Position numbers and translations under genes: made by a program
In this document: positions 1 to 64,000 of the stretch, one piece after another
Position numbering within the stretch: the first letter of the stretch is position 1
Layout of the letters: each line of letters begins with the position of its first letter
Origin: Paenibacillus sp. OV219
Lineage (GTDB): Bacteria; Bacillota; Bacilli; Paenibacillales; Paenibacillaceae
DNA: 64,000 nucleotides
Direction of reading: 5' to 3'
NCBI RefSeq assembly: GCF_900110075.1
Contig: NZ_FOCJ01000008.1
Span: 62,001 to 126,000 of the forward strand
The notes under the pieces: model-generated
Databases searched by the model: none
What the model saw: only the letters and a program-made list of their open reading frames with translations
Told to the model about the DNA's origin: nothing

Positions 1-225
1 CGACACCAGCTCGATGCCATCGTGTATGGCGAAGGGCAGGAGTGGGAGACACCAGAGTACGTGCGCGATGCGTACTATGGGGGCAGGAAGAAGGCGCTGC
101 TAGTGCTGGGCCATCTCGAGAGCGAGCAGCCGGGCATGAAGCTGCTTGCCGACCGGCTCAGCGTTAGATTCCCGGATGTGCCGGTGCATTATATGCCGGT
201 GGATTCGTTGTTTACTGTTTTGTAG
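1..225 (+). CDS. Nif3-like dinuclear metal-centre protein, C-terminal fragment
   Basis: The frame is open from the first base and ends at TAG 223-225, so only the last 74 residues are visible; the start lies outside the window. The tail carries GHLESEQPGMKLLADRL followed by a VPVHYMP...DSLF ending, which resembles the C-terminus of the Nif3/YqfO family, where a conserved His and Glu near the end (as in GHxxSE) help bind a dinuclear metal site. Proteins of this family form hexameric toroids and have no firmly settled role. A strong terminator follows directly, so this is the last gene of its transcript. The assignment rests on the short tail only. Confidence 0.75.
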   Translation, partial: RHQLDAIVYGEGQEWETPEYVRDAYYGGRKKALLVLGHLESEQPGMKLLADRLSVRFPDVPVHYMPVDSLFTVL

Positions 226-231
226 TGAAAG

Positions 232-276
232 ACTGTCTAGCAAGTCACAAGGTGTGGCTTGCTAGACAGTTTTTTG
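232..276 (+). terminator. Rho-independent terminator after the Nif3-like gene
   Basis: ACTGTCTAGCAAG pairs with CTTGCTAGACAGT, with a further CAC/GTG pairing inside, and a run of six T follows. It starts six bases after the stop codon. Confidence 0.9.
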
Positions 277-280
277 TGTT

Positions 281-405
281 GAGAGTCGGATATTCCGACT
301 CTCGTGCAGTAATCAGGAGGAAGCTGTTGCTGAGAGTCGGATATTCGTACTCTCGTGTTTGAAATCGTGAGTTTTTACGGTTGAGAGTCGTATTTATCGA
401 TTCTC
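281..405. repeat. Three GAGAG...CTCTC hairpins, non-tandem
   Basis: Hairpins lie at 281-303, 332-354 and 383-405, spaced 51 bases apart. The first is a perfect 10-bp stem (GAGAGTCGGA / TCCGACTCTC) with a three-base loop; the other two keep the outer GAGAGT/ACTCTC or GAGA/TCTC pairing but differ inside. They begin right after the terminator and belong to the same family as the arrays at 420-1255, 27113-27435 and 49278-49650. No coding frame is convincing here. Confidence 0.8.
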
Positions 406-419
406 AGTTTCAAAACGCG

Positions 420-700
420 CCGAAAGTTGGCTGAGAGAACACATATGTGCTCTTCCCGCCGCCGCCCAACAAACTAACCAACAATCTGTAGCTGAGTGAA
501 CACATATGTGCTCTCAGCAACCAAAACGCACCGGAAGTTGGCTGAGAGAACGCATATGTGCTCTTCCCGCCGCCGCCCAACAAACTAACCAACAATCTGT
601 AGCTGAGTGAACACATATGTGCTCTCAGCAACCAAAACGCGCCGGAAATTGGCTGAGAGAACACACCATGTGCTCTCATCACGAGAAAGTAGCGCCTCAC
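420..700. repeat. 111-bp tandem repeat with GAGAG hairpins
   Basis: The phrase TTGGCTGAGAGAAC recurs with CTGAGAG starting at 431, 542 and 653, an exact 111-base period. Each unit has two hairpins around the palindrome CACATATGTG, one opening with CTGAGAG and one with CTGAGTG. An open frame exists on the minus strand only because 111 is a multiple of three; it has no ribosome site. Confidence 0.85.
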
Positions 701-716
701 GCCGCCGATATTGGCA

Positions 717-1255
717 GCTTCCTTATCTGAGAGTGCTGAATCTGCACGCTCGGAGCAACAATCGGCCGATTTTCATGCTGAGAGTACGTATTAGGCTCTC
801 TCAGCTCCGCCAAGTTGCCGATATCGGCAGTTTCTTTATCTGAGAGTGCGTATTCCGCACGCTCGGAGCAACAATCGGCCGATTTTCATGCTGAGAGTAC
901 GTATTAAGCTCTCTCAGCTCCGCCAAGTTGTCGATATCAACAGTTTCTTTATCTGAGAGTACTGATTCAGCACGCTCGGAGCAGCAATCGGCCAATTTTC
1001 ATGCTGAGAGTACGTATTCCGCACTCTCAGCTCAATCATGCCGTCGATATCAACAGTTTCTTTATCTGAGAGTACGTATCCCGCACGCTCAGAGCAATAA
1101 TCGTCTGATTTTCGCGCTGAGAGTACGTATTAGGCTCTCTCAGCTCAGCCAAGCCGCCGACATAGGCAGTTACTTTATCTGAGAGTACGTATTCCGCACT
1201 CTCAGAGCAACAATCGGCTGGTTTTCGCGCTGAGAGCTCATATACGCTCTCTCGC
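717..1255. repeat. 113-bp tandem repeat, five units
   Basis: The junction TTATCTGAGAGT recurs with its CTGAGAG at 727, 840, 953, 1066 and 1179, an exact 113-base period. Each unit carries two GAGAG-type hairpins separated by palindromic or near-palindromic segments such as AATCGGCCGATT and GCCGATATCGGC. The period is not a multiple of three, so the array is not coding. The same unit occurs in inverted orientation at 49278-49650. Confidence 0.9.
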
Positions 1256-1264
1256 GAACTCCAG

Positions 1265-1304
1265 AACACAAAGAACCAACCGCATGCGGTTGGTTCTTTG
1301 TGTT
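1265..1304. terminator. 40-bp perfect palindrome, bidirectional terminator
   Basis: AACACAAAGAACCAACCGCA is followed directly by its exact reverse complement. It lies 11 bases beyond the stop codon of the xylanase gene on the minus strand and closes the repeat region on the plus strand. Confidence 0.85.
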
Positions 1305-1315
1305 TACTCTAGGAT

Positions 1316-4300
1316 TTATAGCTTCCACATGCGGTACAGCATGACCGCCGCTTCGGCACGGGTGAGCGAATCGTTCGGCGAGAGCTTGCCACTATTGCCG
1401 ATAACGATTCCTGCTTTCACCAAAGCTGCTGCGCTGTCTTTGGCATAAGCAGATACGCTCGATGCGTCAGAGTAAGCGTCCAGGCTTCCACTTGCCGCGA
1501 CCTTCTTGCCTGCTGCCGCCAGTGCGCGTGCTGCAAGCACCATCATATCTTGACGGGTGATTGTGCTGTCAGGCTTAAATGTATTGTCTCCAAAACCGGT
1601 GGCAATTCCGAGCTCCTTCGCAATGCTCAGCTCTTTGAAGTAATAAGCGCTCTGCGAGACATCGCTGAATGCCGTCCCATCTTTGCCCGTACCTTTCAAT
1701 TCAAGTGCTCTTATAAGCAGCGCGATGAAGTCTGCACGTTTAATGGAAGCTGCGGGAGAGAAGCTGTCTGCAGACGTTCCTTTGATAACATCGCGTGCTG
1801 CCATCGCTTCAATCGCTTGCATCGCCCAAGGTACGCTCGCCAGGTCACCGAAGGATTTCACCACAGAGGCTACCGCATAAGTACTAAAATGGGTCGTTTG
1901 GAACACGATCGTTCCAGTTACTGCATCATATCGGCCATTCGGTATCGCAGTTACGCTGCCATCGCCAGCAATGTACCAAACAACGAGTGAATCCGGATTG
2001 CCGAGCTCTTCCGCTGTTGGTGTGTATGGAACTGAGATCGTTACCGGTGCATCCGGGTTGTTCCATGCAATTACTTGGTCGCCTGCTGCGATACTCAGAT
2101 CGATAACAGGACGGTTTCCGATCTGCTCGCGAGTAGTTGAATCCAACTTTTCCACATCAGCTTTAGCTACGCGGAAGCTTACTTGATCCGTATTTCCTGT
2201 CACATTAGACAACATGTTGCTCGGAATTTGAATAGTCGCTGTGTCCGTTTTCAATGAAAGCTCAAAGGATTCTTGACCTTTCAGGCTCTGCGAAGGCAAT
2301 TGCACTTCGTAAGATGTCGCATTTGCTTGCGCAGGCACATCGATTACAATTTGTTTCTTGCCGTTTGCTGCTGGTACAGCCTGCTCGATTGCCTTTTTCA
2401 AACTATCGTCGGAAACTACGCTTGTTACTCGTCCTGCCTCACTCTTGACGGTAGGCTTAATTGTAACAACGCCGTCTTCGTTATTCATGCTTCCTGTCGA
2501 GGAAGTAGATCCGCTACCTGACCCTGATCCCGAGCCTGATCCCGACCCTGATCCCGAGCCTGATCCCGAACCGCTACCCGACCCTGACCCGGATCCCGAA
2601 CCGCTACCCGACCCCGAACCCGATCCATTATCTCCGTCACCCGATCCGTCACCCGAATCCGTTTCTTTCGTAAGGTTCAGCACACCGTAAACGGAAGTGT
2701 CCATATATCCGGTACCCGTTGTATCGTTCCATGCCGCAACACTTTGACGGCTGCCGTCTTTCGCGTCATTGATCTGTACGTCAAAACCTAGCTTCGTCTT
2801 GTCGGCAGGTGTGATCGCACTGAGCGGAATCTTCACTTCAATCGTGTAGTTCGTACCGGAAACATCAGTCGCGGATTCGAAGCCCGTCGCGATGCTATCC
2901 GGATTAAAGGATGCTTGGTTATCAAAGTTAATCCGGTATTGTCCGTCGTCATCCTGATAGGAGGATGTCTTGCCATTGTTTTGATCCAAGAAAATTTCGA
3001 CGGAATCCTGTTCGTACTTGTTTTCGCTCGTTTTGTCGAGCTGAGCGTCGTTAACTTGAACCAAAATGTACAGGTTCTGATCATCCCAGAGTGCTTTGGC
3101 TACTCCTGTTGCTCCTTGCCATGCCATCTGGTATTGGTTAATCGGGAGCGCAGTCGTCTCACTCCAAACGGAATCAACCGTGCCATCAATGACTGGTGTA
3201 GCGTAATGAGCAGATGCTTCCTTTGCTTCCTTCACTACAGGCTCATGTGCTGAGATGAAAGTATCTGGGTCTATAACGCCATAGTATGCTGGTTTGGCTT
3301 GCAAATCCTTGTCAAACAATAGCGGATTGGTAGAAGCCCGCCAGCTCGTGTTATCATCCATTCCCCAGAAAGTCACACGTTCAATATCGGCTGCGTGATC
3401 TTTGAAAATATTCATCAGCTGTGCGTACAAATAACCTTGAGCATTAGCAACAGAATCGGCCAGCTGATAGTTGCTTCCCGCCTGAATGTCCATCTCGGTA
3501 ACGCTGACCGTGACACCTAGGGAAATAAACTTCTCCAGGGACAGCTCAACATTTTCCGGATTCGTGTTTACATTATAGTGTGCCTGCATGCCTACGCCGT
3601 CGATAAGAAGTTTACCAGGGTGCGTCTCGGCATAATTGTCATTCAATTCTTTGACCATGTTGTAAATGGCCTGTGCTTTATTCTGGTTATCCTCATTGTA
3701 ATCGTTGTAATAGAGCTTAATATTCCAATCCGGATGGGCGTCCAGCACTTCTCTTGCCGCTAAGAACGCTTGTTCAATGTAGTCGGAGCCAATGGCATTA
3801 TACCAAGGCGTCTGACGAAGCGAAGCTTTCCAATCTGCCGGGTTCGACGGGTTATCGTTCATCGCTTCATTAACGACATCCCAAGAGATGACCTTGTCTG
3901 CAAAATGCGTCATAACCGTCTCGATATGAGTTTTCAAGTTAACGAGCGCTTCTTCCCGGCTGAGAGGGCTGCCGCCAGAAGTATTCATCCAAGTAGGCGT
4001 CTGCTGATGCCAGACCAGTACGTGTCCATGCATTTGCAAGCCAGCATCAACCACTTTAGTAACGAGAGCATCAGCCGCCGCGAAAGTAAAGGTGCCCTTC
4101 GTAGGCTGCAATGCGTCAGGCTTCATGGCGTTGCCAGCTGTAGCGATGTTAAAATGCTTCTTCAGAAGTTCCAGTCGAACGCCATCCAAATCCTCAGCAG
4201 ATATCGCGTTGCCGATGAGGAAGTCGCTTTGATAAGCATCTTTTATTGGAGTCAGGTCATTCTGAATGGTAATCGGGCCAGAGCCGGATTTCACAAAGTT

Positions 4301-5347
4301 AATATCGTCGATATAGTAAGAGGCTGTTTTGTTACTGGAGCTTTCTACATAGATAGTCAAATATTCGCTGCTCACATTGTTGTAACGATAGGTCCCTTGG
4401 AACTGAACCCATCCGTCGGTTGCATTAATGGTTTTCGCCGAGAGGGTCACATAGTTGGCGCTGCTTCCGCTGCCGACCTGCGTAGACAGCTGGAGCTGCG
4501 AGCTTGCAGGAGAGATCAGCTTGACCCACGCCGTTACTTGATACTCATAGCCCTTGTCTACGTTTTTCTCCACACGCAGAGTCGGACCGTGCCAAGAATC
4601 TGTTCTGCCTTCCACTTTCAACGCGTAAGAGCCGCCTTCGGTATGATTATCTGCATTGGTAACCGTCAGCGTTTCCGTGCCTGCTCGACCTACAAAACCG
4701 CTTGCTGCTTGGTTCTCAAAGGTTATAGGTGTGAAAGGAATAGCAGGGTCCCGAGTTGGTTCTACAACTGGACCTGGATCTTCGCCGCCGCCTGAGGTCG
4801 CCTGTTCGGTGATCAGAATATCTCCAATGTAGAACGGAACCGGAGCACCTTCGCCGTTGGAGGATACACGCAATCTAGTGTTGCCGCCGCTTGTGTCAAC
4901 CGTATACTCCTTCGTCAACGTGAAAGCATGACCAGCCGCGAAGCTTGTAAAGAAGAGATCTGTATAGTTCTCTGCGGTTTTAAGGCCTGCTTTTGCCCCC
5001 GAAGGTATTTGTACATCTGAGTCCACATAACCCGTGACTGTAACCGTATAGGTCTTGCCGTTTTCCAAACCGATTTTGCTAAATTCGAAGTCGGCTCCAT
5101 CCCAGTTGTTCGCTCTATTGGCGACATACAAAGCTTTACCGTCGGAATTGCCGTCGAAGGATTTATCGACTGCCGACAGGTTGGCTCCGCCGGATTGTAC
5201 AGACAAGCCTTTACCGTCTGCAAAAGTTTCATGATAAACCGTGACCGTCGTATCTGCAGCCTTCGCGACCTGCGCGAACAAGCTTGAAGGGATGAGTAAA
5301 GCAGCTGCGAGTAAGAACGAGATGACTTTTTTTAGAGTTCTGCTCAT
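1316..5347 (-). CDS. Secreted S-layer-anchored GH10 endo-1,4-beta-xylanase
   Basis: Hydrolyses internal beta-1,4 bonds of xylan at the cell surface. Of 1343 residues, 1-30 are a signal peptide ending AKA; about 32-185 and 205-355 are two beta-sandwich modules like CBM4/9/22; about 365-700 is the GH10 barrel with acid/base Glu494 in WDVVNEAM and nucleophile Glu618 in VSVTEMD; about 715-895 is a CBM9-like module; about 900-955 is an almost pure Gly-Ser linker; then an unassigned segment with a threonine- and valine-rich sandwich look; and the last ~190 residues hold three S-layer homology repeats that bind cell-wall polysaccharide. ATG follows AGGGGGA. The gene stands alone, with a cre-like site 36-50 bases before the start and a 40-bp palindromic terminator after it. 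Family and anchoring are clear; exact CBM families are less certain. Confidence 0.96.
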
Positions 5348-5382
5348 GTAACATATTCCCCCTAAATAATTTTCTTATAATA

Positions 5383-5397
5383 ATTAAGCGCTTACAA
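5383..5397 (-). promoter_or_regulatory. cre-like CcpA site upstream of the xylanase gene
   Basis: Read on the minus strand it is TTGTAAGCGCTTAAT, which fits the catabolite-responsive consensus WTGNAANCGNWNNCW except for one base near the end. It lies in the probable promoter region of the xylanase gene, next to TATTAT/TATAAG on the same strand. Similar sites precede the other two sugar operons. Confidence 0.55.
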
Positions 5398-5535
5398 AAC
5401 ACTTTATCAGTGGTCCTCCTCTTCATGATTAATTGTATCTTGTATCCAGAAATGCTTTTACCCGAGGAACTATAGAATCTACTGTAATAACTTAATATGG
5501 ATTTGTAAGTTTTGCTTGGACAAGCTCCGAATGCC

Positions 5536-5571
5536 AAAAAAAAAGCTAGCAGGCTACCACGCCCACTAGCG
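5536..5571 (-). terminator. Terminator of the LysR gene
   Basis: On the minus strand GCTAG...CTAGC with an inner GGGC/GCC pairing is followed by a run of nine T, just past the stop of the LysR gene. Confidence 0.8.
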
Positions 5572-5578
5572 AATTACA

Positions 5579-6463
5579 TTACCCAATCATCTCCATAAAC
5601 CTCACTGCTGCACTAGACACCGGCATGCTGCGCATCGTCATGATCCCGACCTGTGAAGGCGGCAGCTGCACGTCGAGCTTAATTTCGAACAGCGATCCGT
5701 CCTCAAGCTCTTTGGACACGAACTCCCTTGTCACATAGGAGATGCCGAGTCCTTTACGCGCCAGTTCGATGAGCAGATCGACGCTGCCGACTTCTATCTC
5801 TGGCTTTATCGTATGTCCGTAGCTCTGGAACAGCTCCGATATCGCCATCCGCGCCCGGCTGTTGCGTGAGAACAGAATAACCGGATACTGCTGCAGCTTC
5901 TCTAGCGACAGCGATACATTCCTCAGCTCTGCATAATGCGGTCCAGCAACGAAACAGTCCTGCAGCTGCAAGCTCTCCCGCACCTCAAGCTGCGGATCCG
6001 TAATCGGCATTCGCACGACCCCGAGATCAATACGTCCTTCTTTCAGGAATGAAATAACCTCCGGAGTCGTCCCATGGTTCAGGTGAAGCCGAACACCAGG
6101 GTACTTCCGATGATAATCTTCTAAGTACGGGAGGATATAATGCTTGAAGAGGGAGTCGCTTCCGCCGATTCGCAGCTCGCCGCTGTCGAGATTTTTGAGC
6201 GCGGCCATTTTCTCTTCTGCGAGTGAAATGAGAATTTGCGATTGTTCGATATAAGAATATAGAACAGCTCCTTCTTGCGTCAGCGTCACACCTTTGGGAT
6301 TGCGGTAAAATAACGCGATGCCGAAGCTGTCCTCCAGCTGCTTAATCGCGTGGCTAACGCTTGGCTGCGTAATGTATAACGCTTTGGCTGCTTGCGTGAG
6401 GCTTCCCGTCTTCGCTGCCCAGTAGAATACTTTGTACAGCTCGTAGTTTATGTTCATAGACAT
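5579..6463 (-). CDS. LysR-family transcriptional regulator
   Basis: 294 residues, the usual LysR length. Residues about 4-65 form the winged helix-turn-helix (SLTQAAKALYITQPSVSHAI is the recognition part), and about 90-292 form the periplasmic-binding-like effector domain that starts GELRIGGSDSL. ATG at 6463 follows ACAGGAG at good spacing. The gene is transcribed away from zwf-tkt-tal across a 160-bp gap, the classic layout for a LysR protein controlling its neighbour, so it is a candidate regulator of the pentose phosphate operon. The effector cannot be read from the sequence; the family also includes CysB- and CcpC-like metabolite sensors. Confidence 0.93.
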   Translation of the reverse strand: MSMNINYELYKVFYWAAKTGSLTQAAKALYITQPSVSHAIKQLEDSFGIALFYRNPKGVTLTQEGAVLYSYIEQSQILISLAEEKMAALKNLDSGELRIGGSDSLFKHYILPYLEDYHRKYPGVRLHLNHGTTPEVISFLKEGRIDLGVVRMPITDPQLEVRESLQLQDCFVAGPHYAELRNVSLSLEKLQQYPVILFSRNSRARMAISELFQSYGHTIKPEIEVGSVDLLIELARKGLGISYVTREFVSKELEDGSLFEIKLDVQLPPSQVGIMTMRSMPVSSAAVRFMEMIG

Positions 6464-6623
6464 GGTCTATAGCTCCTGTGAAATATATTAATTACATGTA
6501 TATGTGTTAATCGTATTATAGTGGAATTAACGAAGAGAAGCTAGCGGCAACGAGCGGCCAGGCGATCAGCAAAAGCAAGCCGCCCTGACAGTGCTGCATG
6601 GCAAGGAAGGAGAACGATTACTT

Positions 6624-8168
6624 ATGGAGTCAATGACGCTTATTCTGTTCGGTGCCACAGGAGATTTAGCCAAACGCAAAATCTACCCGGCACTCTACAA
6701 CCTATATATCGACGGCAAGCTGCCGTCGTCTTTTTCCGTATTCGGGCTTGGCAGAAGAGAGCTCACGAATGAAACGTTCCAGGCGAATGTAGAGCAATCG
6801 CTACGGACGTTCTCCAGACGAGAACCAGGCGACGAGGCAGTGGTGAAAAACTTCTCGAACGCGTTCCGCTACAGCGTGCTTAACATCGGCCATGAGGAAG
6901 ATTACGTGAAGCTGCTTCGCCTTGTTGAGGAGCGGGAGGCAGCACTCGGAGCGGTGCCGAATCGGATGTTCTACCTGTCCGTCGGACCGGAGTTTTTCGA
7001 GCCAATCGCAGCGAATATCCAGTCCAGCGGGCTTGGCGGTGCTGACGGCTGGAAGCGTCTGATCATTGAGAAGCCGTTCGGTCACGATCTGCAATCGGCG
7101 AGAGAGCTGAATGAGAAGCTGAGCGGTGCTTTTGCCGAGCAGGAGATTTTCCGCATCGATCATTATTTGGGTAAGCCAATGGTTCAGAAATTAGAATATT
7201 TGCAGCGCTCGAACCCTGTCATTCAGGCACTTTGGACGAACCGCCACATTGCGAATGTGCAAATTACCGCGAATGAGACGGTCGGCGTTGAAGAGCGCGC
7301 GGGCTATTACGATCATTCTGGCGCAGTCAGAGATATGTTCCAGAACCATATGCTGCAGCTTCTCATGATGCTGGCAATTCATATTCCAAGTAACGGCACC
7401 TCTGAGGTTGTGCGGTTGCGGAAGAAACAAGTGATGGAGGCGTTGGTGCCGCTGCAGAGCGACAACATCCAATCCTCAATCGTTCGCGGTCAATATGCTG
7501 CGGGAAACATGCAAGGCAAGCCGGTTAGCGGTTATACATCCGAGCAGGGAATCCCGGAATCGTCGATGAACGATACGTTCATTGCAGCAAAGCTTGAGAT
7601 TGATGATTATTTCTGGCGTGGCGTTCCGTTCTATATTCGTACCGGCAAAAGAATGCAGGAGAAATCCACGCGTATCGTAGTCGAATTCAAGGAACCGCTG
7701 AAGCAGCAAGGAACACAGCAGTCGGAGCAGCTGGAGCCGAATTTGCTGGTCATTGATATTGGTCCCCAAGAAGGCATCACACTGCAACTGAATATGAAGG
7801 ACTCGCGGGAAAAGGATGCTTTTGAACCGATGAATATCGAATTCCATACGAGCTCGCAAGACGTGCCGGAAGCCTATGAGAATTTGATTCACGATGCGAT
7901 GCTCGGTGATCCGACGTTCTTCGCGCATTGGGATGAGGTGGAGCTGTCCTGGCAATGGGTACAGCCGATCCTCGATGCTTATCAGGCAAACCGCATTCCG
8001 CTGCTTCCCTATCAAGCGGGATCTTATGGACCGCGCGCATCTGAGGAGTTACTCGCCAGAGATGGTCACCGCTGGTGGTTAGATAAAGAATTGGAGCATG
8101 AGCAAGAACAAATAAATGAGGTCAAAGAAGGAGAAGGAACAAATTATGCCTACAACACAAACGATTGA
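6624..8168 (+). CDS. zwf: Glucose-6-phosphate 1-dehydrogenase
   Basis: Oxidises glucose 6-phosphate to 6-phosphogluconolactone with NADP+, the first step of the oxidative pentose phosphate pathway. The N-terminal Rossmann motif [10 protein letters not shown] (residues 10-19) binds NADP, and RIDHYLGK (177-184) is the family's active-site signature with the substrate-binding Lys and catalytic His region. Length 514 is normal. An in-frame GTG at 6591 exists, but GGAAGGAG sits inside that extension, ten bases before ATG 6624, which is therefore chosen. First gene of a three-gene operon; its 3' end overlaps the tkt start by 23 bases, suggesting translational coupling. No 6-phosphogluconate dehydrogenase gene is adjacent. 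Confidence 0.96.
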
Positions 8169-10140
8169 TCAATTAGCGATTGATACGATCCGGACATTGT
8201 CCATCGACGCGATTAACAGCGCGAATTCAGGACATCCGGGATTGCCGATGGGAGCTGCGCCAATGGCGTACACGCTCTTCGCCAATCATCTTAGCCACAA
8301 TCCGGCGCATGCCAAATGGTTCAACCGCGACCGTTTCGTTCTATCCGCGGGCCACGGCTCGGCTTTGCTATACAGCCTGCTGCATCTGACTGGCTATCAA
8401 GTCAGCATTGAAGATCTGAAGCAGTTCCGCAAGCTGAACAGCAAGACGCCGGGTCATCCCGAGTTCGGACATACAGACGGTGTAGATGCGACAACTGGAC
8501 CGCTCGGTCAAGGTGTTGCGAATGCAGTCGGCATGGCGATGGCAGAAGCGCATCTTGCTTCGAAGTACAACCAAGAGGGTTTCCCAGTTGTTGATCATTA
8601 TACTTTTGCTCTGGTCGGAGACGGCTGCTTGATGGAGGGAATCTCCTACGAAGCGATGTCGATGGCGGGCCATATGAAGCTCGGCAAGCTGGTCGTGCTG
8701 TATGATTCGAATGATATTTCGCTTGATGGCGACTTGAGCCTCTCGTTCGGCGAGCAGATGCAGAACCGCGCAGCGTCCGCGAATTGGCAGTACCTGCGTG
8801 TTGAAGACGGCAACGACATTGAACAGATTGGCGCAGCGATTGCAGCAGCGAAGCAGCATGATTCGCAGCCGACATTGATTGAAGTTCGTACCGTTATCGG
8901 CTACGGCAGTAAAAATGCAGGTACGCACAAGGTGCACGGTAATCCACTTGGCAAAGAAGAAGCTGTCGCGACAAAAGCGGTATACGGCTGGAAGTATGAA
9001 GAAGAGTTCGCGGTTCCAGCTGAAGTGCGCTCGCATTTCAGTGGGCTGAAGGAGCAAGGCGCGGCGAAGGAAGCGGCATGGAATAGCTTGGTGTCGGAAT
9101 ATACAGCTCAGCATCCGTCGCTGGGTAAGGAGCTTGCAGCGGTCATTGATGGATCGGTTACGATCAACGCAGCGGATATCCTGACATTTGACCCATCGAA
9201 GACGGTCTCAACTCGTGTTGCAAGCGGCAATGCGATTAACCATTATGTGAAGCTCGTGCCTTCGATCTTCGGCGGAAGCGCGGATCTGTCGCACTCGACG
9301 ATGACAGATATTAACGGCGAGAAGAAGTTTGCAGTGGAATCTTATGCAGGACGTAATATTTACTTCGGCGTTCGTGAGCATGCGATGGGAGCGGCAGGTA
9401 ACGGTATGGCGCTGCACGGCGGCGTGAAGCCTTTTGTCAGCACGTTCTTCGTATTCAGCGATTACTTGCGTCCGTCGATTCGTCTGGCAGCTTTGCAGAA
9501 GCTTCCGGTCACGTATGTGTTCACACATGACTCCATCGCGGTTGGCGAAGACGGTCCGACGCATGAGCCGGTTGAGCATCTTGCAGCACTGCGGACGATC
9601 CCAGGCCTGACGGTTTTCCGTCCAACGGATGCGAATGAAACGGCAAGCGCATGGGCATATTCACTGCAGCAGCAAGAAGGACCAGTCGCTCTTGTACTGA
9701 GCAGACAGAACCTGCCTATATATGAAGCGACGAGCGGGAACATCGACAGCTTGTCCAAAGGCGCATACGTGCTGACGGAAACAAACGATCAACCAGATGT
9801 AATCCTGATCGGAACAGGCTCTGAAGTATCGCTGGCGGTAAATGCGAAGGCTGAGCTAGAGAAGTCGGGCGTCTCTGTACGCGTCGTTGCGATGCCGAGC
9901 CGTGAGCTGTTCGAGCGTCAGGCTGCGAGCTATAAAGAATCGGTGCTTCCTGCAGCTGTGACGAAGCGTGTTGCGATTGAAGCGGGCATTTCGCTCGGTT
10001 GGGATCGCTATGTAGGACCAAGCGGCACTGTTCTGTCGGTTGATACATTCGGCGCTTCCGGTCCAAGCGGGGAAGTTTTGGAGTACTTCGGCTTCTCGGT
10101 AGACAATGTGGTTCGATTGGCAAAAGAATTGCTAGGTTAA
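8146..10140 (+). CDS. tkt: Transketolase
   Basis: Thiamine-diphosphate enzyme that moves two-carbon units between sugar phosphates in the non-oxidative pentose phosphate pathway. 664 residues, the full family length. Visible are [12 protein letters not shown] near the N-terminus, the TPP-binding GDG...N stretch beginning [13 protein letters not shown], the Pyr domain with [20 protein letters not shown], and the C-terminal domain. ATG 8146 is preceded by GGAGAAGG; an upstream in-frame ATG at 8116 lies deep inside zwf and has no better site. The start lies within zwf and tal follows 31 bases downstream, so the three enzymes are probably made together. Confidence 0.96.
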
Positions 10141-10171
10141 AAATATAATCGTAATGGAGGCAAGAATTGCG

Positions 10172-10837
10172 ATGAAATTTTTTATAGATACTGCGAATTT
10201 GGAAGATATTAAGAAGGCTTATAGAGTCGGGGTGCTCTCCGGCGTAACGACGAATCCGTCCCTGGTTGCAAAGGAAGGCGTAAAGTTTGAGGATCGGATC
10301 GCGGAGATTTTGCAGGAAGTGCCTGAGGTTGAATCGGTGTCGGCTGAAGTAACGCCTGACGCACTGACGGCGGAAGAGATGATCGCACAAGCGAATGAGC
10401 TGATCAAGATCAACGACTACGATAAGAACATCACGATTAAGGTGCCGATGACGCTTGCCGGTCTTGAGGCTTGTCGTTACCTGAGCAAAAAAGGCGTCAA
10501 AACGAATGTCACGCTCATCTTCACCGTGAACCAAGCGTTGCTCGCGGCTCGCGCCGGTGCGACTTACGTCTCACCGTTCCTTGGACGACTTGACGACATT
10601 TCGGAAGATGGCGTTCAGCTGGTAGCAAAAGTAGCAGAGTTGTTCCGCATTCACAACCTGGATGCTCAAATCATCGCAGCATCCGTTCGCCACCCTGACC
10701 ACGTCACTCGCGTAGCGATGGCTGGCGCGCATATTGCGACGATTCCGTTCTCGGTCATCGAGCAAATATCTAAGCACCCGTTGACGGAGCAAGGTATGGA
10801 GAAGTTTGCGGCGGATTGGAAGAAGGCTGTTTTGTAA
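10172..10837 (+). CDS. tal: Transaldolase, short TalC/fructose-6-phosphate aldolase type
   Basis: Transfers a dihydroxyacetone unit between sugar phosphates, closing the non-oxidative pentose phosphate branch. At 221 residues it belongs to the short transaldolase subfamily. The motif [15 protein letters not shown] opens the barrel, [13 protein letters not shown] follows, and the Schiff-base Lys is Lys90 in [12 protein letters not shown] 10172 has GGAGG 11 bases upstream; an in-frame ATG at 10154 overlaps that site and is rejected. Last gene of the zwf operon, with hairpin terminators behind it. Transaldolase rather than fructose-6-phosphate aldolase is inferred from the operon. Confidence 0.94.
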
Positions 10838-10885
10838 GTTTTGAGGTGAGGTGGCGGTGAGCCAGTTGAGCTTGGGGGAACCCGG

Positions 10886-10941
10886 TAACCTTCGGGGCAC
10901 CTCGGCGGCAAACCCCGGTAAACCCCGGTTAGACTTTTTTT
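10886..10941 (+). terminator. Possible terminator after tal
   Basis: TAACC at 10886 can pair with GGTTA at 10927, with GGGG/CCCC pairing inside, and seven T follow at 10935-10941. The stem is interrupted and GC-rich, so this is tentative; the hairpin at 11003 is much better. Confidence 0.35.
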
Positions 10942-11002
10942 GTGGTCATTTCGACGCCAATAAGCGTTGTATGTTCCGTTAGAAGATCAGCATCTTTTAT
11001 AA

Positions 11003-11036
11003 GGACCTCCTGAATGCAGATTCAGGAGGTCTTTTA
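11003..11036 (+). terminator. Terminator of the zwf-tkt-tal operon
   Basis: GACCTCCTGAAT pairs with ATTCAGGAGGTC around a short loop, followed by TTTTATTT. It is about 165 bases beyond the tal stop. Nothing else is recognised between tal and the tandem repeat that begins at 11154. Confidence 0.88.
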
Positions 11037-11153
11037 TTTGTGCTTAGTTAGTGAAGGGAGTGTGTTTGGAGCAGCTGCTTACCTCGTTACTCCGAAACTT
11101 TCACTTTAGTTGTTAAACTAACTAGTCACTTTGCCTCGGTTCGCAGCTTGCCG

Positions 11154-11697
11154 TGAAAGAGGTCCAGCAGACCAGCTTCATTCTCCAATAGTTACTCAAA
11201 AACGCCGAAGAGGTCCACCAGACCAGCTACATTCGCTGAAATTTACTCAAAACCATCGAAGAGGTCCACCAGACCAGCTACATTCACTGAAAGTTACTCA
11301 AAAACGCCGAAGAAGTCCAGCAGACAAGCTACATTCACTGAAAGTTACTCAAAACCATCGAAGAGGTCCACCAGACCAGCTGCATTCACTGAAAGTTACT
11401 CAAAAACGCCGAAGAGGTCCAGCAGACAAGCTACATTCACTGAAAGTTACTCAAAACCATCGAAGAGGTCCACCAGACCAGCTACATTCACTGAAAGTTA
11501 CTCAAAAACGCCGAAGAGGTCCAGCAGACCAGCTACATTCACTGAAAGTTACTCAAAACCATCGAAGAGGTCCACCAGACCAGTTACATTCACTGAAAGT
11601 TACTCAAAAACACCGAAGAGGTCCAGCAGACCAGCTACATTCACTGAAAGTTACTCAAAAACGTCGAAGAAGTCCACCAGTCCAGCTACATTCGTAT
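11154..11697. repeat. 51-bp tandem array, eleven units
   Basis: The motif (G/A)GTCCA(C/G)CAG recurs at 11161 and then every 51 bases to 11671 without a single length change. Units alternate between two kinds of junction (CGCC and CCAT before GAAGA), giving a 102-base higher-order period through most of the array. Each unit carries GGTC...GACC, a possible short hairpin. A continuous plus-strand frame exists because 51 is a multiple of three, but it starts at TTG with no ribosome site. It lies between the convergent tal and ankyrin genes. The following 11698-11875 holds nothing recognised. Confidence 0.92.
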
Positions 11698-11875
11698 GTT
11701 CTGGCGAAGTGTGGGGGTTAGACCTAAGGGGGGATGTGGACACCAAATTGGCGGAGAACGGGAGGTTTGGCGATCAAGAAGGGTATTGAGACCCTCCATT
11801 GGCGAAGAACAGTTGCATAGCACGAGCTACCACAAAGAGAGGTGCCCAGTCGCTACCTCTCTTTCCCCTATTAAC

Positions 11876-12772
11876 CTAAGCTTCGCTGTCGAGACGCAAC
11901 AGCCGCGCTTCCGTCTCCGCCTGCTTGAAATGGTTCGCCCAGCCCGCCGGAGTAGAGTTGTACCGGCGGTCACGCTTGCCGAGGTCGGCGCCGCGGCTAT
12001 GCAGGAGCTCCACCAGTGCGACGTTGCCCGACGCTGCTGCCCAGTGGAGCGCAGCTCCGCCGGTTTCGTCGAAGCCGCGCGGGATCGCGTTCACGTCCGC
12101 GCCGCGGTCAAGCATGAAAGCAGCGGCCCCCACTCTGCCGCCGATACAGGCGTAAATGAGCGCCTGCTGCAGCAGCTCATTCGCTACAGGCTCGCCGGTA
12201 ATCGGCGTATTGACCGGCTCCCGGTGTACGCCGGCGCTATTAAGCAGCTGGCCGTCTTCACCGAAGAAGCCCGGCAGCAGCTCAGTCCGCCCCACAGCGG
12301 CAGCTAGCTCAAGATCAAGCGCTGCGCCTCGAGCAAGCAGCAGATCCCGCACCTGCGTGCAGCCATACCAGATCGCCTGAGCCAGCGGCCGGCGGTCGTC
12401 GTTCAATCCATTAACGGATGCGCCTGCATCCAGCAGCAGCGCAGCCATTTGCACGTCATCGTTGCTGGCAGCCCACTGCAGGCCGGTCTCGCCGCGATCT
12501 AGATCAATTGCGCGCGCATTCACATCTGCGCCTGCCGCAAGCAAAGCTTGTCCAATCTCAAGCTGGCGTGGATAATGGCCGGGCCAGTCGCAGAGATGAT
12601 GCAGCAGCGTACGCCCCTGCATGGAGCGCGCCTCTGCAAGCGCGGGAAACCCCCATAGCAGCTCCGCCAAACGCTCGACTGCGCCTGATTTTACCGCACG
12701 ACATGCCTCACGGAACACTTCGGCTAAATCTATGTCCCGCGCCTCGAAATCAATCTCATTGCTATAGCTCAT
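11876..12772 (-). CDS. Ankyrin-repeat protein
   Basis: 298 residues with several ankyrin repeats, seen as recurring blocks such as TGLQWAASNDDVQMAALLLDAGASVN, QALIYACIGGRVGAAAFMLDRGADVN and ALHWAAASGNVALVELLHSRGADL (each broken here by slight variation). Such repeats mediate protein binding and give no catalytic function. No signal peptide or membrane segment is visible, so it is probably cytoplasmic. ATG 12772 follows GGATGGAG. The gene is alone between the 51-bp repeat array and the divergent mmg operon; its partner is unknown. The N-terminal 30 residues and the stretch around 160-190 fit the repeat pattern poorly. Confidence 0.85.
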   Translation of the reverse strand: MSYSNEIDFEARDIDLAEVFREACRAVKSGAVERLAELLWGFPALAEARSMQGRTLLHHLCDWPGHYPRQLEIGQALLAAGADVNARAIDLDRGETGLQWAASNDDVQMAALLLDAGASVNGLNDDRRPLAQAIWYGCTQVRDLLLARGAALDLELAAAVGRTELLPGFFGEDGQLLNSAGVHREPVNTPITGEPVANELLQQALIYACIGGRVGAAAFMLDRGADVNAIPRGFDETGGAALHWAAASGNVALVELLHSRGADLGKRDRRYNSTPAGWANHFKQAETEARLLRLDSEA

Positions 12773-12829
12773 GCAGCGAACAGCTCCATCCCTCGAAATG
12801 TCAAAACAAGCAGCTTTATCCTCACTCTA

Positions 12830-12858
12830 TCATGAATTGGCTCCGGCGAAAATACGAT
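12830..12858 (+). promoter_or_regulatory. Possible SigE-type promoter of the mmg operon
   Basis: TCATGAA, a 14-base spacer and AATACGAT partly match the sigma-E pattern (TCATATT and CATACAAT with a 13-15 base spacer). The site is about 60 bases before the first gene. In Bacillus subtilis the mmg operon is transcribed by the mother-cell factor sigma E, which is why the match was sought; by itself it is weak. Confidence 0.3.
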
Positions 12859-12920
12859 GTAATAAGCACCCATAGTGAAGCAGCTCTCTGTCTTTAGCCG
12901 AAGAGGGAGGAGCGTACAAG

Positions 12921-14099
12921 ATGGATTTTCAGCTTACGGATGAACAGCTCATGATTCGCGAAATGGCGGCCCGGTTTGCAGAAAATGAAATTGCGCGTGC
13001 AGCAAACAGTTTGGATGAAGCGGAATTGTTCGATCGGAGTTCGTTTCAAGCAATGGCGGAGCTCGGTTTCACCGGCTTGCCCTGGCCCGAAGCTGCCGGC
13101 GGAGCAGGTGGCGGCTTCGTAAGCTTCGTGCTTGTGCTGGAGGAGCTGTCCCGTGTCAGCGCATCGCTCGGAGCGGCTCTGTGGGCACATGTTTATTTGG
13201 CGGCTTGGCCGCTTTATACGTACGGCAGCGGCGAGACGAAGCGGAACTACCTGAAGGCACTCATTGACGGTAATCGCATTGGTTCAGGCGTTCTTCCGGG
13301 AACGGTGTCTGGCAGCACCTCGCTGCGCGTTGGCGTTGTCGCAAGGGTGGAAGAGGAGGCGGAAGAGGAAGGCTATGTGCTCGACGGTGTGCAAAAATAT
13401 GTCCTTGGCGGCTCGACCGCCGACTTCTTCATTATCTATGCGGAAACAGGGCTGAGCAAGGCGGGCAGAAGGAAGCGCTATAGTGCGTTCATCGTGGAGC
13501 GTGATTGCCCCGGCCTCGTTATCCAGCCGGTCATGAAGAAGCTCGGGCTGCGCTCGGCGGGTATGGCGCATCTCAAATTTACGCAGAGCCGCATCCCGAA
13601 GCGGCAGCGGATCGGGCGCGAAGGGCAAGGCGGGCCGATTGCAAGACTTGCGGCGGCAAGCGTTCGCTATGGACTTGCGGCAGTAGCTGCGGGCATCGCG
13701 CAAGGGGCGGCGGATGCGGCGCTCGCTTATGCGATGGAGCGGACTCAGTTCGGCAAGCCGATTGCAAAGCATCAGGCGATAGCTTTTATGCTTGCGGATA
13801 TGCGGACGGCGGCGGACGCCTCGAGGCTGCTCGTTTATCAGGCGGCAGATCGAGAAGACACCGAGGGAGTTGCTGACGACAAAAAGTCGGAGCTGGCGCT
13901 TGCTTTTGCAGCGGATGCGGCTGTGAGGTCGACTACCCAGGCCGTGCAAGTATTCGGCGGCTACGGGTATATGAAGGAGTTTGCGGTAGAGCGGTATATG
14001 CGAGACGCCAAAGCCGTGCAAATCTGCAAAGGACTTGAGCTTGCCGTGCCGAAGCTGCCGCGCAGAAAGGGGGGACGCCATCGCCATGTCCATGGCTGA
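12921..14099 (+). CDS. Acyl-CoA dehydrogenase-like protein with altered active-site motifs
   Basis: 392 residues with the acyl-CoA dehydrogenase fold: helical N-terminal domain (1-118), beta domain (119-235), and C-terminal helical domain with ERTQFGKPIAKHQAIAFMLADM and FGGYGYMKEFAVERYMRDAKAVQI. Two usual landmarks are missing. The flavin loop normally reading TEPxAGSD is VLPGTVSGSTS (about 124-134), and the catalytic Glu of IYEGTxE is replaced at Lys370 in ICKGLEL. It may use a base elsewhere, as isovaleryl-CoA dehydrogenase does, or be a non-canonical or inactive partner. ATG follows AGGGAGGAG. It is the first gene of the mmg-like operon and overlaps the thiolase gene by 14 bases. Confidence 0.85.
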   Translation: MDFQLTDEQLMIREMAARFAENEIARAANSLDEAELFDRSSFQAMAELGFTGLPWPEAAGGAGGGFVSFVLVLEELSRVSASLGAALWAHVYLAAWPLYTYGSGETKRNYLKALIDGNRIGSGVLPGTVSGSTSLRVGVVARVEEEAEEEGYVLDGVQKYVLGGSTADFFIIYAETGLSKAGRRKRYSAFIVERDCPGLVIQPVMKKLGLRSAGMAHLKFTQSRIPKRQRIGREGQGGPIARLAAASVRYGLAAVAAGIAQGAADAALAYAMERTQFGKPIAKHQAIAFMLADMRTAADASRLLVYQAADREDTEGVADDKKSELALAFAADAAVRSTTQAVQVFGGYGYMKEFAVERYMRDAKAVQICKGLELAVPKLPRRKGGRHRHVHG

Positions 14100-15303
14100 G
14101 CTTGTAATTGCCGGAGGGGCGCGTACCGCCTTTGGCAAGTTTGGCGGTGCATTGAAAGGAATGAGAGCGGTCCAGCTTGGAGGCATCGCAATCCAAGGGG
14201 CGCTGCAGAAGAGCGGGGTCCAGCCGCATACGGTGGACGAAGTGATGATGGGTATGGCCGTTCAAGCGGGAGCGGGGCAGAATCCGGCGCGGCAAGCGGC
14301 GGATTATGGCGGTATTCCGCCTGCGGTGCCTGCGGAGACCATTAACAAGGTGTGCGCTTCCGGCATGCGCAGCCTGACGCTCGCTTCGCAGATCATTACA
14401 GCAGGAGATGCGGAGCTAATCGTAGCCGGCGGCATGGAAAGCATGAGCAGCGTGCCATACTCGTTGCCGGATGCACGCTTCGGTCTCCGCATGGGTGACA
14501 GCAAAGTGTTGGATTTGCTGCAGCGGGACGGCCTGCGCTGCGCCTTCGCCGATATGCACATGGGTGATTATGCAGATACCATCGCTGCTGATTACGGCAT
14601 TTCAAGGCTCGAGCAGGACGAGTGGGCATTGCGCAGCCATGAACGCGCGGTGCAGGCGAGCATGCAAGGGGTGTTCCTATCGGAAATTATTCCGGTCCCG
14701 CTATCAGCTGGCACACCTGCTCAGATGAAGAGCCACGTGTTCGCCATCGATACCGACGAAGCGCCGCGCGGGGATACAAGCGCGCAGAGGCTTGCCGCAC
14801 TCTCCCCTGTGTTCAAGGGCGGCAGCTCCGGCACGATAACCGCCGGCAATGCCCCCGGGCTGAACGACGGCGCGGCTGCGCTCGTCGTCGCTTCGAAAGA
14901 GAGAGCGCTGCGTGACGGCTTATCCGTGCATGCGGAGCTGCTCGGGCATGCAGCGGTCAGCGTGGAGCCGCGCAATTATCCGATTGCACCGGCTTTCGCG
15001 GTGCAGAAGCTGCTCGCGAAGCAGGGGCTGACGCTAGGCGCAATTGACCTCTTCGAGATTAACGAAGCTTTTGCGGTCGTAGTGCTGGCATGCAGTAAGC
15101 TGCTTAGCTTGGAAGCGGACAAAGTGAACGTGCATGGCGGTGCTATCGCGCTCGGGCACCCAATTGGCGCGAGCGGTGCGCGCATCGTGCTTACGCTCAT
15201 TAACAGCCTGGAGCGGCGCGGCGGCGGCCTCGGCATCGCAGCGATCTGCAGCGGCGGTGGTCAGGGAGACGCAGTGCTGGTACGAGTAGGAGGCAGGGTT
15301 TGA
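14086..15303 (+). CDS. mmgA: Acetyl-CoA acyltransferase (thiolase)
   Basis: Thiolytic cleavage of 3-ketoacyl-CoA (or acetoacetyl-CoA formation). In 405 residues the acyl-accepting Cys90 lies in INKVCASGM, His358 in ALGHPIGASG, and the second catalytic Cys388 in ICSGGGQGDA, so all three catalytic residues are present. ATG 14086 is 11 bases after AAAGGGGGG; ATG 14092 is a possible alternative and gives a typical MAELVIAGG start. An upstream in-frame start at 14035 lies inside the preceding gene without a ribosome site. It corresponds to MmgA of Bacillus by operon position. Confidence 0.94.
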   Translation: MSMAELVIAGGARTAFGKFGGALKGMRAVQLGGIAIQGALQKSGVQPHTVDEVMMGMAVQAGAGQNPARQAADYGGIPPAVPAETINKVCASGMRSLTLASQIITAGDAELIVAGGMESMSSVPYSLPDARFGLRMGDSKVLDLLQRDGLRCAFADMHMGDYADTIAADYGISRLEQDEWALRSHERAVQASMQGVFLSEIIPVPLSAGTPAQMKSHVFAIDTDEAPRGDTSAQRLAALSPVFKGGSSGTITAGNAPGLNDGAAALVVASKERALRDGLSVHAELLGHAAVSVEPRNYPIAPAFAVQKLLAKQGLTLGAIDLFEINEAFAVVVLACSKLLSLEADKVNVHGGAIALGHPIGASGARIVLTLINSLERRGGGLGIAAICSGGGQGDAVLVRVGGRV

Positions 15304-15457
15304 GCAGCCAAGCAGCAGCTGATTAACTATTCTGCAGCTGCGGCTTTAGTCGGTGCAGTAGTTGTTGCAGTAGCCGTGACTTCACATGTGGCAGCGAGAA
15401 CTCGGCGGGATTAGGCGTTCTTCCCAGCTACGCGCCTTTCGGAGGTGAACGAGTCAG

Positions 15458-16318
15458 GTGATCATAAACCAAGTTGCCGTTATTGGCGCAGGGCAGATGG
15501 GCAGCGGAATTGCCCAAGTTGCAGCGCAGGCGGGGTGCCAGGTGCGGCTGTACGATGCCGAAGCGGGGCGGGTAAGCCGCGCGCTTGCAGGCATCGAGAA
15601 GCAGCTTTCCGGCGGAACCGCTAAGGGCAAATGGACGCAAGAGCAGGCGGAGCAAGCACGCAGTCGAATCGCAGCAGCTGGCAATCTACAAGAAGCTGCT
15701 GAAGGCGCCGACCTCGTCATAGAGGCGATCATCGAGAGCATGCCCGCGAAGAAGGCGCTGCTTGCGCAGCTGGATGGTCTTTGCGACGAGCACACCATTC
15801 TCGCGAGCAATACGTCCTCGCTGCCAGTTACGGAACTGGCTTCGGTGACGAGGCGGCCGGAGCGGGTCATCGGAATGCATTTTATGAACCCGGTGCCTGT
15901 CATGAAGCTGATCGAAGTCATTCGCGGCCTGCGCACCTCGGATGAGGTTTACGCCTCAGTAGCGGAGCTCGCGGAGCGGATGGGCAAGACAGCGCTTGAA
16001 GTGCGCGATTTTCCCGGCTTTGTGTCCAACCGAATTCTAATGCCAATGATTAACGAGGCGGTCTACACGCTGTACGAAGGCGTTGCGTCCGCCCTTGCAA
16101 TCGACGGTGTCATGCGGCTCGGAATGAATCATCCGATGGGGCCGCTGGCGCTTGCGGATCTGATCGGACTCGATACATGCCTCGCGATTATGGAGACGCT
16201 GCATGACGGCTTTGGCGACTCCAAGTACCGACCGTGCCCGCTGCTTCGCAGCTATGTGCATGCCGGATGGCTTGGCCGCAAAAGCGGACGGGGATTTTAT
16301 ACGTATGAAGGGGGCTGA
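15458..16318 (+). CDS. mmgB: 3-hydroxyacyl-CoA (3-hydroxybutyryl-CoA) dehydrogenase
   Basis: NAD(P)-dependent oxidation of 3-hydroxyacyl-CoA to the 3-keto form, feeding the thiolase. 286 residues, typical of the short bacterial enzyme. The Rossmann motif GAGQMGSGIAQ is at residues 10-20, ILASNTSSLPVTELA and GMHFMNPVPVMKLIEVI follow (catalytic His in the latter), and the C-terminal domain has NHPMGPLALADLIGLDTCL. GTG 15458 is nine bases after GGAGGTGA. A 154-base gap without recognised signals separates it from the thiolase gene. Confidence 0.94.
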   Translation: MIINQVAVIGAGQMGSGIAQVAAQAGCQVRLYDAEAGRVSRALAGIEKQLSGGTAKGKWTQEQAEQARSRIAAAGNLQEAAEGADLVIEAIIESMPAKKALLAQLDGLCDEHTILASNTSSLPVTELASVTRRPERVIGMHFMNPVPVMKLIEVIRGLRTSDEVYASVAELAERMGKTALEVRDFPGFVSNRILMPMINEAVYTLYEGVASALAIDGVMRLGMNHPMGPLALADLIGLDTCLAIMETLHDGFGDSKYRPCPLLRSYVHAGWLGRKSGRGFYTYEGG

Positions 16319-16327
16319 CTTCTTCTT

Positions 16328-17461
16328 GTGAAGCTGAAATTTACGAAGGAGCAGGAGCTGCTGCGGAGCAGTGTGAGGACGTTTGCGGCAAGCGCTGTCA
16401 CCGCGGCGGTTCCTGCAATGGAAGAGAACGATACGTTTCCGAGGCCGCTCGTCGATGAGATGGGACGCCTTGGATTTATGGGCATACCGATTGCGAAGGA
16501 GTACGGTGGCCGCGGCCTTACGCTAACCTCTTATATTTTGGCGATTGAGGAGCTGTCTCGGGTAAGCGCGGCAGTTGGAGTCATTCTGTCCGTGCATACG
16601 TCAGTCGGGACGCTGCCGATTGTATATCATGGCACCGATGAGCAGAAGCAGACGTATTTGCCGAAGCTTGCTAGCGGTCAGTGGCTCGGCGCATTTGCGT
16701 TAACGGAGCCGCACGCGGGCTCGGATGCATCTACAATCCGGACGGCCGCCGTCCGGGATTCCGATACGTATGTGCTGTCCGGTTCAAAGCTGTTCATTAC
16801 GAATGGCGGCGAAGCGGACAATTACATTTTGTTCGCTGCGGTGCAGGACGGCTACACGGGCAATCGCGGAGGGATTACCGCGTTTCTGGTGGATAAGAAT
16901 ACGCCGGGCTTCCGCGTCGGGAAGAAAGAGAAGAAGATGGGGCTCCACGGCTCCAACACATGCGAGCTCATTCTTGAAGAAGCGATCGTGCCAGCGGATC
17001 GGCGGCTCGGGCAGGAGGGGCAAGGCTTCGCCATTGCCAAGTCCGCTTTGAACGGCGGGCGAATTGGCATCGGCGCGCAGGCGCTCGGCATTGCGAGAGG
17101 CGCGCTTGAGCTTGCCGAGCAGCAGGCGACGGCGATGCCGCAGCGGCAGCGGAGCAGGGCGGCGTCGGAGCTTCGCGAGATGGCTGCTCAAGTCGAGGCG
17201 GCAGCGCTGCTCGTATATCGCGCGGCGGATATGCACGAGCGTGGCATCCGCTGCACGAAGGAGGCATCGATGGCGAAGATGTTCGCGAGCGACACCGCGA
17301 TGAGCATTGCTACGAAGACGCTGCAATGGTGCGGTGCAGGCGGTCTTGCCGATGAGCTGCCTGCGGAGCGGTTCTTCCGCGATGCGAAGGTGACGCAAAT
17401 CTACGAAGGAACGAACGAGATTCATCGGATGGTCATATCAGGCGAGCTGCTGCGGGGCTAA
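16328..17461 (+). CDS. mmgC: Short-chain acyl-CoA dehydrogenase
   Basis: Flavoenzyme that makes the 2,3-enoyl-CoA in beta-oxidation. 377 residues with all canonical motifs: FALTEPHAGSDAS (flavin and substrate loop), FITNGGEADNYI, RIGIGAQALGIARGA, and catalytic Glu360 in QIYEGTNEIHRM. GTG 16328 is nine bases after the previous stop and some 15 bases after a GGGGG run, a rather long spacing. It is the canonical counterpart to the divergent paralogue at 12921 and corresponds to MmgC. Confidence 0.94.
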   Translation: MKLKFTKEQELLRSSVRTFAASAVTAAVPAMEENDTFPRPLVDEMGRLGFMGIPIAKEYGGRGLTLTSYILAIEELSRVSAAVGVILSVHTSVGTLPIVYHGTDEQKQTYLPKLASGQWLGAFALTEPHAGSDASTIRTAAVRDSDTYVLSGSKLFITNGGEADNYILFAAVQDGYTGNRGGITAFLVDKNTPGFRVGKKEKKMGLHGSNTCELILEEAIVPADRRLGQEGQGFAIAKSALNGGRIGIGAQALGIARGALELAEQQATAMPQRQRSRAASELREMAAQVEAAALLVYRAADMHERGIRCTKEASMAKMFASDTAMSIATKTLQWCGAGGLADELPAERFFRDAKVTQIYEGTNEIHRMVISGELLRG

Positions 17462-17531
17462 GGCCGGGACAGAGGCTTTCAAGTTGAAGCTACGATGAGC
17501 AGCTCGCCCCTCGAAAGGAGTAAAGCCGGCT

Positions 17532-18446
17532 ATGAGCATGACGAACATGAATCGAAGCTCGCCGGGTCGCCGGTTCCGCGAGGCGCTGCAGCAGGAGAAG
17601 CCGTTGCAAATCGCTGGCGCTATTAACGCTTATTCGGCGATGCTCGCGCAATCGGCCGGGTTTCGCGCGCTCTATGTATCGGGGGCGGGGGTGGCGAACG
17701 CCTCCTTCGGCCTGCCCGATCTTGGCATCACGACGCAGGGCGACGTGCTGGAGGATGTGCGGCGCATTAGTGGCGCCGTAGAACTGCCGCTGCTCGTTGA
17801 TGCGGACACTGGCTTCGGCTCGGCATTCAATATCGCACGGACGGTGCGGGAGATGATTCGCGCCGGAGCAGCGGGCATCCATATTGAAGATCAGGTTTCC
17901 GCCAAGCGCTGCGGGCATCGACCGAACAAAGCGATCGTGAGCACGGCTGAGATGGCGGATCGTATAAGGGCTGCGGCGGATGCGAAGAGCGACGCGGATT
18001 TTGTGCTGATGGCGCGCACGGATGCGCTAGCTTCGGAAGGGTTGGAAGGCGCTGTCGCAAGAGCGCTCGCTTATGTGGAGGCGGGGGCGGATATGATTTT
18101 TCTCGAGGCGGCGGGGAGTTTGGTAGATTATGCGGCGTTCACCTCGCAAGTGAATGTACCGGTGTTAGCGAACATTACGGAGTTCGGGCGGACGCCGCTG
18201 TTCACCGTGGAAGAGCTTGCCGGTGCAGGCGTGTCGATGGTGCTCTATCCGCTCTCGGCGTTCCGAGCGATGAATGCGGCAGCGCTGAAGGTCTACACCG
18301 CGCTTCGCTCGCAAGGGACGCAGGCAAGTGTGCTAGGCGACATGCAGACGAGGGAGGAACTGTACCGTTACTTAGGCTACTACGAGTATGAGCGCAAGCT
18401 GGATGCGCTGTTCGCACAAGTTGACGAGCCGGATGAGGGGGAGTGA
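17532..18446 (+). CDS. prpB: 2-methylisocitrate lyase
   Basis: Splits 2-methylisocitrate into pyruvate and succinate, the last step of the methylcitrate cycle. 304 residues of the isocitrate lyase/PEP mutase superfamily, with [27 protein letters not shown], the active-site loop KRCGHRPNK and [16 protein letters not shown]. The length excludes the larger isocitrate lyases. ATG follows GAAAGGAGTAAAG. It stands just before methylcitrate synthase and dehydratase genes, as MmgF/YqiQ does with MmgD and MmgE in Bacillus, though gene order differs. Confidence 0.93.
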
Positions 18447-18449
18447 ACG

Positions 18450-19739
18450 ATGGCTGTGAAGAAGCCCGGAGGCTTGGCCGGTATTGAGGCCGGTTCCACA
18501 GCAATCAGTACAGTTGGAAAAGATGGCCGAGGTCTAACATACCGAGGCTACTCCATTGAAGATTTGGCGGATCATGGAAGCTTTGAGGAAACGGCGTATT
18601 TGCTCATTCATGGCAAGCTGCCGAATGTTGATGAGCTTACGAGCTACCGGCGTAAGCTGGCGGGCGCGAGCGTCTTGCCGGAGACGCTGATGCGCATACT
18701 GGAGCTGCTTCCAGCGGATGCCCATCCGATGGAGGTGCTGCAGGTTGGCTGCACCGCACTCGGCACCATGGAGCCGGAGACCGAGGCACGGTCGGCCGCC
18801 GATCTCGCGGACCGGCTCATTGCGCTGACAGGTCCGATGCTGCTGCATTGGTATCACTATCATCGCGACGCGGAGAGCGGCAACGCTGCTCCAGCCGCCC
18901 CTCCTCCCTCAGCCGATGCCGCTGAAGCAGACGCGTTGCCTTCGGCTCTCGTCATTACCGCAGATACCGCCGAGGATGATCCGCAAGTTTGGCCGCAGCA
19001 TCCGCCAATAGGCGAATCCGCATCGGCAGCTGCCGCATCAGATCCGCAAGAGTACGACTTCAACAATTACAGCGTTGCCGGTCATTTCCTCTATCTGCTT
19101 CACGGGCGTCACGCTGAGCGAGCGGCGATTCGCGTCTTCGATGTATCGCTCGTTCTCTACGCCGAGCATGAGTTCAATGCATCGACATTCGCAGCACGCG
19201 TGACCGCTTCGACACTGTCGAACTACCATTCGTGCATCGCCACGGGCATCGGTACGCTGCGCGGCAACCTGCACGGAGGCGCGAACGAAGCGGTGATGGA
19301 GCTCATAACATCCTTCGAGACACCGGAGGAAGCAGAGGCAGGCACCCGCGCGCGGCTCGCGGCGAAGCAGCTCATTATGGGCTTCGGCCACCGCGTGTAC
19401 ACCGTGTCTGATCCGCGCTCTGACATCATTAAGAAATGGTCGGAGACGCTCTCGCTCTGGGCGCAGGATGGCCAGCTATACGCGATTTCCGAGACAATTG
19501 AAGGCGTGATGCGGCAAGAGAAGGGGCTGTTCCCGAACCTTGATTTCTACAGTGCTTCCGCGTATCACTTTATGGGGGTCCCGACGCCGATGTTTACGCC
19601 GATCTTCGTCATCTCCCGCATCACGGGCTGGACCGCCCATATTATGGAGCAGCGGCTTAATAACCGCCTCATCCGTCCGTCAGCGGCTTATATCGGTCCT
19701 GACAACCAGCCGTGGGCCGATGTGCATGCACGATTTTAG
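18450..19739 (+). CDS. prpC: 2-methylcitrate synthase with internal insertion
   Basis: Condenses propionyl-CoA with oxaloacetate. The citrate synthase fold is clear: catalytic region His240 in LYAEHEFNAST, His275 in LHGGANEAVM, His314 in GFGHRVYTVSDPRSD, and an Asp in FPNLDFYSAS. Length is 429, against about 370 for the family; the excess is an Ala-, Pro- and Asp-rich stretch at about residues 140-203, where homologues have only a short turn between the helix ending LLHWYHYH and NNYSVAGHFLYLLHG. The reading frame stays open and flanking motifs are intact, so the enzyme is probably active. Starts three bases after prpB. Assigned to methylcitrate rather than citrate synthesis by its neighbours. 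Confidence 0.92.
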   Translation: MAVKKPGGLAGIEAGSTAISTVGKDGRGLTYRGYSIEDLADHGSFEETAYLLIHGKLPNVDELTSYRRKLAGASVLPETLMRILELLPADAHPMEVLQVGCTALGTMEPETEARSAADLADRLIALTGPMLLHWYHYHRDAESGNAAPAAPPPSADAAEADALPSALVITADTAEDDPQVWPQHPPIGESASAAAASDPQEYDFNNYSVAGHFLYLLHGRHAERAAIRVFDVSLVLYAEHEFNASTFAARVTASTLSNYHSCIATGIGTLRGNLHGGANEAVMELITSFETPEEAEAGTRARLAAKQLIMGFGHRVYTVSDPRSDIIKKWSETLSLWAQDGQLYAISETIEGVMRQEKGLFPNLDFYSASAYHFMGVPTPMFTPIFVISRITGWTAHIMEQRLNNRLIRPSAAYIGPDNQPWADVHARF

Positions 19740-19767
19740 ATTTAGATAGGGGATCGAGGTGCTCTTC

Positions 19768-21234
19768 GTGGGAAACGGACAAGGAACCGGTCATAGCCAA
19801 GACAACAAAAGACCAGAGCCGGACCAAGTGCTCGTCGATATGGCTGATTATGTAACCAGCTCTGTTATTGACAGTGACCTCGCATACGAGACGGCTCGGT
19901 ATTGCCTGATGGATACGCTCGGCTGCGGCATTCTAGCTTTAAAATATCCCGCCTGCACCAAGCTGCTAGGTCCTCTTGTTCCCGGCGCAGAGCTGACTGG
20001 CGGCGTACCTGTTCCAGGCACAAGCTACCGGCTCGATCCGGTAACGGCGGCATTCAACATCGGCTGCATGATCCGCTGGCTCGATTATAACGATACATGG
20101 CTCGCGGCGGAGTGGGGTCATCCTTCCGATAATCTTGGGGCCATACTGGCTGCGGCTGATTATACGAGCAGGCTTCGCCTTGCTGCTGGGGAACCGGCGC
20201 TTACGATGCGCGATGTGTTGACGGCGATGATTAAGGCGCATGAGCTTCAAGGCGTGATGGCGCTTGAGAACAGCTTCAACCGCGTCGGCCTCGATCACGT
20301 TGTCCTTGTCAAAGTCGCATCGACGGCAGTTGCCACTGGACTTCTCGGAGGAGGCAAGACCGACATCATCAATGCGCTTTCGCACGCTTGGCTTGACGGT
20401 CAGGCGCTGCGCACATATCGACATGCGCCGAATACCGGCTCTCGCAAGTCCTGGGCTGCGGGCGATGCGACAAGCCGCGCGCTGCGGCTTGCGCTCATTG
20501 TGCTGCGGGGGGAGATGGGGTATCCGTCGGCGTTATCGGCGAAGGGATGGGGATTCTACGATGTATCTTTCAAAAGCCAGCCGTTCAAACTTAGCCGTAC
20601 ATACGGCGCCTACGTCATGGAGAATGTACTATTCAAAATCTCCTTCCCTGCCGAGTTCCACGCTCAAACGGCGGTGGAGAGCGCGATCAGTCTGCATCCG
20701 GAGGTCGCAGGCCGATTAGACGATATCGCGAGCATCCGCATTCGGACGCATGAGTCTGCAATTCGCATCATCGACAAGAAGGGGCCGCTGCATAACCCGG
20801 CTGACCGCGATCATTGCCTGCAATATATGACGGCCATCGGCCTGCTCCACGGGGCGCTTACTGCCGACCATTACGAGGATGAAGCGGCTGCAGATCCGCG
20901 CATCGACGAGCTTCGCAGCTTGATGGAAGTGACGGAGCATGGACCGTATTCGGTCGATTACCTCGATCCGGAGAAACGCTCGATCGCGAGCAGTGTGCAG
21001 GTGCTCTTCAAGGACGGCAGCGCGACAGCGGAGGTTGCGACGGAATATCCAATCGGGCATAGGCGTCGCAGAAGCGAAGGCATTCCGCTTTTGATTCAGA
21101 AGTTCGAGTCGAATCTAGCGACGAGGTATTCCGTTGATCAAGAGCAACGTATTGCCGAAGTGTGCAAAAACCGTGAGATGCTGGAGGCGATGACGGTGCC
21201 TGCCTTTATGGATATGCTTGCGCTTGATGAATAA
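19768..21234 (+). CDS. prpD: 2-methylcitrate dehydratase, MmgE/PrpD family
   Basis: Dehydrates 2-methylcitrate to 2-methylaconitate. 488 residues, normal for the family, with [18 protein letters not shown] near the start, [32 protein letters not shown] (in two adjoining motifs) and [16 protein letters not shown] in the lid region. GTG 19768 is chosen because GAGGTG lies six bases before it; GTG 19759 overlaps that site. Last gene of the mmg-like operon, followed by a bidirectional terminator. With prpB and prpC it completes propionyl-CoA disposal; no aconitase is encoded here. Confidence 0.93.
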
Positions 21235-21334
21235 CCTGCTGCGTCAACCTGCAACCTCGCCAATTAAGTGGATATTTGCATTTGTTCGAAGTCAACACAG
21301 CAGCTGACAAGCTCGCTGGTTGCCTCAACACGAA

Positions 21335-21363
21335 GAAAGCCGCCCCACATCAGGGCGGCTTTC
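21335..21363. terminator. Bidirectional terminator between prpD and kimA
   Basis: GAAAGCCGCCC pairs perfectly with GGGCGGCTTTC around a short loop between the convergent ends of the mmg operon and the kimA gene. Confidence 0.85.
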
Positions 21364-21370
21364 ACTCGAT

Positions 21371-23188
21371 TTATTTATGCAAACGGTATGGCACCGTCGC
21401 AATTACGACGTCTTTCTGCGTGAACAGATACGCTCTTAGCAGCAAGCTGGATTGGTTGTGCAGAATATTATGCCACCAATGCTTCGTGATGAACTGAGGA
21501 ATCAAGACTGTAATATGGTCAGTCTCTTGCGTCTTCCATTCCACCGTCTCGATGAAGCGGACTAGCGGACGGATAATGCTGCGGTAGCTGGAGCGCAGGA
21601 CGATCAGGCGAACGCCCGGGTCCCATTCTTCCCATTTGCGCTCGAGGCGCTCGATCTCTTCTTCGTCAAAGCCGACATAGACGGCTACAACGTTGTCAGT
21701 CAGCGATTTGGCATAGCTGATCGACTGGAGAACGACTTTCGTAATGCCGGCAACTGGCACGACGATGGTGCTGCCCTTAATCGCTGGCTTCTCTTTATCA
21801 ATGTTCACTCGCAGCTCGTCGGCTGTGTTTTGGTAGTGACGGTTGATTTTGAAGAAGCCCATGATAACGATCGGCAGGAAGATGAAGACCATCCAAATCT
21901 GACTAAACTTCGTGAAAATAAAGATCAGTGTAATGATTAGAGTTGTCAGCATCCCGATCGTGTTGACGCACAGGCCGACACCCCATCTAGCAGGCTTCAG
22001 TCTAATCCACCGAACCATCATGCCAAGCTGAGACAACGTGAACGGAATGAATACGCCGACTGCATAAAGCGGAATTAGGTTCTCCGTGTCACCGTGGAAC
22101 AGCACGACAAGCAGTGCCGAGAAAACACCTAGAAAAATAATGCCGTTCGAGAAGCCAAGACGGTCGCCGCGCACTTTGAAGGCGTTCGGCATGTATTTGT
22201 CATTCGCCAGCATGAAGGCAAGCAGCGGGAACGCGGAGTAAGCCGTGTTTGCTGCCAGGAACAGGATGAGAGCCGTAATCGCTTGAATCGCGTAATAGAT
22301 CATGCCGCGTCCGAAAGTCGCATTGGCGATTTGGGAAACGACAGTTTCCTTCTCGTTCGGCACAATGCCGTACCAGTAAGCGAGCAAGCTGATGCCGATA
22401 AACATCGCGCCGAGAATCGTACCCATCATAACGAGCGTTATGGCTGCGTTGCGTTCTTCCGGCTTCTTGAAGTTCGGAATGGCATTCGACACGGCCTCGA
22501 CACCGGTGAGCGCCGAACAGCCGGAGCTGAATGCCTTTAGCAGCATGAATAGGCTTATGTTCGACACGGCTGCACCCATCTCCGGTATGTCGCTATGAAC
22601 ACCGTACACAATGACTTTAAAGACGCCTGCGATAATGAGGACGAAGACGGCGATGACAAACAGGTAAACGGGATAGGCGAGCACGGAAGCCGATTCCCCG
22701 ATCCCCCGCAGATTCATGATCGTGAGGAATATAATCATAATCAGCGCGATGAACACCCGATGATCATGCAGTGACGGGAATGCAGACGTGATCGCATCCG
22801 TTCCTGCCGAAGAGCTTACGGCAACCGTCAGGATGTAGTCGACGAGCAGGGAGCCCCCTGCGAGCAGTCCAGTCGAGACGCCCAAATTATCCTTGGCGAC
22901 GATATAAGCGCCGCCACCCTTCGGGTAGGCGTAGATCGTTTGGCGGTACGATATGATAAGTACGAGCAGCAGCCCGAGAACCGCGATTGAGATTGGAATG
23001 GAGTACCAGACGGCAGCGAAGCCTGCTGCAATCAAGACGAGCAGAATTTGCTCGGTACCGTACGCAACTGACGACAAGGCGTCAGACGACAGCACGGCGA
23101 GTGCCTTCAGCTTGCTAAGCCGTTCTCCTTCCAATTCTGCGCTCTTCATCGGACGCCCGATTAAAAACCGTTTAAATCGGCTGATCAT
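21371..23188 (-). CDS. kimA: KimA-type high-affinity potassium importer
   Basis: APC-superfamily membrane transporter, here assigned to potassium/proton symport. 605 residues, the length of Bacillus KimA (YdaO). It opens with KRFLIGRPMKS, then SSDALSSVAYGTEQILLVLI, YAYPKGGGAYIVAKDNLG and SSAGTDAITSAFPSLHDH, about twelve membrane segments to residue ~465, and a cytoplasmic C-terminal domain ending in the KimA-like HWWHNILHNQSSLLLRAYLF stretch. These match KimA closely by recall. In Bacillus kimA is switched off by c-di-AMP through the ydaO riboswitch; no such element is recognisable in 23189-23341. Single gene, divergent from hisJ. Confidence 0.87.
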   Translation of the reverse strand: MISRFKRFLIGRPMKSAELEGERLSKLKALAVLSSDALSSVAYGTEQILLVLIAAGFAAVWYSIPISIAVLGLLLVLIISYRQTIYAYPKGGGAYIVAKDNLGVSTGLLAGGSLLVDYILTVAVSSSAGTDAITSAFPSLHDHRVFIALIMIIFLTIMNLRGIGESASVLAYPVYLFVIAVFVLIIAGVFKVIVYGVHSDIPEMGAAVSNISLFMLLKAFSSGCSALTGVEAVSNAIPNFKKPEERNAAITLVMMGTILGAMFIGISLLAYWYGIVPNEKETVVSQIANATFGRGMIYYAIQAITALILFLAANTAYSAFPLLAFMLANDKYMPNAFKVRGDRLGFSNGIIFLGVFSALLVVLFHGDTENLIPLYAVGVFIPFTLSQLGMMVRWIRLKPARWGVGLCVNTIGMLTTLIITLIFIFTKFSQIWMVFIFLPIVIMGFFKINRHYQNTADELRVNIDKEKPAIKGSTIVVPVAGITKVVLQSISYAKSLTDNVVAVYVGFDEEEIERLERKWEEWDPGVRLIVLRSSYRSIIRPLVRFIETVEWKTQETDHITVLIPQFITKHWWHNILHNQSSLLLRAYLFTQKDVVIATVPYRLHK

Positions 23189-23341
23189 GGAGTATTTCTC
23201 ATCCTCTTTTCTTCACCGTATAAGGTAAAAGTTCACTTTCATCTCAAGGATTGTATTAGAATATCCGAAATGAACAAATTTCATTATATCAAAAATATGG
23301 TTGGTTGAAAGATACAGTTTCGTGAAGGCGCAAACATTTAG

Positions 23342-23369
23342 TTGAAGGCGCATAACACGGTGGTATACT
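23342..23369 (+). promoter_or_regulatory. SigA-type promoter of hisJ-like gene
   Basis: TTGAAG, a 16-base spacer and TATACT lie about 53 bases before the start codon. Confidence 0.55.
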
Positions 23370-23421
23370 TGGGGTAACAAAGGTTTACCACAATAAAGGT
23401 AATGGATAGGAGAAAAAGACG

Positions 23422-24249
23422 ATGCCGCCGATCAAATGGGATGGACACACGCACACGAAATTTTGTTATCACGGTAATGATGCTGAAGAAGAGCAGTATG
23501 TCGATCGAGCGATCGAGCTTGGTTTCGAGCGCTATTCCATTACGGAGCATCCACCGCTGCCGCTACACTGGGTATCGGATGAGAAGTTGATGCGGGAGCT
23601 TGCGATGCCAAGCGAAGAGCTGCCGTTGTACATGGACTATGCCAAATCCATCAAGCAGAAATACGAAGGCCGTATCGACATTGGAGTCGGGCTAGAGCTT
23701 GATTATCTGCATGGCAATCTATCGTTTACGGAAGCGATCGTAGACCGCTATGAGAAGGAATTGGAGGATGTCGTCTACTCCGTTCACTATTTGCAGGGCA
23801 AGGGCGGCGGTATGAAGTGCGTCGACTTCACTGCGGATGATTTTGCCGAGAATTTGCTTTCCTATTACGGTTCGATGGAGAAGGTCGTCGACGAATATTA
23901 TAACCATGTGGAGCTAGCGATTGATTTCGCATCGAAGCTGCCCATGCGCAAACGAATCGGCCACATAAATTTAATTGAGAAGTTCTCGCTGAAGCTGTCG
24001 CCTATTGACGAGGCACAGATCAAGAGCAGACTAACGGCTATTCTGCCAAAGCTAGAGCAAGGCGGAGTTGGCATTGACGTGAATACCGCTGGGCTGCGCG
24101 TGCCGACATGTGGCAAGCCTTATGTGCCGGGATGGTTCATGGCCGAATGTGCGACGCGCGGCATTGCCCTCGTGTATGGCTCGGATTCACATCGTCCCGA
24201 CCATGTCGGCCTCGGCTATGAGTGGTTCGAGGCTAATTTGCTTAAGTGA
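23422..24249 (+). CDS. hisJ: Histidinol-phosphatase, PHP family
   Basis: Removes phosphate from histidinol phosphate in histidine synthesis, using a trinuclear metal centre. 275 residues; PHP motifs are WDGHTHTKFCYHGN (1), YSITEHPPLP (2), VGLELDYLHG and VYSVHYLQG (3), and VYGSDSHRPDHVG (4), with IGHINLIEKF between. All metal ligand positions appear present. This order and length fit HisJ/HisK of Bacillus rather than DNA polymerase PHP domains. ATG follows GGATAGGAG. No other histidine gene is nearby, as in Bacillus, where hisJ is away from the his operon. Confidence 0.87.
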   Translation: MPPIKWDGHTHTKFCYHGNDAEEEQYVDRAIELGFERYSITEHPPLPLHWVSDEKLMRELAMPSEELPLYMDYAKSIKQKYEGRIDIGVGLELDYLHGNLSFTEAIVDRYEKELEDVVYSVHYLQGKGGGMKCVDFTADDFAENLLSYYGSMEKVVDEYYNHVELAIDFASKLPMRKRIGHINLIEKFSLKLSPIDEAQIKSRLTAILPKLEQGGVGIDVNTAGLRVPTCGKPYVPGWFMAECATRGIALVYGSDSHRPDHVGLGYEWFEANLLK

Positions 24250-24284
24250 ATGACGCCAATCTAGTTAAAAAGGATTGATGTAAC

Positions 24285-25025
24285 ATGGCACAAACCGTCA
24301 CGCAGGTGTTTGATCCGAGTATATGGCATATTAGCAATATGGAATTGACGCTTCGGCTCGTGCTCGCGCTCGTGCTTGGCGGGCTGATCGGGCTTGAACG
24401 CGAGTTCGGCGGCCATTCTGCGGGATTTCGGACTCATATTCTTGTTTGCGTAGGCTCAGCAGCAATTGTATTGCTCTCTATGTATGGCTTTTCGGAGTTC
24501 GCTGCCGATCCTAATGTGCGTCTGGACCCTTCACGCCTTGCGGCACAAGTCGTTAGCGGTATCGGCTTCCTCGGTGCAGGCACGATTTTGCGAACGGGGA
24601 TCACGGTGTCAGGGCTTACGACGGCGGCTTCGCTCTGGGTTGTGGCGGCAATTGGTTTGACGGTCGGTGCAGGATTTTATTATGGTTCGGCTGTGCTTAC
24701 TTTTCTCGTTGTCGTCAGTTTATTCGTGCTTAATAAGTTTGAGAAGAAGTTCTCGCGGGCGAAGAGCAAGCGGGATATTGTTCTGAAAATAACGAAGGAT
24801 TCGGCTAGCCTCAGCAACGTCGTTACGAAGCTTCATCACTTCGGAATTCAGATTAGCAAAATCATCGTTGAGAACGAGGAAGCGGCCGCCGGTGACATTG
24901 CGGAAATGCTGATCGTTAGGCTGCAAGTTAAGCTGAACTATAAGAGGCGGTTCGAGGAAGTTATCGTATCGCTGACAACAATTGAGGGCGTCGTCGGCAT
25001 CGAATCCGGCGGTGAATCGCTCTAG
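24285..25025 (+). CDS. MgtC/SapB-family membrane protein
   Basis: 246 residues. Residues about 20-145 have four hydrophobic segments with the family's signature LVLGGLIGLEREFGGHSAGFRTHILVCVGSA split over two helices and GIGFLGAGTILR. A C-terminal soluble domain of ACT-like look (about 160-244) follows. Family members are linked to magnesium limitation and acid survival in pathogens, where MgtC inhibits the F-ATPase; the role in soil bacteria is unsettled. ATG follows AAAAGGATTGATG. It lies 35 bases after hisJ and 21 bases before the phosphoesterase gene, so the three may be co-transcribed. Confidence 0.88.
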   Translation: MAQTVTQVFDPSIWHISNMELTLRLVLALVLGGLIGLEREFGGHSAGFRTHILVCVGSAAIVLLSMYGFSEFAADPNVRLDPSRLAAQVVSGIGFLGAGTILRTGITVSGLTTAASLWVVAAIGLTVGAGFYYGSAVLTFLVVVSLFVLNKFEKKFSRAKSKRDIVLKITKDSASLSNVVTKLHHFGIQISKIIVENEEAAAGDIAEMLIVRLQVKLNYKRRFEEVIVSLTTIEGVVGIESGGESL

Positions 25026-25046
25026 CGCACGTATCAAGGGCAGGTC

Positions 25047-26015
25047 ATGGGGGATGATTTGGGGATGACAGAGTTGAATCAATCATTGCATTACCGCGAG
25101 GACGGCACGTTCACAATTGTACAATTTACAGACTTGCACTGGCAGAACGGGGAACCTGCCGATGTGCTGACGAAGCTGCTGATGGAGCTTGTGCTGGATC
25201 AGACGTCTCCCGATCTTGTTGTATTTACCGGCGATATTATTTATAGCAAAGATTGTACCGATCCGAAGCAGTCGCTGCGCGATGCGGTTAGTCCGGCAGA
25301 GGTGCGGGGCATCCCTTGGGCGGCGGTATACGGCAACCATGATACGGAGCATCTCGTGACGCGGGATGAGCTTATGCAGGTGCAGCTGGAGCATAAGCAT
25401 TGTCTTAGCAGCGCCGGGCCAGAGGGGATACATGGTGTCGGCAATTATGTATTGCAGCTAAAGGCGCATGGCAGTGATAAGCCTGAACATGCGTTCTACA
25501 TGTTCGACAGCGGCAGCTACTCCACACTGCCTCATCTGGAGGGCTATGAATGGATTCACCGTGACCAGATCGAATGGTATGTGTCGCAGTCTACGGCACT
25601 TCGCGCTGCGAACGGTGGGGAACCGCTTCCAGCGCTCGCTTTCTTCCATATTCCGCTTCCGGAATATGATGAGGTGTGGGAGAAGGAGCTGTGCTTTGGC
25701 AGTAAGTATGAAGGTGTTGCCAGTCCGCGCATCAATTCCGGGTTATTCGCGGCGATGATGGAGATGGGCGATGTGAACGGCACCTTCTGCGGGCATGATC
25801 ATGTGAATGATTATTGGGGCGCACTGCATGACATCCGGCTCTGCTACGGCAGGGCGACCGGTTATCAGACGTATGGACGCGAGGGCTTCCCGCGCGGCGC
25901 ACGCATCATCCGGTTGAAGCAAGGCGAGCGGGGCTTTGTGTCCGAGCTTCGTCTGGACGACGGTAGTGTCGTTCTGGAGCTGGAGGAGCATTACCCGAAG
26001 GGGATCGAGCTGTAG
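25047..26015 (+). CDS. Calcineurin-like metallophosphoesterase
   Basis: 322 residues with the full set of metal-binding motifs: FTDLHW (1), VFTGDIIY (2), VYGNHDTEH (3), FFHIPLPE (4) and CGHDHVND (5). It lacks a signal peptide, so it is cytoplasmic, similar to the YkoQ/Dcr2-like subgroup that cleaves phosphomono- or diesters; the substrate is unknown. ATG 25047 is used, with AAGGG six bases upstream; ATG 25065, preceded by GGGGGAT, is an alternative that removes six residues. A clear terminator follows 24 bases after the stop. Confidence 0.9.
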   Translation: MGDDLGMTELNQSLHYREDGTFTIVQFTDLHWQNGEPADVLTKLLMELVLDQTSPDLVVFTGDIIYSKDCTDPKQSLRDAVSPAEVRGIPWAAVYGNHDTEHLVTRDELMQVQLEHKHCLSSAGPEGIHGVGNYVLQLKAHGSDKPEHAFYMFDSGSYSTLPHLEGYEWIHRDQIEWYVSQSTALRAANGGEPLPALAFFHIPLPEYDEVWEKELCFGSKYEGVASPRINSGLFAAMMEMGDVNGTFCGHDHVNDYWGALHDIRLCYGRATGYQTYGREGFPRGARIIRLKQGERGFVSELRLDDGSVVLELEEHYPKGIEL

Positions 26016-26039
26016 GATGTTGGAGTGAAGTAGAGGGGA

Positions 26040-26090
26040 GGGCACCATGATTTCTGCTGGACTTACGCAGGAGGCGCGGTGCCCTTTTTT
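26040..26090 (+). terminator. Terminator after the phosphoesterase gene
   Basis: GGGCACC pairs with GGTGCCC, an inner CTGC/GCAG stem fills the loop, and six T follow. Confidence 0.85.
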
Positions 26091-26175
26091 CTGTGTAATC
26101 AAGGCACAAATGCTGTATTTTCGCTTGGCGTATGCTACCCTTAACTGTATCGTCTATGTAGGAGTTCGAAGTGTG

Positions 26176-26733
26176 ATGAAAACAATATTAGTCAGTGGTT
26201 ATCGGGCAACGGAGCTGGGCATTTTCTCTGCTAAGCATCCCGGCATCGCCATTATTAAGAAGGCGCTAACGAAGCAGATTTCGGCACTCGTCGAGGACGG
26301 ACTCGAATGGGTCATCATCAGCGGCGGATGGGGAGTCGAGCTGTGGGCTGCGGAAGTGACAATCGAGCTGAAGAAGAGCTATGAGAGCTTGCGGCTTGCG
26401 ATAATAACGCCTTTTCTCGAGCAAGAAGAGAATTGGAATGAGCAGAAAAAGACAACGTACAGCGAGATTCTCTCCGGAGCGGATTATGTGAACAGCGTCT
26501 CCAAGCAGAAGTATGCGGGACCATGGCAGTTCAAGGCGAGAGATCGCTTTTTGCTCGACAACTCCGATGGGCTGCTGCTCATCTACGATGAGGAACAGGA
26601 CGGCTCGCCGCGTTACTTGCTGGAGCTTGCGCGTGCTCATGCCGAAGTGACGCCAGACTATGGGATTATTACGATCTCAGGCCATGATTTGCAAAATATC
26701 GCCGAAGAAGAGCAGTTCTACGATTATGAATAG
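26176..26733 (+). CDS. ypsA: YpsA-family protein (SLOG superfamily)
   Basis: 185 residues matching YpsA/DUF1273: TILVSGYRATELGIF at the N-terminus, DGLEWVIISGGWGVELWAAE (nucleotide-binding-like loop), RLAIITPFLEQEENW and RFLLDNSDGLLLIYDEEQDGS. The Rossmann-like SLOG fold suggests binding of a nucleotide or nucleotide-derived ligand. In Bacillus subtilis YpsA affects cell division and stress resistance; the molecular function is unknown. ATG 26176 with TAGGAG upstream is chosen; a longer in-frame reading from 26047 runs through the terminator stem and is rejected. Followed 21 bases later by the DUF1904 gene. Confidence 0.88.
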   Translation: MKTILVSGYRATELGIFSAKHPGIAIIKKALTKQISALVEDGLEWVIISGGWGVELWAAEVTIELKKSYESLRLAIITPFLEQEENWNEQKKTTYSEILSGADYVNSVSKQKYAGPWQFKARDRFLLDNSDGLLLIYDEEQDGSPRYLLELARAHAEVTPDYGIITISGHDLQNIAEEEQFYDYE

Positions 26734-26754
26734 TTGGGGATGGGGGCAAGTGTG

Positions 26755-27093
26755 ATGCCGCAATTGACGGTTCGAGGAGTAGATAGTGAAACGCTAGCCC
26801 AGGTAAGCAGGGCGCTGATTGAGGAGCTGGCGCAAATTTGCGAGTGCGGGACAGACAACTTCACGCTGGACTGTCTGCCGGTCGTATCGGTGTTCGGCGG
26901 AGAGGTCGTGCAGACGTACCCGTTCGTTGAGGTTGCATGGTTCGACCGCGGACAGCTTGTGCAGGACAAGCTCGCCGCAGCGCTGACGCGCCATCTGCAG
27001 CAAGCAGGCGTCGCTGAGGTGGAAGTCGCGTTCAAGGTGTACAAGGATACGGCGTACTACATCAATGGCCGTCCGTGTTCGGCGGCAGAGTAG
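26755..27093 (+). CDS. DUF1904-family small protein
   Basis: 112 residues. MPQLTVRGVDSETLAQVS opens the protein, followed by DNFTLDCLPVVSVF, YPFVEVAWFDRG and DTAYYINGRPC; the pattern resembles the tautomerase-like DUF1904 family of Bacillales. There is no proven function. ATG 26755 is eight bases after GGGGATGGGGG; an earlier in-frame TTG (26734) lies within the end of ypsA region and is less likely. Probably co-transcribed with ypsA. A GAGAG hairpin array starts 20 bases after the stop. Confidence 0.78.
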   Translation: MPQLTVRGVDSETLAQVSRALIEELAQICECGTDNFTLDCLPVVSVFGGEVVQTYPFVEVAWFDRGQLVQDKLAAALTRHLQQAGVAEVEVAFKVYKDTAYYINGRPCSAAE

Positions 27094-27112
27094 TAGGAGG
27101 GCCGATTTGCTG

Positions 27113-27435
27113 CTGAGAGTGCAGAATTGGCACTCTCAGCGTTGCGATCGGCTCGTCTTGAGCCGAAATCGCGTGTGAGAGATCAAACACGGATCTCTTA
27201 CGCCGAGAAATCGGCGAATTCGAAGCTGGAAACGAGCTATTTTCAGTGCTGAGAGAACGTATTCGTTCTCTCGTACTCGAAAAGCAGTAAATTCCGAGCT
27301 GAGAGAGCGTATCTGTGCTCTCGGAGCAGCTGAGAACCAGAAACTAGTGATTTTTAAGGCCGAGAGAACCTATTTGTTCTCTCGTGCGCAAAAAGCAATG
27401 AAACTGAAGCTGAGAGAACGTATTTGTTCTCTCAG
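27113..27435. repeat. Array of six GAGAG...CTCTC hairpins with covarying stems
   Basis: TGAGAG or CGAGAG motifs start at 27114, 27176, 27250, 27300, 27361 and 27411. The outer pairing GAGAG/CTCTC is kept while inner bases change in complementary fashion: GTGC/GGCAC, GATC, GAACG/CGTTC, GAGC/GCTC, GAAC/GTTC. Unlike the arrays at 717 and 49278, spacing is irregular (62, 74, 50, 61, 50). The last hairpin is followed by TTTT and could end transcription. Nothing is recognised from 27436 to the promoter at 27572. Confidence 0.88.
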
Positions 27436-27571
27436 CTTTTATATTGGTTACAGGGTTGAACAAGTGCTTGTTGTTCTGAACTTGGTTTCAATGTGAGGTT
27501 TGATCCGAACCGTGATTCGATGTCTGTCTGCTCGTCTCCAATTCATACAAACATACAGCCGAAACGTGCAA

Positions 27572-27599
27572 TTACACGCCGAATCGTTCGTTGTACAAT
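27572..27599 (+). promoter_or_regulatory. SigA-type promoter of the nucleoside hydrolase gene
   Basis: TTACAC, 16-base spacer, TACAAT, about 50 bases before the chosen start codon. Confidence 0.45.
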
Positions 27600-27650
27600 A
27601 TGGGTAATCAAGCACGCAGCATTCATTTTCGAGGAGGATTTGAACGTCAT

Positions 27651-28577
27651 ATGAGCGTATTTCCTGTTTTGTCTCAGCAAAAGCTGCTACAGCGTTTAGC
27701 CCATCCGCAGCGCAAAATTCGTATGGTACTGGATACGGACACGTACAACGAAATTGACGACCAATTCGCCGTTATTTATGCGATGAAATCGCCAGAGAGC
27801 ATGACGGTGGTAGCGTTCTACGCAGCGCCATTCTTTAACGACTTGTCTACAGGCCCGAAGGATGGCATGGAAAAGAGCTACAACGAGCTGAAACGCATCG
27901 CTTCCATCCTGCCTGAAATGGAAGGCATACCGGTCTACCGCGGGTCGGAGAGCTACCTGCTTGAAGCGGGTGCACCTGTCGAGAGCGAAGCGGCAAGAAA
28001 CCTTGTTGAGCGCGCGATGGCGGCGCCTGATGATGATCCGCTCTATGTAGTCGCAATCGGCGCGATTACGAACGTAGCTTCGGCCATTCTGATGGAGCCG
28101 CGCATCATCGAGAAGATTGTCGTCGTCTGGCTCGGCGGCCATGCGCTGCACTGGCGAGATACGACCGAGTTCAATCTTGCGCAAGATTTGCACGCGTCAC
28201 GTACTGTACTTGACAGCGGCGTGCCGCTCGTACTTATTCCGTGCGGCGGCGTTGCTTCACATCTAGCTACAACGCTATCCGAGATCAACGATTACGTGCG
28301 CGATAAAGGCCCAATCGGCGAGTACTTGTACGAAACCTTCAAGAATTGTCACCCTGACCATTTCGGTTATTCGCGTGTCATCTGGGATATCTCGACGATC
28401 GCATTCCTGAACAACGAGGAATGGACGCCGAGCACACTCGTGCACAGCCCGGTGCTGTCCTCCGACTTCCGCTGGAGCGTCGACCGCAATCGCCATTTCA
28501 TCCGCTGCGTCGAACATATCCACCGCGACAGCGTGTTTAAAGATCTGTTCAGCAAGCTGGATAGCAACAATAAATAA
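27651..28577 (+). CDS. Nucleoside hydrolase (IunH/RihA superfamily)
   Basis: Cleaves the N-glycosidic bond of ribonucleosides in the family's characterised members. 308 residues with the calcium-binding signature near the N-terminus, RMVLDTDTYNEIDDQFAVIYA, in which the usual DTDxGxDD is DTDTYNEIDD, two residues longer. VAIGAITNVASAILMEP and WLGGHALHW follow. The altered signature puts it among the divergent members of the superfamily; substrate unknown. ATG 27651 has GAGGAGG 13 bases upstream, a little far. Monocistronic, flanked by a hairpin array and a terminator. Confidence 0.87.
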   Translation: MSVFPVLSQQKLLQRLAHPQRKIRMVLDTDTYNEIDDQFAVIYAMKSPESMTVVAFYAAPFFNDLSTGPKDGMEKSYNELKRIASILPEMEGIPVYRGSESYLLEAGAPVESEAARNLVERAMAAPDDDPLYVVAIGAITNVASAILMEPRIIEKIVVVWLGGHALHWRDTTEFNLAQDLHASRTVLDSGVPLVLIPCGGVASHLATTLSEINDYVRDKGPIGEYLYETFKNCHPDHFGYSRVIWDISTIAFLNNEEWTPSTLVHSPVLSSDFRWSVDRNRHFIRCVEHIHRDSVFKDLFSKLDSNNK

Positions 28578-28592
28578 GTGCCGCTCCACATC

Positions 28593-28644
28593 AAAAAAGC
28601 TAACCGCCTCTCTGCCGCGAGCAGTGGAGTTGGTTAGCTTTTTC
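28593..28644. terminator. Bidirectional terminator between the hydrolase and VanY-like genes
   Basis: AAAAAGCTAACC pairs with GGTTAGCTTTTT; the loop holds a second small CTC/GAG pairing. T-rich in both directions. Confidence 0.85.
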
Positions 28645-28651
28645 GTTTACC

Positions 28652-28740
28652 TCTGTCGAAGCAGCAGCGCGGCTAGCTTGTACTTCAATTAAAACCTCTG
28701 CCGAAGCAGCAGGCGCGGCTAGCTTGTATCTCAATTAAAA
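28652..28740. repeat. Imperfect 45-bp direct duplication at a gene end
   Basis: CTCTG(T/C)CGAAGCAGCAG...CGGCTAGCTTGTA...TCAATTAAAAC occurs twice in a row (from 28652 and from 28697), differing at a few bases. The second copy contains the last codons and stop of the VanY-like gene on the minus strand. Confidence 0.75.
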
Positions 28741-29643
28741 CTTCGCCAGAAACTGCTCCAGCGTCTCATTGTCTTTCTTGACCTGCCCAGCTACGACCAC
28801 GCCGACATATCGGATATGCCAAGGCTCGTACATGTAGCCGGTCAGACCCTCTTTACCCTTCTCATAACGGATGATGAAGCCGTAATCCGCAGCGTGCTCC
28901 GCCAACCATTTGCCTTCCTTGGACTCGCCGAAGCTCTCGTCAAGATTATAGTTCACGCTCGCGCTGGAGACGTCCATCGCAAGTCCAGTCTGATGCTCGC
29001 TCTGTCCAGGGTGAGCGCTGAACGTATTCGCTTCATCTTCGCCGTTCTCGCGGGCATAGTTGTCGAATATCGATTTCTGCGCCACATACGACCGATACCC
29101 GGATACTGCAGCCAGCTCAATATCCTCCTTCTTCGCGCCAGCGAACAATTTCTCCAGCGCTTGTGCAGCAATCGCGCGGAGCTGCTGCTTCGGGCTGGTA
29201 CCTGAGAAGGAGAAGGTCACCTTCGCTACGACGAGATCGTTAGGCGAATAAGTCGAGGCAAGCTCGCGTTTCTTATTGACGAGGACGAGCGGGCTGTTCA
29301 TATTCGTCACGATATCCTTACCACCGGCGTTCTTCGTTACCGTCAGCGCAGGTGAATTCTCGTGCATAAATGCCTGAAAAGCAGCCTGGCTGCTCGTCAT
29401 CGTTGCAGATGCGGCGGCCACTTCTTTGTCATCCGTCTGTCCCGCTGTATCATTGCCCTTCGAGTCTGTTGCTTTCGTGGAGGTAGAGCTATCTTGATTC
29501 TGTTGACTGCTGCCAACGGAAGCTGGAGCTTTATTATCCAACCGGTTGAACAGATCGCCAAAGATTGTAGTTTGTGACGATAAAATAACGACTGCGGCAG
29601 CAACACCGAGTACGGCCGAGCTAATTGCAATTGATTTTTTCAA
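28735..29643 (-). CDS. Membrane-anchored D,D-carboxypeptidase, VanY/M15B family
   Basis: 302 residues. An N-terminal hydrophobic segment (about 5-24) serves as signal or anchor, a Ser/Thr/Gln-rich linker follows to ~80, and the catalytic domain (about 110-300) holds VSGYRSYVAQKSIFDNY, SAHPGQSEHQTGLAMDVS with zinc ligands His and Asp, and EPWHIRYVG with the third ligand His and catalytic Glu. Such enzymes remove the terminal D-Ala from peptidoglycan stems outside the membrane. The start is TTG 29643, eight bases after AGGAGG; no ATG is better placed. No other vancomycin-resistance genes are near, so a housekeeping wall role is likely. Confidence 0.92.
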   Translation of the reverse strand: MKKSIAISSAVLGVAAAVVILSSQTTIFGDLFNRLDNKAPASVGSSQQNQDSSTSTKATDSKGNDTAGQTDDKEVAAASATMTSSQAAFQAFMHENSPALTVTKNAGGKDIVTNMNSPLVLVNKKRELASTYSPNDLVVAKVTFSFSGTSPKQQLRAIAAQALEKLFAGAKKEDIELAAVSGYRSYVAQKSIFDNYARENGEDEANTFSAHPGQSEHQTGLAMDVSSASVNYNLDESFGESKEGKWLAEHAADYGFIIRYEKGKEGLTGYMYEPWHIRYVGVVVAGQVKKDNETLEQFLAKF

Positions 29644-29681
29644 AGGCCTTGCCTCCTACATATTACGCTTCTTCTACAACA

Positions 29682-29709
29682 ATTATAGACGCTTGACACC
29701 CTTTTACAA
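29682..29709 (-). promoter_or_regulatory. SigA-type promoter of the VanY-like gene
   Basis: On the minus strand TTGTAA, 16-base spacer, TATAAT, some 40 bases before the TTG start. Confidence 0.65.
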
Positions 29710-29925
29710 CTGGGGACAGCTGCCAAAGAACGTCAATCGCTTGTCCTGTATAAGTGAAGACGATTAACTGACACATTTTGTTGCAATGCGCTGTCATATC
29801 GCGTGAAAAGGTGGATATTCAGTAAAATCCTGCTAAAAAATGTCTTTCCTACTCGCTGTCAATTGGTGTAAAATTTCTGCTGTAGCTGTATACCTAAAAA
29901 GAGATCATCATGGAGGAACGAGAGA

Positions 29926-31557
29926 GTGAAGACCAACAGTAGCACGCTGACTTTCGCAAGAAAACTAGTACTCGCAATGGTTACCATTATTATCGCTTTT
30001 ACAACATTCCACACGTATGAAGCACATGCAATGAACGTATGGGGAATCTACAAGGAAGCGGTAGCGCTCGAGCAAAAAGGCAAATATGCCGAAGCGATTG
30101 CCAAGTATAAGCTAATTATTCCGGAGTTTGTGAAGAATAAGGAGTACGGTAATTCCGCGAATATGTACCGCTATGTCGGCAACGACTATGCAAAGCTGAA
30201 GCAGTACGACGATGCTGTGGCAGCCTGGGATAAGGAAGCGGAATACTCCGGCAAAGCAAATCAGACTCAGATTAGCATTGCCGCGAAGCGCAAAGCCGAT
30301 ATGCTGCGCAGCTCCGCGAAGCTGTTCGTAGAGACCAAAGCAGCTGATGTCGGCACATCGTATACGCATGGCGCAAAGTTTGAGCCGAAGAACGGCGCTT
30401 ACATTGGCGCTTATGCAGAGCGCGATCCGGCGGTTCATAATGCAGCGACGTCGAAACCGTTCTACACAGAGAAGTTTCCTGAGCTGACTGGCAAGAAGCA
30501 CGCCGCGTATTTGTTCTATTTTACATACGGTCAACCGCTGTCCTCGATTAAGAGTCACCTCGACCACGCGCGCGCTGCAGGTACGGCGATTGAGCTTGGT
30601 GTTCAGCCGCTCAAAGGGCTCAGCGAAGTGCAGGACAACGAATATTTGCACCAGCTGGCACGTGATATCGAAGATGCCGGCGTGAAGGTCTTCCTACGTT
30701 TTGCAAACGAAATGAACGGCGATTGGGTGCCATGGCACGAAGATCCGAAGGTCTACATCGAGAAGTTCAGACTCGTTGCTAAGGTGTTCCATCAGGAAGC
30801 TCCTAATAATGTTGCAATGGTATGGGCGCCGGATCGTCAGCCAGAGTACAGCATCGAGAGCTACTACCCAGGCGATGATGCAGTCGATTGGGTCGGCGTA
30901 AGCTTGTACTCGATCTTTAACCCGACGCTTGACCCGCTCAAACAAGGCCAGGACCGCTCGAGTCACCTCGAGAAGTTCGATTTTATTTATAAGAAATACT
31001 CTGCACGCAAGCCTGTCTTCATCTCAGAAGGCGGTGTTGCATACATGTATCCAGAGAAGCAGCAGGATAAGACCGATTGGGCGGTTTACAAAATGAAAGA
31101 GTTCTACTCGACCTTGCCAATGCTCTATCCTAAGGTGAAGGCGGCATTCTGGTTCGACAGCAACCACGATCAGACTGCAGCCTCGACACGGATGAAATAT
31201 TATATGCTTTCGGCGAATGAGAAGCTATTAAACGCATACAAGAAGTCTGTAGCTAATCCGTTCTACCTCAGCAACGTTGGCGATGAATCTCCGGTTGCAT
31301 ACAAGCCAGTGAATACCGTTTCAGCTGTAGCTGCAGGAACGCAGAAGATTTCCGCTTATATGAAGACATGGTCGCCGACGCTTGCCAAGGTGACATATGA
31401 AATCGGCGGTAAGCTCGTTGCCACAGCAACCGATTCGCCATGGACAGCAAGCATCAACTTCGCGCCGTACAAAGGCAAGAAGATTGACGTTGTGCTGAAG
31501 GCTTACAGCAACAACACGCTTATTACGACGCAGAAGGTCGCTGTCAGCGTGAAATAA
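29926..31557 (+). CDS. Secreted TPR-linked GH26-like glycoside hydrolase
   Basis: 543 residues. A signal peptide (about 1-35, ending EAHA) is followed by two TPR-like helical hairpins (about 38-130: ALEQKGKYAEAIAKYKLII, YAKLKQYDDAVAAWDKEAE), a GH26-like barrel (about 150-430) and a C-terminal Ig-like domain (about 455-543). Likely acid/base Glu262 lies in LRFANEMNGDWVPW and nucleophile Glu368 in PVFISEGG, the GH26 arrangement of beta-mannanases and related enzymes. The substrate is not readable. GTG 29926 is nine bases after GGAGG. Single gene with a strong terminator. The TPR-hydrolase fusion is unusual for an extracellular enzyme. Confidence 0.85.
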   Translation: MKTNSSTLTFARKLVLAMVTIIIAFTTFHTYEAHAMNVWGIYKEAVALEQKGKYAEAIAKYKLIIPEFVKNKEYGNSANMYRYVGNDYAKLKQYDDAVAAWDKEAEYSGKANQTQISIAAKRKADMLRSSAKLFVETKAADVGTSYTHGAKFEPKNGAYIGAYAERDPAVHNAATSKPFYTEKFPELTGKKHAAYLFYFTYGQPLSSIKSHLDHARAAGTAIELGVQPLKGLSEVQDNEYLHQLARDIEDAGVKVFLRFANEMNGDWVPWHEDPKVYIEKFRLVAKVFHQEAPNNVAMVWAPDRQPEYSIESYYPGDDAVDWVGVSLYSIFNPTLDPLKQGQDRSSHLEKFDFIYKKYSARKPVFISEGGVAYMYPEKQQDKTDWAVYKMKEFYSTLPMLYPKVKAAFWFDSNHDQTAASTRMKYYMLSANEKLLNAYKKSVANPFYLSNVGDESPVAYKPVNTVSAVAAGTQKISAYMKTWSPTLAKVTYEIGGKLVATATDSPWTASINFAPYKGKKIDVVLKAYSNNTLITTQKVAVSVK

Positions 31558-31570
31558 GCTCGTTTGAAGG

Positions 31571-31607
31571 AACCCGGGGCGCCTTGCTTAAGGCGCCCCG
31601 GGTTTTA
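31571..31607 (+). terminator. Terminator of the GH26-like gene
   Basis: AACCCGGGGCGCCTT pairs perfectly with AAGGCGCCCCGGGTT around a four-base loop, then TTTATTTT. Confidence 0.93.
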
Positions 31608-31671
31608 TTTTGCAGACGATTCGCGTTACAATAGAGCTAGTCGAGTGTAAGGCATGGGAGGGTAAGCCAAG

Positions 31672-31845
31672 GTGGATGATATCATAACACTTCAGGGAAA
31701 GCTGCAGCTGGCGAATGCGGAGATCGAAGCGCTGCGGAAGGACAAGCTGCGGCTTACGCAGGAGCTCGCGAAGGTGCGCGGCATGCTGCGTGCAGGCGGT
31801 GCGGACAACATGTCCACGAAGCTGAAGGATGCGCTGCGGGAATAG
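31672..31845 (+). CDS. Small coiled-coil protein, 57 residues
   Basis: GTG 31672 follows GGGAGGG by nine bases and the frame ends at TAG 31843-31845. The product begins MDDIITLQGKLQLANAEIEA and continues with a heptad pattern rich in Leu, Glu, Lys and Arg (LRKDKLRLTQELAKVRGML), predicting one long amphipathic helix or coiled coil, then AGGADNMSTKLKDALRE. No family is recognised. It is the kind of short gene that automated calls miss; good ribosome site and coding-like codon use support it. The next small gene starts about 95 bases later and may share the transcript. Confidence 0.65.
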   Translation: MDDIITLQGKLQLANAEIEALRKDKLRLTQELAKVRGMLRAGGADNMSTKLKDALRE

Positions 31846-31939
31846 TTATTTTACAGGAGAAATTTACCGCCCGGGCTACTGGAAAGAAAGCGGAAAAAGA
31901 GCTACAATACAACTAGTACACACTAACGAGGTGATCTTA

Positions 31940-32146
31940 ATGTCCGAGAACGAGACGACGCCGGAAGTGCAGGAGCCGAAGAAGGTTTCCCTTGCAGAAG
32001 CAGTGAAGCAGAAGCTGGCTCAGAAGAAGCAGGAGCAGGCGAATGGTGCAGGTAAACAGAAGCATGGTCCAGGCGGCAACCAACAAACAATGAGAAGCCA
32101 AAATCATAAAAAAGTGAACAACCAGCGCAAGAAGATGGGCGTGTAG
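31940..32146 (+). CDS. Small basic hypothetical protein, 68 residues
   Basis: ATG 31940 is five bases after GAGGTGA. The product starts acidic (MSENETTPEVQEPKK), has a probable amphipathic helix SLAEAVKQKLAQKKQEQ, and ends basic and low in hydrophobic residues (NHKKVNNQRKKMGV), like a small nucleic-acid-binding or disordered protein. Family unknown. A longer in-frame reading from 31829 overlaps the coiled-coil gene and lacks a ribosome site. A terminator follows within eleven bases. Confidence 0.72.
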   Translation: MSENETTPEVQEPKKVSLAEAVKQKLAQKKQEQANGAGKQKHGPGGNQQTMRSQNHKKVNNQRKKMGV

Positions 32147-32156
32147 TTCAAACAAG

Positions 32157-32188
32157 AAACTGAAGGTGATTATGCCTTCAGTTTTTTT
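32157..32188 (+). terminator. Terminator after the small basic protein gene
   Basis: AAACTGAAGG pairs with CCTTCAGTTT, followed by further T residues. Confidence 0.88.
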
Positions 32189-32211
32189 GATATTAAAGGA
32201 GCGTATTGGGA

Positions 32212-32688
32212 TTGGAAAAGCAGGGGATCGGCGCTTCAGAGCGTCATGCGAATATAATTCTGGACAGCTATCATCGGCTAATTGGCAGGCCGCTCGTGGA
32301 AAGGGAAGCAACTCATGAATCGGCGGCTGCGCTGCTGTTCGAAGCTCCAATTGTGGTGCTCTCGCACGGGACGCAGGCGGACCCCGTGCTGAACTACGGC
32401 AATCGTGCGGCACTTGGTCTGTGGGAGATGGACTGGGATGCGTTCACGAATATAGAGTCGCGGCATACGGCGGAGCCGATGATTCAAGCTGAGCGGCAGC
32501 GGTTCCTCGAAGCGGTCGCGAGCCAAGGCTACATAGACGACTACAACGGCATCCGCATCTCGAGCAGCGGACGGAGATTTCGTATCGAGCAAGCGATTGT
32601 CTGGAACCTCTATGATGAGGATGGCGTTTATTATGGACAAGCTGCGACTTTTGAAAACTATACTTTTGTGCAGGAAGGGGAATACTAG
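32212..32688 (+). CDS. MEKHLA-domain protein
   Basis: 158 residues resembling the PAS-like MEKHLA domain: HANIILDSYHRLIGRPL, LFEAPIVVLSHGTQADPVLNYGNRAALGLWEMDW, FTNIESRHTAEP and GIRISSSGRRFRIEQAIVWNL (the second listed here as two adjoining segments). In plants the domain ends HD-ZIP III proteins; stand-alone bacterial forms have no defined role but probably sense a small ligand or light/redox. No ATG is available; TTG 32212 is ten bases after AAAGGAG, better than TTG 32206, which is only four away. Four bases before the next gene. Confidence 0.75.
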   Translation: MEKQGIGASERHANIILDSYHRLIGRPLVEREATHESAAALLFEAPIVVLSHGTQADPVLNYGNRAALGLWEMDWDAFTNIESRHTAEPMIQAERQRFLEAVASQGYIDDYNGIRISSSGRRFRIEQAIVWNLYDEDGVYYGQAATFENYTFVQEGEY

Positions 32689-32691
32689 CAA

Positions 32692-33048
32692 ATGGAAGCG
32701 TTAATCGGACACTGCTTGTCCAAGGCAGGCGCTATTAAGGAATTTCCGTTTGGCCCAGATCCGCTCGTTATGAAGGCCGGGGGCAAAATGTTCGCGCTCA
32801 TTCCTGGCGATGGATCGAGCATTTCGCTCAAATGCGATCCTGTCATCGCGGAAAATTTGCGCCAGCAGTACGAGGCGATAACTCCGGGGTATCATCTGAA
32901 CAAGAAGCATTGGAACTCAATTACGTTGGATGGGTCTGTTCCTGAGCAGGAGCTGCATGATATGATTGATCATTCTTATGAGCTGGTGCTGAAAGGAATG
33001 ACCAAGGCGGAGCGTGCCTGTATTGCGGAAGCTGCGGCAGAGGTCTAA
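32692..33048 (+). CDS. MmcQ/YjbR-family protein
   Basis: 118 residues, the family's normal size. EFPFGPDPLVMKAGGKMFALI, SISLKCDPVIAENLRQQY, ITPGYHLNKKHWNSI and MIDHSYELVLKGM are typical of the CyaY-like fold of YjbR proteins. They are often listed as DNA-binding, with little direct proof. ATG follows GAAGGGGAA. Overlapping transcription with the MEKHLA gene is likely, and a hairpin follows the stop. Confidence 0.85.
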   Translation: MEALIGHCLSKAGAIKEFPFGPDPLVMKAGGKMFALIPGDGSSISLKCDPVIAENLRQQYEAITPGYHLNKKHWNSITLDGSVPEQELHDMIDHSYELVLKGMTKAERACIAEAAAEV

Positions 33049-33095
33049 GCAGGTCTAAGCGCTATAAAAATCGAAACACCGAAGCATCGAAGCAC

Positions 33096-33128
33096 GAAGC
33101 CGCCGTGATTGGCGGCTTCGCTTATTTT
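33096..33128. terminator. Hairpin between convergent genes
   Basis: GAAGCCGCC pairs with GGCGGCTTC and TTATTTTT follows on the plus strand. It serves the MmcQ/YjbR gene and, overlapping its last bases, probably the lipase gene. Confidence 0.75.
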
Positions 33129-33910
33129 TGCGGACACCAGCCCGGCGGATCGGAACAGACAGCAGCTGTGAAGCCCGGGGCATCCTGCGCCAGATCGTTG
33201 AAATAGCTGCTGATGACATGGTTGCCCCCGATTGATCCGTACCGAAAGCTGCGTTTAACCTCTTCTTTGACATGTAAGTAATAGTAGCTCTTATCGGTTT
33301 TCGGTGATTGGTACACAAGCGGTGGAAGATGAGGCACGACATCGAATTCGTTCTGAATCCGGAAAGAGATGGGGACTGCTGCATTATAGGCACGGACGAA
33401 TGCGGGGTCGCCCGTCCTCGGTGATCCGAACGTATACGTAATGATTGTGTCCGGTTTCCGGTTAACAGCGATATCAAGCGAAGCCAGTGTCGCAAGCGCT
33501 CCGCCCAAGCTGTGGCCTGTGACGAAGAGCGGCTTATCGCTCGGCACTTGGTCAAGCAGCCGGAAGATTTGGTCGCGAGCGGACATGTACACCTCTGTGA
33601 AGCCGCGGTGCGTCATAACGCTTTTCTTACTGAGCGGCTTGAACGTCGTTTGTTGCGCGATCATGTCCGTCACCCAATCCGTTGGAGAGCTTGTGCCGCG
33701 GAAGGCTAGAATTACCGCTTGCGGCGATTCGATGACGAAGCCGAAAGGCTCTTCATTGCCAGTGAACGAAGACGCATTAAATGGGCCAATGACGCGATAG
33801 GAATCCGGCACGAGGAAGTAGCCGTTATTGTTGTATTGCATATAGGTTTGACCACAGACTGCAGCCAAAAAGATGGCTGTGCGAATATCAACCGTACTGC
33901 CGCTGCTCAT
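33122..33910 (-). CDS. Class 3 (fungal-type) lipase family protein
   Basis: 262 residues of the alpha/beta hydrolase fold. The nucleophile is Ser134 in VTGHSLGGALA; the acid is probably Asp190 in NEFDVVPHLPP, and a His near GGNHVISSYF completes the triad. AFRGTSSPTDWVTD carries the oxyanion region. There is no signal peptide, so the enzyme is cytoplasmic or leaves by another route. ATG 33910 is used because AAGGAGAGTGGG lies just upstream; the ATG at 33937 lacks a ribosome site. Activity on triglycerides is assumed from family only. Confidence 0.86.
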   Translation of the reverse strand: MSSGSTVDIRTAIFLAAVCGQTYMQYNNNGYFLVPDSYRVIGPFNASSFTGNEEPFGFVIESPQAVILAFRGTSSPTDWVTDMIAQQTTFKPLSKKSVMTHRGFTEVYMSARDQIFRLLDQVPSDKPLFVTGHSLGGALATLASLDIAVNRKPDTIITYTFGSPRTGDPAFVRAYNAAVPISFRIQNEFDVVPHLPPLVYQSPKTDKSYYYLHVKEEVKRSFRYGSIGGNHVISSYFNDLAQDAPGFTAAVCSDPPGWCPQK

Positions 33911-33988
33911 GATTGCACCCACTCTCCTTGCTCCCATTGTATGAACCGATAGGCCAATGTGCTTTAGGCCGTTGCCCTCGCCCGTGAC

Positions 33989-34014
33989 GATTCAAACGAT
34001 TGAAGTAGGGGTAA
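33989..34014 (+). promoter_or_regulatory. SigB-type promoter of the response-regulator phosphatase gene
   Basis: GATTCAA, 13-base spacer, GGGTAA. The identical elements and spacing occur before rsbV on the other strand (38396-38421). The general stress consensus is GTTTAA, 12-15 bases, GGGTAT, so the -10 fits well and the -35 only in part. Confidence 0.55.
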
Positions 34015-34065
34015 CGATTAACATAGAGAAGTAGATAAGAAAAAGACAAGCTAGGGAGATGGAAA

Positions 34066-35241
34066 ATGCGAATTGCCGTCGTTGACGATAATCCGATGAA
34101 CATAACGGTGGTCAGAGAAATTTTGAAGCGTGCGGGCTACACCGACATTGAGTCGGCGGGATCGGCAGGAGAGATGTTCTTGCTCCTTGGGCTTACGATG
34201 CAAGGCGAAGAGCCGGCTGATGGGCCGGGGGATGACGGGCACGGCGTTGATCTGATTTTGCTCGATATGATGATGCCTGGCATAGATGGGATAACAGCTT
34301 GCGCGATGCTGCAGCGATCTGTGCGGCTTAAAGATATTCCGGTAATTATGGTGACGGCGATCGGCGATTCCAAGAAGCTCGCGGAGGCGCTTGACGCTGG
34401 GGCGATCGACTATGTGACGAAGCCGATTAATCGCATCGAGCTGCTTGCTCGCATTCGCGTGGCGCTGCGGCTGAAGGTGGAGAAGGATTGGCATAAGGAG
34501 CGAGACCGACGGGTGCGCGAGGAGCTGCAGCTGGCGAGGGAAGTACAGCTAGCGGCACTGCCGCATAAGCTCGATGTCGAGGGTGTCGCGATAGATGCCA
34601 TCTTCCGCCCGTCCGAGGAGCTGTCCGGCGACTTGTACGCGTGGAACAGAATCGACGATCACCGTTATGGCATCGCCGTGATGGATGCGATGGGGCATGG
34701 GATCTCGTCCTCGCTTGCCTGCATGTTCATCGCCTCGGTGCTGAAAGAAGCGATGTCGAAGCAGGTGGAGCCGAAGCGGGTCATCCGGGAGCTGAACCGC
34801 CGCTCACTGCAGCTGCAGTTTGCGGATCAGCTGATTCAGTATTATTTTACGGGACTGTATATCGTCGTTGATCTCATTGAAGGCGTCGTCGAATATGTCA
34901 ATGCAGGCCATCCGCCGGGCATGATTATCCGCCAAGGCGGCGAGGTGGAGACGTTTGCACAAGGCGGCGTGGCAATTGGGATGTTCGGCGATATTGTCGT
35001 CGAGAAGCATACGCTGCCGATCAGCTCAGGCGACCGGATCGTGCTGCTGACTGACGGCATCTACGATCTCGTCGGCAGCGATAGCGAGGAAGACCGGCCG
35101 GCGAGCCTTACCGCACTGCTGCAGCCGTACGGCAGCAAGACCTCGCTCGCAGAGCTCGAAGCGGCGTTATTCCATGCCGGTCAGCGAGCGGAAGAGCTTC
35201 AGTCGGACGACCGCTGTTTGGTCGTTGTGGATATTAAGTGA
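34066..35241 (+). CDS. Response regulator-PP2C phosphatase (RsbY/RsbU-like activator of SigB)
   Basis: 391 residues. A receiver domain (1-~130) has the acidic pair Asp7-Asp8, phospho-acceptor Asp67 in ILLDMMMPG and Lys119 in YVTKPI. A short helical linker (LQLAREVQLAALP) leads to a PP2C/SpoIIE phosphatase domain (about 170-391) with LSGDLYAW, MDAMGHGISSS, AGHPPGMII and LLTDGIYD metal-site motifs. In Bacillus cereus the like-built RsbY dephosphorylates RsbV to free SigB, under control of hybrid kinase RsbK. Here rsbV-rsbW-sigB lie 1.5 kb away and share the promoter pattern, so the same job is inferred. ATG follows AGGGAGATGG. No sensor kinase is encoded in the window. Confidence 0.9.
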   Translation: MRIAVVDDNPMNITVVREILKRAGYTDIESAGSAGEMFLLLGLTMQGEEPADGPGDDGHGVDLILLDMMMPGIDGITACAMLQRSVRLKDIPVIMVTAIGDSKKLAEALDAGAIDYVTKPINRIELLARIRVALRLKVEKDWHKERDRRVREELQLAREVQLAALPHKLDVEGVAIDAIFRPSEELSGDLYAWNRIDDHRYGIAVMDAMGHGISSSLACMFIASVLKEAMSKQVEPKRVIRELNRRSLQLQFADQLIQYYFTGLYIVVDLIEGVVEYVNAGHPPGMIIRQGGEVETFAQGGVAIGMFGDIVVEKHTLPISSGDRIVLLTDGIYDLVGSDSEEDRPASLTALLQPYGSKTSLAELEAALFHAGQRAEELQSDDRCLVVVDIK

Positions 35242-35248
35242 GAATGGG

Positions 35249-35280
35249 GAGCCTCTGCTATGGCGGGGCTCTTTTGTTTT
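35249..35280 (+). terminator. Terminator after the response-regulator phosphatase gene
   Basis: GAGCC pairs with GGGCTC (one wobble or slip) and TTTTGTTTT follows. Confidence 0.65.
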
Positions 35281-35290
35281 GCGTGGACAA

Positions 35291-35346
35291 CAAAAAAACC
35301 GAGACAGGAGGAGGGGCAAACAGCCCCTACCTCAATTCTCGGTTTA
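35291..35346 (-). terminator. Terminator of the CorA-like gene
   Basis: On the minus strand AACCGAGA and TCTCGGTT pair, an inner GAGGTAGGGGC/GCCCCTCCTC stem fills the loop, and seven T follow. Confidence 0.88.
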
Positions 35347-35358
35347 CATCAAATCAAC

Positions 35359-36570
35359 CTATCGACTCGACCGTGATGGCAGCGGCGCGTCTTTCTCGTC
35401 GCGGCTGGTCTCGCCGTTGCCGCTCGCGCTGCTTGCGCCTTGCGCACCACGTACGCGGTTACTGCGGCTTGGCAACGGGCGTGGCAAGTCGCCGCTAGCT
35501 GCAACGGCATCGATGCCCGTGCCGGGGCCGACGATTTCGCCTCGGTGACGGCCGTTCAGCAGATCGCCGGTCCAGCCTTTGTGCCAGAGCCACCAATAGA
35601 TCAGCATGGTGACGATGACGATGATGGAGCAGACAGCAACGAAGCCCCACGGCTCGCCTGCCCAAGGAATACGCTTGAAATTCATGCCCCATACCGCACC
35701 GATAACCGTTGCAGGCATGAAAAGGGCGGTGAAGATCGTCAGCGTCTTCATAATATCGTTGCCACGGAAGTTCGAGATGGCGTCATCCATCATGAGGAGT
35801 GTATCGATCTCCATCGCATAATGGCTGAGCAGCGCTTCGATTCGCTCGAGCTTGAGCTCCATCCGTTTGTACTCTTCCTGATCAAGCAGCGTGTCCATGA
35901 ATGCTTCCTTAGCTGCGCCTTGAATTTCCTTAATCGGAATGAACAAGTGGCTCCAATGCAGCAGCTCATATCGCCGTTCGAAGATGGTGTTCATCAGTCC
36001 GGTACGGTTCTGCTTGCGCATCTTATGCTCCAAGTCGCCAAGCCTCGTCTCGAAACGGTCGAGCCCAATGTGGAACGTCTCCAGAATGGACCCGAGAACG
36101 ACGAAGAAGCCCTCTGGTGCGCTCTGGCAGCGGTTCAGCTTGTCCTGCCACGGGTCGACCTGCAGCCGAACGGATAAGCGCATGTCGCCGGCAAGCGTCA
36201 CGAGGCGAGACCTCGTGACGCGGAAATGCAGCGGCAGCACATCGGTCTCGTCCTCTGACAATTGAAACATAAGCGTCCCCTGCAGCACAGATTCGCCGCC
36301 GGCTAGCTCGCTGACGATAATTTGGTTGTGAGTGTTGCCTTCCATATCGCTTAGCCAGCCGGCAAGCTCAGGATAAGCATGCTTCAAGGCAGCGGCGCTT
36401 GCCTGCTTCACTTCAGCCTGCTCCTCGGCATGTTCTGCGAGCGCGGCTACGACAGAACCGCCGCCGGCAGCTCGAGTGCTACTGCGGCTGAGGCCGGATG
36501 ATTCTGGCCGCTGCTCGTTAAGCACGAGCCATTCCCATTTGGAAGGAAACTGCAGCAAACGATGCATCAT
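35359..36570 (-). CDS. CorA-family divalent cation channel with long C-terminal tail
   Basis: 403 residues. A cytoplasmic domain (1-~270) with long helices is followed by the two CorA membrane segments (about 275-293 and 308-328), separated by the pore signature GMN at 295-297 and the periplasmic loop. Known family members conduct magnesium or cobalt as pentamers. The protein continues some 70 residues past the second membrane segment, with a Gly-, Ser- and Arg-rich, probably disordered tail, whereas most CorA proteins end within a few residues of a basic KKRGWL-like motif. ATG 36570 follows GGAGG. The gene sits between the SigB module and its phosphatase gene, on the SigB strand. Confidence 0.9.
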   Translation of the reverse strand: MMHRLLQFPSKWEWLVLNEQRPESSGLSRSSTRAAGGGSVVAALAEHAEEQAEVKQASAAALKHAYPELAGWLSDMEGNTHNQIIVSELAGGESVLQGTLMFQLSEDETDVLPLHFRVTRSRLVTLAGDMRLSVRLQVDPWQDKLNRCQSAPEGFFVVLGSILETFHIGLDRFETRLGDLEHKMRKQNRTGLMNTIFERRYELLHWSHLFIPIKEIQGAAKEAFMDTLLDQEEYKRMELKLERIEALLSHYAMEIDTLLMMDDAISNFRGNDIMKTLTIFTALFMPATVIGAVWGMNFKRIPWAGEPWGFVAVCSIIVIVTMLIYWWLWHKGWTGDLLNGRHRGEIVGPGTGIDAVAASGDLPRPLPSRSNRVRGAQGASSASGNGETSRDEKDAPLPSRSSR

Positions 36571-36740
36571 GGTTTAGAGCCTCCTGCCGTGTCCGTTCAT
36601 ACGTGTTACTACCATCATAACGCGAACAATACACCGAGTACAACTCTAGCGCCGACAATTTTATCCAAAAGGGTTCCAGATAACGAAGGAAGCGCGCCAT
36701 CCGCGGTTCACAGTGTTCGTGCCGCAAGGATAGCGCGCTT

Positions 36741-37517
36741 CTAATCATCAAGCTCTTCTTGTTCGCTTAACAGCTTCTTCAGCTTGAGCGTTGCCCTCCG
36801 TTGAATGCGGGAGATACTCATCTGCGAGATGCCGAGCATGTCGGCGATTTGCCGTTGCGGCAGTCCATCCTGATAGGCGAGCAGCAGCACGCGCTGCTCC
36901 GCAGGTTCAAGCTGCGCCATGGCGGCTTCCAGATCGAGCCGCTTATCAACGTTCTCGAAATCATCGAGCGGCGATCCGAGTAGATCGCCGAGCGTCGAGG
37001 TGCTGTCCTCCTCGGATATTGGCGTATCGAGGGAGACATAATGATACAGCTCGCGTCCGGCAAGAATTTCGGTCGTTTCTTCGACGGATAGCTCCATACG
37101 CTCCGCGATCTCATCCATTCTCGGTGAGCGTTCGAGCTTGACGGTTAATTCGTCGATCGTATGCTGAAGAGCAATGCCTTTCTCCTTAATGCGGCGGGGA
37201 ACCTGGACATACCACGACTTGTCGCGCAGGAAGTTCTTCATATGGCCGATGATGCTCTTCATCGCATAAGGCTCGAATTGCACCCCAAGGGTGCTATCGA
37301 ATTGGCTGAACAGGCGAAGAAGCGCCATCTGGCCGATTTGAATCAAATCCTCGTACAGGTCGGGACGGTTACGTGATATTTTACCGGCAGCCATTCGAAC
37401 CATAGGCTCATAATGGACGATCAGAAGCTCAGCGGTCTCATTATTCGGGTTTTTCTGATAGGCCGTAATGAGTTCGATGCCGCCGGCGCTCCGATGATTA
37501 GCCGGTTGCGTGCTCAT
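36741..37517 (-). CDS. sigB: General stress sigma factor SigB
   Basis: 258 residues, the SigB/SigF class size. Region 2 includes DLYEDLIQIGQMALLRLFSQFD and FEPYAMKSIIGHMKNFLRDKSW, region 3 PRRIKEKGIALQHTIDELT, and region 4 the helix-turn-helix GLPQRQIADMLGISQMSISRIQ. The start codon overlaps the rsbW stop by one base (TAATG), coupling regulator and anti-sigma synthesis. The order rsbV-rsbW-sigB matches the Bacillus operon, without rsbR, S, T, U or X. A GAAGCGCGC/GCGCGCTTC stem overlaps the stop codon. SigF of sporulation has a similar partner pair, but sequence and the SigB-type promoter favour SigB. Confidence 0.85.
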   Translation of the reverse strand: MSTQPANHRSAGGIELITAYQKNPNNETAELLIVHYEPMVRMAAGKISRNRPDLYEDLIQIGQMALLRLFSQFDSTLGVQFEPYAMKSIIGHMKNFLRDKSWYVQVPRRIKEKGIALQHTIDELTVKLERSPRMDEIAERMELSVEETTEILAGRELYHYVSLDTPISEEDSTSTLGDLLGSPLDDFENVDKRLDLEAAMAQLEPAEQRVLLLAYQDGLPQRQIADMLGISQMSISRIQRRATLKLKKLLSEQEELDD

Positions 37518-37990
37518 TAGAGATCACCGCTTCGGAGGAGCCGCTTGGTCAGCACGACCTCGGTTCCCATCTCGCTGCTCACGATCACATCATCCATTAA
37601 CGCTTGCATCAAGTAGAGTCCGAGACCGCCGGCCTGCAGCTCATCAATCGTTTGCCCGTCCACAGGCTGAGCCAACTTCGCTGCCGCCGCAGCATCGAAG
37701 CTGGATCCCTCGTCCTTCACAATGATGGAGAGGGCGTCGTACTTCTTCACGAAACGCACTTCAATCTGAGGCACGCTAGCCCCTGTCAGGACCGCACGGC
37801 TCCGCATGTCGCCATATGCATGAAGCACTGCATTGTTGCATGCCTCCGATACCGCAACTTTCATATCTTCGATTTCCTCGTAGGAGAAACCGATTTTGGC
37901 AGCGAGGCCATAGAGCGTCAGCCGTACCAAGTCAATATATTCCGCCGCTGCTGGCACTTTGAGCGTGATTAAGTCTTCATTATCGTTCAT
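37517..37990 (-). CDS. rsbW: Anti-sigma serine kinase RsbW
   Basis: 157 residues with a GHKL-type ATPase fold: the N box reads VAVSEACNNAVLHAYG, followed by IIVKDEGSSFD and GLGLYLMQALMDDV (G boxes). It would hold SigB inactive and phosphorylate RsbV. ATG follows AAAGGAATTC. It lies between rsbV (48-base gap) and sigB (one-base overlap). Length matches RsbW rather than the shorter SpoIIAB. Confidence 0.9.
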   Translation of the reverse strand: MNDNEDLITLKVPAAAEYIDLVRLTLYGLAAKIGFSYEEIEDMKVAVSEACNNAVLHAYGDMRSRAVLTGASVPQIEVRFVKKYDALSIIVKDEGSSFDAAAAAKLAQPVDGQTIDELQAGGLGLYLMQALMDDVIVSSEMGTEVVLTKRLLRSGDL

Positions 37991-38038
37991 AGTTGTGAAT
38001 TCCTTTCTGAAGGCTGGCCCTACCTATCGCCTTTAGGC

Positions 38039-38356
38039 CTATTTCAGTAAAAATGGTGTAATGCCTGTCATATCAAACAGCTTACGAATGTGCGGAGGTA
38101 CAGCGGTTACGGTGAATAGCGCTTCCTTCGCATGGCGGGCTTTCAGTACCGAGACAAGAATCCCGATACCCGTACTGTCGACGTAGCGCAGCTCCTGCAA
38201 GTTCAGAACCAATTCACGATCAGTCAGCTCGATGAGCGGGGTCATTGCCGCACGCATCTGCACTGCTGATTCCAGGTCAAGCTCACCGCAGACATAGACG
38301 GTGCACTTGCCCTCCTGATTTTCCGTTCGCAGCACTAATTTATCGGTGTGTTTCAT
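38039..38356 (-). CDS. rsbV: Anti-anti-sigma factor RsbV
   Basis: 105-residue STAS-domain protein. The phosphorylation site is in LRYVDSTGIGILVSVLKA, where the Ser or Thr after Asp is the RsbW target; when dephosphorylated it binds RsbW and frees SigB. VYVCGELDLESAVQMRAAM opens the fold. ATG 38356 is ten bases after GGGAG, and a SigB-type promoter begins about 40 bases upstream, giving the usual positive autoregulation. Confidence 0.92.
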   Translation of the reverse strand: MKHTDKLVLRTENQEGKCTVYVCGELDLESAVQMRAAMTPLIELTDRELVLNLQELRYVDSTGIGILVSVLKARHAKEALFTVTAVPPHIRKLFDMTGITPFLLK

Positions 38357-38395
38357 CGCGCAACGCTCCCAAATCGAATAATTTCTATAAGCATA

Positions 38396-38421
38396 TTACC
38401 CACGGAGACTTCTTTTGAATC
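38396..38421 (-). promoter_or_regulatory. SigB-type promoter of rsbV-rsbW-sigB
   Basis: On the minus strand GATTCAA, 13-base spacer, GGGTAA. It is the exact counterpart of the site before the response-regulator phosphatase gene at 33989-34014. It lies between rsbV and the end of the upstream regulator gene. Confidence 0.6.
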
Positions 38422-38437
38422 AAATTTGAATTCCAAG

Positions 38438-39577
38438 TTATGTAAAATAATCCGGTGTCGCTGTCGTTCCACCTACGACAAGCCGAGGCGGCAGCACGAT
38501 CTTCTTACGTTCCTGATCCGGGTTCTCGGCGAGTGAGAGGAGCAGCTTCGTCGCTTGTATCCCTATCTCTTCCTCTTGCTGAAGAATGCATGACGGACGT
38601 TTCGCCCAGCGATAGGAATGCTCCAGATCATCGAAGAAAATAACGGACAACTGCTCAGGGATCGAGAATTCCAGTCGTTCCGCCGCCAACATCACTTTCA
38701 GGCCGAGCGAGGAGTTAAGCGCGAAGATGGCAGTTACATCGGTGCTCTCACGCAGGAACCTCTCGATCTGTAAGGGATCCGTATTCGTGAAAACGAGTCT
38801 GGGGTCGCTAGAAATTCCGTGATCGGACAGTGCTCTGCGGTACCCTTCAAGCCGGTCCTCCATGCTCGATGTACCTTTGGCTGGAGCGGTCAGGAAAGCG
38901 ATTCGCGTGTGGCCGGATTGAATGAGATGGTTCGTCGCTTCATAAGCACCACCGAAGTGATCAGAGCAGACGCAGTTCGTCTCAAGCCCTTTCAAATAAC
39001 GATCGATGACGACGATCGGATAGCCGCGCAGCGACATTCGCAGGATATCTTCGTTATAGCTTTCTCCTTCTACGGGGTAAACAATTACACCGTCCACGCC
39101 AAATTCGTCAGCTTCTGCCAGAAGCGTGCACTCGGTATCTACAGACTCATGCGTGAGGGACACGATAACCCGGTAGCCTCCCAGCGCAGCTTCCTTCTCG
39201 ACGCCTTGCACGAGATGGACCATATAGGAGGTCTTGAGACTCGGAATCATCAGGGAGATCAGCTTCATCTTGCGCGGCTTCACGAGAGCAGCAGATGCTG
39301 AGGCTGATGTGGAGGCAGGCGGGTAAAGGACCGGCTCCCTGCTCTGCGGTCCATCGGCGACATAGGAGCCTCTCCCTTGAATACGGTAGACAGCCCCTTC
39401 TTCTACGAGGGTGGACAGTGCGCCTTTTACCGTAATGCGGCTGACGCCAAAATGCTCGGCTAGCTCGTTCTCTGAGGGCAGACGCTCTCCAGGCTTTAAT
39501 TTGCCTTGTGTGATTTGATCAACGATGTATGTGCGAATCTGCGTATATAAAGGCACTCGCTTCATTGGAACGGACAT
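38438..39577 (-). CDS. GntR-LacI hybrid (AraR-type) sugar-responsive repressor
   Basis: 379 residues. An N-terminal GntR winged helix (about 8-75: KPGERLPSENELAEHFGVSR, GALSTLVEEGAVYRIQGRG) is joined by an Ala/Ser-rich linker to a LacI-type sugar-binding domain (about 103-375) with LISLMIPSLKTSYMVHLVQG and GHTRIAFLTAP. This architecture is that of AraR, the arabinose repressor of Bacillus, though linker and operator here differ. ATG follows AGGAG. It is divergent from the GH127/ABC sugar operon, and identical inverted 14-bp sites cover both promoters, so it probably represses itself and that operon until its sugar binds. Confidence 0.9.
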   Translation of the reverse strand: MSVPMKRVPLYTQIRTYIVDQITQGKLKPGERLPSENELAEHFGVSRITVKGALSTLVEEGAVYRIQGRGSYVADGPQSREPVLYPPASTSASASAALVKPRKMKLISLMIPSLKTSYMVHLVQGVEKEAALGGYRVIVSLTHESVDTECTLLAEADEFGVDGVIVYPVEGESYNEDILRMSLRGYPIVVIDRYLKGLETNCVCSDHFGGAYEATNHLIQSGHTRIAFLTAPAKGTSSMEDRLEGYRRALSDHGISSDPRLVFTNTDPLQIERFLRESTDVTAIFALNSSLGLKVMLAAERLEFSIPEQLSVIFFDDLEHSYRWAKRPSCILQQEEEIGIQATKLLLSLAENPDQERKKIVLPPRLVVGGTTATPDYFT

Positions 39578-39643
39578 CGGTCTCCTACTCTCTAGCTTGA
39601 TATGATATAAGGACGGAGTCAGCCGGTTTCACTTGATATATTG

Positions 39644-39671
39644 AATATACAACTATTTACAGTGCATTCAA
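39644..39671 (-). promoter_or_regulatory. Promoter of the AraR-type gene with overlapping operator
   Basis: On the minus strand TTGAAT, 16-base spacer, TATATT. The operator AATATACAACTATT (plus-strand reading, 39644-39657) covers the -10 and half the spacer. The same 14-mer occurs inverted at 39746-39759. Confidence 0.7.
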
Positions 39672-39722
39672 ATCTTTTTCTTTACAGCATAGAGGGATCG
39701 GAGTATGATGCAATTAATTGAA

Positions 39723-39736
39723 TATTGTTAACAATA
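39723..39736. promoter_or_regulatory. 14-bp perfect palindrome between divergent promoters
   Basis: TATTGTTAACAATA is its own reverse complement. It sits just upstream of the -35 of the plus-strand operon promoter and may be another regulator's operator. Confidence 0.5.
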
Positions 39737-39739
39737 CCG

Positions 39740-39768
39740 TTGAGCAATAGTTGTATATTTGTTATAAG
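39740..39768 (+). promoter_or_regulatory. Promoter of the GH127/ABC sugar operon with operator in the spacer
   Basis: TTGAGC, 17-base spacer, TATAAG. The operator AATAGTTGTATATT (39746-39759), reverse complement of the site at 39644-39657, lies wholly between -35 and -10, an arrangement expected for repression. Confidence 0.7.
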
Positions 39769-39894
39769 CAGCTTGTTCATGTTCGTACCTTCAATGTCTT
39801 AACCCTCAGCGTTCATCTTCTTTAGCTATTTTAGCTATTTATGCACGATCCACCTCACAGAGCAATTGACTCCACGAGCAGTTTCTATTGCTAG

Positions 39895-40020
39895 CACGCC
39901 ACTTACAACAACCACAACAAACAATCACAAGCACTAGAAACAACCACAACCACAACAAACAATCACAACAAACAATCACAAGCACAACAAACAACCGAAC
40001 ATCTAATCCAACAATTTAAA
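39895..40020 (+). repeat. G-poor, C/A-rich leader segment with 18-bp repeats
   Basis: CACAACAAACAATCACAA occurs at 39913-39930, 39951-39968 and 39964-39981, inside a stretch with only about five G. If transcription starts near 39775, this forms part of a ~340-base untranslated leader before the first GH127-like gene. No open frame with a ribosome site is seen in it; the rest of 39775-40115 shows only the cre-like site. Confidence 0.7.
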
Positions 40021-40021
40021 A

Positions 40022-40036
40022 ATGTAAGCGCTCTAT
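40022..40036 (+). promoter_or_regulatory. cre-like CcpA site in the leader of the GH127/ABC operon
   Basis: ATGTAAGCGCTCTAT fits WTGNAANCGNWNNCW with one mismatch. It lies some 250 bases beyond the predicted transcription start, so CcpA would act as a roadblock, unless a second promoter lies nearby. Confidence 0.55.
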
Positions 40037-40115
40037 TTACGTGTCTGTCTCCATGATCAGCACGGCTTGTTTGCCGATTCCACATGAATCACATGCGAAT
40101 TAGTCAGGGGGAGTA

Positions 40116-41723
40116 ATGATGGTAATGGATGTAAAGATGCAATCAAGGCCGCAGACCTATTTCCTGCAGGAGGCGATTGAACGAGGCTTCAGTGCGATAG
40201 CGAACCGGCTGGACAGAGAACAGAATTACCGGCCGTACTTCCTGCTTCGTCTGAAGCCAGAGCCAAAGCTGGAGCATCATATTTGGGATCTTGGTGATAT
40301 GTGCAGCCGGTTCACGGATGCGTATTTGCTAGGCCGTTCGGTGACGGGATCATCCGACTACAAGGAAGAAGAAGAGGCGCTTCGCGCGATGCTGGACACT
40401 TGCGATCCGTTCCTCAACCCATTCATGGCCGGCAGAATGCTGCTCGCGTATGTCGATTTGTATCTCGATGCTCCGAGCGAGGAGCGACGGGAAACCGTGG
40501 AGCGGTTAGCCGCCTCGATCCGTGACAATGTGAAGCATGAAGGAGACTATAGCTATTGGTTCAAGCACGCTGACGGCTGGAACACGATGGAGCATGCGGT
40601 ATTCGGCGATTTCAACGGCTACCCGACATTCCCGCTCGGCGGAATTATGCTGGCGCTGGCTCGCTTCACGGAGAGCGTCAACGATGCACCGGATTGTGAG
40701 GATCTGCTCGATAGAATGTCCCGTTTCGTGCTGAATGTGAGCGGTACCTTTGAAGCTGACGGCCGCTATCAAGGGCATACGCACTCCGGCGGCATTCTAA
40801 CTGCAGCTGTAGCCATCATGCGGCGAGCGCTGCGGACGAATGATACGGCAGTTGTACAGCAGATGAAGAGCGTGTTCGACTGGACACTTCGCTTCTCAAG
40901 CAAGTGGGGCTGGGTGCCGGACGGCGTAGGTCCAGATGATGCCTCCTGCGAATCGTGCACGATTACGGATGCCATTCACCTTGGCTTGCTCATTGCTCGC
41001 CATATCGATGAGAGCTATTACGCCATTCTGGAGCGCTTCACACGCAATCAGCTGCTTGAGAACCAATTCGTACATACGGATCCGATGCTGCCTCAAGGCG
41101 ATTTCCCCGAGAAGCCGATCCTTGAGCGCGCGCTCTATGGCAGCTGGGCTTCCTGGTCGAAGCCAGGCTCGCTCGACAATTGCATCGAGAGCGTCGAAGG
41201 CTGCTGCTTGGGCGCAGGCATTCGCGCTTGCTACCTCGTCTGGGACGACATCGTGACGAAGAGGGATGGCGTCGTCAGTGTGAACATGGCGCTCAGCCGG
41301 AACAGCGAGTGGGTAGAGGTCATTAGCTATCAGCCATATGAAGGCAAGCTTGCGTTACTCATACATGACGCCCAAGCGCTACGAGTGAGAATCCCAGATT
41401 GGATCGCTCAGGAGGATGCTGTGCTTTCCGTTGATGGAGAGGCGTTGCCGATTACTGCCGACGAGAGCAGTTATATCTGCCTCGAGGGCTTGCAGCAAGG
41501 ACAGCTTATCGAGCTGCTTTACCCACTGACAACGATTGAGACGATTGAACGCGTATCCGGTCACGATTACAACGTCCGCTGGCGCGGTGATACCGTATTG
41601 TCGGTGACGCCGTCCGGTCAAATTTATCCGCTCTACCAACGGAAATGGATGGAGCAAGATAACACCCCGATGACTGGGGGCATCCCTTATGCGGATCAGC
41701 GCGGAGGGAATGTGCATTGGTAG
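40116..41723 (+). CDS. GH127-like (DUF1680) glycoside hydrolase, first copy
   Basis: 535 residues, predicted (alpha/alpha)6 barrel with a C-terminal beta domain. The key resemblance to GH127 beta-L-arabinofuranosidases is the zinc/cysteine site: C-E-S-C at 278-281 (the Glu-x-Cys pair) and Cys363-Cys364 in EGCCLGAG. In characterised GH127, a zinc-bound Cys of the CC pair is the nucleophile. No signal peptide, so it acts on imported oligosaccharides. ATG 40116 is very close to AGGGGGAG; ATG 40119 or 40125 are reasonable alternatives. First gene of the operon; a distant paralogue lies at 45589. Overall similarity to known GH127 looks low, so substrate is open. Confidence 0.75.
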   Translation: MMVMDVKMQSRPQTYFLQEAIERGFSAIANRLDREQNYRPYFLLRLKPEPKLEHHIWDLGDMCSRFTDAYLLGRSVTGSSDYKEEEEALRAMLDTCDPFLNPFMAGRMLLAYVDLYLDAPSEERRETVERLAASIRDNVKHEGDYSYWFKHADGWNTMEHAVFGDFNGYPTFPLGGIMLALARFTESVNDAPDCEDLLDRMSRFVLNVSGTFEADGRYQGHTHSGGILTAAVAIMRRALRTNDTAVVQQMKSVFDWTLRFSSKWGWVPDGVGPDDASCESCTITDAIHLGLLIARHIDESYYAILERFTRNQLLENQFVHTDPMLPQGDFPEKPILERALYGSWASWSKPGSLDNCIESVEGCCLGAGIRACYLVWDDIVTKRDGVVSVNMALSRNSEWVEVISYQPYEGKLALLIHDAQALRVRIPDWIAQEDAVLSVDGEALPITADESSYICLEGLQQGQLIELLYPLTTIETIERVSGHDYNVRWRGDTVLSVTPSGQIYPLYQRKWMEQDNTPMTGGIPYADQRGGNVHW

Positions 41724-41869
41724 ATTTGACGTAAGGGGGAGTGGAACTCGGTTCAATTGATTTGGGATGAGGGCTTGCGACTGGAACGGACAGGGCTTGG
41801 CGGGGTAGCTTCAAACTTCAAACTGATGTTTGCATGAACAACCTATCACATATTCAGGGGGAATAACTT

Positions 41870-43633
41870 GTGAGAATCCGTCAGAATGTAGGTATTTTGC
41901 TTACAGCAGCTTTAACGGTAGGTTTGGTCGGATGCGGCGGCAACAATGGCAACAATACGGGCAACAGCAGCAACGGTAACTCATCCAGCAATGCAACGAA
42001 TTCCACGAATACAACGAACTCCACGAATACGTCCAATTCAACGAACAGCTCGAATAACGCAAACACATCCAACTCGTCGAATTCATCCACTGGGGAAGTC
42101 GGCACCGTCGATAACCTGAAGATTACCGCGTTCAACTGGGGCTGGGATAACCCTGACCCGGCGAAGGACATCGTCTTACCGGAGCTGCAGAAGCGTCTTG
42201 GTCTGACAGACCTGACGTATGACGTTATCAAGACAGGCGGCTACGACGACGTCGTACAGAAGCTGCAGCTGTGGGCATCCACCGGCGGCTCCGACTGGCC
42301 GGATATCGTTACAACCGGCGCGGATTCCAGAACGAAGCTGATCTTGAACAACTTAGGCGAGAGCGGCAAGCTCGAAGACTTAACGCCATGGCTGGAGAAA
42401 TATCCGAATGTGAAGAACGCAGTAGAGAAGCTGCTCCCATTCACTTCAGATCCGCATGACGGCAAAATCTACAGCATTGCGCAAAACTTCTCCAACATGC
42501 AGGCGTACGCCATCGACCAGCCAACGATCTGGATTCGCAAGGATTGGCTCGACAAGCTGAACCTGCCGCTGCCGAAGACGGTCGACGATCTATACAACGA
42601 TCTAAAGGCATTCAAGGAGCAAATTAAAGACGTGAACGGCCAGCCAGTCATTCCGTATGCGGCATTCGGCGAGAACTTCCGCAATATGATCAAGCTGTTC
42701 TTCCCACCGGACCAGAACGACGGAACAGGCGTATGGTACACCGATGCGGACGGCAAGCCGGCTCGTTCCGATGTTAGTCAGTCAGAGAACTTGATCCGCG
42801 CGCTTACGTTCTACAACAAGCTGTATAACGAAGGCTTGATCGAGAAAGAAGCGTTCACGCTCAAGCAAGGCCAGATCGACGAGAAAGGCAACCAAGGCCG
42901 CTATGGCGCTGTGCACGGCGCTTATTGGGAGCAAGCGAATCCGTTCACGGACAGCATGAAGAAGACGGATCCGAAGGCGGAGTTCGTCGGCGTTCAGCTG
43001 TATGATCCTACAATCGCTTCCGGCCCAAGCCTGCCGAAGTTCAGACTGGAAGCATGGAGCCTCTGGGCGGTGAAAGCCGGCCTGCCGAAGGAAGAAGTCA
43101 ATACGTTCTTCAAGACGCTGGACTATGTCCTCTCTGAGGAAGGCACGATTCTAACGAAGTACGGCATCGAAGGTGCGCAGTGGGAGCGCAATGCAGACGG
43201 CAAGGTCGTTGATACGAAGTCGTTCTTCGACGAAACGCAAGGCGACTGGAACAAGCGCGCACACTTCGGTATCGACGTGTACTCCTTCATTCCTAATTAT
43301 GATGCGCTCATTAAGAACCAAGCGCCAACCGGCTATGAGATGCGTGAAGATATGATTGAGACGTGGAAGAACCTTGGCTCCAAGTTCCCAACCGAATACA
43401 TTACAGATCCGCAGCGTTATGTAGAGCCAGGCGATGTGGAGAACAAAGCGACTGTCGGTCAGAGCGAGCGCTACAAGCAACTGGTTGCGAAGGCGGTAAC
43501 GGCGAAAAATCCGGACGGCATCAAGAAGCTCGTTGAGGATTGGGGCAAGAACGTCAAAGCGCTTGGCTATGACAAAATCGTTGCAGAGCGCGAAGAAGCG
43601 GCGAAGTCGATCCACCTGGAGAATTTGAAGTAA
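41870..43633 (+). CDS. Sugar ABC transporter substrate-binding lipoprotein
   Basis: 587 residues. The lipobox LVGC gives Cys22 as the lipid-modified residue, followed by an unusually long Asn/Ser/Thr linker to about residue 75 and a type 1 extracellular solute-binding fold (ITAFNWGWDNPDPAKDIVLPEL... then DWPDIVTTGADSRTKLI). Size and build match the LplA-type binding proteins paired with LplB and YtcP permeases in Paenibacillus, which carry oligosaccharides. GTG 41870 follows AGGGGGAATA. No ATPase gene lies in the operon; such systems usually share a general MsmX-like ATPase encoded elsewhere. Confidence 0.93.
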   Translation: MRIRQNVGILLTAALTVGLVGCGGNNGNNTGNSSNGNSSSNATNSTNTTNSTNTSNSTNSSNNANTSNSSNSSTGEVGTVDNLKITAFNWGWDNPDPAKDIVLPELQKRLGLTDLTYDVIKTGGYDDVVQKLQLWASTGGSDWPDIVTTGADSRTKLILNNLGESGKLEDLTPWLEKYPNVKNAVEKLLPFTSDPHDGKIYSIAQNFSNMQAYAIDQPTIWIRKDWLDKLNLPLPKTVDDLYNDLKAFKEQIKDVNGQPVIPYAAFGENFRNMIKLFFPPDQNDGTGVWYTDADGKPARSDVSQSENLIRALTFYNKLYNEGLIEKEAFTLKQGQIDEKGNQGRYGAVHGAYWEQANPFTDSMKKTDPKAEFVGVQLYDPTIASGPSLPKFRLEAWSLWAVKAGLPKEEVNTFFKTLDYVLSEEGTILTKYGIEGAQWERNADGKVVDTKSFFDETQGDWNKRAHFGIDVYSFIPNYDALIKNQAPTGYEMREDMIETWKNLGSKFPTEYITDPQRYVEPGDVENKATVGQSERYKQLVAKAVTAKNPDGIKKLVEDWGKNVKALGYDKIVAEREEAAKSIHLENLK

Positions 43634-43708
43634 ACGTTGCAACGGGGGGAGCGCTATTAAGGCGCTCTCCTTGAATCATTCCTTGGCAAGAAGGAGGGTC
43701 ACTTACCG

Positions 43709-44689
43709 ATGACAACTCTCGTAGAAAGCCAGACGAACTCCGCAGCGGAACCAAGGCGCAAGGCAATGACGAAGCGGATCTTGCGCAAAATGTGGGACCA
43801 GCGCTGGCTTTACATTTTCACCATACCGGGCATTATCTTCTTCCTCTTGTTCTCGTATTATCCGATGGTCGGCATCATTATCGCTTTCCAGGACTACAAT
43901 CCGGTCAAAGGCTATTCCGGCAGTGAGTTCGTTGGACTCGATAACTTCAAGACGATCTTTAATCTGCCTGATTTCACGAATGCGCTTCGCAATACGATTA
44001 TTATTAGCGGGCTCAAGCTGCTGATCGGCTTTCCAGTTACCATTCTGTTCGCGCTCCTCATTAACGAGATTCACCAGACTGTATTTAAGCGCTTCGTGCA
44101 GACGATCAGCTACTTGCCGTACTTCATCTCCTGGGTCATCGCTGCAGGATTGTGGTACAAGATGCTATCCCCGGATGGCGGACTCATTAACGATATGCTG
44201 ACGCGCATCGGCTTCCTGAACGAACCGTTCTACTTCATGGGCAGTACGCAAGCTTTTCTGCCGATCGTCATCTTCACGGAACTATGGAAAAACATCGGCT
44301 TCAACGCCATTATCTATTTGGCTGCGCTGTCAGGTATCGATCCGCATCTGTACGAAGTGTCCAGCATCGACGGGGCAAGCCGTATTCGCCAAATTTGGCA
44401 TATTGCGCTGCCGGGCATCCGCGGCACGATGGTGCTGCTGTTCATCCTGAGCGCCTCCGGCCTAATGAGTGCAGGCTTCGACCAATTGTGGACGATGGGG
44501 AATCTGCAAGTGCAGGAGGTCGGCCAAATTCTCGATACGCTCATCTTGAGCTATCTGCGCAACTCGGGCGGTTTCATGGGCCTCTCGCTCGGCGCAACAA
44601 TGGGTGTGTTCCAAGCGACAGTCGGACTTATTCTGTTCCTCGTCTGTAACTTTGTTGCCAAGTTAATCAAGCAAGAGTCACTCATATAG
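43709..44689 (+). CDS. Sugar ABC transporter permease, LplB type
   Basis: 326 residues with six membrane segments: the first at about 31-53 (YIFTIPGIIFFLLFSYYPMV), then the family's FVGLDNFKTIF loop. The EAA loop that contacts the ATPase reads EVSSIDGASRIRQIWHIALP (about 214-233). It pairs with the YtcP-type permease next door to form the import channel. ATG 43709 with GAAGGAGGG upstream. The N-terminal 25 residues are polar and probably cytoplasmic. Confidence 0.93.
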   Translation: MTTLVESQTNSAAEPRRKAMTKRILRKMWDQRWLYIFTIPGIIFFLLFSYYPMVGIIIAFQDYNPVKGYSGSEFVGLDNFKTIFNLPDFTNALRNTIIISGLKLLIGFPVTILFALLINEIHQTVFKRFVQTISYLPYFISWVIAAGLWYKMLSPDGGLINDMLTRIGFLNEPFYFMGSTQAFLPIVIFTELWKNIGFNAIIYLAALSGIDPHLYEVSSIDGASRIRQIWHIALPGIRGTMVLLFILSASGLMSAGFDQLWTMGNLQVQEVGQILDTLILSYLRNSGGFMGLSLGATMGVFQATVGLILFLVCNFVAKLIKQESLI

Positions 44690-44703
44690 GGAGGCGTGCC
44701 GGC

Positions 44704-45582
44704 ATGCAGAGATCACGGGGAGAAAAATGGTTCAACGCCGTCAATATGCTGTTCATGCTCGCTTTTTCGTTTCTGTGCTTATATCCGTTTATTTATATTC
44801 TAGCCATCTCCTTCAACGACGCGATGGATGCGCAGAAGGGCGGCATCTATATCTGGCCCCGCATGTTCAGCTTGAAGAACTACGGCGTCATCTTTAGCGA
44901 CCAAAATATTTTCATCGCTTACGGTGTAACGATAGCTCGGGTTGTCGTCGGCGTTATTACGCAGGTGCTGCTTGTGGCGATGTTTGCGTATGTGCTGACG
45001 AAGAAGAATTTTCCGCTGCGCAAGTTTCTGAACTGGTGGATTGTCATCCCGATGTTCCTCAGTGGCGGACTCATCCCGTTCTATATCACGCTGCAGCAGC
45101 TCCATCTGCTCAATAGCTTCTGGACGTACATCATTCCTGGCTTGTACGGCGCATTCAACATCATGCTCGTGCGCACATTCATGACCGAACTGCCGGAAGC
45201 GCTGGAGGAGTCGGCGAAGATAGACGGAGCGTCGGACGCTCGAATCTTTTTCAGCATTATTTTCCCGCTGTCGAAGCCAGTGCTTGCGACCATTGCGCTG
45301 TTCGTCGGCGTTAGCCATTGGAATGACTGGTTCACGGGCTTCACCTTCATCTCGAACACGAAGCTATGGACGGCGCAGAACCTGCTGCTCTTCCTCATTC
45401 AGTCGAACGAGGCGTCCAACCTTGCGGTGTTGAGCAAGATGCATCAAGGGGCGGTGACCGTCACTGCGGAATCGATCAAGATGGCGATGTTGATTGTCAC
45501 GACAGCGCCGATTCTATGCATCTATCCGTTCTTGCAGAAGTATTTTGTTAAAGGCATCATGCTAGGCTCACTGAAAGGATGA
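44704..45582 (+). CDS. Sugar ABC transporter permease, YtcP type
   Basis: 292 residues, six membrane segments, starting with a long hydrophobic helix (NMLFMLAFSFLCLYPFIYIL). The EAA loop is ALEESAKIDGASDARIFFSI. The C-terminus FVKGIMLGSLKG is the usual ending of this family. ATG 44704 is eight bases after GGGAGGCG. Second half of the importer; 14 bases from the first permease gene and six before the second GH127-like gene. Confidence 0.93.
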   Translation: MQRSRGEKWFNAVNMLFMLAFSFLCLYPFIYILAISFNDAMDAQKGGIYIWPRMFSLKNYGVIFSDQNIFIAYGVTIARVVVGVITQVLLVAMFAYVLTKKNFPLRKFLNWWIVIPMFLSGGLIPFYITLQQLHLLNSFWTYIIPGLYGAFNIMLVRTFMTELPEALEESAKIDGASDARIFFSIIFPLSKPVLATIALFVGVSHWNDWFTGFTFISNTKLWTAQNLLLFLIQSNEASNLAVLSKMHQGAVTVTAESIKMAMLIVTTAPILCIYPFLQKYFVKGIMLGSLKG

Positions 45583-45588
45583 TCGTAG

Positions 45589-47283
45589 ATGGAACACGGC
45601 AAACTTAGCAAGTTAGGCAAGGCGCTTGATTATCGGGAGTTGGCGGCACTTGCCATCAATCATTACGAGCAGATGCTCGATCCGGACTATCATTACTTAC
45701 CGTACTTCTTCGCGAAGATTGGCAGTGACGAGTCGTTCGCATGGCATAGCGAATGGGATTTCGGCGATGCGGTGGGACGATTCTTAGACGCTTCGATTCT
45801 GTGCGGCGAGATCATCGGGAAGCGGATCGGACGCGAGGCAGAGGAGCATATGAAAGAGGCGCTCCGCTGGATGCAGAGCGAGTCCGACGGGCTGTTCTAC
45901 CGGATGAGCAACGAATGGGGTGTGCCTGCGGGAGCGAATATGTTCGACCAGCGCAGCGTCTTCCTCGGACTGCTCAGCTGGCATAAGTTCGATCAGGACG
46001 TGGAAGCGCTGGTGCGTATCGAACGCATGCTGAAGGGGATGCGGAATATTGCGGTGGAGCGGGACGATTACATTTGCTATCCATTCGAGACCTATGTGCC
46101 GGGCATGGTGGTGCCGGCGGAGATCTATACCGAGCATGGCTTTATCGTGGAGCCGACCCATTACGGGGGCGGTGTGTTCATTCTGCCACTAGCGATCTAT
46201 TACGAGCGCACAGGCGATCCGTTAGCTGCGGAAATGCTGGAGAAGTTGACGAATTTCGTCGTGTACCATTCGAAGGTGTTCGCTGAGGACGGCAGCTTCT
46301 GGTCGCAGGGGCGATATCCGGATGACGGTCATTTCCATTCGAAAATGGGCGCTGTCGCAGGCATTCTCCGCTATGCGACATTGAAGCAGGACCGTACGCT
46401 GATCGATTGGTGTCAGAAGGTGTATGACTGGGCTTGCTCGATGGGCAGTACATACGGCTGGTTCCCGGAAGGTACAGGCTTAAATGGCCAAGAGCCGGTT
46501 GATGAGCACTACCGGTGGCTTCCGGGTGTCATTCAACATAGCGAAACCTGCTGCACGACGGATATGATTCATACGGCCATTTATCTTGCGAAGAATGGCA
46601 ATGCTGCCTGCTGGGACGATGCGGATCGGTTCGCCAATACGCTTGTCGCCTCGCAGGTACGGGACATTTCGTGGGCGAAGACGGTGACAGACAAAGAAGA
46701 GACGACGACAAGAACGTACCGTGACGTGCCTGCGCGGTACAGGGGCGGCTTCACGGGACGGATGAATCCGAACGACTTCTCGAACGAAGGCAAAGTCGAT
46801 ACGATGGCTTGCTGCTGTGCGGCAGGAGGACGGGGACTGCATCTGGTCTGGGATCATGCGACGACATGGGATGCGAACCAACAGCGGCTGTACGTCAACA
46901 TTTGGCTGAATAAGGTGAACGAGGATGTGCGAATCGAGTATGGCGTGCCGGAGGAAGGCGTGCTCTGCGTAACGCCGATGCGCGCTGGTGATGTTTATAT
47001 TCGATTGCCGGAGTGGCTGAAGGCGGATGAAGTGAAGTGCCGAGCGCCTCGCGGGCTTGCTGGTGTGATGTCGGATGAGGGGCGTTATCTCGTTGTGCTG
47101 GGCCTCCGAGCCGGCGAAACCGTGGCGCTTACGTTCGAGCCGAAGCTTGTGTCGCGTACCGAAGTAGTAGCAGGTAAGCCATATGAGGGAGCTTGGATAG
47201 GCAATCGCCTGTTCGATGTGAAGCCGCATGGCGTGATGCCGATGTACAATGCGCTCGTAATGGAGATAGAGGAGGGGGAGTAA
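45589..47283 (+). CDS. GH127-like (DUF1680) glycoside hydrolase, second copy
   Basis: 564 residues with the same helical-barrel plan as the protein at 40116 but little direct identity. The cysteine site reads Glu319-Thr-Cys321-Cys322 (SETCCTTD) and Cys408-Cys409-Cys410 (MACCCAAGG), fitting the GH127 E-x-C plus C-C arrangement. A central PTHYGGGVFILPLAIYYE segment and a C-terminal beta domain are visible. No signal peptide. ATG 45589 is nine bases after GGATG. It may attack a different linkage or linkage position from the first copy; GH127-like activity is inferred from the metal-site motif. Confidence 0.75.
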   Translation: MEHGKLSKLGKALDYRELAALAINHYEQMLDPDYHYLPYFFAKIGSDESFAWHSEWDFGDAVGRFLDASILCGEIIGKRIGREAEEHMKEALRWMQSESDGLFYRMSNEWGVPAGANMFDQRSVFLGLLSWHKFDQDVEALVRIERMLKGMRNIAVERDDYICYPFETYVPGMVVPAEIYTEHGFIVEPTHYGGGVFILPLAIYYERTGDPLAAEMLEKLTNFVVYHSKVFAEDGSFWSQGRYPDDGHFHSKMGAVAGILRYATLKQDRTLIDWCQKVYDWACSMGSTYGWFPEGTGLNGQEPVDEHYRWLPGVIQHSETCCTTDMIHTAIYLAKNGNAACWDDADRFANTLVASQVRDISWAKTVTDKEETTTRTYRDVPARYRGGFTGRMNPNDFSNEGKVDTMACCCAAGGRGLHLVWDHATTWDANQQRLYVNIWLNKVNEDVRIEYGVPEEGVLCVTPMRAGDVYIRLPEWLKADEVKCRAPRGLAGVMSDEGRYLVVLGLRAGETVALTFEPKLVSRTEVVAGKPYEGAWIGNRLFDVKPHGVMPMYNALVMEIEEGE

Positions 47284-47286
47284 ACG

Positions 47287-48036
47287 GTGAGTCTGACATT
47301 GAATGAGCAAGTCGCGCAGTTTGAGCGCGATGGCTATTTGGTTGTGAAGCAAGCGCTGAGCAAGGAGCAGGTCGCGCATCTGGTTGAGCGTGTAATCAGC
47401 ATATCCGAAGGGTTCACAACACGCGAAATTCCCGACATTATCGACCGGGATGAAGCGTTCGTTCCGCTGCTTGTCCATCCTCCGGTCTTTAACGTGATGC
47501 GCGCGCTGATGGGGCCGAAGCTGCAGATGGAGAGCGTCAATGCGACGCGGATTAAACCGGACAAAGGGATGCCGGTCGGCTGGCATATGGACTCGCATGT
47601 GTTTCCAGAGCCGCTGCCGCCGTATTGGTATTTTCCGATCTCGATCAATTGCGCGTATTATCTCGATGCTATTACAAGGGAGAAAGGTCCGCTTGTCGTC
47701 GTGCCAGGCTCGCATAAGAGCGGGAAGAATCCGCCGGAAGGCCTTGATCACATCGAAGGCCAAGTGGAGGTGCTCGTGGACGCTGGCGATGCGGTCATCT
47801 TTCACGGCGCACTCTGGCATGCGGCTCTGCCGAACGAGCATCCGACGGAGGAGCGCCGAGCCTTGTACTACAACCACTTGCAGTCGTTCTGCAAATACCG
47901 CGTTGACAATTTCAAGGGTGAGCGTTCGCAGCAGCTGCGCGAGAGCGGTCCTTTCTACATCCAGCAAATGCTCGGCAAATTCGATGGTTGGCATGAGATT
48001 CCTGCGGATGCTGAGGAGCAACTAGCGAACCTGTAG
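47287..48036 (+). CDS. Phytanoyl-CoA dioxygenase (PhyH) family protein
   Basis: 249 residues with the double-stranded beta-helix iron site: His100-x-Asp102 in GWHMDSH and His178 in ALWHAA, followed by Arg190/Arg191 likely to hold 2-oxoglutarate. VQVP-like loops are replaced by VVVPGSHKSGKNPPEG. The family hydroxylates varied substrates with Fe(II), oxygen and 2-oxoglutarate; in sugar operons the substrate is usually unknown. GTG 47287 follows GGAGGGGGAG. Placed between a GH127-like enzyme and an enolase-superfamily enzyme, it most likely acts on a sugar or sugar derivative, such as oxidative removal of a substituent. Epimerase-like or inactive relatives are possible. Confidence 0.88.
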   Translation: MSLTLNEQVAQFERDGYLVVKQALSKEQVAHLVERVISISEGFTTREIPDIIDRDEAFVPLLVHPPVFNVMRALMGPKLQMESVNATRIKPDKGMPVGWHMDSHVFPEPLPPYWYFPISINCAYYLDAITREKGPLVVVPGSHKSGKNPPEGLDHIEGQVEVLVDAGDAVIFHGALWHAALPNEHPTEERRALYYNHLQSFCKYRVDNFKGERSQQLRESGPFYIQQMLGKFDGWHEIPADAEEQLANL

Positions 48037-48062
48037 GTTCGAAGTGAGGAGCTGTCGCTTGC

Positions 48063-49268
48063 ATGGAGGAACTATTGAAAATTAGAGACGTCCGCGTCAT
48101 TCTGACCGCGCCAGATGGCGTTAATCTGGTCATTGTGAAAATCGAAACGAATGAGCCCGGTCTTTACGGCCTTGGCTGTGCAACGTTTACGCAGCGCCAC
48201 CTCGCTGTGGCGACTGCGGTGGAGCAGTACTTGAAGCCTTTTCTAATCGGCAAGGACCCGCGCCGCATCGAAGATATTTGGCAGACGGCCATGGTTAGCG
48301 GCTATTGGCGCAATGGTCCCGTGCTGAACAACGCCGTCTCCGGCATCGATATGGCGCTATGGGACATCAAGGGAAAAATGTCGAATCAGCCTGTGTATGA
48401 AATGTTCGGCGGCAAGCTTCGTGAAGCGGCGGCGATCTACCGCCATGCGGACGGACGCGATCCTGCGGAGGTCGAAGACAATGTTCGTGCCTTCATGGAG
48501 CAAGGCTGCCGCTATGTGCGCTGCCAGCTTGGCGGCTACGGCGGTCAAGGACATAAGCTGCACCAGCCGGACCATGTGCTGCCCGGTGCTTATTTCGACC
48601 CCGATGCCTATGTCCGCAGCGTGCCGCGCATGTTCGACCATTTACGCGGTGCGCTCGGCTATGAGGTCGAACTGCTGCACGATATCCATGAGCGAATCGT
48701 GCCGATCGAAGCGGTGCGGCTCGCGAAGCAGCTCGAGGAGCATCGGCTCTTCTTCCTCGAGGATGCGCTGCCGCCGGAGCAGATCGACTGGTTCCGCCAT
48801 ATCCGCGGACAATGTGCGACGCCGCTTGCGATGGGCGAGCTGTTCGTCCATTCCGCGGAATGGCTGCCCCTTGTGACCGAGCGGCTGATCGACTTCATCC
48901 GCTGCCATATTAGCGCCATCGGCGGACTGACGCCTGCGAAGAAGCTTGGCACCGTCTGCGAAGCGTTCGGAATTCGCACCGCTTGGCATGGTCCGCCGGA
49001 CCTGTCGCCTGTCGGTCAGGCGGCGAACCTTCACCTGGATCTATCGAGCCCGAACTTCGGCGTTCAGGAATGGAGCGCGCTGTCGGAGCGGATGCACGAG
49101 GTGTTCCCAGGCAGTCCGACAATCCGTGATGGCTATGCGTATGTGAACGACAAGCCAGGGCTTGGCGTCGACATCGACGAGCAGAAGGCAGCGCTGTATC
49201 CGTGCCATAATGTGCTGCCCGGCTGGACGTTATCGCGCATTCCGGATGGCTCGCCGTCGCGGCCTTAA
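48063..49268 (+). CDS. ManD/RspA-type sugar-acid dehydratase (enolase superfamily)
   Basis: 401 residues. Metal ligands are Asp207 (with His209 in LLHDIHER), Glu233 in FLEDALPP and Glu259 in MGELFVHS; His309 in WHGPPDLSP completes the site. The spacing equals that of D-mannonate dehydratase ManD (Asp210, His212, Glu236, Glu262, His312), shifted by three. Family members dehydrate D-mannonate and/or D-gluconate to 2-keto-3-deoxygluconate, some with very low activity. The C-terminus is unusual (PGWTLSRIPDGSPSRP). ATG 48063 follows GAGGAGCTG. Last gene of the operon; a hairpin array starts ten bases beyond the stop. Confidence 0.9.
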   Translation: MEELLKIRDVRVILTAPDGVNLVIVKIETNEPGLYGLGCATFTQRHLAVATAVEQYLKPFLIGKDPRRIEDIWQTAMVSGYWRNGPVLNNAVSGIDMALWDIKGKMSNQPVYEMFGGKLREAAAIYRHADGRDPAEVEDNVRAFMEQGCRYVRCQLGGYGGQGHKLHQPDHVLPGAYFDPDAYVRSVPRMFDHLRGALGYEVELLHDIHERIVPIEAVRLAKQLEEHRLFFLEDALPPEQIDWFRHIRGQCATPLAMGELFVHSAEWLPLVTERLIDFIRCHISAIGGLTPAKKLGTVCEAFGIRTAWHGPPDLSPVGQAANLHLDLSSPNFGVQEWSALSERMHEVFPGSPTIRDGYAYVNDKPGLGVDIDEQKAALYPCHNVLPGWTLSRIPDGSPSRP

Positions 49269-49277
49269 AGTAATAAC

Positions 49278-49650
49278 CAGCCGAAATCGGCAGCTTGGCG
49301 AAGCTGAGAGGGCGTAATACGTACTCTCAGCGCGAGAATCGACCGACTGAAGCTCTGAGCGTGCAGATTCAGCACTCTCAGATAAAGAAACAGCCGAAAT
49401 CGGCAGCTGGCGGAGCTGAGAGAGCGTAATACGTACTCTCAGCGCGAAAATCTGCCGATTGAAGCTCTGAGCGTGCAGATTCAGCACTCTCAGATAAGGA
49501 AACAACCGAAATCGGCAGCTTGGCGAAGCTGAGAGAGCGAAATACGTACTCTCAGCGCGAGAATCGACCGATTGAAGCTCTGAGCGTGCAGATTCAGCAC
49601 TCTCAGATAAGGAAACAGCCGAAATCGACAGCTTGGCGAAGCTGCCGGTT
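49278..49650. repeat. 113-bp tandem repeat, inverted copy of the 717-1255 family
   Basis: CA(G/A)CCGAAATCG(G/A)CAG begins at 49278, 49391, 49503 and 49616 (periods 113, 112, 113). Read on the minus strand each unit matches the repeat at 717-1255, with CTGAGAGTGCTGAATCTGCAC, a near-palindromic AATCGGTCGATT and a CTGAGAGTACGTAT...CTCTCAG hairpin. It fills most of the gap between the ManD-like and YflT-like genes; after 49650 only the upstream region of the next gene remains. Confidence 0.9.
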
Positions 49651-49714
49651 ATTTCCTCCGTAAACAGGGCATACCAAGGGTGGTATAGTTTAGTGGTATG
49701 CGGAGGCGAATGAA

Positions 49715-50239
49715 TTGACTTACAGAATAGGGATTTTTAACACGGAGAATGAAGCGATTGAAGCGGTGAATGCACTTGAGAAGGCAGGTTTTACGCGGAA
49801 TGAGCTGAGGGTGATCGCGAAGGATCGGGACCATTCGAGGCGTATTGAATCGGAGACTGATGTCCATGCCGATGAGATGACGGACCTCATGCTGACCCGC
49901 GCCGCTGCTGATGATCACGACAATAACGATCTTGGCATCGCTGCTCCGGTTCCAGTCAGCGGCATGAATATGGGCGTCTTCGGCGGCGTGGCGTTCCCGA
50001 GCAACGGGATATTGGCAGCAGCAGCTGCATATGACAGTGACAGCACGCTCGAGAGTGCGCTTGTCGACATCGGCTTTGATGCAGGTGATGTCGGCGCATG
50101 CCGTGATGCGCTTGCGCGCGGAGCGATTTTGGTCGCTGCCGACATGGGCGATAACCAGCTCGCTGACGGGCCGGATTTATCGGTTGGCGGTACAGCGGAA
50201 GCGGTATTCCGCGATTGCGGAGCTGCGCGGATTTTATAA
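49715..50239 (+). CDS. YflT/general stress protein 17M-like protein
   Basis: 174 residues. The N-terminus MTYRIGIFNTENEAIEAVNALEKAGFTRNELRVIAKD (given in part) is the pattern of the YflT domain found in general stress proteins of Bacillales; a Gly/Ala-rich middle and ESALVDIGFDAGDVGACRDALARGAILVAAD follow, a second ferredoxin-like repeat with a regular helix-strand pattern. Role unknown, probably cytoplasmic. TTG 49715 is eight bases after GGAGG; an ATG at 49710 runs straight into a stop. The neighbouring SigB module makes stress control plausible, but no SigB promoter was found here. Confidence 0.75.
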   Translation: MTYRIGIFNTENEAIEAVNALEKAGFTRNELRVIAKDRDHSRRIESETDVHADEMTDLMLTRAAADDHDNNDLGIAAPVPVSGMNMGVFGGVAFPSNGILAAAAAYDSDSTLESALVDIGFDAGDVGACRDALARGAILVAADMGDNQLADGPDLSVGGTAEAVFRDCGAARIL

Positions 50240-50574
50240 TATTTTGCGGCATTTACAAGGGCATTCCTTTCCGCAAATTCGTATTCGACCAATCAAATGT
50301 CGACTTTGAAGTGACGGGTATCTCCTAGGTAATAGGCGAGTTATGGCGATTCTATTCGGTAAAGCAGGTGTTCCTGTGAAAGCGGGAGCGTCGCTTCGTG
50401 ACAAGCTGATAGCAGATGAACGCATTAGGCACCAGTGGAAGGTTAAGCTAATGATCAACCGGGCGGTACGGATTGCGCTGCCCGGTTGATTTTTTTTGTG
50501 CGTAAAAATTTTTTCAAACGATGTGCTATGATTCACCCATACCCAGCGTCTTACTCTATGAAGGAGGCGAGAGC
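50240..50574. other. Intergenic region before the ECF sigma operon
   Basis: Contains the terminator at 50456-50499 and a weak 48-codon frame (50343-50489) that runs into the terminator stem and has no good ribosome site. TATGAT at 50527 may be a -10, but no convincing -35 or ECF-type promoter was recognised. Confidence 0.5.
50456..50499 (+). terminator. Terminator upstream of the ECF sigma gene
   Basis: CAACCGGGC pairs with GCCCGGTTG around a loop, followed by a run of eight T. Confidence 0.85.
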
Positions 50575-51099
50575 ATGCCAAACGATCAGATGCCGGCCCG
50601 ATATCAACAGTTATTTCGGGAGCATTATCCATCCGTGCTGCGCAAGATAATCGGTCTCATCGGAGACCGCGCGGCGGCGGAGGACTTGGCGCAGGAAGTG
50701 TTTATCAAACTGTACCGCAACCCGCCGGAAGATCTGGCGAGAACGGGACCTTGGCTGCACCGCGTATTGACGCGTATCGTATATGACCATTACCGCAAGG
50801 CGGGAAGGCTGAATGACTTGAATGAAAAGCAGCAGCATGAAGCGCTCGCAGGGGAACAGACTTATCCGTCCAATGAGGCGGTTGTCATTCAGAGCTGGGA
50901 GCGGGACGTTGTGCGCGGCGTGCTGAATAAGCTGTCAGAGCGGGACAGGCAGGCGCTGCTCTTGAAGGAGCAGGGCTACAGCCATGCTGAGATTGCTGAG
51001 GCGCTTCAAGTGAATCCGAAGATTGTCGGAACGCTGCTCATGCGAGCGGCCAGCCGATTTAAGAAAAATATGTTGTCCGAGGAGGTTATGGAGCAATGA
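50575..51099 (+). CDS. ECF-type RNA polymerase sigma factor
   Basis: 174 residues, ECF size. Region 2 is YQQLFREHYPSVLRKIIGL plus AEDLAQEVFIKLYRNPP; region 4 is LSERDRQALLLKEQGYSHAEIAEALQVNPKIVG (in two helices). ATG 50575 follows AAGGAGGCGA; a longer in-frame reading from 50521 has no ribosome site. Its last codons overlap the start of the anti-sigma gene (ATGA), so the pair is coupled. It probably drives its own operon with the two ABC transporters, as SigX/SigW-like factors do under envelope stress; target promoters are not identified. Confidence 0.9.
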   Translation: MPNDQMPARYQQLFREHYPSVLRKIIGLIGDRAAAEDLAQEVFIKLYRNPPEDLARTGPWLHRVLTRIVYDHYRKAGRLNDLNEKQQHEALAGEQTYPSNEAVVIQSWERDVVRGVLNKLSERDRQALLLKEQGYSHAEIAEALQVNPKIVGTLLMRAASRFKKNMLSEEVMEQ

Positions 51100-52256
51100 A
51101 ACAACAACCGAAACGCCTGGATGAAGAGAATCAAGGGCTGAACATAACGGAAGACGATGTAGAGCTGGCGCTGAGCCGATTGTTCATGTCCGTGAAAGAG
51201 GAAGAGGTTGCGCCCGTTTGGCTGAAAGAGGAGCAGATGCCAGCTGCAGCGCAACGTGAAGAACAAACAGACGAAGCAAAGGATGCTTTGCAAAATCAGG
51301 CTCAAGTTCCGGCTCAAGCTCCTGCTCAAGAGCTTGCAGCGACACCAGTACATTTCAATCCTATTAATGAAGAGAAAAGTTCACATAAGCCTTCGAGCCG
51401 CAAACGTTACGAGCGGAGATTGGTATCTCTCGTATCGGCAGCTGCGGTTGCCGGAGTGCTCATGTTCTCGTCTTGGGGCCAGGATGTTATGGCGTCAGTG
51501 ATGAATACGTTCCGCGTGCAGCATTTCCAGACGGTTGCGATCAGTCAGTCTGATATGGACAGCTTCCGAGCTGCTTTGCAGGATGGTACGGACGGAACAC
51601 GCCAGCTGAACCTGAAGCGTTACGGTGAAATCGAGCAGACAGGCGGTGGACAGGATCGTGTCGTGAGTGGAGCGGAGGCGGCTGCGCTTGCTGGAGATCG
51701 TTCATTGAAAGAGCTCCCGGTCAAAGGGAATGCGGTTATTCACTACATGCCGGAGCAGCAAATTACGTTCAAGCTGCATCCGAAGGCGATCAATCAGATG
51801 ATTGCACTGCTAGGCGGCAAGACAGAGTTCCCGAAATCTGTTGATGGGTCGCCAATCAAGCTCGTTATTCCGGGCACTTTCGTCACACTAAGTACAGACG
51901 ATTCTTCGTCGAAGCGGCTTACTCAGCTGCCTAACCCATCGCTTGATGTGTCAGAGGAAGTAGATGTCGAGCAGATTCGTCAAGCGGTGCTAGATCTGCC
52001 GATGCTTCCGGACGATATGCGATCGAAGCTTGCCGGCATTGGCGATTGGCGCCATACGCTGCCTGTGCCTTCGTTCTCGACGGATAGCACCCACACGACG
52101 AAGATTGAAGGCAATGAAGCCATTGTGACAGACTCAGGCACTAGCCGTTCGATTATCTGGCTGCAAGATGATTGGGTTTATCAGCTAAGCGGCTCGGTGG
52201 CGGACTATCCGACGGAAGAATCCATTATTAATGAAGCTCGAGGAATGATGAAATGA
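51096..52256 (+). CDS. Transmembrane anti-sigma factor
   Basis: 386 residues. The cytoplasmic part (1-108) has ITEDDVELALSRLFMSVKEEE, a likely sigma-binding helix, then a Gln/Ala/Pro-rich linker. One membrane segment spans about 109-126 (LVSLVSAAAVAGVLMFSS). The extracellular part (127-386) starts ASVMNTFRVQHFQTVAIS, a pattern seen in DUF4367-like domains of Bacillales anti-sigma proteins, and could sense the envelope. It overlaps both neighbours by four bases. The function is inferred from position and topology; no zinc-binding HxxxCxxC motif is present. Confidence 0.82.
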   Translation: MKQQPKRLDEENQGLNITEDDVELALSRLFMSVKEEEVAPVWLKEEQMPAAAQREEQTDEAKDALQNQAQVPAQAPAQELAATPVHFNPINEEKSSHKPSSRKRYERRLVSLVSAAAVAGVLMFSSWGQDVMASVMNTFRVQHFQTVAISQSDMDSFRAALQDGTDGTRQLNLKRYGEIEQTGGGQDRVVSGAEAAALAGDRSLKELPVKGNAVIHYMPEQQITFKLHPKAINQMIALLGGKTEFPKSVDGSPIKLVIPGTFVTLSTDDSSSKRLTQLPNPSLDVSEEVDVEQIRQAVLDLPMLPDDMRSKLAGIGDWRHTLPVPSFSTDSTHTTKIEGNEAIVTDSGTSRSIIWLQDDWVYQLSGSVADYPTEESIINEARGMMK

Positions 52257-53218
52257 TGATTTTGCAAACAGATCGTCTGTCCAAAACCTACTCATCCGGC
52301 ACAGGCTGCTCGAATATCTCGCTGAGCATCAAGCAAGGGCAAATTTTCGGACTGCTCGGGCCGAACGGGGCAGGCAAGAGTACGTTTGTGAAGATGGTCG
52401 TCGGCCTCCTTCGCCCGGACAGCGGCAGTGGCACGCTGTTCGGCAAGCCAATCGGCGACCCTGAATCGCGGGTGAAGCTCGGGTATTTGCCCGAGCTGTT
52501 CCGCTTTCAGGATTGGCTGACCGGAGCGGAGGTGCTCCGGTACCATGCAGGTCTGTGCGGCATGACGAACGCACAGACGAAGTCGGCTTCCTTCGCCGCG
52601 CGGATGAAGGAAGTATTCCGCATCTGCGGCCTGAATGAACGCGGCAATGACCGGGTTCGGCAATATTCCAAAGGCATGCAGCAGCGGCTTGGACTAGCAT
52701 GTGCGCTGCTTATGGACCCGGATTTCATCATTCTGGATGAGCCGTCATCGGCGCTTGATCCAATCGGTCGATATGAAGTGAGGCAGCTTCTTGAGCAGCT
52801 GCGCTCGGCAGGGAAGACGGTCTTCCTGAACACCCATTTGCTTGAAGACGTGGAGGCGGTATGCGACGAAGTCGCGTTCTTGCATAAGGGACAGCTTCGT
52901 GCCAGCGGTTCGATGCGCGACATGCTGCGAAGCGACCTCAGCTGGGAGCTTACGGTGAGCGGATGGCTGCCAGAATTGCAGGAGGAGCTGAGTGAACAGC
53001 TGCTGCCTGGGATGGCCCTCGAGATCGCGAAGCAGGCTGCGGATGGCAGCGCCGTCCTGAAGGTGTCTGCACAGGACCGCGAGCAAATCGGCTATCTGAT
53101 CCGCTTATTCGTTGAGGAAGGCATAACCGTCTATGAAGTGGTGCCGGTCCGAAGCAGCTTGGAAGCTTGGTTCTTATCCATGTCAGGCGGGCAAGCGGCT
53201 GGAGGTGCGCGCACATGA
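52253..53218 (+). CDS. ABC transporter ATP-binding protein, first module
   Basis: 321 residues: Walker A GPNGAGKST, signature YSKGMQQRLGLA, Walker B FIILDEPSSALDP and a switch His in NTHLLEDVE. The C-terminal ~100 residues form the extension typical of ABC-2 exporters of drugs or peptides. It overlaps the anti-sigma gene and the permease gene by four bases each. With the permease at 53215 it forms a complete half-transporter set. Confidence 0.93.
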   Translation: MMILQTDRLSKTYSSGTGCSNISLSIKQGQIFGLLGPNGAGKSTFVKMVVGLLRPDSGSGTLFGKPIGDPESRVKLGYLPELFRFQDWLTGAEVLRYHAGLCGMTNAQTKSASFAARMKEVFRICGLNERGNDRVRQYSKGMQQRLGLACALLMDPDFIILDEPSSALDPIGRYEVRQLLEQLRSAGKTVFLNTHLLEDVEAVCDEVAFLHKGQLRASGSMRDMLRSDLSWELTVSGWLPELQEELSEQLLPGMALEIAKQAADGSAVLKVSAQDREQIGYLIRLFVEEGITVYEVVPVRSSLEAWFLSMSGGQAAGGART

Positions 53219-54066
53219 GTTGGATCGTTTTTGCCGGTAAGGAGCTGCTGCGCAAACGGATTTTACCGGTGACGTTCGTGCTCTCGCTGCTTTTCGCCTC
53301 GCTCTTCACCTTCGGCGTCTATAAAATATCGACCAATTTCGAGGGACATGTCGTGACTCTCACCGGGAACGTCGCCGACAGCATCATGCTGATGACACTC
53401 GGACTGCTATTCTCCCAAATGATTATTGCGTTCTTCATCCTCTTCACGACGATGGGCGCGATCTCCGGGGAGATCGAGAATGGACTGATGCTGGCTGTAC
53501 TGTCGCGGCCAATCGCAAGGTGGCGCGTATACCTTGGCAAGTATGTCGGATATGCATTCTGGCTGGTACTGTATTCGGGCATCATGTTTTTTGCGATATT
53601 GCTGCCGGTCCATTATTTGTTGCATTTTCCGATTATGCCGGTGACGTTACTTAAGACTTTCCTGCTGTTTATATGGATTCCAATGCTGCTGCTTGGCGTA
53701 TCGATGCTCGGCTCAACGTATTTGCCCATGCTCGGTAATGGCGTTGCCTGCGCGATGCTGTACGGGCTGAGCATGTTTAGTGGTTTCGCCGAAAATATAT
53801 TCAACCATAGCGGCGAGAATGAGCTGGCGAGCCGGTTTGCATTCCTGCTTAAGCTATTGATGCCATCCAATGCGCTGCTGAATCGGATTACGTTTGAGCT
53901 GCTGGATGGACTGGAGCTGCCGCTGCCGACGCAGGCGGTGGAGAACATGGGGCCGTTCGCTGTGTTTAACGTGCCAAGCGGTGCCTTTGCCTTGTATACA
54001 TTATTTTATCTTATCGTCATTCTTGCGCTTGGCTGTCGTGCTTTTCGTAAGAAAGACATCGCTTAA
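53215..54066 (+). CDS. ABC-2 permease, first module
   Basis: 283 residues with about six membrane segments; the GEIENGLMLAVLSRPIARWRVYLGKYVGY stretch (in part) between segments two and three is the coupling element found in ABC-2 permeases such as those of the CcmB/NatB type. ATG 53215 overlaps the ATPase gene (ATGA) with GGAGGTG upstream; a longer reading from 53167 lies within that gene. Substrate unknown. Confidence 0.88.
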   Translation: MSWIVFAGKELLRKRILPVTFVLSLLFASLFTFGVYKISTNFEGHVVTLTGNVADSIMLMTLGLLFSQMIIAFFILFTTMGAISGEIENGLMLAVLSRPIARWRVYLGKYVGYAFWLVLYSGIMFFAILLPVHYLLHFPIMPVTLLKTFLLFIWIPMLLLGVSMLGSTYLPMLGNGVACAMLYGLSMFSGFAENIFNHSGENELASRFAFLLKLLMPSNALLNRITFELLDGLELPLPTQAVENMGPFAVFNVPSGAFALYTLFYLIVILALGCRAFRKKDIA

Positions 54067-54083
54067 AGGGGAGTTTGACAATA

Positions 54084-55010
54084 ATGAACGATGTAATTCT
54101 GCAGGTCCGCGGACTTTGCAAGCATTATAAAGGGGTCAATGCGGTAGACGGCATTGATATGGCTTTGCAGAGAGGCGATATCTACGGCTTTCTCGGACAG
54201 AATGGCGCGGGCAAGACGACGACAATCCGCATGATGATGGGGCTCATTCAGCCGACAACCGGCTCTGTGGAGCTGTTCGGCGAGAAGATTGGGCGAGGCA
54301 AGAATCCGGTGCTGCGCAAAGTCGGCTCCGTAATCGAGTATCCTGGCTTCTATCCGAATTTGACAGCAATAGAGAATCTCGAGCTTCACCGCAAAATGAT
54401 GGGTATGCGAGAGTCCGATGTGACCGAGGATGCCCTTCGTACGACAGGACTTTGGGATGCTCGAGACCGCAAAGCATCGAACTTCTCGCTTGGTATGAAG
54501 CAACGCCTTGGCATCGCTCGTGCGATTCTTCACCGGCCCGAGCTGCTTATTCTGGATGAGCCGACGAATGGTCTTGATCCGATGGGGATTAAGGAGATCC
54601 GGCTTCTCATTCAAGAGCTGGCGCAGAAGCGGAAGATTACAATTCTTGTCTCCAGCCATATCTTGAGCGAAGTGGAGCAGCTGTCAACGAAGGTCGGCAT
54701 CATCCACCGCGGCCGGATGCTGGAGGAGACGCCGATGCAGCTCTTGAAGGAACGGAACCGGCAATATATCAGCTTGCAAGTTGATGAGCCAGAGCGCTCG
54801 AAGGAACTCCTCGCGAAGGAGATGGGCATTCAAGATTGCCGGCTTGATGAGGACGGCTGGCTGCGTGTCTATGGTGATGGTCATGTGCCTGGAGAGATGA
54901 ATCGATTGCTTGTTCGTGAGGGGATTCTCGTGAACAGTCTCCATGCGATGAAAGATTCGCTTGAGGATTACTTTGTACGATTGGTGGAAGGCGGTGCTGT
55001 ACATGCTTGA
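54084..55010 (+). CDS. ABC transporter ATP-binding protein, second module
   Basis: 308 residues, BcrA-like: Walker A GQNGAGKTT, signature FSLGMKQRLGIA, Walker B LLILDEPTNGLDP, switch VSSHILSEVEQLS. The organisation and motifs resemble ATPases that export bacitracin or lantibiotics. ATG 54084 is ten bases after AAAGGGGAG; an upstream in-frame start at 54075 is closer to that site and less likely. The gene ends inside the start of the last permease gene. Confidence 0.93.
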   Translation: MNDVILQVRGLCKHYKGVNAVDGIDMALQRGDIYGFLGQNGAGKTTTIRMMMGLIQPTTGSVELFGEKIGRGKNPVLRKVGSVIEYPGFYPNLTAIENLELHRKMMGMRESDVTEDALRTTGLWDARDRKASNFSLGMKQRLGIARAILHRPELLILDEPTNGLDPMGIKEIRLLIQELAQKRKITILVSSHILSEVEQLSTKVGIIHRGRMLEETPMQLLKERNRQYISLQVDEPERSKELLAKEMGIQDCRLDEDGWLRVYGDGHVPGEMNRLLVREGILVNSLHAMKDSLEDYFVRLVEGGAVHA

Positions 55011-55737
55011 TCTGATTGCTTGCGAATGGCTGAAGTGGCGCAGATCGCGCATGCTCTGGCTCGTCCTGCTTGGGGCGCTGCTGCCAGCTGCGCTGAACTT
55101 CTTCGTCGAGGTGCATAACTCGGGCACTGGCGCGGAGTTTGGGTGGAAAGGCTTCTTCGATGATAATCTCATGATGATGATGATGCTCATGTGTCCGGCC
55201 TTATTCTCGTTATTAATTGGTTATTTGTTCGCGAGGGAGTTTCAAGAGCGTACCGTCAACAATATGCTGACAGGGCCATATTCGCGCAATCTCGTGCTGG
55301 CAGCCAAATTCATCATTGCTGTCCCGGTACTCGCGTCGGTGCTGCTCCTCTCGTTCTTGCTTACGTTCGCATCTGCTTTCGTATTCACGTCACACCTACC
55401 GTCTGCGGAGATTTTCTGGCATACGCTCGGCAAATACGGGCTGCTTCTCGCTCTGGAATATGCGCTTGTCCCGATCGCTGCAGCTGTTGCGCTGCTGTGG
55501 CGCAGCTACATCCCAGCGATGGGGCTCGGCGTATTCGCGGTCATCTCGGAGCTGACGATCATGCAGTCCAAGTACATCATGTACTATCCGTGGAGCGCTC
55601 CGCTGAACATGCTCGACACGATGAACGAGCACTATAAATCGACTCCGACTGGCGTCATTACGATGTGCGTCGCTTTCATCGTACCGCTTCTCTTTATCAT
55701 GACGTACTTCCGCAGAACAGATGTGCATAGTGGATAA
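55003..55737 (+). CDS. ABC-2 permease, second module
   Basis: 244 residues with about six membrane segments, and FAREFQERTVNNMLTGPYSRNLVLAAKF (part of the coupling region), typical of BcrB/MutE-like permeases. A run of Met codons (NLMMMMMLMCP) lies at the start of the second membrane segment. ATG 55003 is preceded by GGAAGGCGG and overlaps the ATPase gene by eight bases. Last gene of the sigma-controlled operon, followed by a strong terminator. Confidence 0.87.
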   Translation: MLDLIACEWLKWRRSRMLWLVLLGALLPAALNFFVEVHNSGTGAEFGWKGFFDDNLMMMMMLMCPALFSLLIGYLFAREFQERTVNNMLTGPYSRNLVLAAKFIIAVPVLASVLLLSFLLTFASAFVFTSHLPSAEIFWHTLGKYGLLLALEYALVPIAAAVALLWRSYIPAMGLGVFAVISELTIMQSKYIMYYPWSAPLNMLDTMNEHYKSTPTGVITMCVAFIVPLLFIMTYFRRTDVHSG

Positions 55738-55759
55738 TAGCCCGCGCCTGCGCATCCCG

Positions 55760-55799
55760 CACAAAAACGCACTGTCCGATTGGACAGTGCGTTTTTGTG
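55760..55799. terminator. Bidirectional terminator between ABC-2 and AraC genes
   Basis: CACAAAAACGCACTGTCC and GGACAGTGCGTTTTTGTG pair perfectly around GATT. Confidence 0.92.
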
Positions 55800-55816
55800 A
55801 TGTCCGCCTACTAAGT

Positions 55817-56686
55817 TTATATCTCCGATTCGCGGAACGACTGCGGCGACTTCCCGGTATATTTGCGGAACATCCGCGAGAAATAATGAACAGAGCTGAA
55901 GTGATACTTGTCAGCGATTTGCATAATGCTGAGGTTGGAAGAACGAAGGTCCTCCTTCGCCCTGCTGATGCGGAACTGATTGATGTACTGAATCGGCGAT
56001 AGGCCGGTTGTTCGCTTGAAGAGGTCGAAGAAGTAGCCTCTGCTGACACCGAGCGCCTCGGAGTAATGCTCAATGACAATATCGGCGCCGCTCAGCAGAT
56101 CGACCTCGATTCGCTCCAGCAGCTTGCTGATGCGGGGGTCTGGAATATGCGACTCTTGTAGCGAGAACGTTAAGAAGTGATGGATGAATTCGGCAAAATG
56201 GCTCTGTGCTGACATGCTCCGCAGAAAGGTCCGCTCATTCGTATGCTCATTCGAAATGAAGCTTCGCTGCAGCAGGTCGGTCCAGTTCAACAGCGACGCG
56301 CTCACGTTTGCGATTTCGGGCAGCGGGAAAGGGAATTTATCGCCCAGGAACTCCGTATGCAGCAAATCGCGATCGTAGCAGATCGGGGCTGTTTCATCCT
56401 TGAACACTGCTGTGCGATCGACGTAATACCAATCGAAATAGCAGCATACTTTCGTCATCGGCTCATCCTTATCCGCGATCCAGCCATGCGGTTGTCCGGG
56501 CTCCATATAGACCATCATGCCTGGGTAGACTTCATGTTGGTCGCCCCGCAGCCGGAAGAGACCTTTTCCCTCCGTGATGATATAGATGGAGCTCGTGTAG
56601 ACGTAACGATTAAGGCTGGTCTGTCCGCGATAGAACGGATATTTGGTAGCGTAGTAGACATAAGGGTGGAATTTAGAGAAATCCAT
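55817..56686 (-). CDS. AraC-family transcriptional regulator
   Basis: 289 residues. The N-terminal cupin domain (about 1-150) includes YIITEGKGLFRLRGDQHEVY and MEPGQPHGW, a sugar-binding type; the C-terminal ~100 residues have two helix-turn-helix units (SEALGVSRGYFFDLFKRTTG and IADKYHFSSVHYFSRMFRKY), then GKSPQSFRES. It is transcribed away from the PhyH-HEAT gene across a 146-bp gap and is its likely activator, perhaps together with control of the downstream importer. Confidence 0.93.
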   Translation of the reverse strand: MDFSKFHPYVYYATKYPFYRGQTSLNRYVYTSSIYIITEGKGLFRLRGDQHEVYPGMMVYMEPGQPHGWIADKDEPMTKVCCYFDWYYVDRTAVFKDETAPICYDRDLLHTEFLGDKFPFPLPEIANVSASLLNWTDLLQRSFISNEHTNERTFLRSMSAQSHFAEFIHHFLTFSLQESHIPDPRISKLLERIEVDLLSGADIVIEHYSEALGVSRGYFFDLFKRTTGLSPIQYINQFRISRAKEDLRSSNLSIMQIADKYHFSSVHYFSRMFRKYTGKSPQSFRESEI

Positions 56687-56832
56687 CGTAGCCGTATCCC
56701 TTCTCCATGGTGTGCTTGATTAAATTGACCTGACTATTGTGCAACTGTCTGACTGTGAGCTAAATACAATTCAGGCTGCCCTCTGGTACATTTAATATAA
56801 CATATCACTTATTCGAGAAGGGGCTGCGTAGG

Positions 56833-58389
56833 ATGTCTAGCGAGTTGAAATTGCTCAATGATGAGCAGATGATTCAGTTTATTACGAAGGGTTATGTCGT
56901 TCTTCAGAATGAATTGCCGGAGGAACTGCATCGGAGCGTTATGAATCAGATCGACTTCGCCTTTCAGAATGAAGGGAATCCCGGCAATAACATATTGCCG
57001 CGAGTACCGGATATTCAGAAGTTTTTTGAGACGCCGGTAACGAAGGGCGCACTGACCAGTGTTCTGGGACCTGACTATTATATGCATCCACATCGCCATA
57101 TGCACTACAACCAGCCGGGCAACGGGAAGCCGGGCGGTGGGGAGTGGCATAAAGATGGCTTCTGGTCATCCATGCGCAGCCATCGTCCGTGGTGGGTAAT
57201 GATGTTCTACTACACGCAGGATATTACAGAAGATATGGGCCCGACGGCGATCATGCCAGGCTCCCAATATAATGAGAAGTTTCAGAACCAGCCGGAGCTG
57301 CTGCCGACAGGAAAGGCAGGCACTATCGCGCTCGTTCACTTCGATCTATGGCACAAGGCTTCGCTGAACACGTCGAATATTGACCGCTATATGCTCAAGT
57401 TCCAATTCGTCCGTCTAGCTGAGCCCGTGTCGCCAAGCTGGAATCATACGAATGCCGTTCCGGCGTTCACATTGGATGCACCTGATGCACATTTGAATTT
57501 GTGGCATGATGTATGGAACTGGCTCAGAGTTGAGAAGAGCCTCCAGGCGGCAGCTGACGGCGGCACCACAGAAGTGCCTGCATTAATCGAAGCATTGTCG
57601 AGTGAGAATGAAGTCATTCGCAGCGGGGCAGCCGATAAGCTCGGCTTGATCGGCCAGGCAGCGGAGGCAGCGGTTCCGAAGCTTAAAGAGCTTATTCGCG
57701 ATTCGTCTGAGAATGTGGCGCTGAATGCTAGCTATGCGCTCGGACATATTGGGAATTCCGGTACTGCAGCTTTGCTGATGGAGCTAGGGGAAGGGTTCAA
57801 GTTAACCGCACAGCGTGCGGCGTATGGACTTCAAGCGGCAGGAGCTGAGGCCATTCCAGGTCTTGTTCGGTTGCTTGCACTTGGAGAAGAGAACAGCAGA
57901 GCACTCGCAGCCTTCACGCTAGGCATGCTTGGATCGGCGGCTTCTTCCGCAGTTCCTTCATTAATCGTTGCGCTGAATGATGTGAGCAAGTGGGTTCGCC
58001 GTAACGTTGTGGAAGCACTAGGCATGATCGGTGAGCCGGCGGATGAGACGATCCCGGCGCTCGTGAGAACAATCGAAGAAGCGGTTGCGAAGGAGTCTGC
58101 AGACGAAGAAAATGCCAGCACTGGTTCTTACGTATACAATCAAGAATATATTACGAACAAAATCGCCTATACGGCTGCATTATCCTTGCTGCGAATCGGT
58201 AAAATCGGCGATTCGGATCTAGTCATCAACGGGCTTGAGGCCGGCCTTCTGAGCAAGGACCGCTACACGAGAGCTTATGCATTCGAAGCGCTGACGGCTA
58301 TCCGCTCGGATCGGGCGGTAGATGTGTTGATTAAGCAATACCGCGCTGCGCGCTGGTGCCCGGATACGCATAAATCAAGCACGTTTTAA
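56833..58389 (+). CDS. PhyH-type dioxygenase fused to HEAT repeats
   Basis: 518 residues. The first ~235 form a phytanoyl-CoA-dioxygenase fold with iron ligands His106-x-Asp108 in EWHKDGF and His174 in FDLWHKAS, and Arg185 as a likely 2-oxoglutarate contact. Residues about 245-505 hold HEAT/PBS-lyase-like helical repeats, seen as recurring blocks such as IRSGAADKLGLIGQAAEAAVP, VRRNVVEALGMIGEPADETIP and TRAYAFEALTAIRSD. HEAT repeats usually bind proteins or nucleic acids, so the enzyme may act on, or be scaffolded by, another macromolecule. ATG 56833 is nine to ten bases after GGGGCTGCGTAGG-like pairing. Both parts are in one uninterrupted frame. Confidence 0.88.
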   Translation: MSSELKLLNDEQMIQFITKGYVVLQNELPEELHRSVMNQIDFAFQNEGNPGNNILPRVPDIQKFFETPVTKGALTSVLGPDYYMHPHRHMHYNQPGNGKPGGGEWHKDGFWSSMRSHRPWWVMMFYYTQDITEDMGPTAIMPGSQYNEKFQNQPELLPTGKAGTIALVHFDLWHKASLNTSNIDRYMLKFQFVRLAEPVSPSWNHTNAVPAFTLDAPDAHLNLWHDVWNWLRVEKSLQAAADGGTTEVPALIEALSSENEVIRSGAADKLGLIGQAAEAAVPKLKELIRDSSENVALNASYALGHIGNSGTAALLMELGEGFKLTAQRAAYGLQAAGAEAIPGLVRLLALGEENSRALAAFTLGMLGSAASSAVPSLIVALNDVSKWVRRNVVEALGMIGEPADETIPALVRTIEEAVAKESADEENASTGSYVYNQEYITNKIAYTAALSLLRIGKIGDSDLVINGLEAGLLSKDRYTRAYAFEALTAIRSDRAVDVLIKQYRAARWCPDTHKSSTF

Positions 58390-58533
58390 GCAACAATTGG
58401 TGAATAGCCGCTGCGCTAGCTCTACTAGCCAGCGGCATCTCCCCATGTAAAGTTTCGCATGAACGCGAAGCTTCTTTGGTGCGGACTGCTCGTTCTCCTG
58501 TTGTCCTGTGCTGAAATTTTCCGAATTTTATAC

Positions 58534-58563
58534 TTCACAAGCAAATCATACATGATATACAAT
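58534..58563 (+). promoter_or_regulatory. Promoter of the GntR gene with operator in the spacer
   Basis: TTCACA, 18-base spacer, TACAAT. ATCATACATGAT (58545-58556), an inverted repeat ATCAT-AC-ATGAT, lies between the two elements. A near-copy sits in the same position at the ABC operon promoter (59311-59322). Confidence 0.6.
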
Positions 58564-58605
58564 TGGACATGAACGCACTCCACAACGAAGATAGGATGAT
58601 CAGGG

Positions 58606-59262
58606 ATGTCCAAGAAGCAGCTAAGTCGTTATGTACTAACTGACGAGTTATACGCCCTATTAAAGCAGCAAATCTTATCCCACGTTATGCCTGCAGGTGA
58701 GAAAATCAATATAGATAAGCTGGCGAGAGAGTTAGGGGTCAGCAACATTCCAATCCGCGAGTCGTTATTCCGATTGGCCTCTGATGGCTTCGTGACGGTT
58801 ATTCCGTTTAAAGGCATGTTCGTTGCTCAGATGAGCTTGAAGGATATTGATGAGATATTCGAAATTCGTATTCAGCTGGAGGAGCTTGCTATTCGTAAAT
58901 CGGCACCGCGTATTACGAAAGCGCGTCTGCAGCAAATTTTGAATGCGCTTGATGGCATCAACGAAGTCGCAGTGGATGAGCAGAACGAGGAAAAGGAAGT
59001 CCTGCAAATGAACGAGGGACTACATGGGACGCTATTGATCTATGCAGATAATTTCAATCTCCAGCAGATGGTTTCATCGCTAATTGAACGGATTCATCGC
59101 TATTTGAATTTGCATCACTACAAGATTGATCTGGAAGCAGAGAAAGAAGAGCATCGGAGCATCGTCAATTATTTGCTCGCAGACAATACGGAAGAAGCAG
59201 TGAAAGCGATGCGTTTGCACCTGCAGAACTCGTATGAGAGGCTCGTAGCAAATTTCAAATAG
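58606..59262 (+). CDS. GntR-family regulator, FadR/FCD subfamily
   Basis: 218 residues. The N-terminal winged helix (about 10-75) has AGEKINIDKLARELGVSNIPIRESLFRLASDG, and the C-terminal FCD-like helical domain (about 80-215) has DIDEIFEIRIQLEELAI and LHGTLLIYADN, with His ligands for a metal that often helps bind sugar acids. Such regulators commonly control sugar-acid catabolism. ATG follows AGGATGATC. It lies between the PhyH-HEAT gene and the importer operon, and paired operator-like sites suggest it represses itself and the operon. Confidence 0.92.
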   Translation: MSKKQLSRYVLTDELYALLKQQILSHVMPAGEKINIDKLARELGVSNIPIRESLFRLASDGFVTVIPFKGMFVAQMSLKDIDEIFEIRIQLEELAIRKSAPRITKARLQQILNALDGINEVAVDEQNEEKEVLQMNEGLHGTLLIYADNFNLQQMVSSLIERIHRYLNLHHYKIDLEAEKEEHRSIVNYLLADNTEEAVKAMRLHLQNSYERLVANFK

Positions 59263-59298
59263 TGCTAAATGCCCCATCTGTTTTTTTGGGAATACATG

Positions 59299-59327
59299 TT
59301 TACATTATAAATCGTGTATGATATTTT
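59299..59327 (+). promoter_or_regulatory. Promoter of the second sugar ABC operon with operator in the spacer
   Basis: TTTACA, 17-base spacer, TATTTT. ATCGTGTATGAT (59311-59322) in the spacer is the reverse complement of ATCATACACGAT, one base from the site before the GntR gene. Confidence 0.55.
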
Positions 59328-59341
59328 ATTTCTTGACAAAA

Positions 59342-59356
59342 TAAGAGCGCTTTCAT
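59342..59356 (-). promoter_or_regulatory. cre-like CcpA site downstream of the promoter
   Basis: On the minus strand ATGAAAGCGCTCTTA fits WTGNAANCGNWNNCW with one mismatch. It lies just after the predicted transcription start and before the first permease gene, a roadblock position. Confidence 0.55.
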
Positions 59357-59378
59357 CGAAGGGGAGGGAAATGCCGGG

Positions 59379-60302
59379 ATGGTCAAACCGGATACAGCTC
59401 GTCTGAAACGAAGAATACTCAGACACTGGCAGCTTTATCTCATTGTGCTGCTGCCGACGATCTTTCTAATCACGTTTAACTATGTTCCGATGCTCGGTGT
59501 CCAAATCGCGTTTAAAGAATTTAGTCCTGTCAAAGGCATCTGGGGAAGCCCTTGGGTAGGCGGCAAGCAGTTTAACATGTTCTTCACTTCTCCGTTCTTC
59601 TGGCCGGTCATTCGCAATACACTGCTCCTTAGTGTCTATGCGCTGCTGATTGGGACGCCTGCAGCCATTCTTCTGGCGCTTGCAATGAATGAGGTGCCGA
59701 GCCAGCGGTTTAAGAAGGTCGTTCAAATGACTACCTATGCGCCCTATTTTATCTCTACAGTTGTCCTCGTCGGTATCCTCAACATCGTTCTCTCACCTAG
59801 CACCGGCATTTACGGGCAATTCGCTCATCTTTTCGGGATTGATCAAGCTTATGATATTTTGGGCCAACCGAAGGCGTTCTCATCCCTTTATGTTTGGTCA
59901 GGTGTTTGGCAGGAAACGGGATATGGCGCCGTTATTTATCTAGCCTCGCTCGCCAACATTAACCCGGAGCAGCATGAGGCATCCAAGATTGACGGTGCAT
60001 CCAGACTGCAGAGGATCTTACATATCGACTTGCCGGCTATTCGCCCGACCATCATCGTTCTTCTCATTCTCTCTGTAGGCGGTTTGCTCAGCGTAGGCTT
60101 CGAGAAAGTGTTCCTGCTGCAAAATATGATCAATATGGAAACCTCTGAAGTGATCTCGACTTACGTGTATAAGATCGGACTCGTGAACACGAACTTCAGC
60201 TTTGCGGTTGCGGTCGGCTTATTCAATTCCATTGTCGGCTTCATCCTGATCTTCACCACCAACCTGCTAGCCAAACGATATTCCGACTCCAGCTTGTTCT
60301 AG
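59379..60302 (+). CDS. Sugar ABC transporter permease, LplB type
   Basis: 307 residues with six membrane segments; first helix WQLYLIVLLPTIFLITFNYV, then GVQIAFKEFSPVKGIWGSPW, a hallmark of LplB-like proteins. The EAA loop reads EASKIDGASRLQRILHIDLP. ATG 59379 is ten bases after GGGGAGGG. First gene of the second importer, with the YtcP-type partner 16 bases downstream. Closely similar in plan to the permease at 43709. Confidence 0.93.
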   Translation: MVKPDTARLKRRILRHWQLYLIVLLPTIFLITFNYVPMLGVQIAFKEFSPVKGIWGSPWVGGKQFNMFFTSPFFWPVIRNTLLLSVYALLIGTPAAILLALAMNEVPSQRFKKVVQMTTYAPYFISTVVLVGILNIVLSPSTGIYGQFAHLFGIDQAYDILGQPKAFSSLYVWSGVWQETGYGAVIYLASLANINPEQHEASKIDGASRLQRILHIDLPAIRPTIIVLLILSVGGLLSVGFEKVFLLQNMINMETSEVISTYVYKIGLVNTNFSFAVAVGLFNSIVGFILIFTTNLLAKRYSDSSLF

Positions 60303-60318
60303 TGAAAGGGGACTCCAA

Positions 60319-61221
60319 GTGAACCAAGCTATTCGCATTCGAGAATCCTGGGAAGATCGACTACTCCTAACGATTGTATATGTGGTTCTGGGCCTTGTTA
60401 CAATTGCCGTCGCTTACCCGATTATCTTTATCATCAGCTCTTCCTTTAGCTCCTCCTCCGCCGTCATGGGCGGTAAAGTATGGTTCTTGCCAGTGGAGCC
60501 AACGTGGTACGGTTACTCGGCGGTGTTCAAGTACAAGCAAATTTGGACCGGTTACTTGAACTCCATCTTCTATACCGGCGCCGGTTCGACACTCAGTGTC
60601 GCGCTTACCATCATGATGGCGTACCCGATCTCGCGAAAGACGTTCGTCGGCCGAAATATTTTCGTCTGGCTCCTGCTGTTTGCGATGCTGTTTAGCGGAG
60701 GACTTATCCCGTATTACTTGGTCGTTCGTAATTTGCATTTGCTTGGTACGGCATGGGCGATGATTCTCCCAGGGGCGCTAAGCATCTTCTCGGTCATTGT
60801 CGCGAAGACGTTCTTCCAGTCCTCCATTCCGAACGATCTGTACGAAGCAGCGCAAATCGACGGCTGCACGGACGCTGGATTTCTGGTAAGAGTCGTTCTG
60901 TTTCTATCAAAGCCGGTTATCGCCGTGCTGTTTCTATGGTCGGCCGTCGGCAACTGGAACTCTTACTTTAATGCGCTGATCTTCCTCAATGATGCCGGCA
61001 AGTATCCATTGCAGCTCGTGCTTCGGGAGATTCTAGTCGTCAACAATGTGGATACGAGTTCGATGTCGCTTAGCGCGGAGCAGCTGAAGCATTTTGAAGA
61101 TATGAAGACGCTGTTGAAGTACTCGGTCATCGTCATTTCGAGCATTCCCGTTCTCATTCTATATCCGTTTATTCAAAAGTATTTCGTGCAGGGGGTGATG
61201 GTCGGGGCAATCAAGGAATAG
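60319..61221 (+). CDS. Sugar ABC transporter permease, YtcP type
   Basis: 300 residues, six membrane segments (first VYVVLGLVTIAVAYPIIFII). The EAA loop is YEAAQIDGCTDAGFLVRVVL and the C-terminus FVQGVMVGAIKE, both typical. GTG 60319 follows AAAGGGGA. As in the first locus no ATPase gene is present, so a shared ATPase is expected. Confidence 0.93.
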   Translation: MNQAIRIRESWEDRLLLTIVYVVLGLVTIAVAYPIIFIISSSFSSSSAVMGGKVWFLPVEPTWYGYSAVFKYKQIWTGYLNSIFYTGAGSTLSVALTIMMAYPISRKTFVGRNIFVWLLLFAMLFSGGLIPYYLVVRNLHLLGTAWAMILPGALSIFSVIVAKTFFQSSIPNDLYEAAQIDGCTDAGFLVRVVLFLSKPVIAVLFLWSAVGNWNSYFNALIFLNDAGKYPLQLVLREILVVNNVDTSSMSLSAEQLKHFEDMKTLLKYSVIVISSIPVLILYPFIQKYFVQGVMVGAIKE

Positions 61222-61324
61222 TCCACCGTCTGAAAATAGAGCGTTAGCTTTAGCTTTAGCTTAGCGGCAAGTGGCTTCATCCATTCATGTAAGTGGTGTT
61301 TGAGACAATTCAGGAGGGGTGTTC

Positions 61325-63028
61325 ATGTTGCGTATTACTAAACTAATTGTAGTTACGGCACTTATCAGCATCTTATTAATGGTTTCTGCTTGTTCTTCCA
61401 ATAACAGCAACAATAATAGCGGAAACACGGCGTCGAATGACACGGCTTCAACGAATTCGAATTCAGGAAATGCCGGTGCTGCAGTCGATCAGGACAAAGT
61501 TGTAGATGTTTCCTTCTTCGCGGTACCTGGTGGCGATATCGTAGATTTGAAAACGAACTGGTTCACGAGCTATGTCAAAGAAAACTATAAGCTGGATATT
61601 TCGTTCAACATCGCGCCTTCGAGCGATGCGGCGACGAAGCAGTCCCTGCTGCTCTCAAGCGGTGATTATCCGGATGTATTCTGGAGCGCGAACTTCTCGC
61701 CTTCTGATATCTTGAAGTACTCGAAGCAAGGTATTTTCGTACCGCTTAACAAATATATCGATGAATATGCGCCGAATCTGACGAAAGCAATTGAAAGCGC
61801 TCCAGGCTTGAAGTCGGCGATTACAGCTCCAGACGGCAATATCTATGGCTTGCCTAACTACAACACATGCTGGCACTGCTTCTGGGCGAACAAGGCTTGG
61901 ATCGATAAGAGCCTGCTGGACAAATTCAATTTGCAGATGCCAGCGACAACAGAAGATTTCGAGCATGTGATGCAAGTCTTCAAGGACAACGGCGTTACCG
62001 GATACTCCGGTTCTTCGGATGGCTATGATGTCATTCCGTTCCTGATGAATGCATTCACTTATGATAACGCTTCCGACTACTTTGATGTGCAAGACGGTAA
62101 GGTGTCGTATGCGCCAACGCTCGATGGCTGGAAGAAAGGTCTTGCTTACCTAAACACCTTGTATGACAAAGGATTGATTGATAAGCAGTCACTTAGCCAG
62201 AAGGGCGATATTGTGAAGCAGCTGGCTGCACAAGGCAAAGTCGGTGTTGTTCCATCACTTTACAGCGGTGCTTTCTTAGATATGAACGGCCCGAATTATA
62301 AGAACTGGGTAACAATTCCGCCTCTTAAAGGTCCAGATGGCGTGCAATACGCAGCATTCAGCGGCAACAGCCCAAGATCCCTCTCCTTCGCAATTACGAA
62401 CAAAGCATCGGAAGAGTCAATCGTAAGGCTGATGAAGCTCGTGAACTTTATCTACACACCTGAAGGCACACAGATGATGAACTACGGTCCAGAAGGCAAG
62501 TATTGGACGAAAGCGGAGAATGGCGTTAAAGGTCTGGGCGGCGAACAGGCGCTGTTCATTACACAGTCTGATAAATTCTATTCCGCCGGTGCGAAGCAGA
62601 ACGAAGGCTGGAACCAAATGGGCCCTGTATTCCAAGATATGACGTGGAGAAATGGCTTCGTTAAAGCAACATCTCCATTCACTGCAGATGGTCTGGAATC
62701 ACTGCTGCTTCTTGAAACGATGAAGAATTACGCAGGACACCAGCCGAAAGAAGTGTACCCAGGCGCGATCTATATGGAGGATGCACAGAACCAGAAATTC
62801 GCGCTGCTCAAAACAAATATCGAGCAGTACATGAAGCAGTGGACGGCACAGTTCATTCTCGGCAACAAATCGGTAGATAAAGATTGGCAGGCATATTTGG
62901 ACGGCTTTAAGAAGCTGGACCTCGACGGCTATCTGAAAGTCGCACAAGATGCGATGACGACGCCTTTCGATACATCTGCTTATCAGTCCGATTCGAAAAC
63001 CGTTGAATTCTTGTCTTCGTTGAAATAA
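61325..63028 (+). CDS. Sugar ABC transporter substrate-binding lipoprotein
   Basis: 567 residues. Lipobox MVSAC places the modified Cys at 23; an Asn/Ser-rich linker leads to the solute-binding fold from about residue 60 (SFFAVPGGDIVDLKTNWF, SSGDYPDVFWSANFSPSDIL). Same class as the protein at 41870 but with a shorter linker. ATG 61325 is five bases after GGAGGGG; GTG 61319 overlaps that site. The gene follows its permeases by about 100 bases, in which TTTAGC is repeated three times without visible meaning. Confidence 0.93.
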   Translation: MLRITKLIVVTALISILLMVSACSSNNSNNNSGNTASNDTASTNSNSGNAGAAVDQDKVVDVSFFAVPGGDIVDLKTNWFTSYVKENYKLDISFNIAPSSDAATKQSLLLSSGDYPDVFWSANFSPSDILKYSKQGIFVPLNKYIDEYAPNLTKAIESAPGLKSAITAPDGNIYGLPNYNTCWHCFWANKAWIDKSLLDKFNLQMPATTEDFEHVMQVFKDNGVTGYSGSSDGYDVIPFLMNAFTYDNASDYFDVQDGKVSYAPTLDGWKKGLAYLNTLYDKGLIDKQSLSQKGDIVKQLAAQGKVGVVPSLYSGAFLDMNGPNYKNWVTIPPLKGPDGVQYAAFSGNSPRSLSFAITNKASEESIVRLMKLVNFIYTPEGTQMMNYGPEGKYWTKAENGVKGLGGEQALFITQSDKFYSAGAKQNEGWNQMGPVFQDMTWRNGFVKATSPFTADGLESLLLLETMKNYAGHQPKEVYPGAIYMEDAQNQKFALLKTNIEQYMKQWTAQFILGNKSVDKDWQAYLDGFKKLDLDGYLKVAQDAMTTPFDTSAYQSDSKTVEFLSSLK

Positions 63029-63071
63029 GAAGCATATACAGAGCAGTGATTGTGGAGGGAGAACCTACTTT

Positions 63072-64000
63072 ATGAAGATTACGAGCGCAAAGAGCTTTAT
63101 ACTACATGTTCCGATTACGCCGCCGATTACGGACGCGATCAATGTAGCGACACACTGGGGTGTAACCGGCGTCCGTATTGAAACGGATGAAGGCATTACC
63201 GGATACGGCTATACTGGAACGACCGCCAAGGGCGATGAGATGATTGCCGATACCATTGATCGGTACTATGCCCCTGCGCTCGTTGGCAAAGATCCGACGA
63301 TGATCAAGCAAATTTGGGATGATCTGCGGTTTGGCCCGATGCACTGGATTGGCCGTGCCGGCATAACGCATATGGCGCTTGCGGCTGTTGATATTGCGCT
63401 GTGGGATATCGTCTCGAAGGCTGCGAATAAGCCGCTCTGGCAATATCTTGGCGGACATAAGCCTGAGAAGATTAAAGCGTACAATACGAACGGCGGATGG
63501 CTGAATTGGAGCAAAGAGCGCTTAATCTCAGACATTACGTCCATCGTGGATCAAGGCTTCACTGCAGTAAAGATGAAAGTCGGCAAACCGGATCCGCGCG
63601 AAGATTTCGACCGTGTGCAAGCTGTGCGCAAGGCAATCGGCGATGACATCGGCCTCATGATCGACGTTAATCAGCAGTGGAATATTACAACTGCGATGAC
63701 GTGGGGCAAGAAGCTGGAGCAGTTTGATCTGATGTGGCTCGAAGAGCCGCTTAACCCGGATGATATTGCGGGGCATCGCAAACTGGCGGATGCGCTGAAC
63801 GTGCCGATCGCACTTGGCGAGCATGTTTACAACAAGTATGCTTTCCGGGATTACATCCATCAAGGCGCTGTTGAATATGTGCAGGTTGACGTTACACGTG
63901 TAGGCGGCGTAACCGAATGGCTGCAAGTGGCGGGACTCGCTGCGGCGTATGACTTGCCGATCTGTCCGCATGTCGGCGACATGGGTCAAATTCATCAGCA
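63072..64000 (+). CDS. Mandelate racemase/enolase-superfamily enzyme, 3'-truncated by the window
   Basis: ATG 63072 is ten bases after GGAGGGAG; the frame runs open to the window end (309 codons), so roughly 70-90 residues are missing. The N-terminal capping domain starts MKITSAKSFILHVPIT. Catalytic Lys167-x-Lys169 (VKMKVG), metal ligands Asp198 (IDVN), Glu224 (WLEEPL) and Glu250 (LGEH), then Asp273 and His300 (CPHVGD), are all present: the mandelate racemase/muconate subgroup with a Lys and a His base. Members epimerise or dehydrate sugar acids such as galactarate, fuconate or rhamnonate, and others; the exact substrate cannot be read. It is the last visible gene of the second sugar operon. 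Confidence 0.9.
   Translation, partial: MKITSAKSFILHVPITPPITDAINVATHWGVTGVRIETDEGITGYGYTGTTAKGDEMIADTIDRYYAPALVGKDPTMIKQIWDDLRFGPMHWIGRAGITHMALAAVDIALWDIVSKAANKPLWQYLGGHKPEKIKAYNTNGGWLNWSKERLISDITSIVDQGFTAVKMKVGKPDPREDFDRVQAVRKAIGDDIGLMIDVNQQWNITTAMTWGKKLEQFDLMWLEEPLNPDDIAGHRKLADALNVPIALGEHVYNKYAFRDYIHQGAVEYVQVDVTRVGGVTEWLQVAGLAAAYDLPICPHVGDMGQIHQ

Follow-up and report, generated by a model that had tools for sequence, protein, structure and literature searches.

The three arrays of GAGAG...CTCTC palindromes in the window, i.e. the stretch of 64,000 nucleotides of Paenibacillus sp. OV219 that was analysed, are members of a genome-wide family of palindrome arrays. The helical spacing of the palindromes, together with the A/T phasing of the DNA between them, is a constraint much stronger than the covariation of the palindrome arms on which the preliminary description of this DNA had concentrated, and it had been missed there. 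The arrays and their associated elements in the window are:

229..273, + strand: intrinsic-terminator-like hairpin of the upstream gene, directly preceding array 1
281..1253, no strand assigned: array 1, 18 palindromes of the form YGAGAG-N(11-13)-CTCTCR
1265..1304, no strand assigned: terminator-like hairpin with an 18-bp stem, just past array 1, where the convergent gene ends
27115..27433, no strand assigned: array 2, 6 palindromes; 22-mers with TATT cores; spacing 50/61
27176..27198, + strand: degenerate palindrome of array 2, GAGAGATCAAACACGGATCTCTT
49306..49604, no strand assigned: array 3, 6 palindromes

The palindrome counts (18, 6 and 6) were obtained with one mismatch tolerated in GAGAG/CTCTC, and all gene calls in this analysis are codon-usage predictions. 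Array 1, the spacers of which measure 28 and 39-41 bp in most cases, is flanked by the end of a + strand gene on one side and by a convergent - strand gene on the other; array 2 is preceded by a DUF1904 gene and followed by a nucleoside-hydrolase-like gene, and array 3 separates an enolase-superfamily gene from a YflT-domain gene. The large protein predicted for the gene convergent with array 1 (1316-5347, - strand) is GH10 xylanase-like and contains CBM and SLH domains. Inside the spacers of 23-mer arrays (window positions 49278-49650 and 700-1150, as well as several arrays of the genome), an additional small, GCCGATTTCGGC-like palindrome was observed.

The places at which the arrays had been reported were recovered with the limits listed above, and all arrays begin, as had been stated, soon after a gene end, at most about 60 bp downstream: array 1 follows the strong terminator hairpin at 229-273, whereas arrays 2 and 3 start 22 and 38 bp, respectively, behind a stop codon. 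The statement that such hairpins occur nowhere else holds for the window, in which a single isolated GAGAG...CTCTC was found at 11837, but not for the genome, which contains many more.

Indeed, the exact pattern GAGAG-N4-TATT-N4-CTCTC was present at 70 sites in the 6.10-Mb genome, whereas the reversed-pattern control yielded 0. A two-palindrome pattern matched 251 times in forward and 312 times in reverse orientation (563 in total; control: 1 and 1) in Paenibacillus sp. OV219 (G000); the further copies in relatives, which the preliminary description had proposed to search for, were found in four congeneric species (G001, 616; Paenibacillus taihuensis, G013, 646; G016, 501; G003, 301). Low counts were obtained for G009 (28) and G005 (14), and nearly all of the about 390 other members of the family remained at background. 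Viral contigs gave 0 matches; matches to Bacillus sp. and to MAGs in the scan of genome contigs turned out to be unrelated tandem repeats or lone matches. In unbiased samples of 100 kb from each of the congeners G010, G012 and G014, which lack the family, a generic scan of palindrome spacing revealed no excess of the 50/61 spacing; with arrays missing from these samples, their function cannot be indispensable for the genus. The palindrome arrays matched no Rfam family, and nothing on a GAGAG/CTCTC array family was found in the literature searched on Paenibacillus palindromic repeats, which supports the earlier remark that no named element fits.

In the 33 arrays of G000, the palindromes are separated by spacers of 28 bp (91 cases) or 39 bp (57 cases), generally in alternation. 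The 74 arrays of four species (G000, G001, G003 and G013) yielded 184 non-redundant spacers (similarity below 68%), of which 91 were 28/29 bp, 65 were 39/40 bp and three were 49-51 bp long, i.e. their lengths differ in steps of 11 bp. As a result of spacers quantised at 28 or 39 bp, the palindromes follow each other at a distance of 50 or 61 bp, which corresponds to five or six helical turns. The spacer sequences differ from array to array; common to them are their length and their rhythm of base composition: in 28-bp spacers, positions 10 and 20 are A/T (W) in 92% and those in between in about 17-35%, and 39-bp spacers have A/T peaks near positions 10, 20 and 31. The variance of the 28-mer W-profile exceeded the maximum of 2000 shuffles more than fivefold, and the summed power spectrum of 71 arrays peaked at 10.20 bp (12.2 versus 1.1 when shuffled). 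Centred on the dyad, the A/T maxima are positioned at 0, about 20 and about 30 (and about 41) bp and at the next dyad, and this pattern repeats over neighbouring palindromes. The DNA between the palindromes thus carries phased A/T tracts, which are predicted from the sequence to be bendable.

A sister type of array with another core, consisting of AAGAGAGGTAAC-AGTTACCTCTCTT-like palindromes that recur every 51-52 bp, with A/T tracts at +20 and +31 from the dyad, was present in G009 and G005, and less clearly in G096:

G009, C5:230025-230236: sister array (L063)
G005, C1:550360-550452: sister array (L064)
G096, C39: sister array (L065)

In those of G009 and G005, A/T tracts are located at +20, +31 and +41 from the dyad within a 52-bp, five-turn repeat. 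Since the sister arrays keep the five-turn layout with a different core, the array geometry may extend beyond the GAGAG sequence. At about 3390-3470 of L065 (G096, genus g12), the palindrome TAATCGCC...GGCGATTA was observed at 52-bp spacing and without GAGAG; in Cohnella terricola (G092; L066/L168, about 6070-6450), palindromes of the type CATTGTCGC-TTTTT-GCGACAATG recur at 51 bp and alternate with a GAGAG palindrome.

Comparison of orthologous gaps in three species revealed that the arrays are mostly unalignable in sequence, whereas gap position and architecture are kept. The gap of array 3, which had not been pre-selected in the other species, contains arrays in G000, G001 and P. taihuensis (gap lengths of 373-450 bp) that differ in cores and spacers, with flanking proteins of 87-95% identity; it is plain in G005, G009, G003 and G016 (108-136 bp). 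Nine loci of G000 coincide with array regions of G001, and the array resides in the same gap in 9/9 of them (more coincide with P. taihuensis loci); because both locus sets had been chosen for the presence of arrays, the same-gap agreement alone is informative in this comparison. Array 2 is absent at the matching site of G001, where the upstream gene differs too, and the orthologous gap of P. taihuensis is shrunken to a two-palindrome remnant. At one alignable pair of orthologous arrays (n = 1, a weak comparison), identity amounted to 95% in GAGAG/CTCTC, 69% in the spacer and 87% outside. Within single arrays, near-identical 111-bp units occur. These units and the fast turnover between species would be expected of selfish satellite DNA, in which arrays would spread and become homogeneous through tandem duplication and gene conversion, with no function for the host; this is nevertheless a very improbable origin, as unrelated spacers in different arrays agree in length and A/T phase, and homogenisation within an array cannot yield such likeness between arrays.

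The palindromes are 22-23 bp long with YGAGAGM half-sites, the near-invariance of GAGAG/CTCTC being due in part to a search that required those letters. In a set of 164 non-redundant 22-mers from 74 arrays of four species, Watson-Crick pairing exceeded expectation at position 7 (0.76 versus 0.40) and position 8 (0.92 versus 0.51), but not at position 6 (M/K; 0.59 versus 0.61) and position 0 (Y/R; 0.49 versus 0.51), although both are variable. Restricted to the C-class, position 7 still covaried (0.64 versus 0.37, p 0.0005); the covariation of position 8 comes in part from subfamily structure. Among the C-class halves, mixed AAC/CAC combinations (22) outnumbered AAC/AAC (13). Mismatches of both types were equally frequent (A.G and C.T: 33 versus 29; T.G and C.A: 36 versus 33), so that no RNA strand is preferred. 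The behaviour of positions 0 and 6 would be the signature of independently read duplex half-sites with extra symmetry inside, unlike that of an RNA stem; simple independent half-sites do not account for the covarying positions 7 and 8, which would be compatible with a hairpin or cruciform. The proposal of selection on, or copying of, self-complementarity therefore agrees with positions 7 and 8 and disagrees with positions 0 and 6, and in the form of a simple hairpin it fails. The joint changes of inner pairs cited for the 27 kb array were confirmed, but inner positions are mismatched in other palindromes.

RNA-level hairpins of 3'-UTRs that affect mRNA stability or attenuation, as the preliminary description had implied, are a quite improbable explanation. 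The location of the arrays behind gene ends, the foldability of the palindromes and the covariation at positions 7 and 8 would fit; however, positions 0 and 6 lack covariation, the mismatches have no strand preference, the array palindromes were not scored as intrinsic terminators, and both the 10.2-bp A/T phasing and the spacing quantised by +11 would be meaningless in RNA. Furthermore, the polarity of the arrays in G001 follows replication even in tandem lagging-strand contexts (3/3).

With regard to gene context, convergent gaps were enriched in arrays in two species (18/33 versus 10/108 and 14/29 versus 15/246 background gaps; OR 11.8 and 14.4; p 1.6e-7 and 2e-8, respectively), and divergent gaps were nearly array-free (1/62 arrays versus 103/354 background gaps, two species). 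The preference for convergent gaps could be explained by mere tolerance of insertions away from promoters. In the complete genome of G001 (dnaA at 0.79 Mb, GC skew reversal near 4.15-4.2 Mb), the T-rich palindrome cores were on the strand directed opposite to fork progression in 36/38 arrays among the matches listed; per array, the ratio among these matches was 16:1 for the left replichore and 20:1 for the right one (Fisher p 1.2e-8). The count comprises the arrays from 100 of 164 matches listed, and the rigorous replichore test refers to this one complete genome. The polarity rule was obeyed by the tandem arrays behind lagging-strand genes mentioned above and by 10/11 convergent arrays. In all 74 arrays, the core skew tracked the flanking GC skew (p 8e-7); the GC-skew orientation test in G000 placed 23/32 arrays in the expected direction, which was not significant (p 0.15). 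According to synteny with G001, the + strand of the window is the leading strand; in consequence, arrays 1 and 2 contradict the polarity rule and array 3 obeys it. One array near the origin of G001 (0.91 Mb, L040; L019 in G000) defies the rule in both species, i.e. the exception is conserved.

A replication-strand polarity would also be expected if REP/BIME-like non-autonomous elements had been mobilised from lagging-strand ssDNA, copied by a single-strand-specific transposase and were now decaying, with an architecture that would be that of the copying enzyme and not a host function. The many extragenic, palindromic and chromosomal copies and their patchy occurrence across the genus are in line with such an origin. 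It is nonetheless unlikely: Y1_Tnp (PF01797; TnpA-REP/RAYT transposase) was detected in none of the array-bearing genomes G000, G001, G003, G013 and G016 (control genomes were positive), the positions are conserved between species without hopping, the spacers have kept their length but not their sequence, and the REP spacing of E. coli as measured in the sample (38/45/53-57 bp) does not match the 50/61 bp of the Paenibacillus arrays.

The constraints that are kept, namely whole-turn spacing, the phase of the A/T tracts, half-sites, location and polarity, act on double-stranded DNA. A dimeric protein that would oligomerise on one face of wrapped DNA is the most economical model; with moderate confidence, the arrays are regarded as operator-like sites on bendable DNA that are packed by a putative dimeric DNA-wrapping protein, in a role comparable to that of BIME-2. 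Successive palindromes would be filled by a homodimeric DNA-binding protein on one helix face, the phased A/T tracts would let the DNA wrap or bend round the complex in the fashion of a nucleosome, and, less certainly, the complex might, in a BIME-2-like manner, manage supercoiling or the run-through of transcription where transcription units converge. The near-identical repeats within arrays suggest that 111-bp double units are gained and lost by tandem duplication as the arrays grow and shrink. Somewhat more tentatively, the arrays may represent a new class of bacterial chromosome elements set by helical geometry and not by sequence, in which dimer sites, oriented with replication and conserved in position, would form arrays at convergent gene ends on bendable DNA phased at 10.2 bp and be packed by a putative nucleosome-like protein. 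If confirmed, this would be a rare bacterial case of helical phasing visibly selected over hundreds of sites while the sequence drifts; it would indicate a DNA-wrapping protein, for which a synthetic array could serve as bait, and would make it testable how convergent transcription and replication polarity shape the chromosomes of Gram-positives outside Bacillus.

Among known systems, CRISPR arrays likewise possess palindromic repeats at regular spacing; they combine invariant repeats with unique spacers, whereas in the Paenibacillus arrays the repeats vary, spacers recur within an array, two spacer lengths exist and the location is at gene ends. BoxC intrastrand-triplex elements resemble the arrays as short intergenic bacterial repeats with purine/pyrimidine arms; Paenibacillus is unmentioned in the paper on them, and helical-phase arrays are unreported in the parts of it considered here (PMC4666352). 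Phased A-tract or nucleosome-positioning-like DNA shares the A/T tracts at each helical turn and the 10.2-bp repeat; in the arrays, however, sequence-specific palindromes interrupt at fixed multiples of the repeat, and this on a bacterial chromosome.

The BIME-2/REP palindromic units of E. coli are bound and cut by DNA gyrase. Both they and the Paenibacillus elements form intergenic arrays of extragenic 20-40 bp palindromes (abundant here) at 3' ends with short and long linkers, probably acting at the DNA level; in contrast to the alternating unit orientation of BIMEs, neighbouring palindromes are on the same strand in almost all arrays (inversions are rare), and these mostly have one polarity, GAGAG half-sites and unconserved spacer sequence. 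The gyrase binding motif of E. coli as determined by Topo-Seq, 130 bp long with a degenerate centre, exhibits A/T-G/C phasing with a period of 10.75 bp (PMC6379681). The arrays are similar in their symmetric centre and helically phased A/T-G/C flanks, and their palindromic nature, 3'/convergent location and double unit of about 111 bp, near the length of that motif, would suit natural gyrase or topoisomerase sites, i.e. a Gram-positive equivalent of BIME-2. This identity is improbable, since the period is 10.2 bp, the GAGAG/CTCTC half-sites are strict and reiterated up to 19 times, and a symmetric enzyme would not predict replication polarity; the difference in period from the published motif (PMC6379681) in particular makes gyrase itself doubtful as the binder. 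The 10.2-bp period and the missing RAYT speak against classing the arrays with BIME-2; by analogy, gyrase-bound BIME-2 would be their closest functional parallel.
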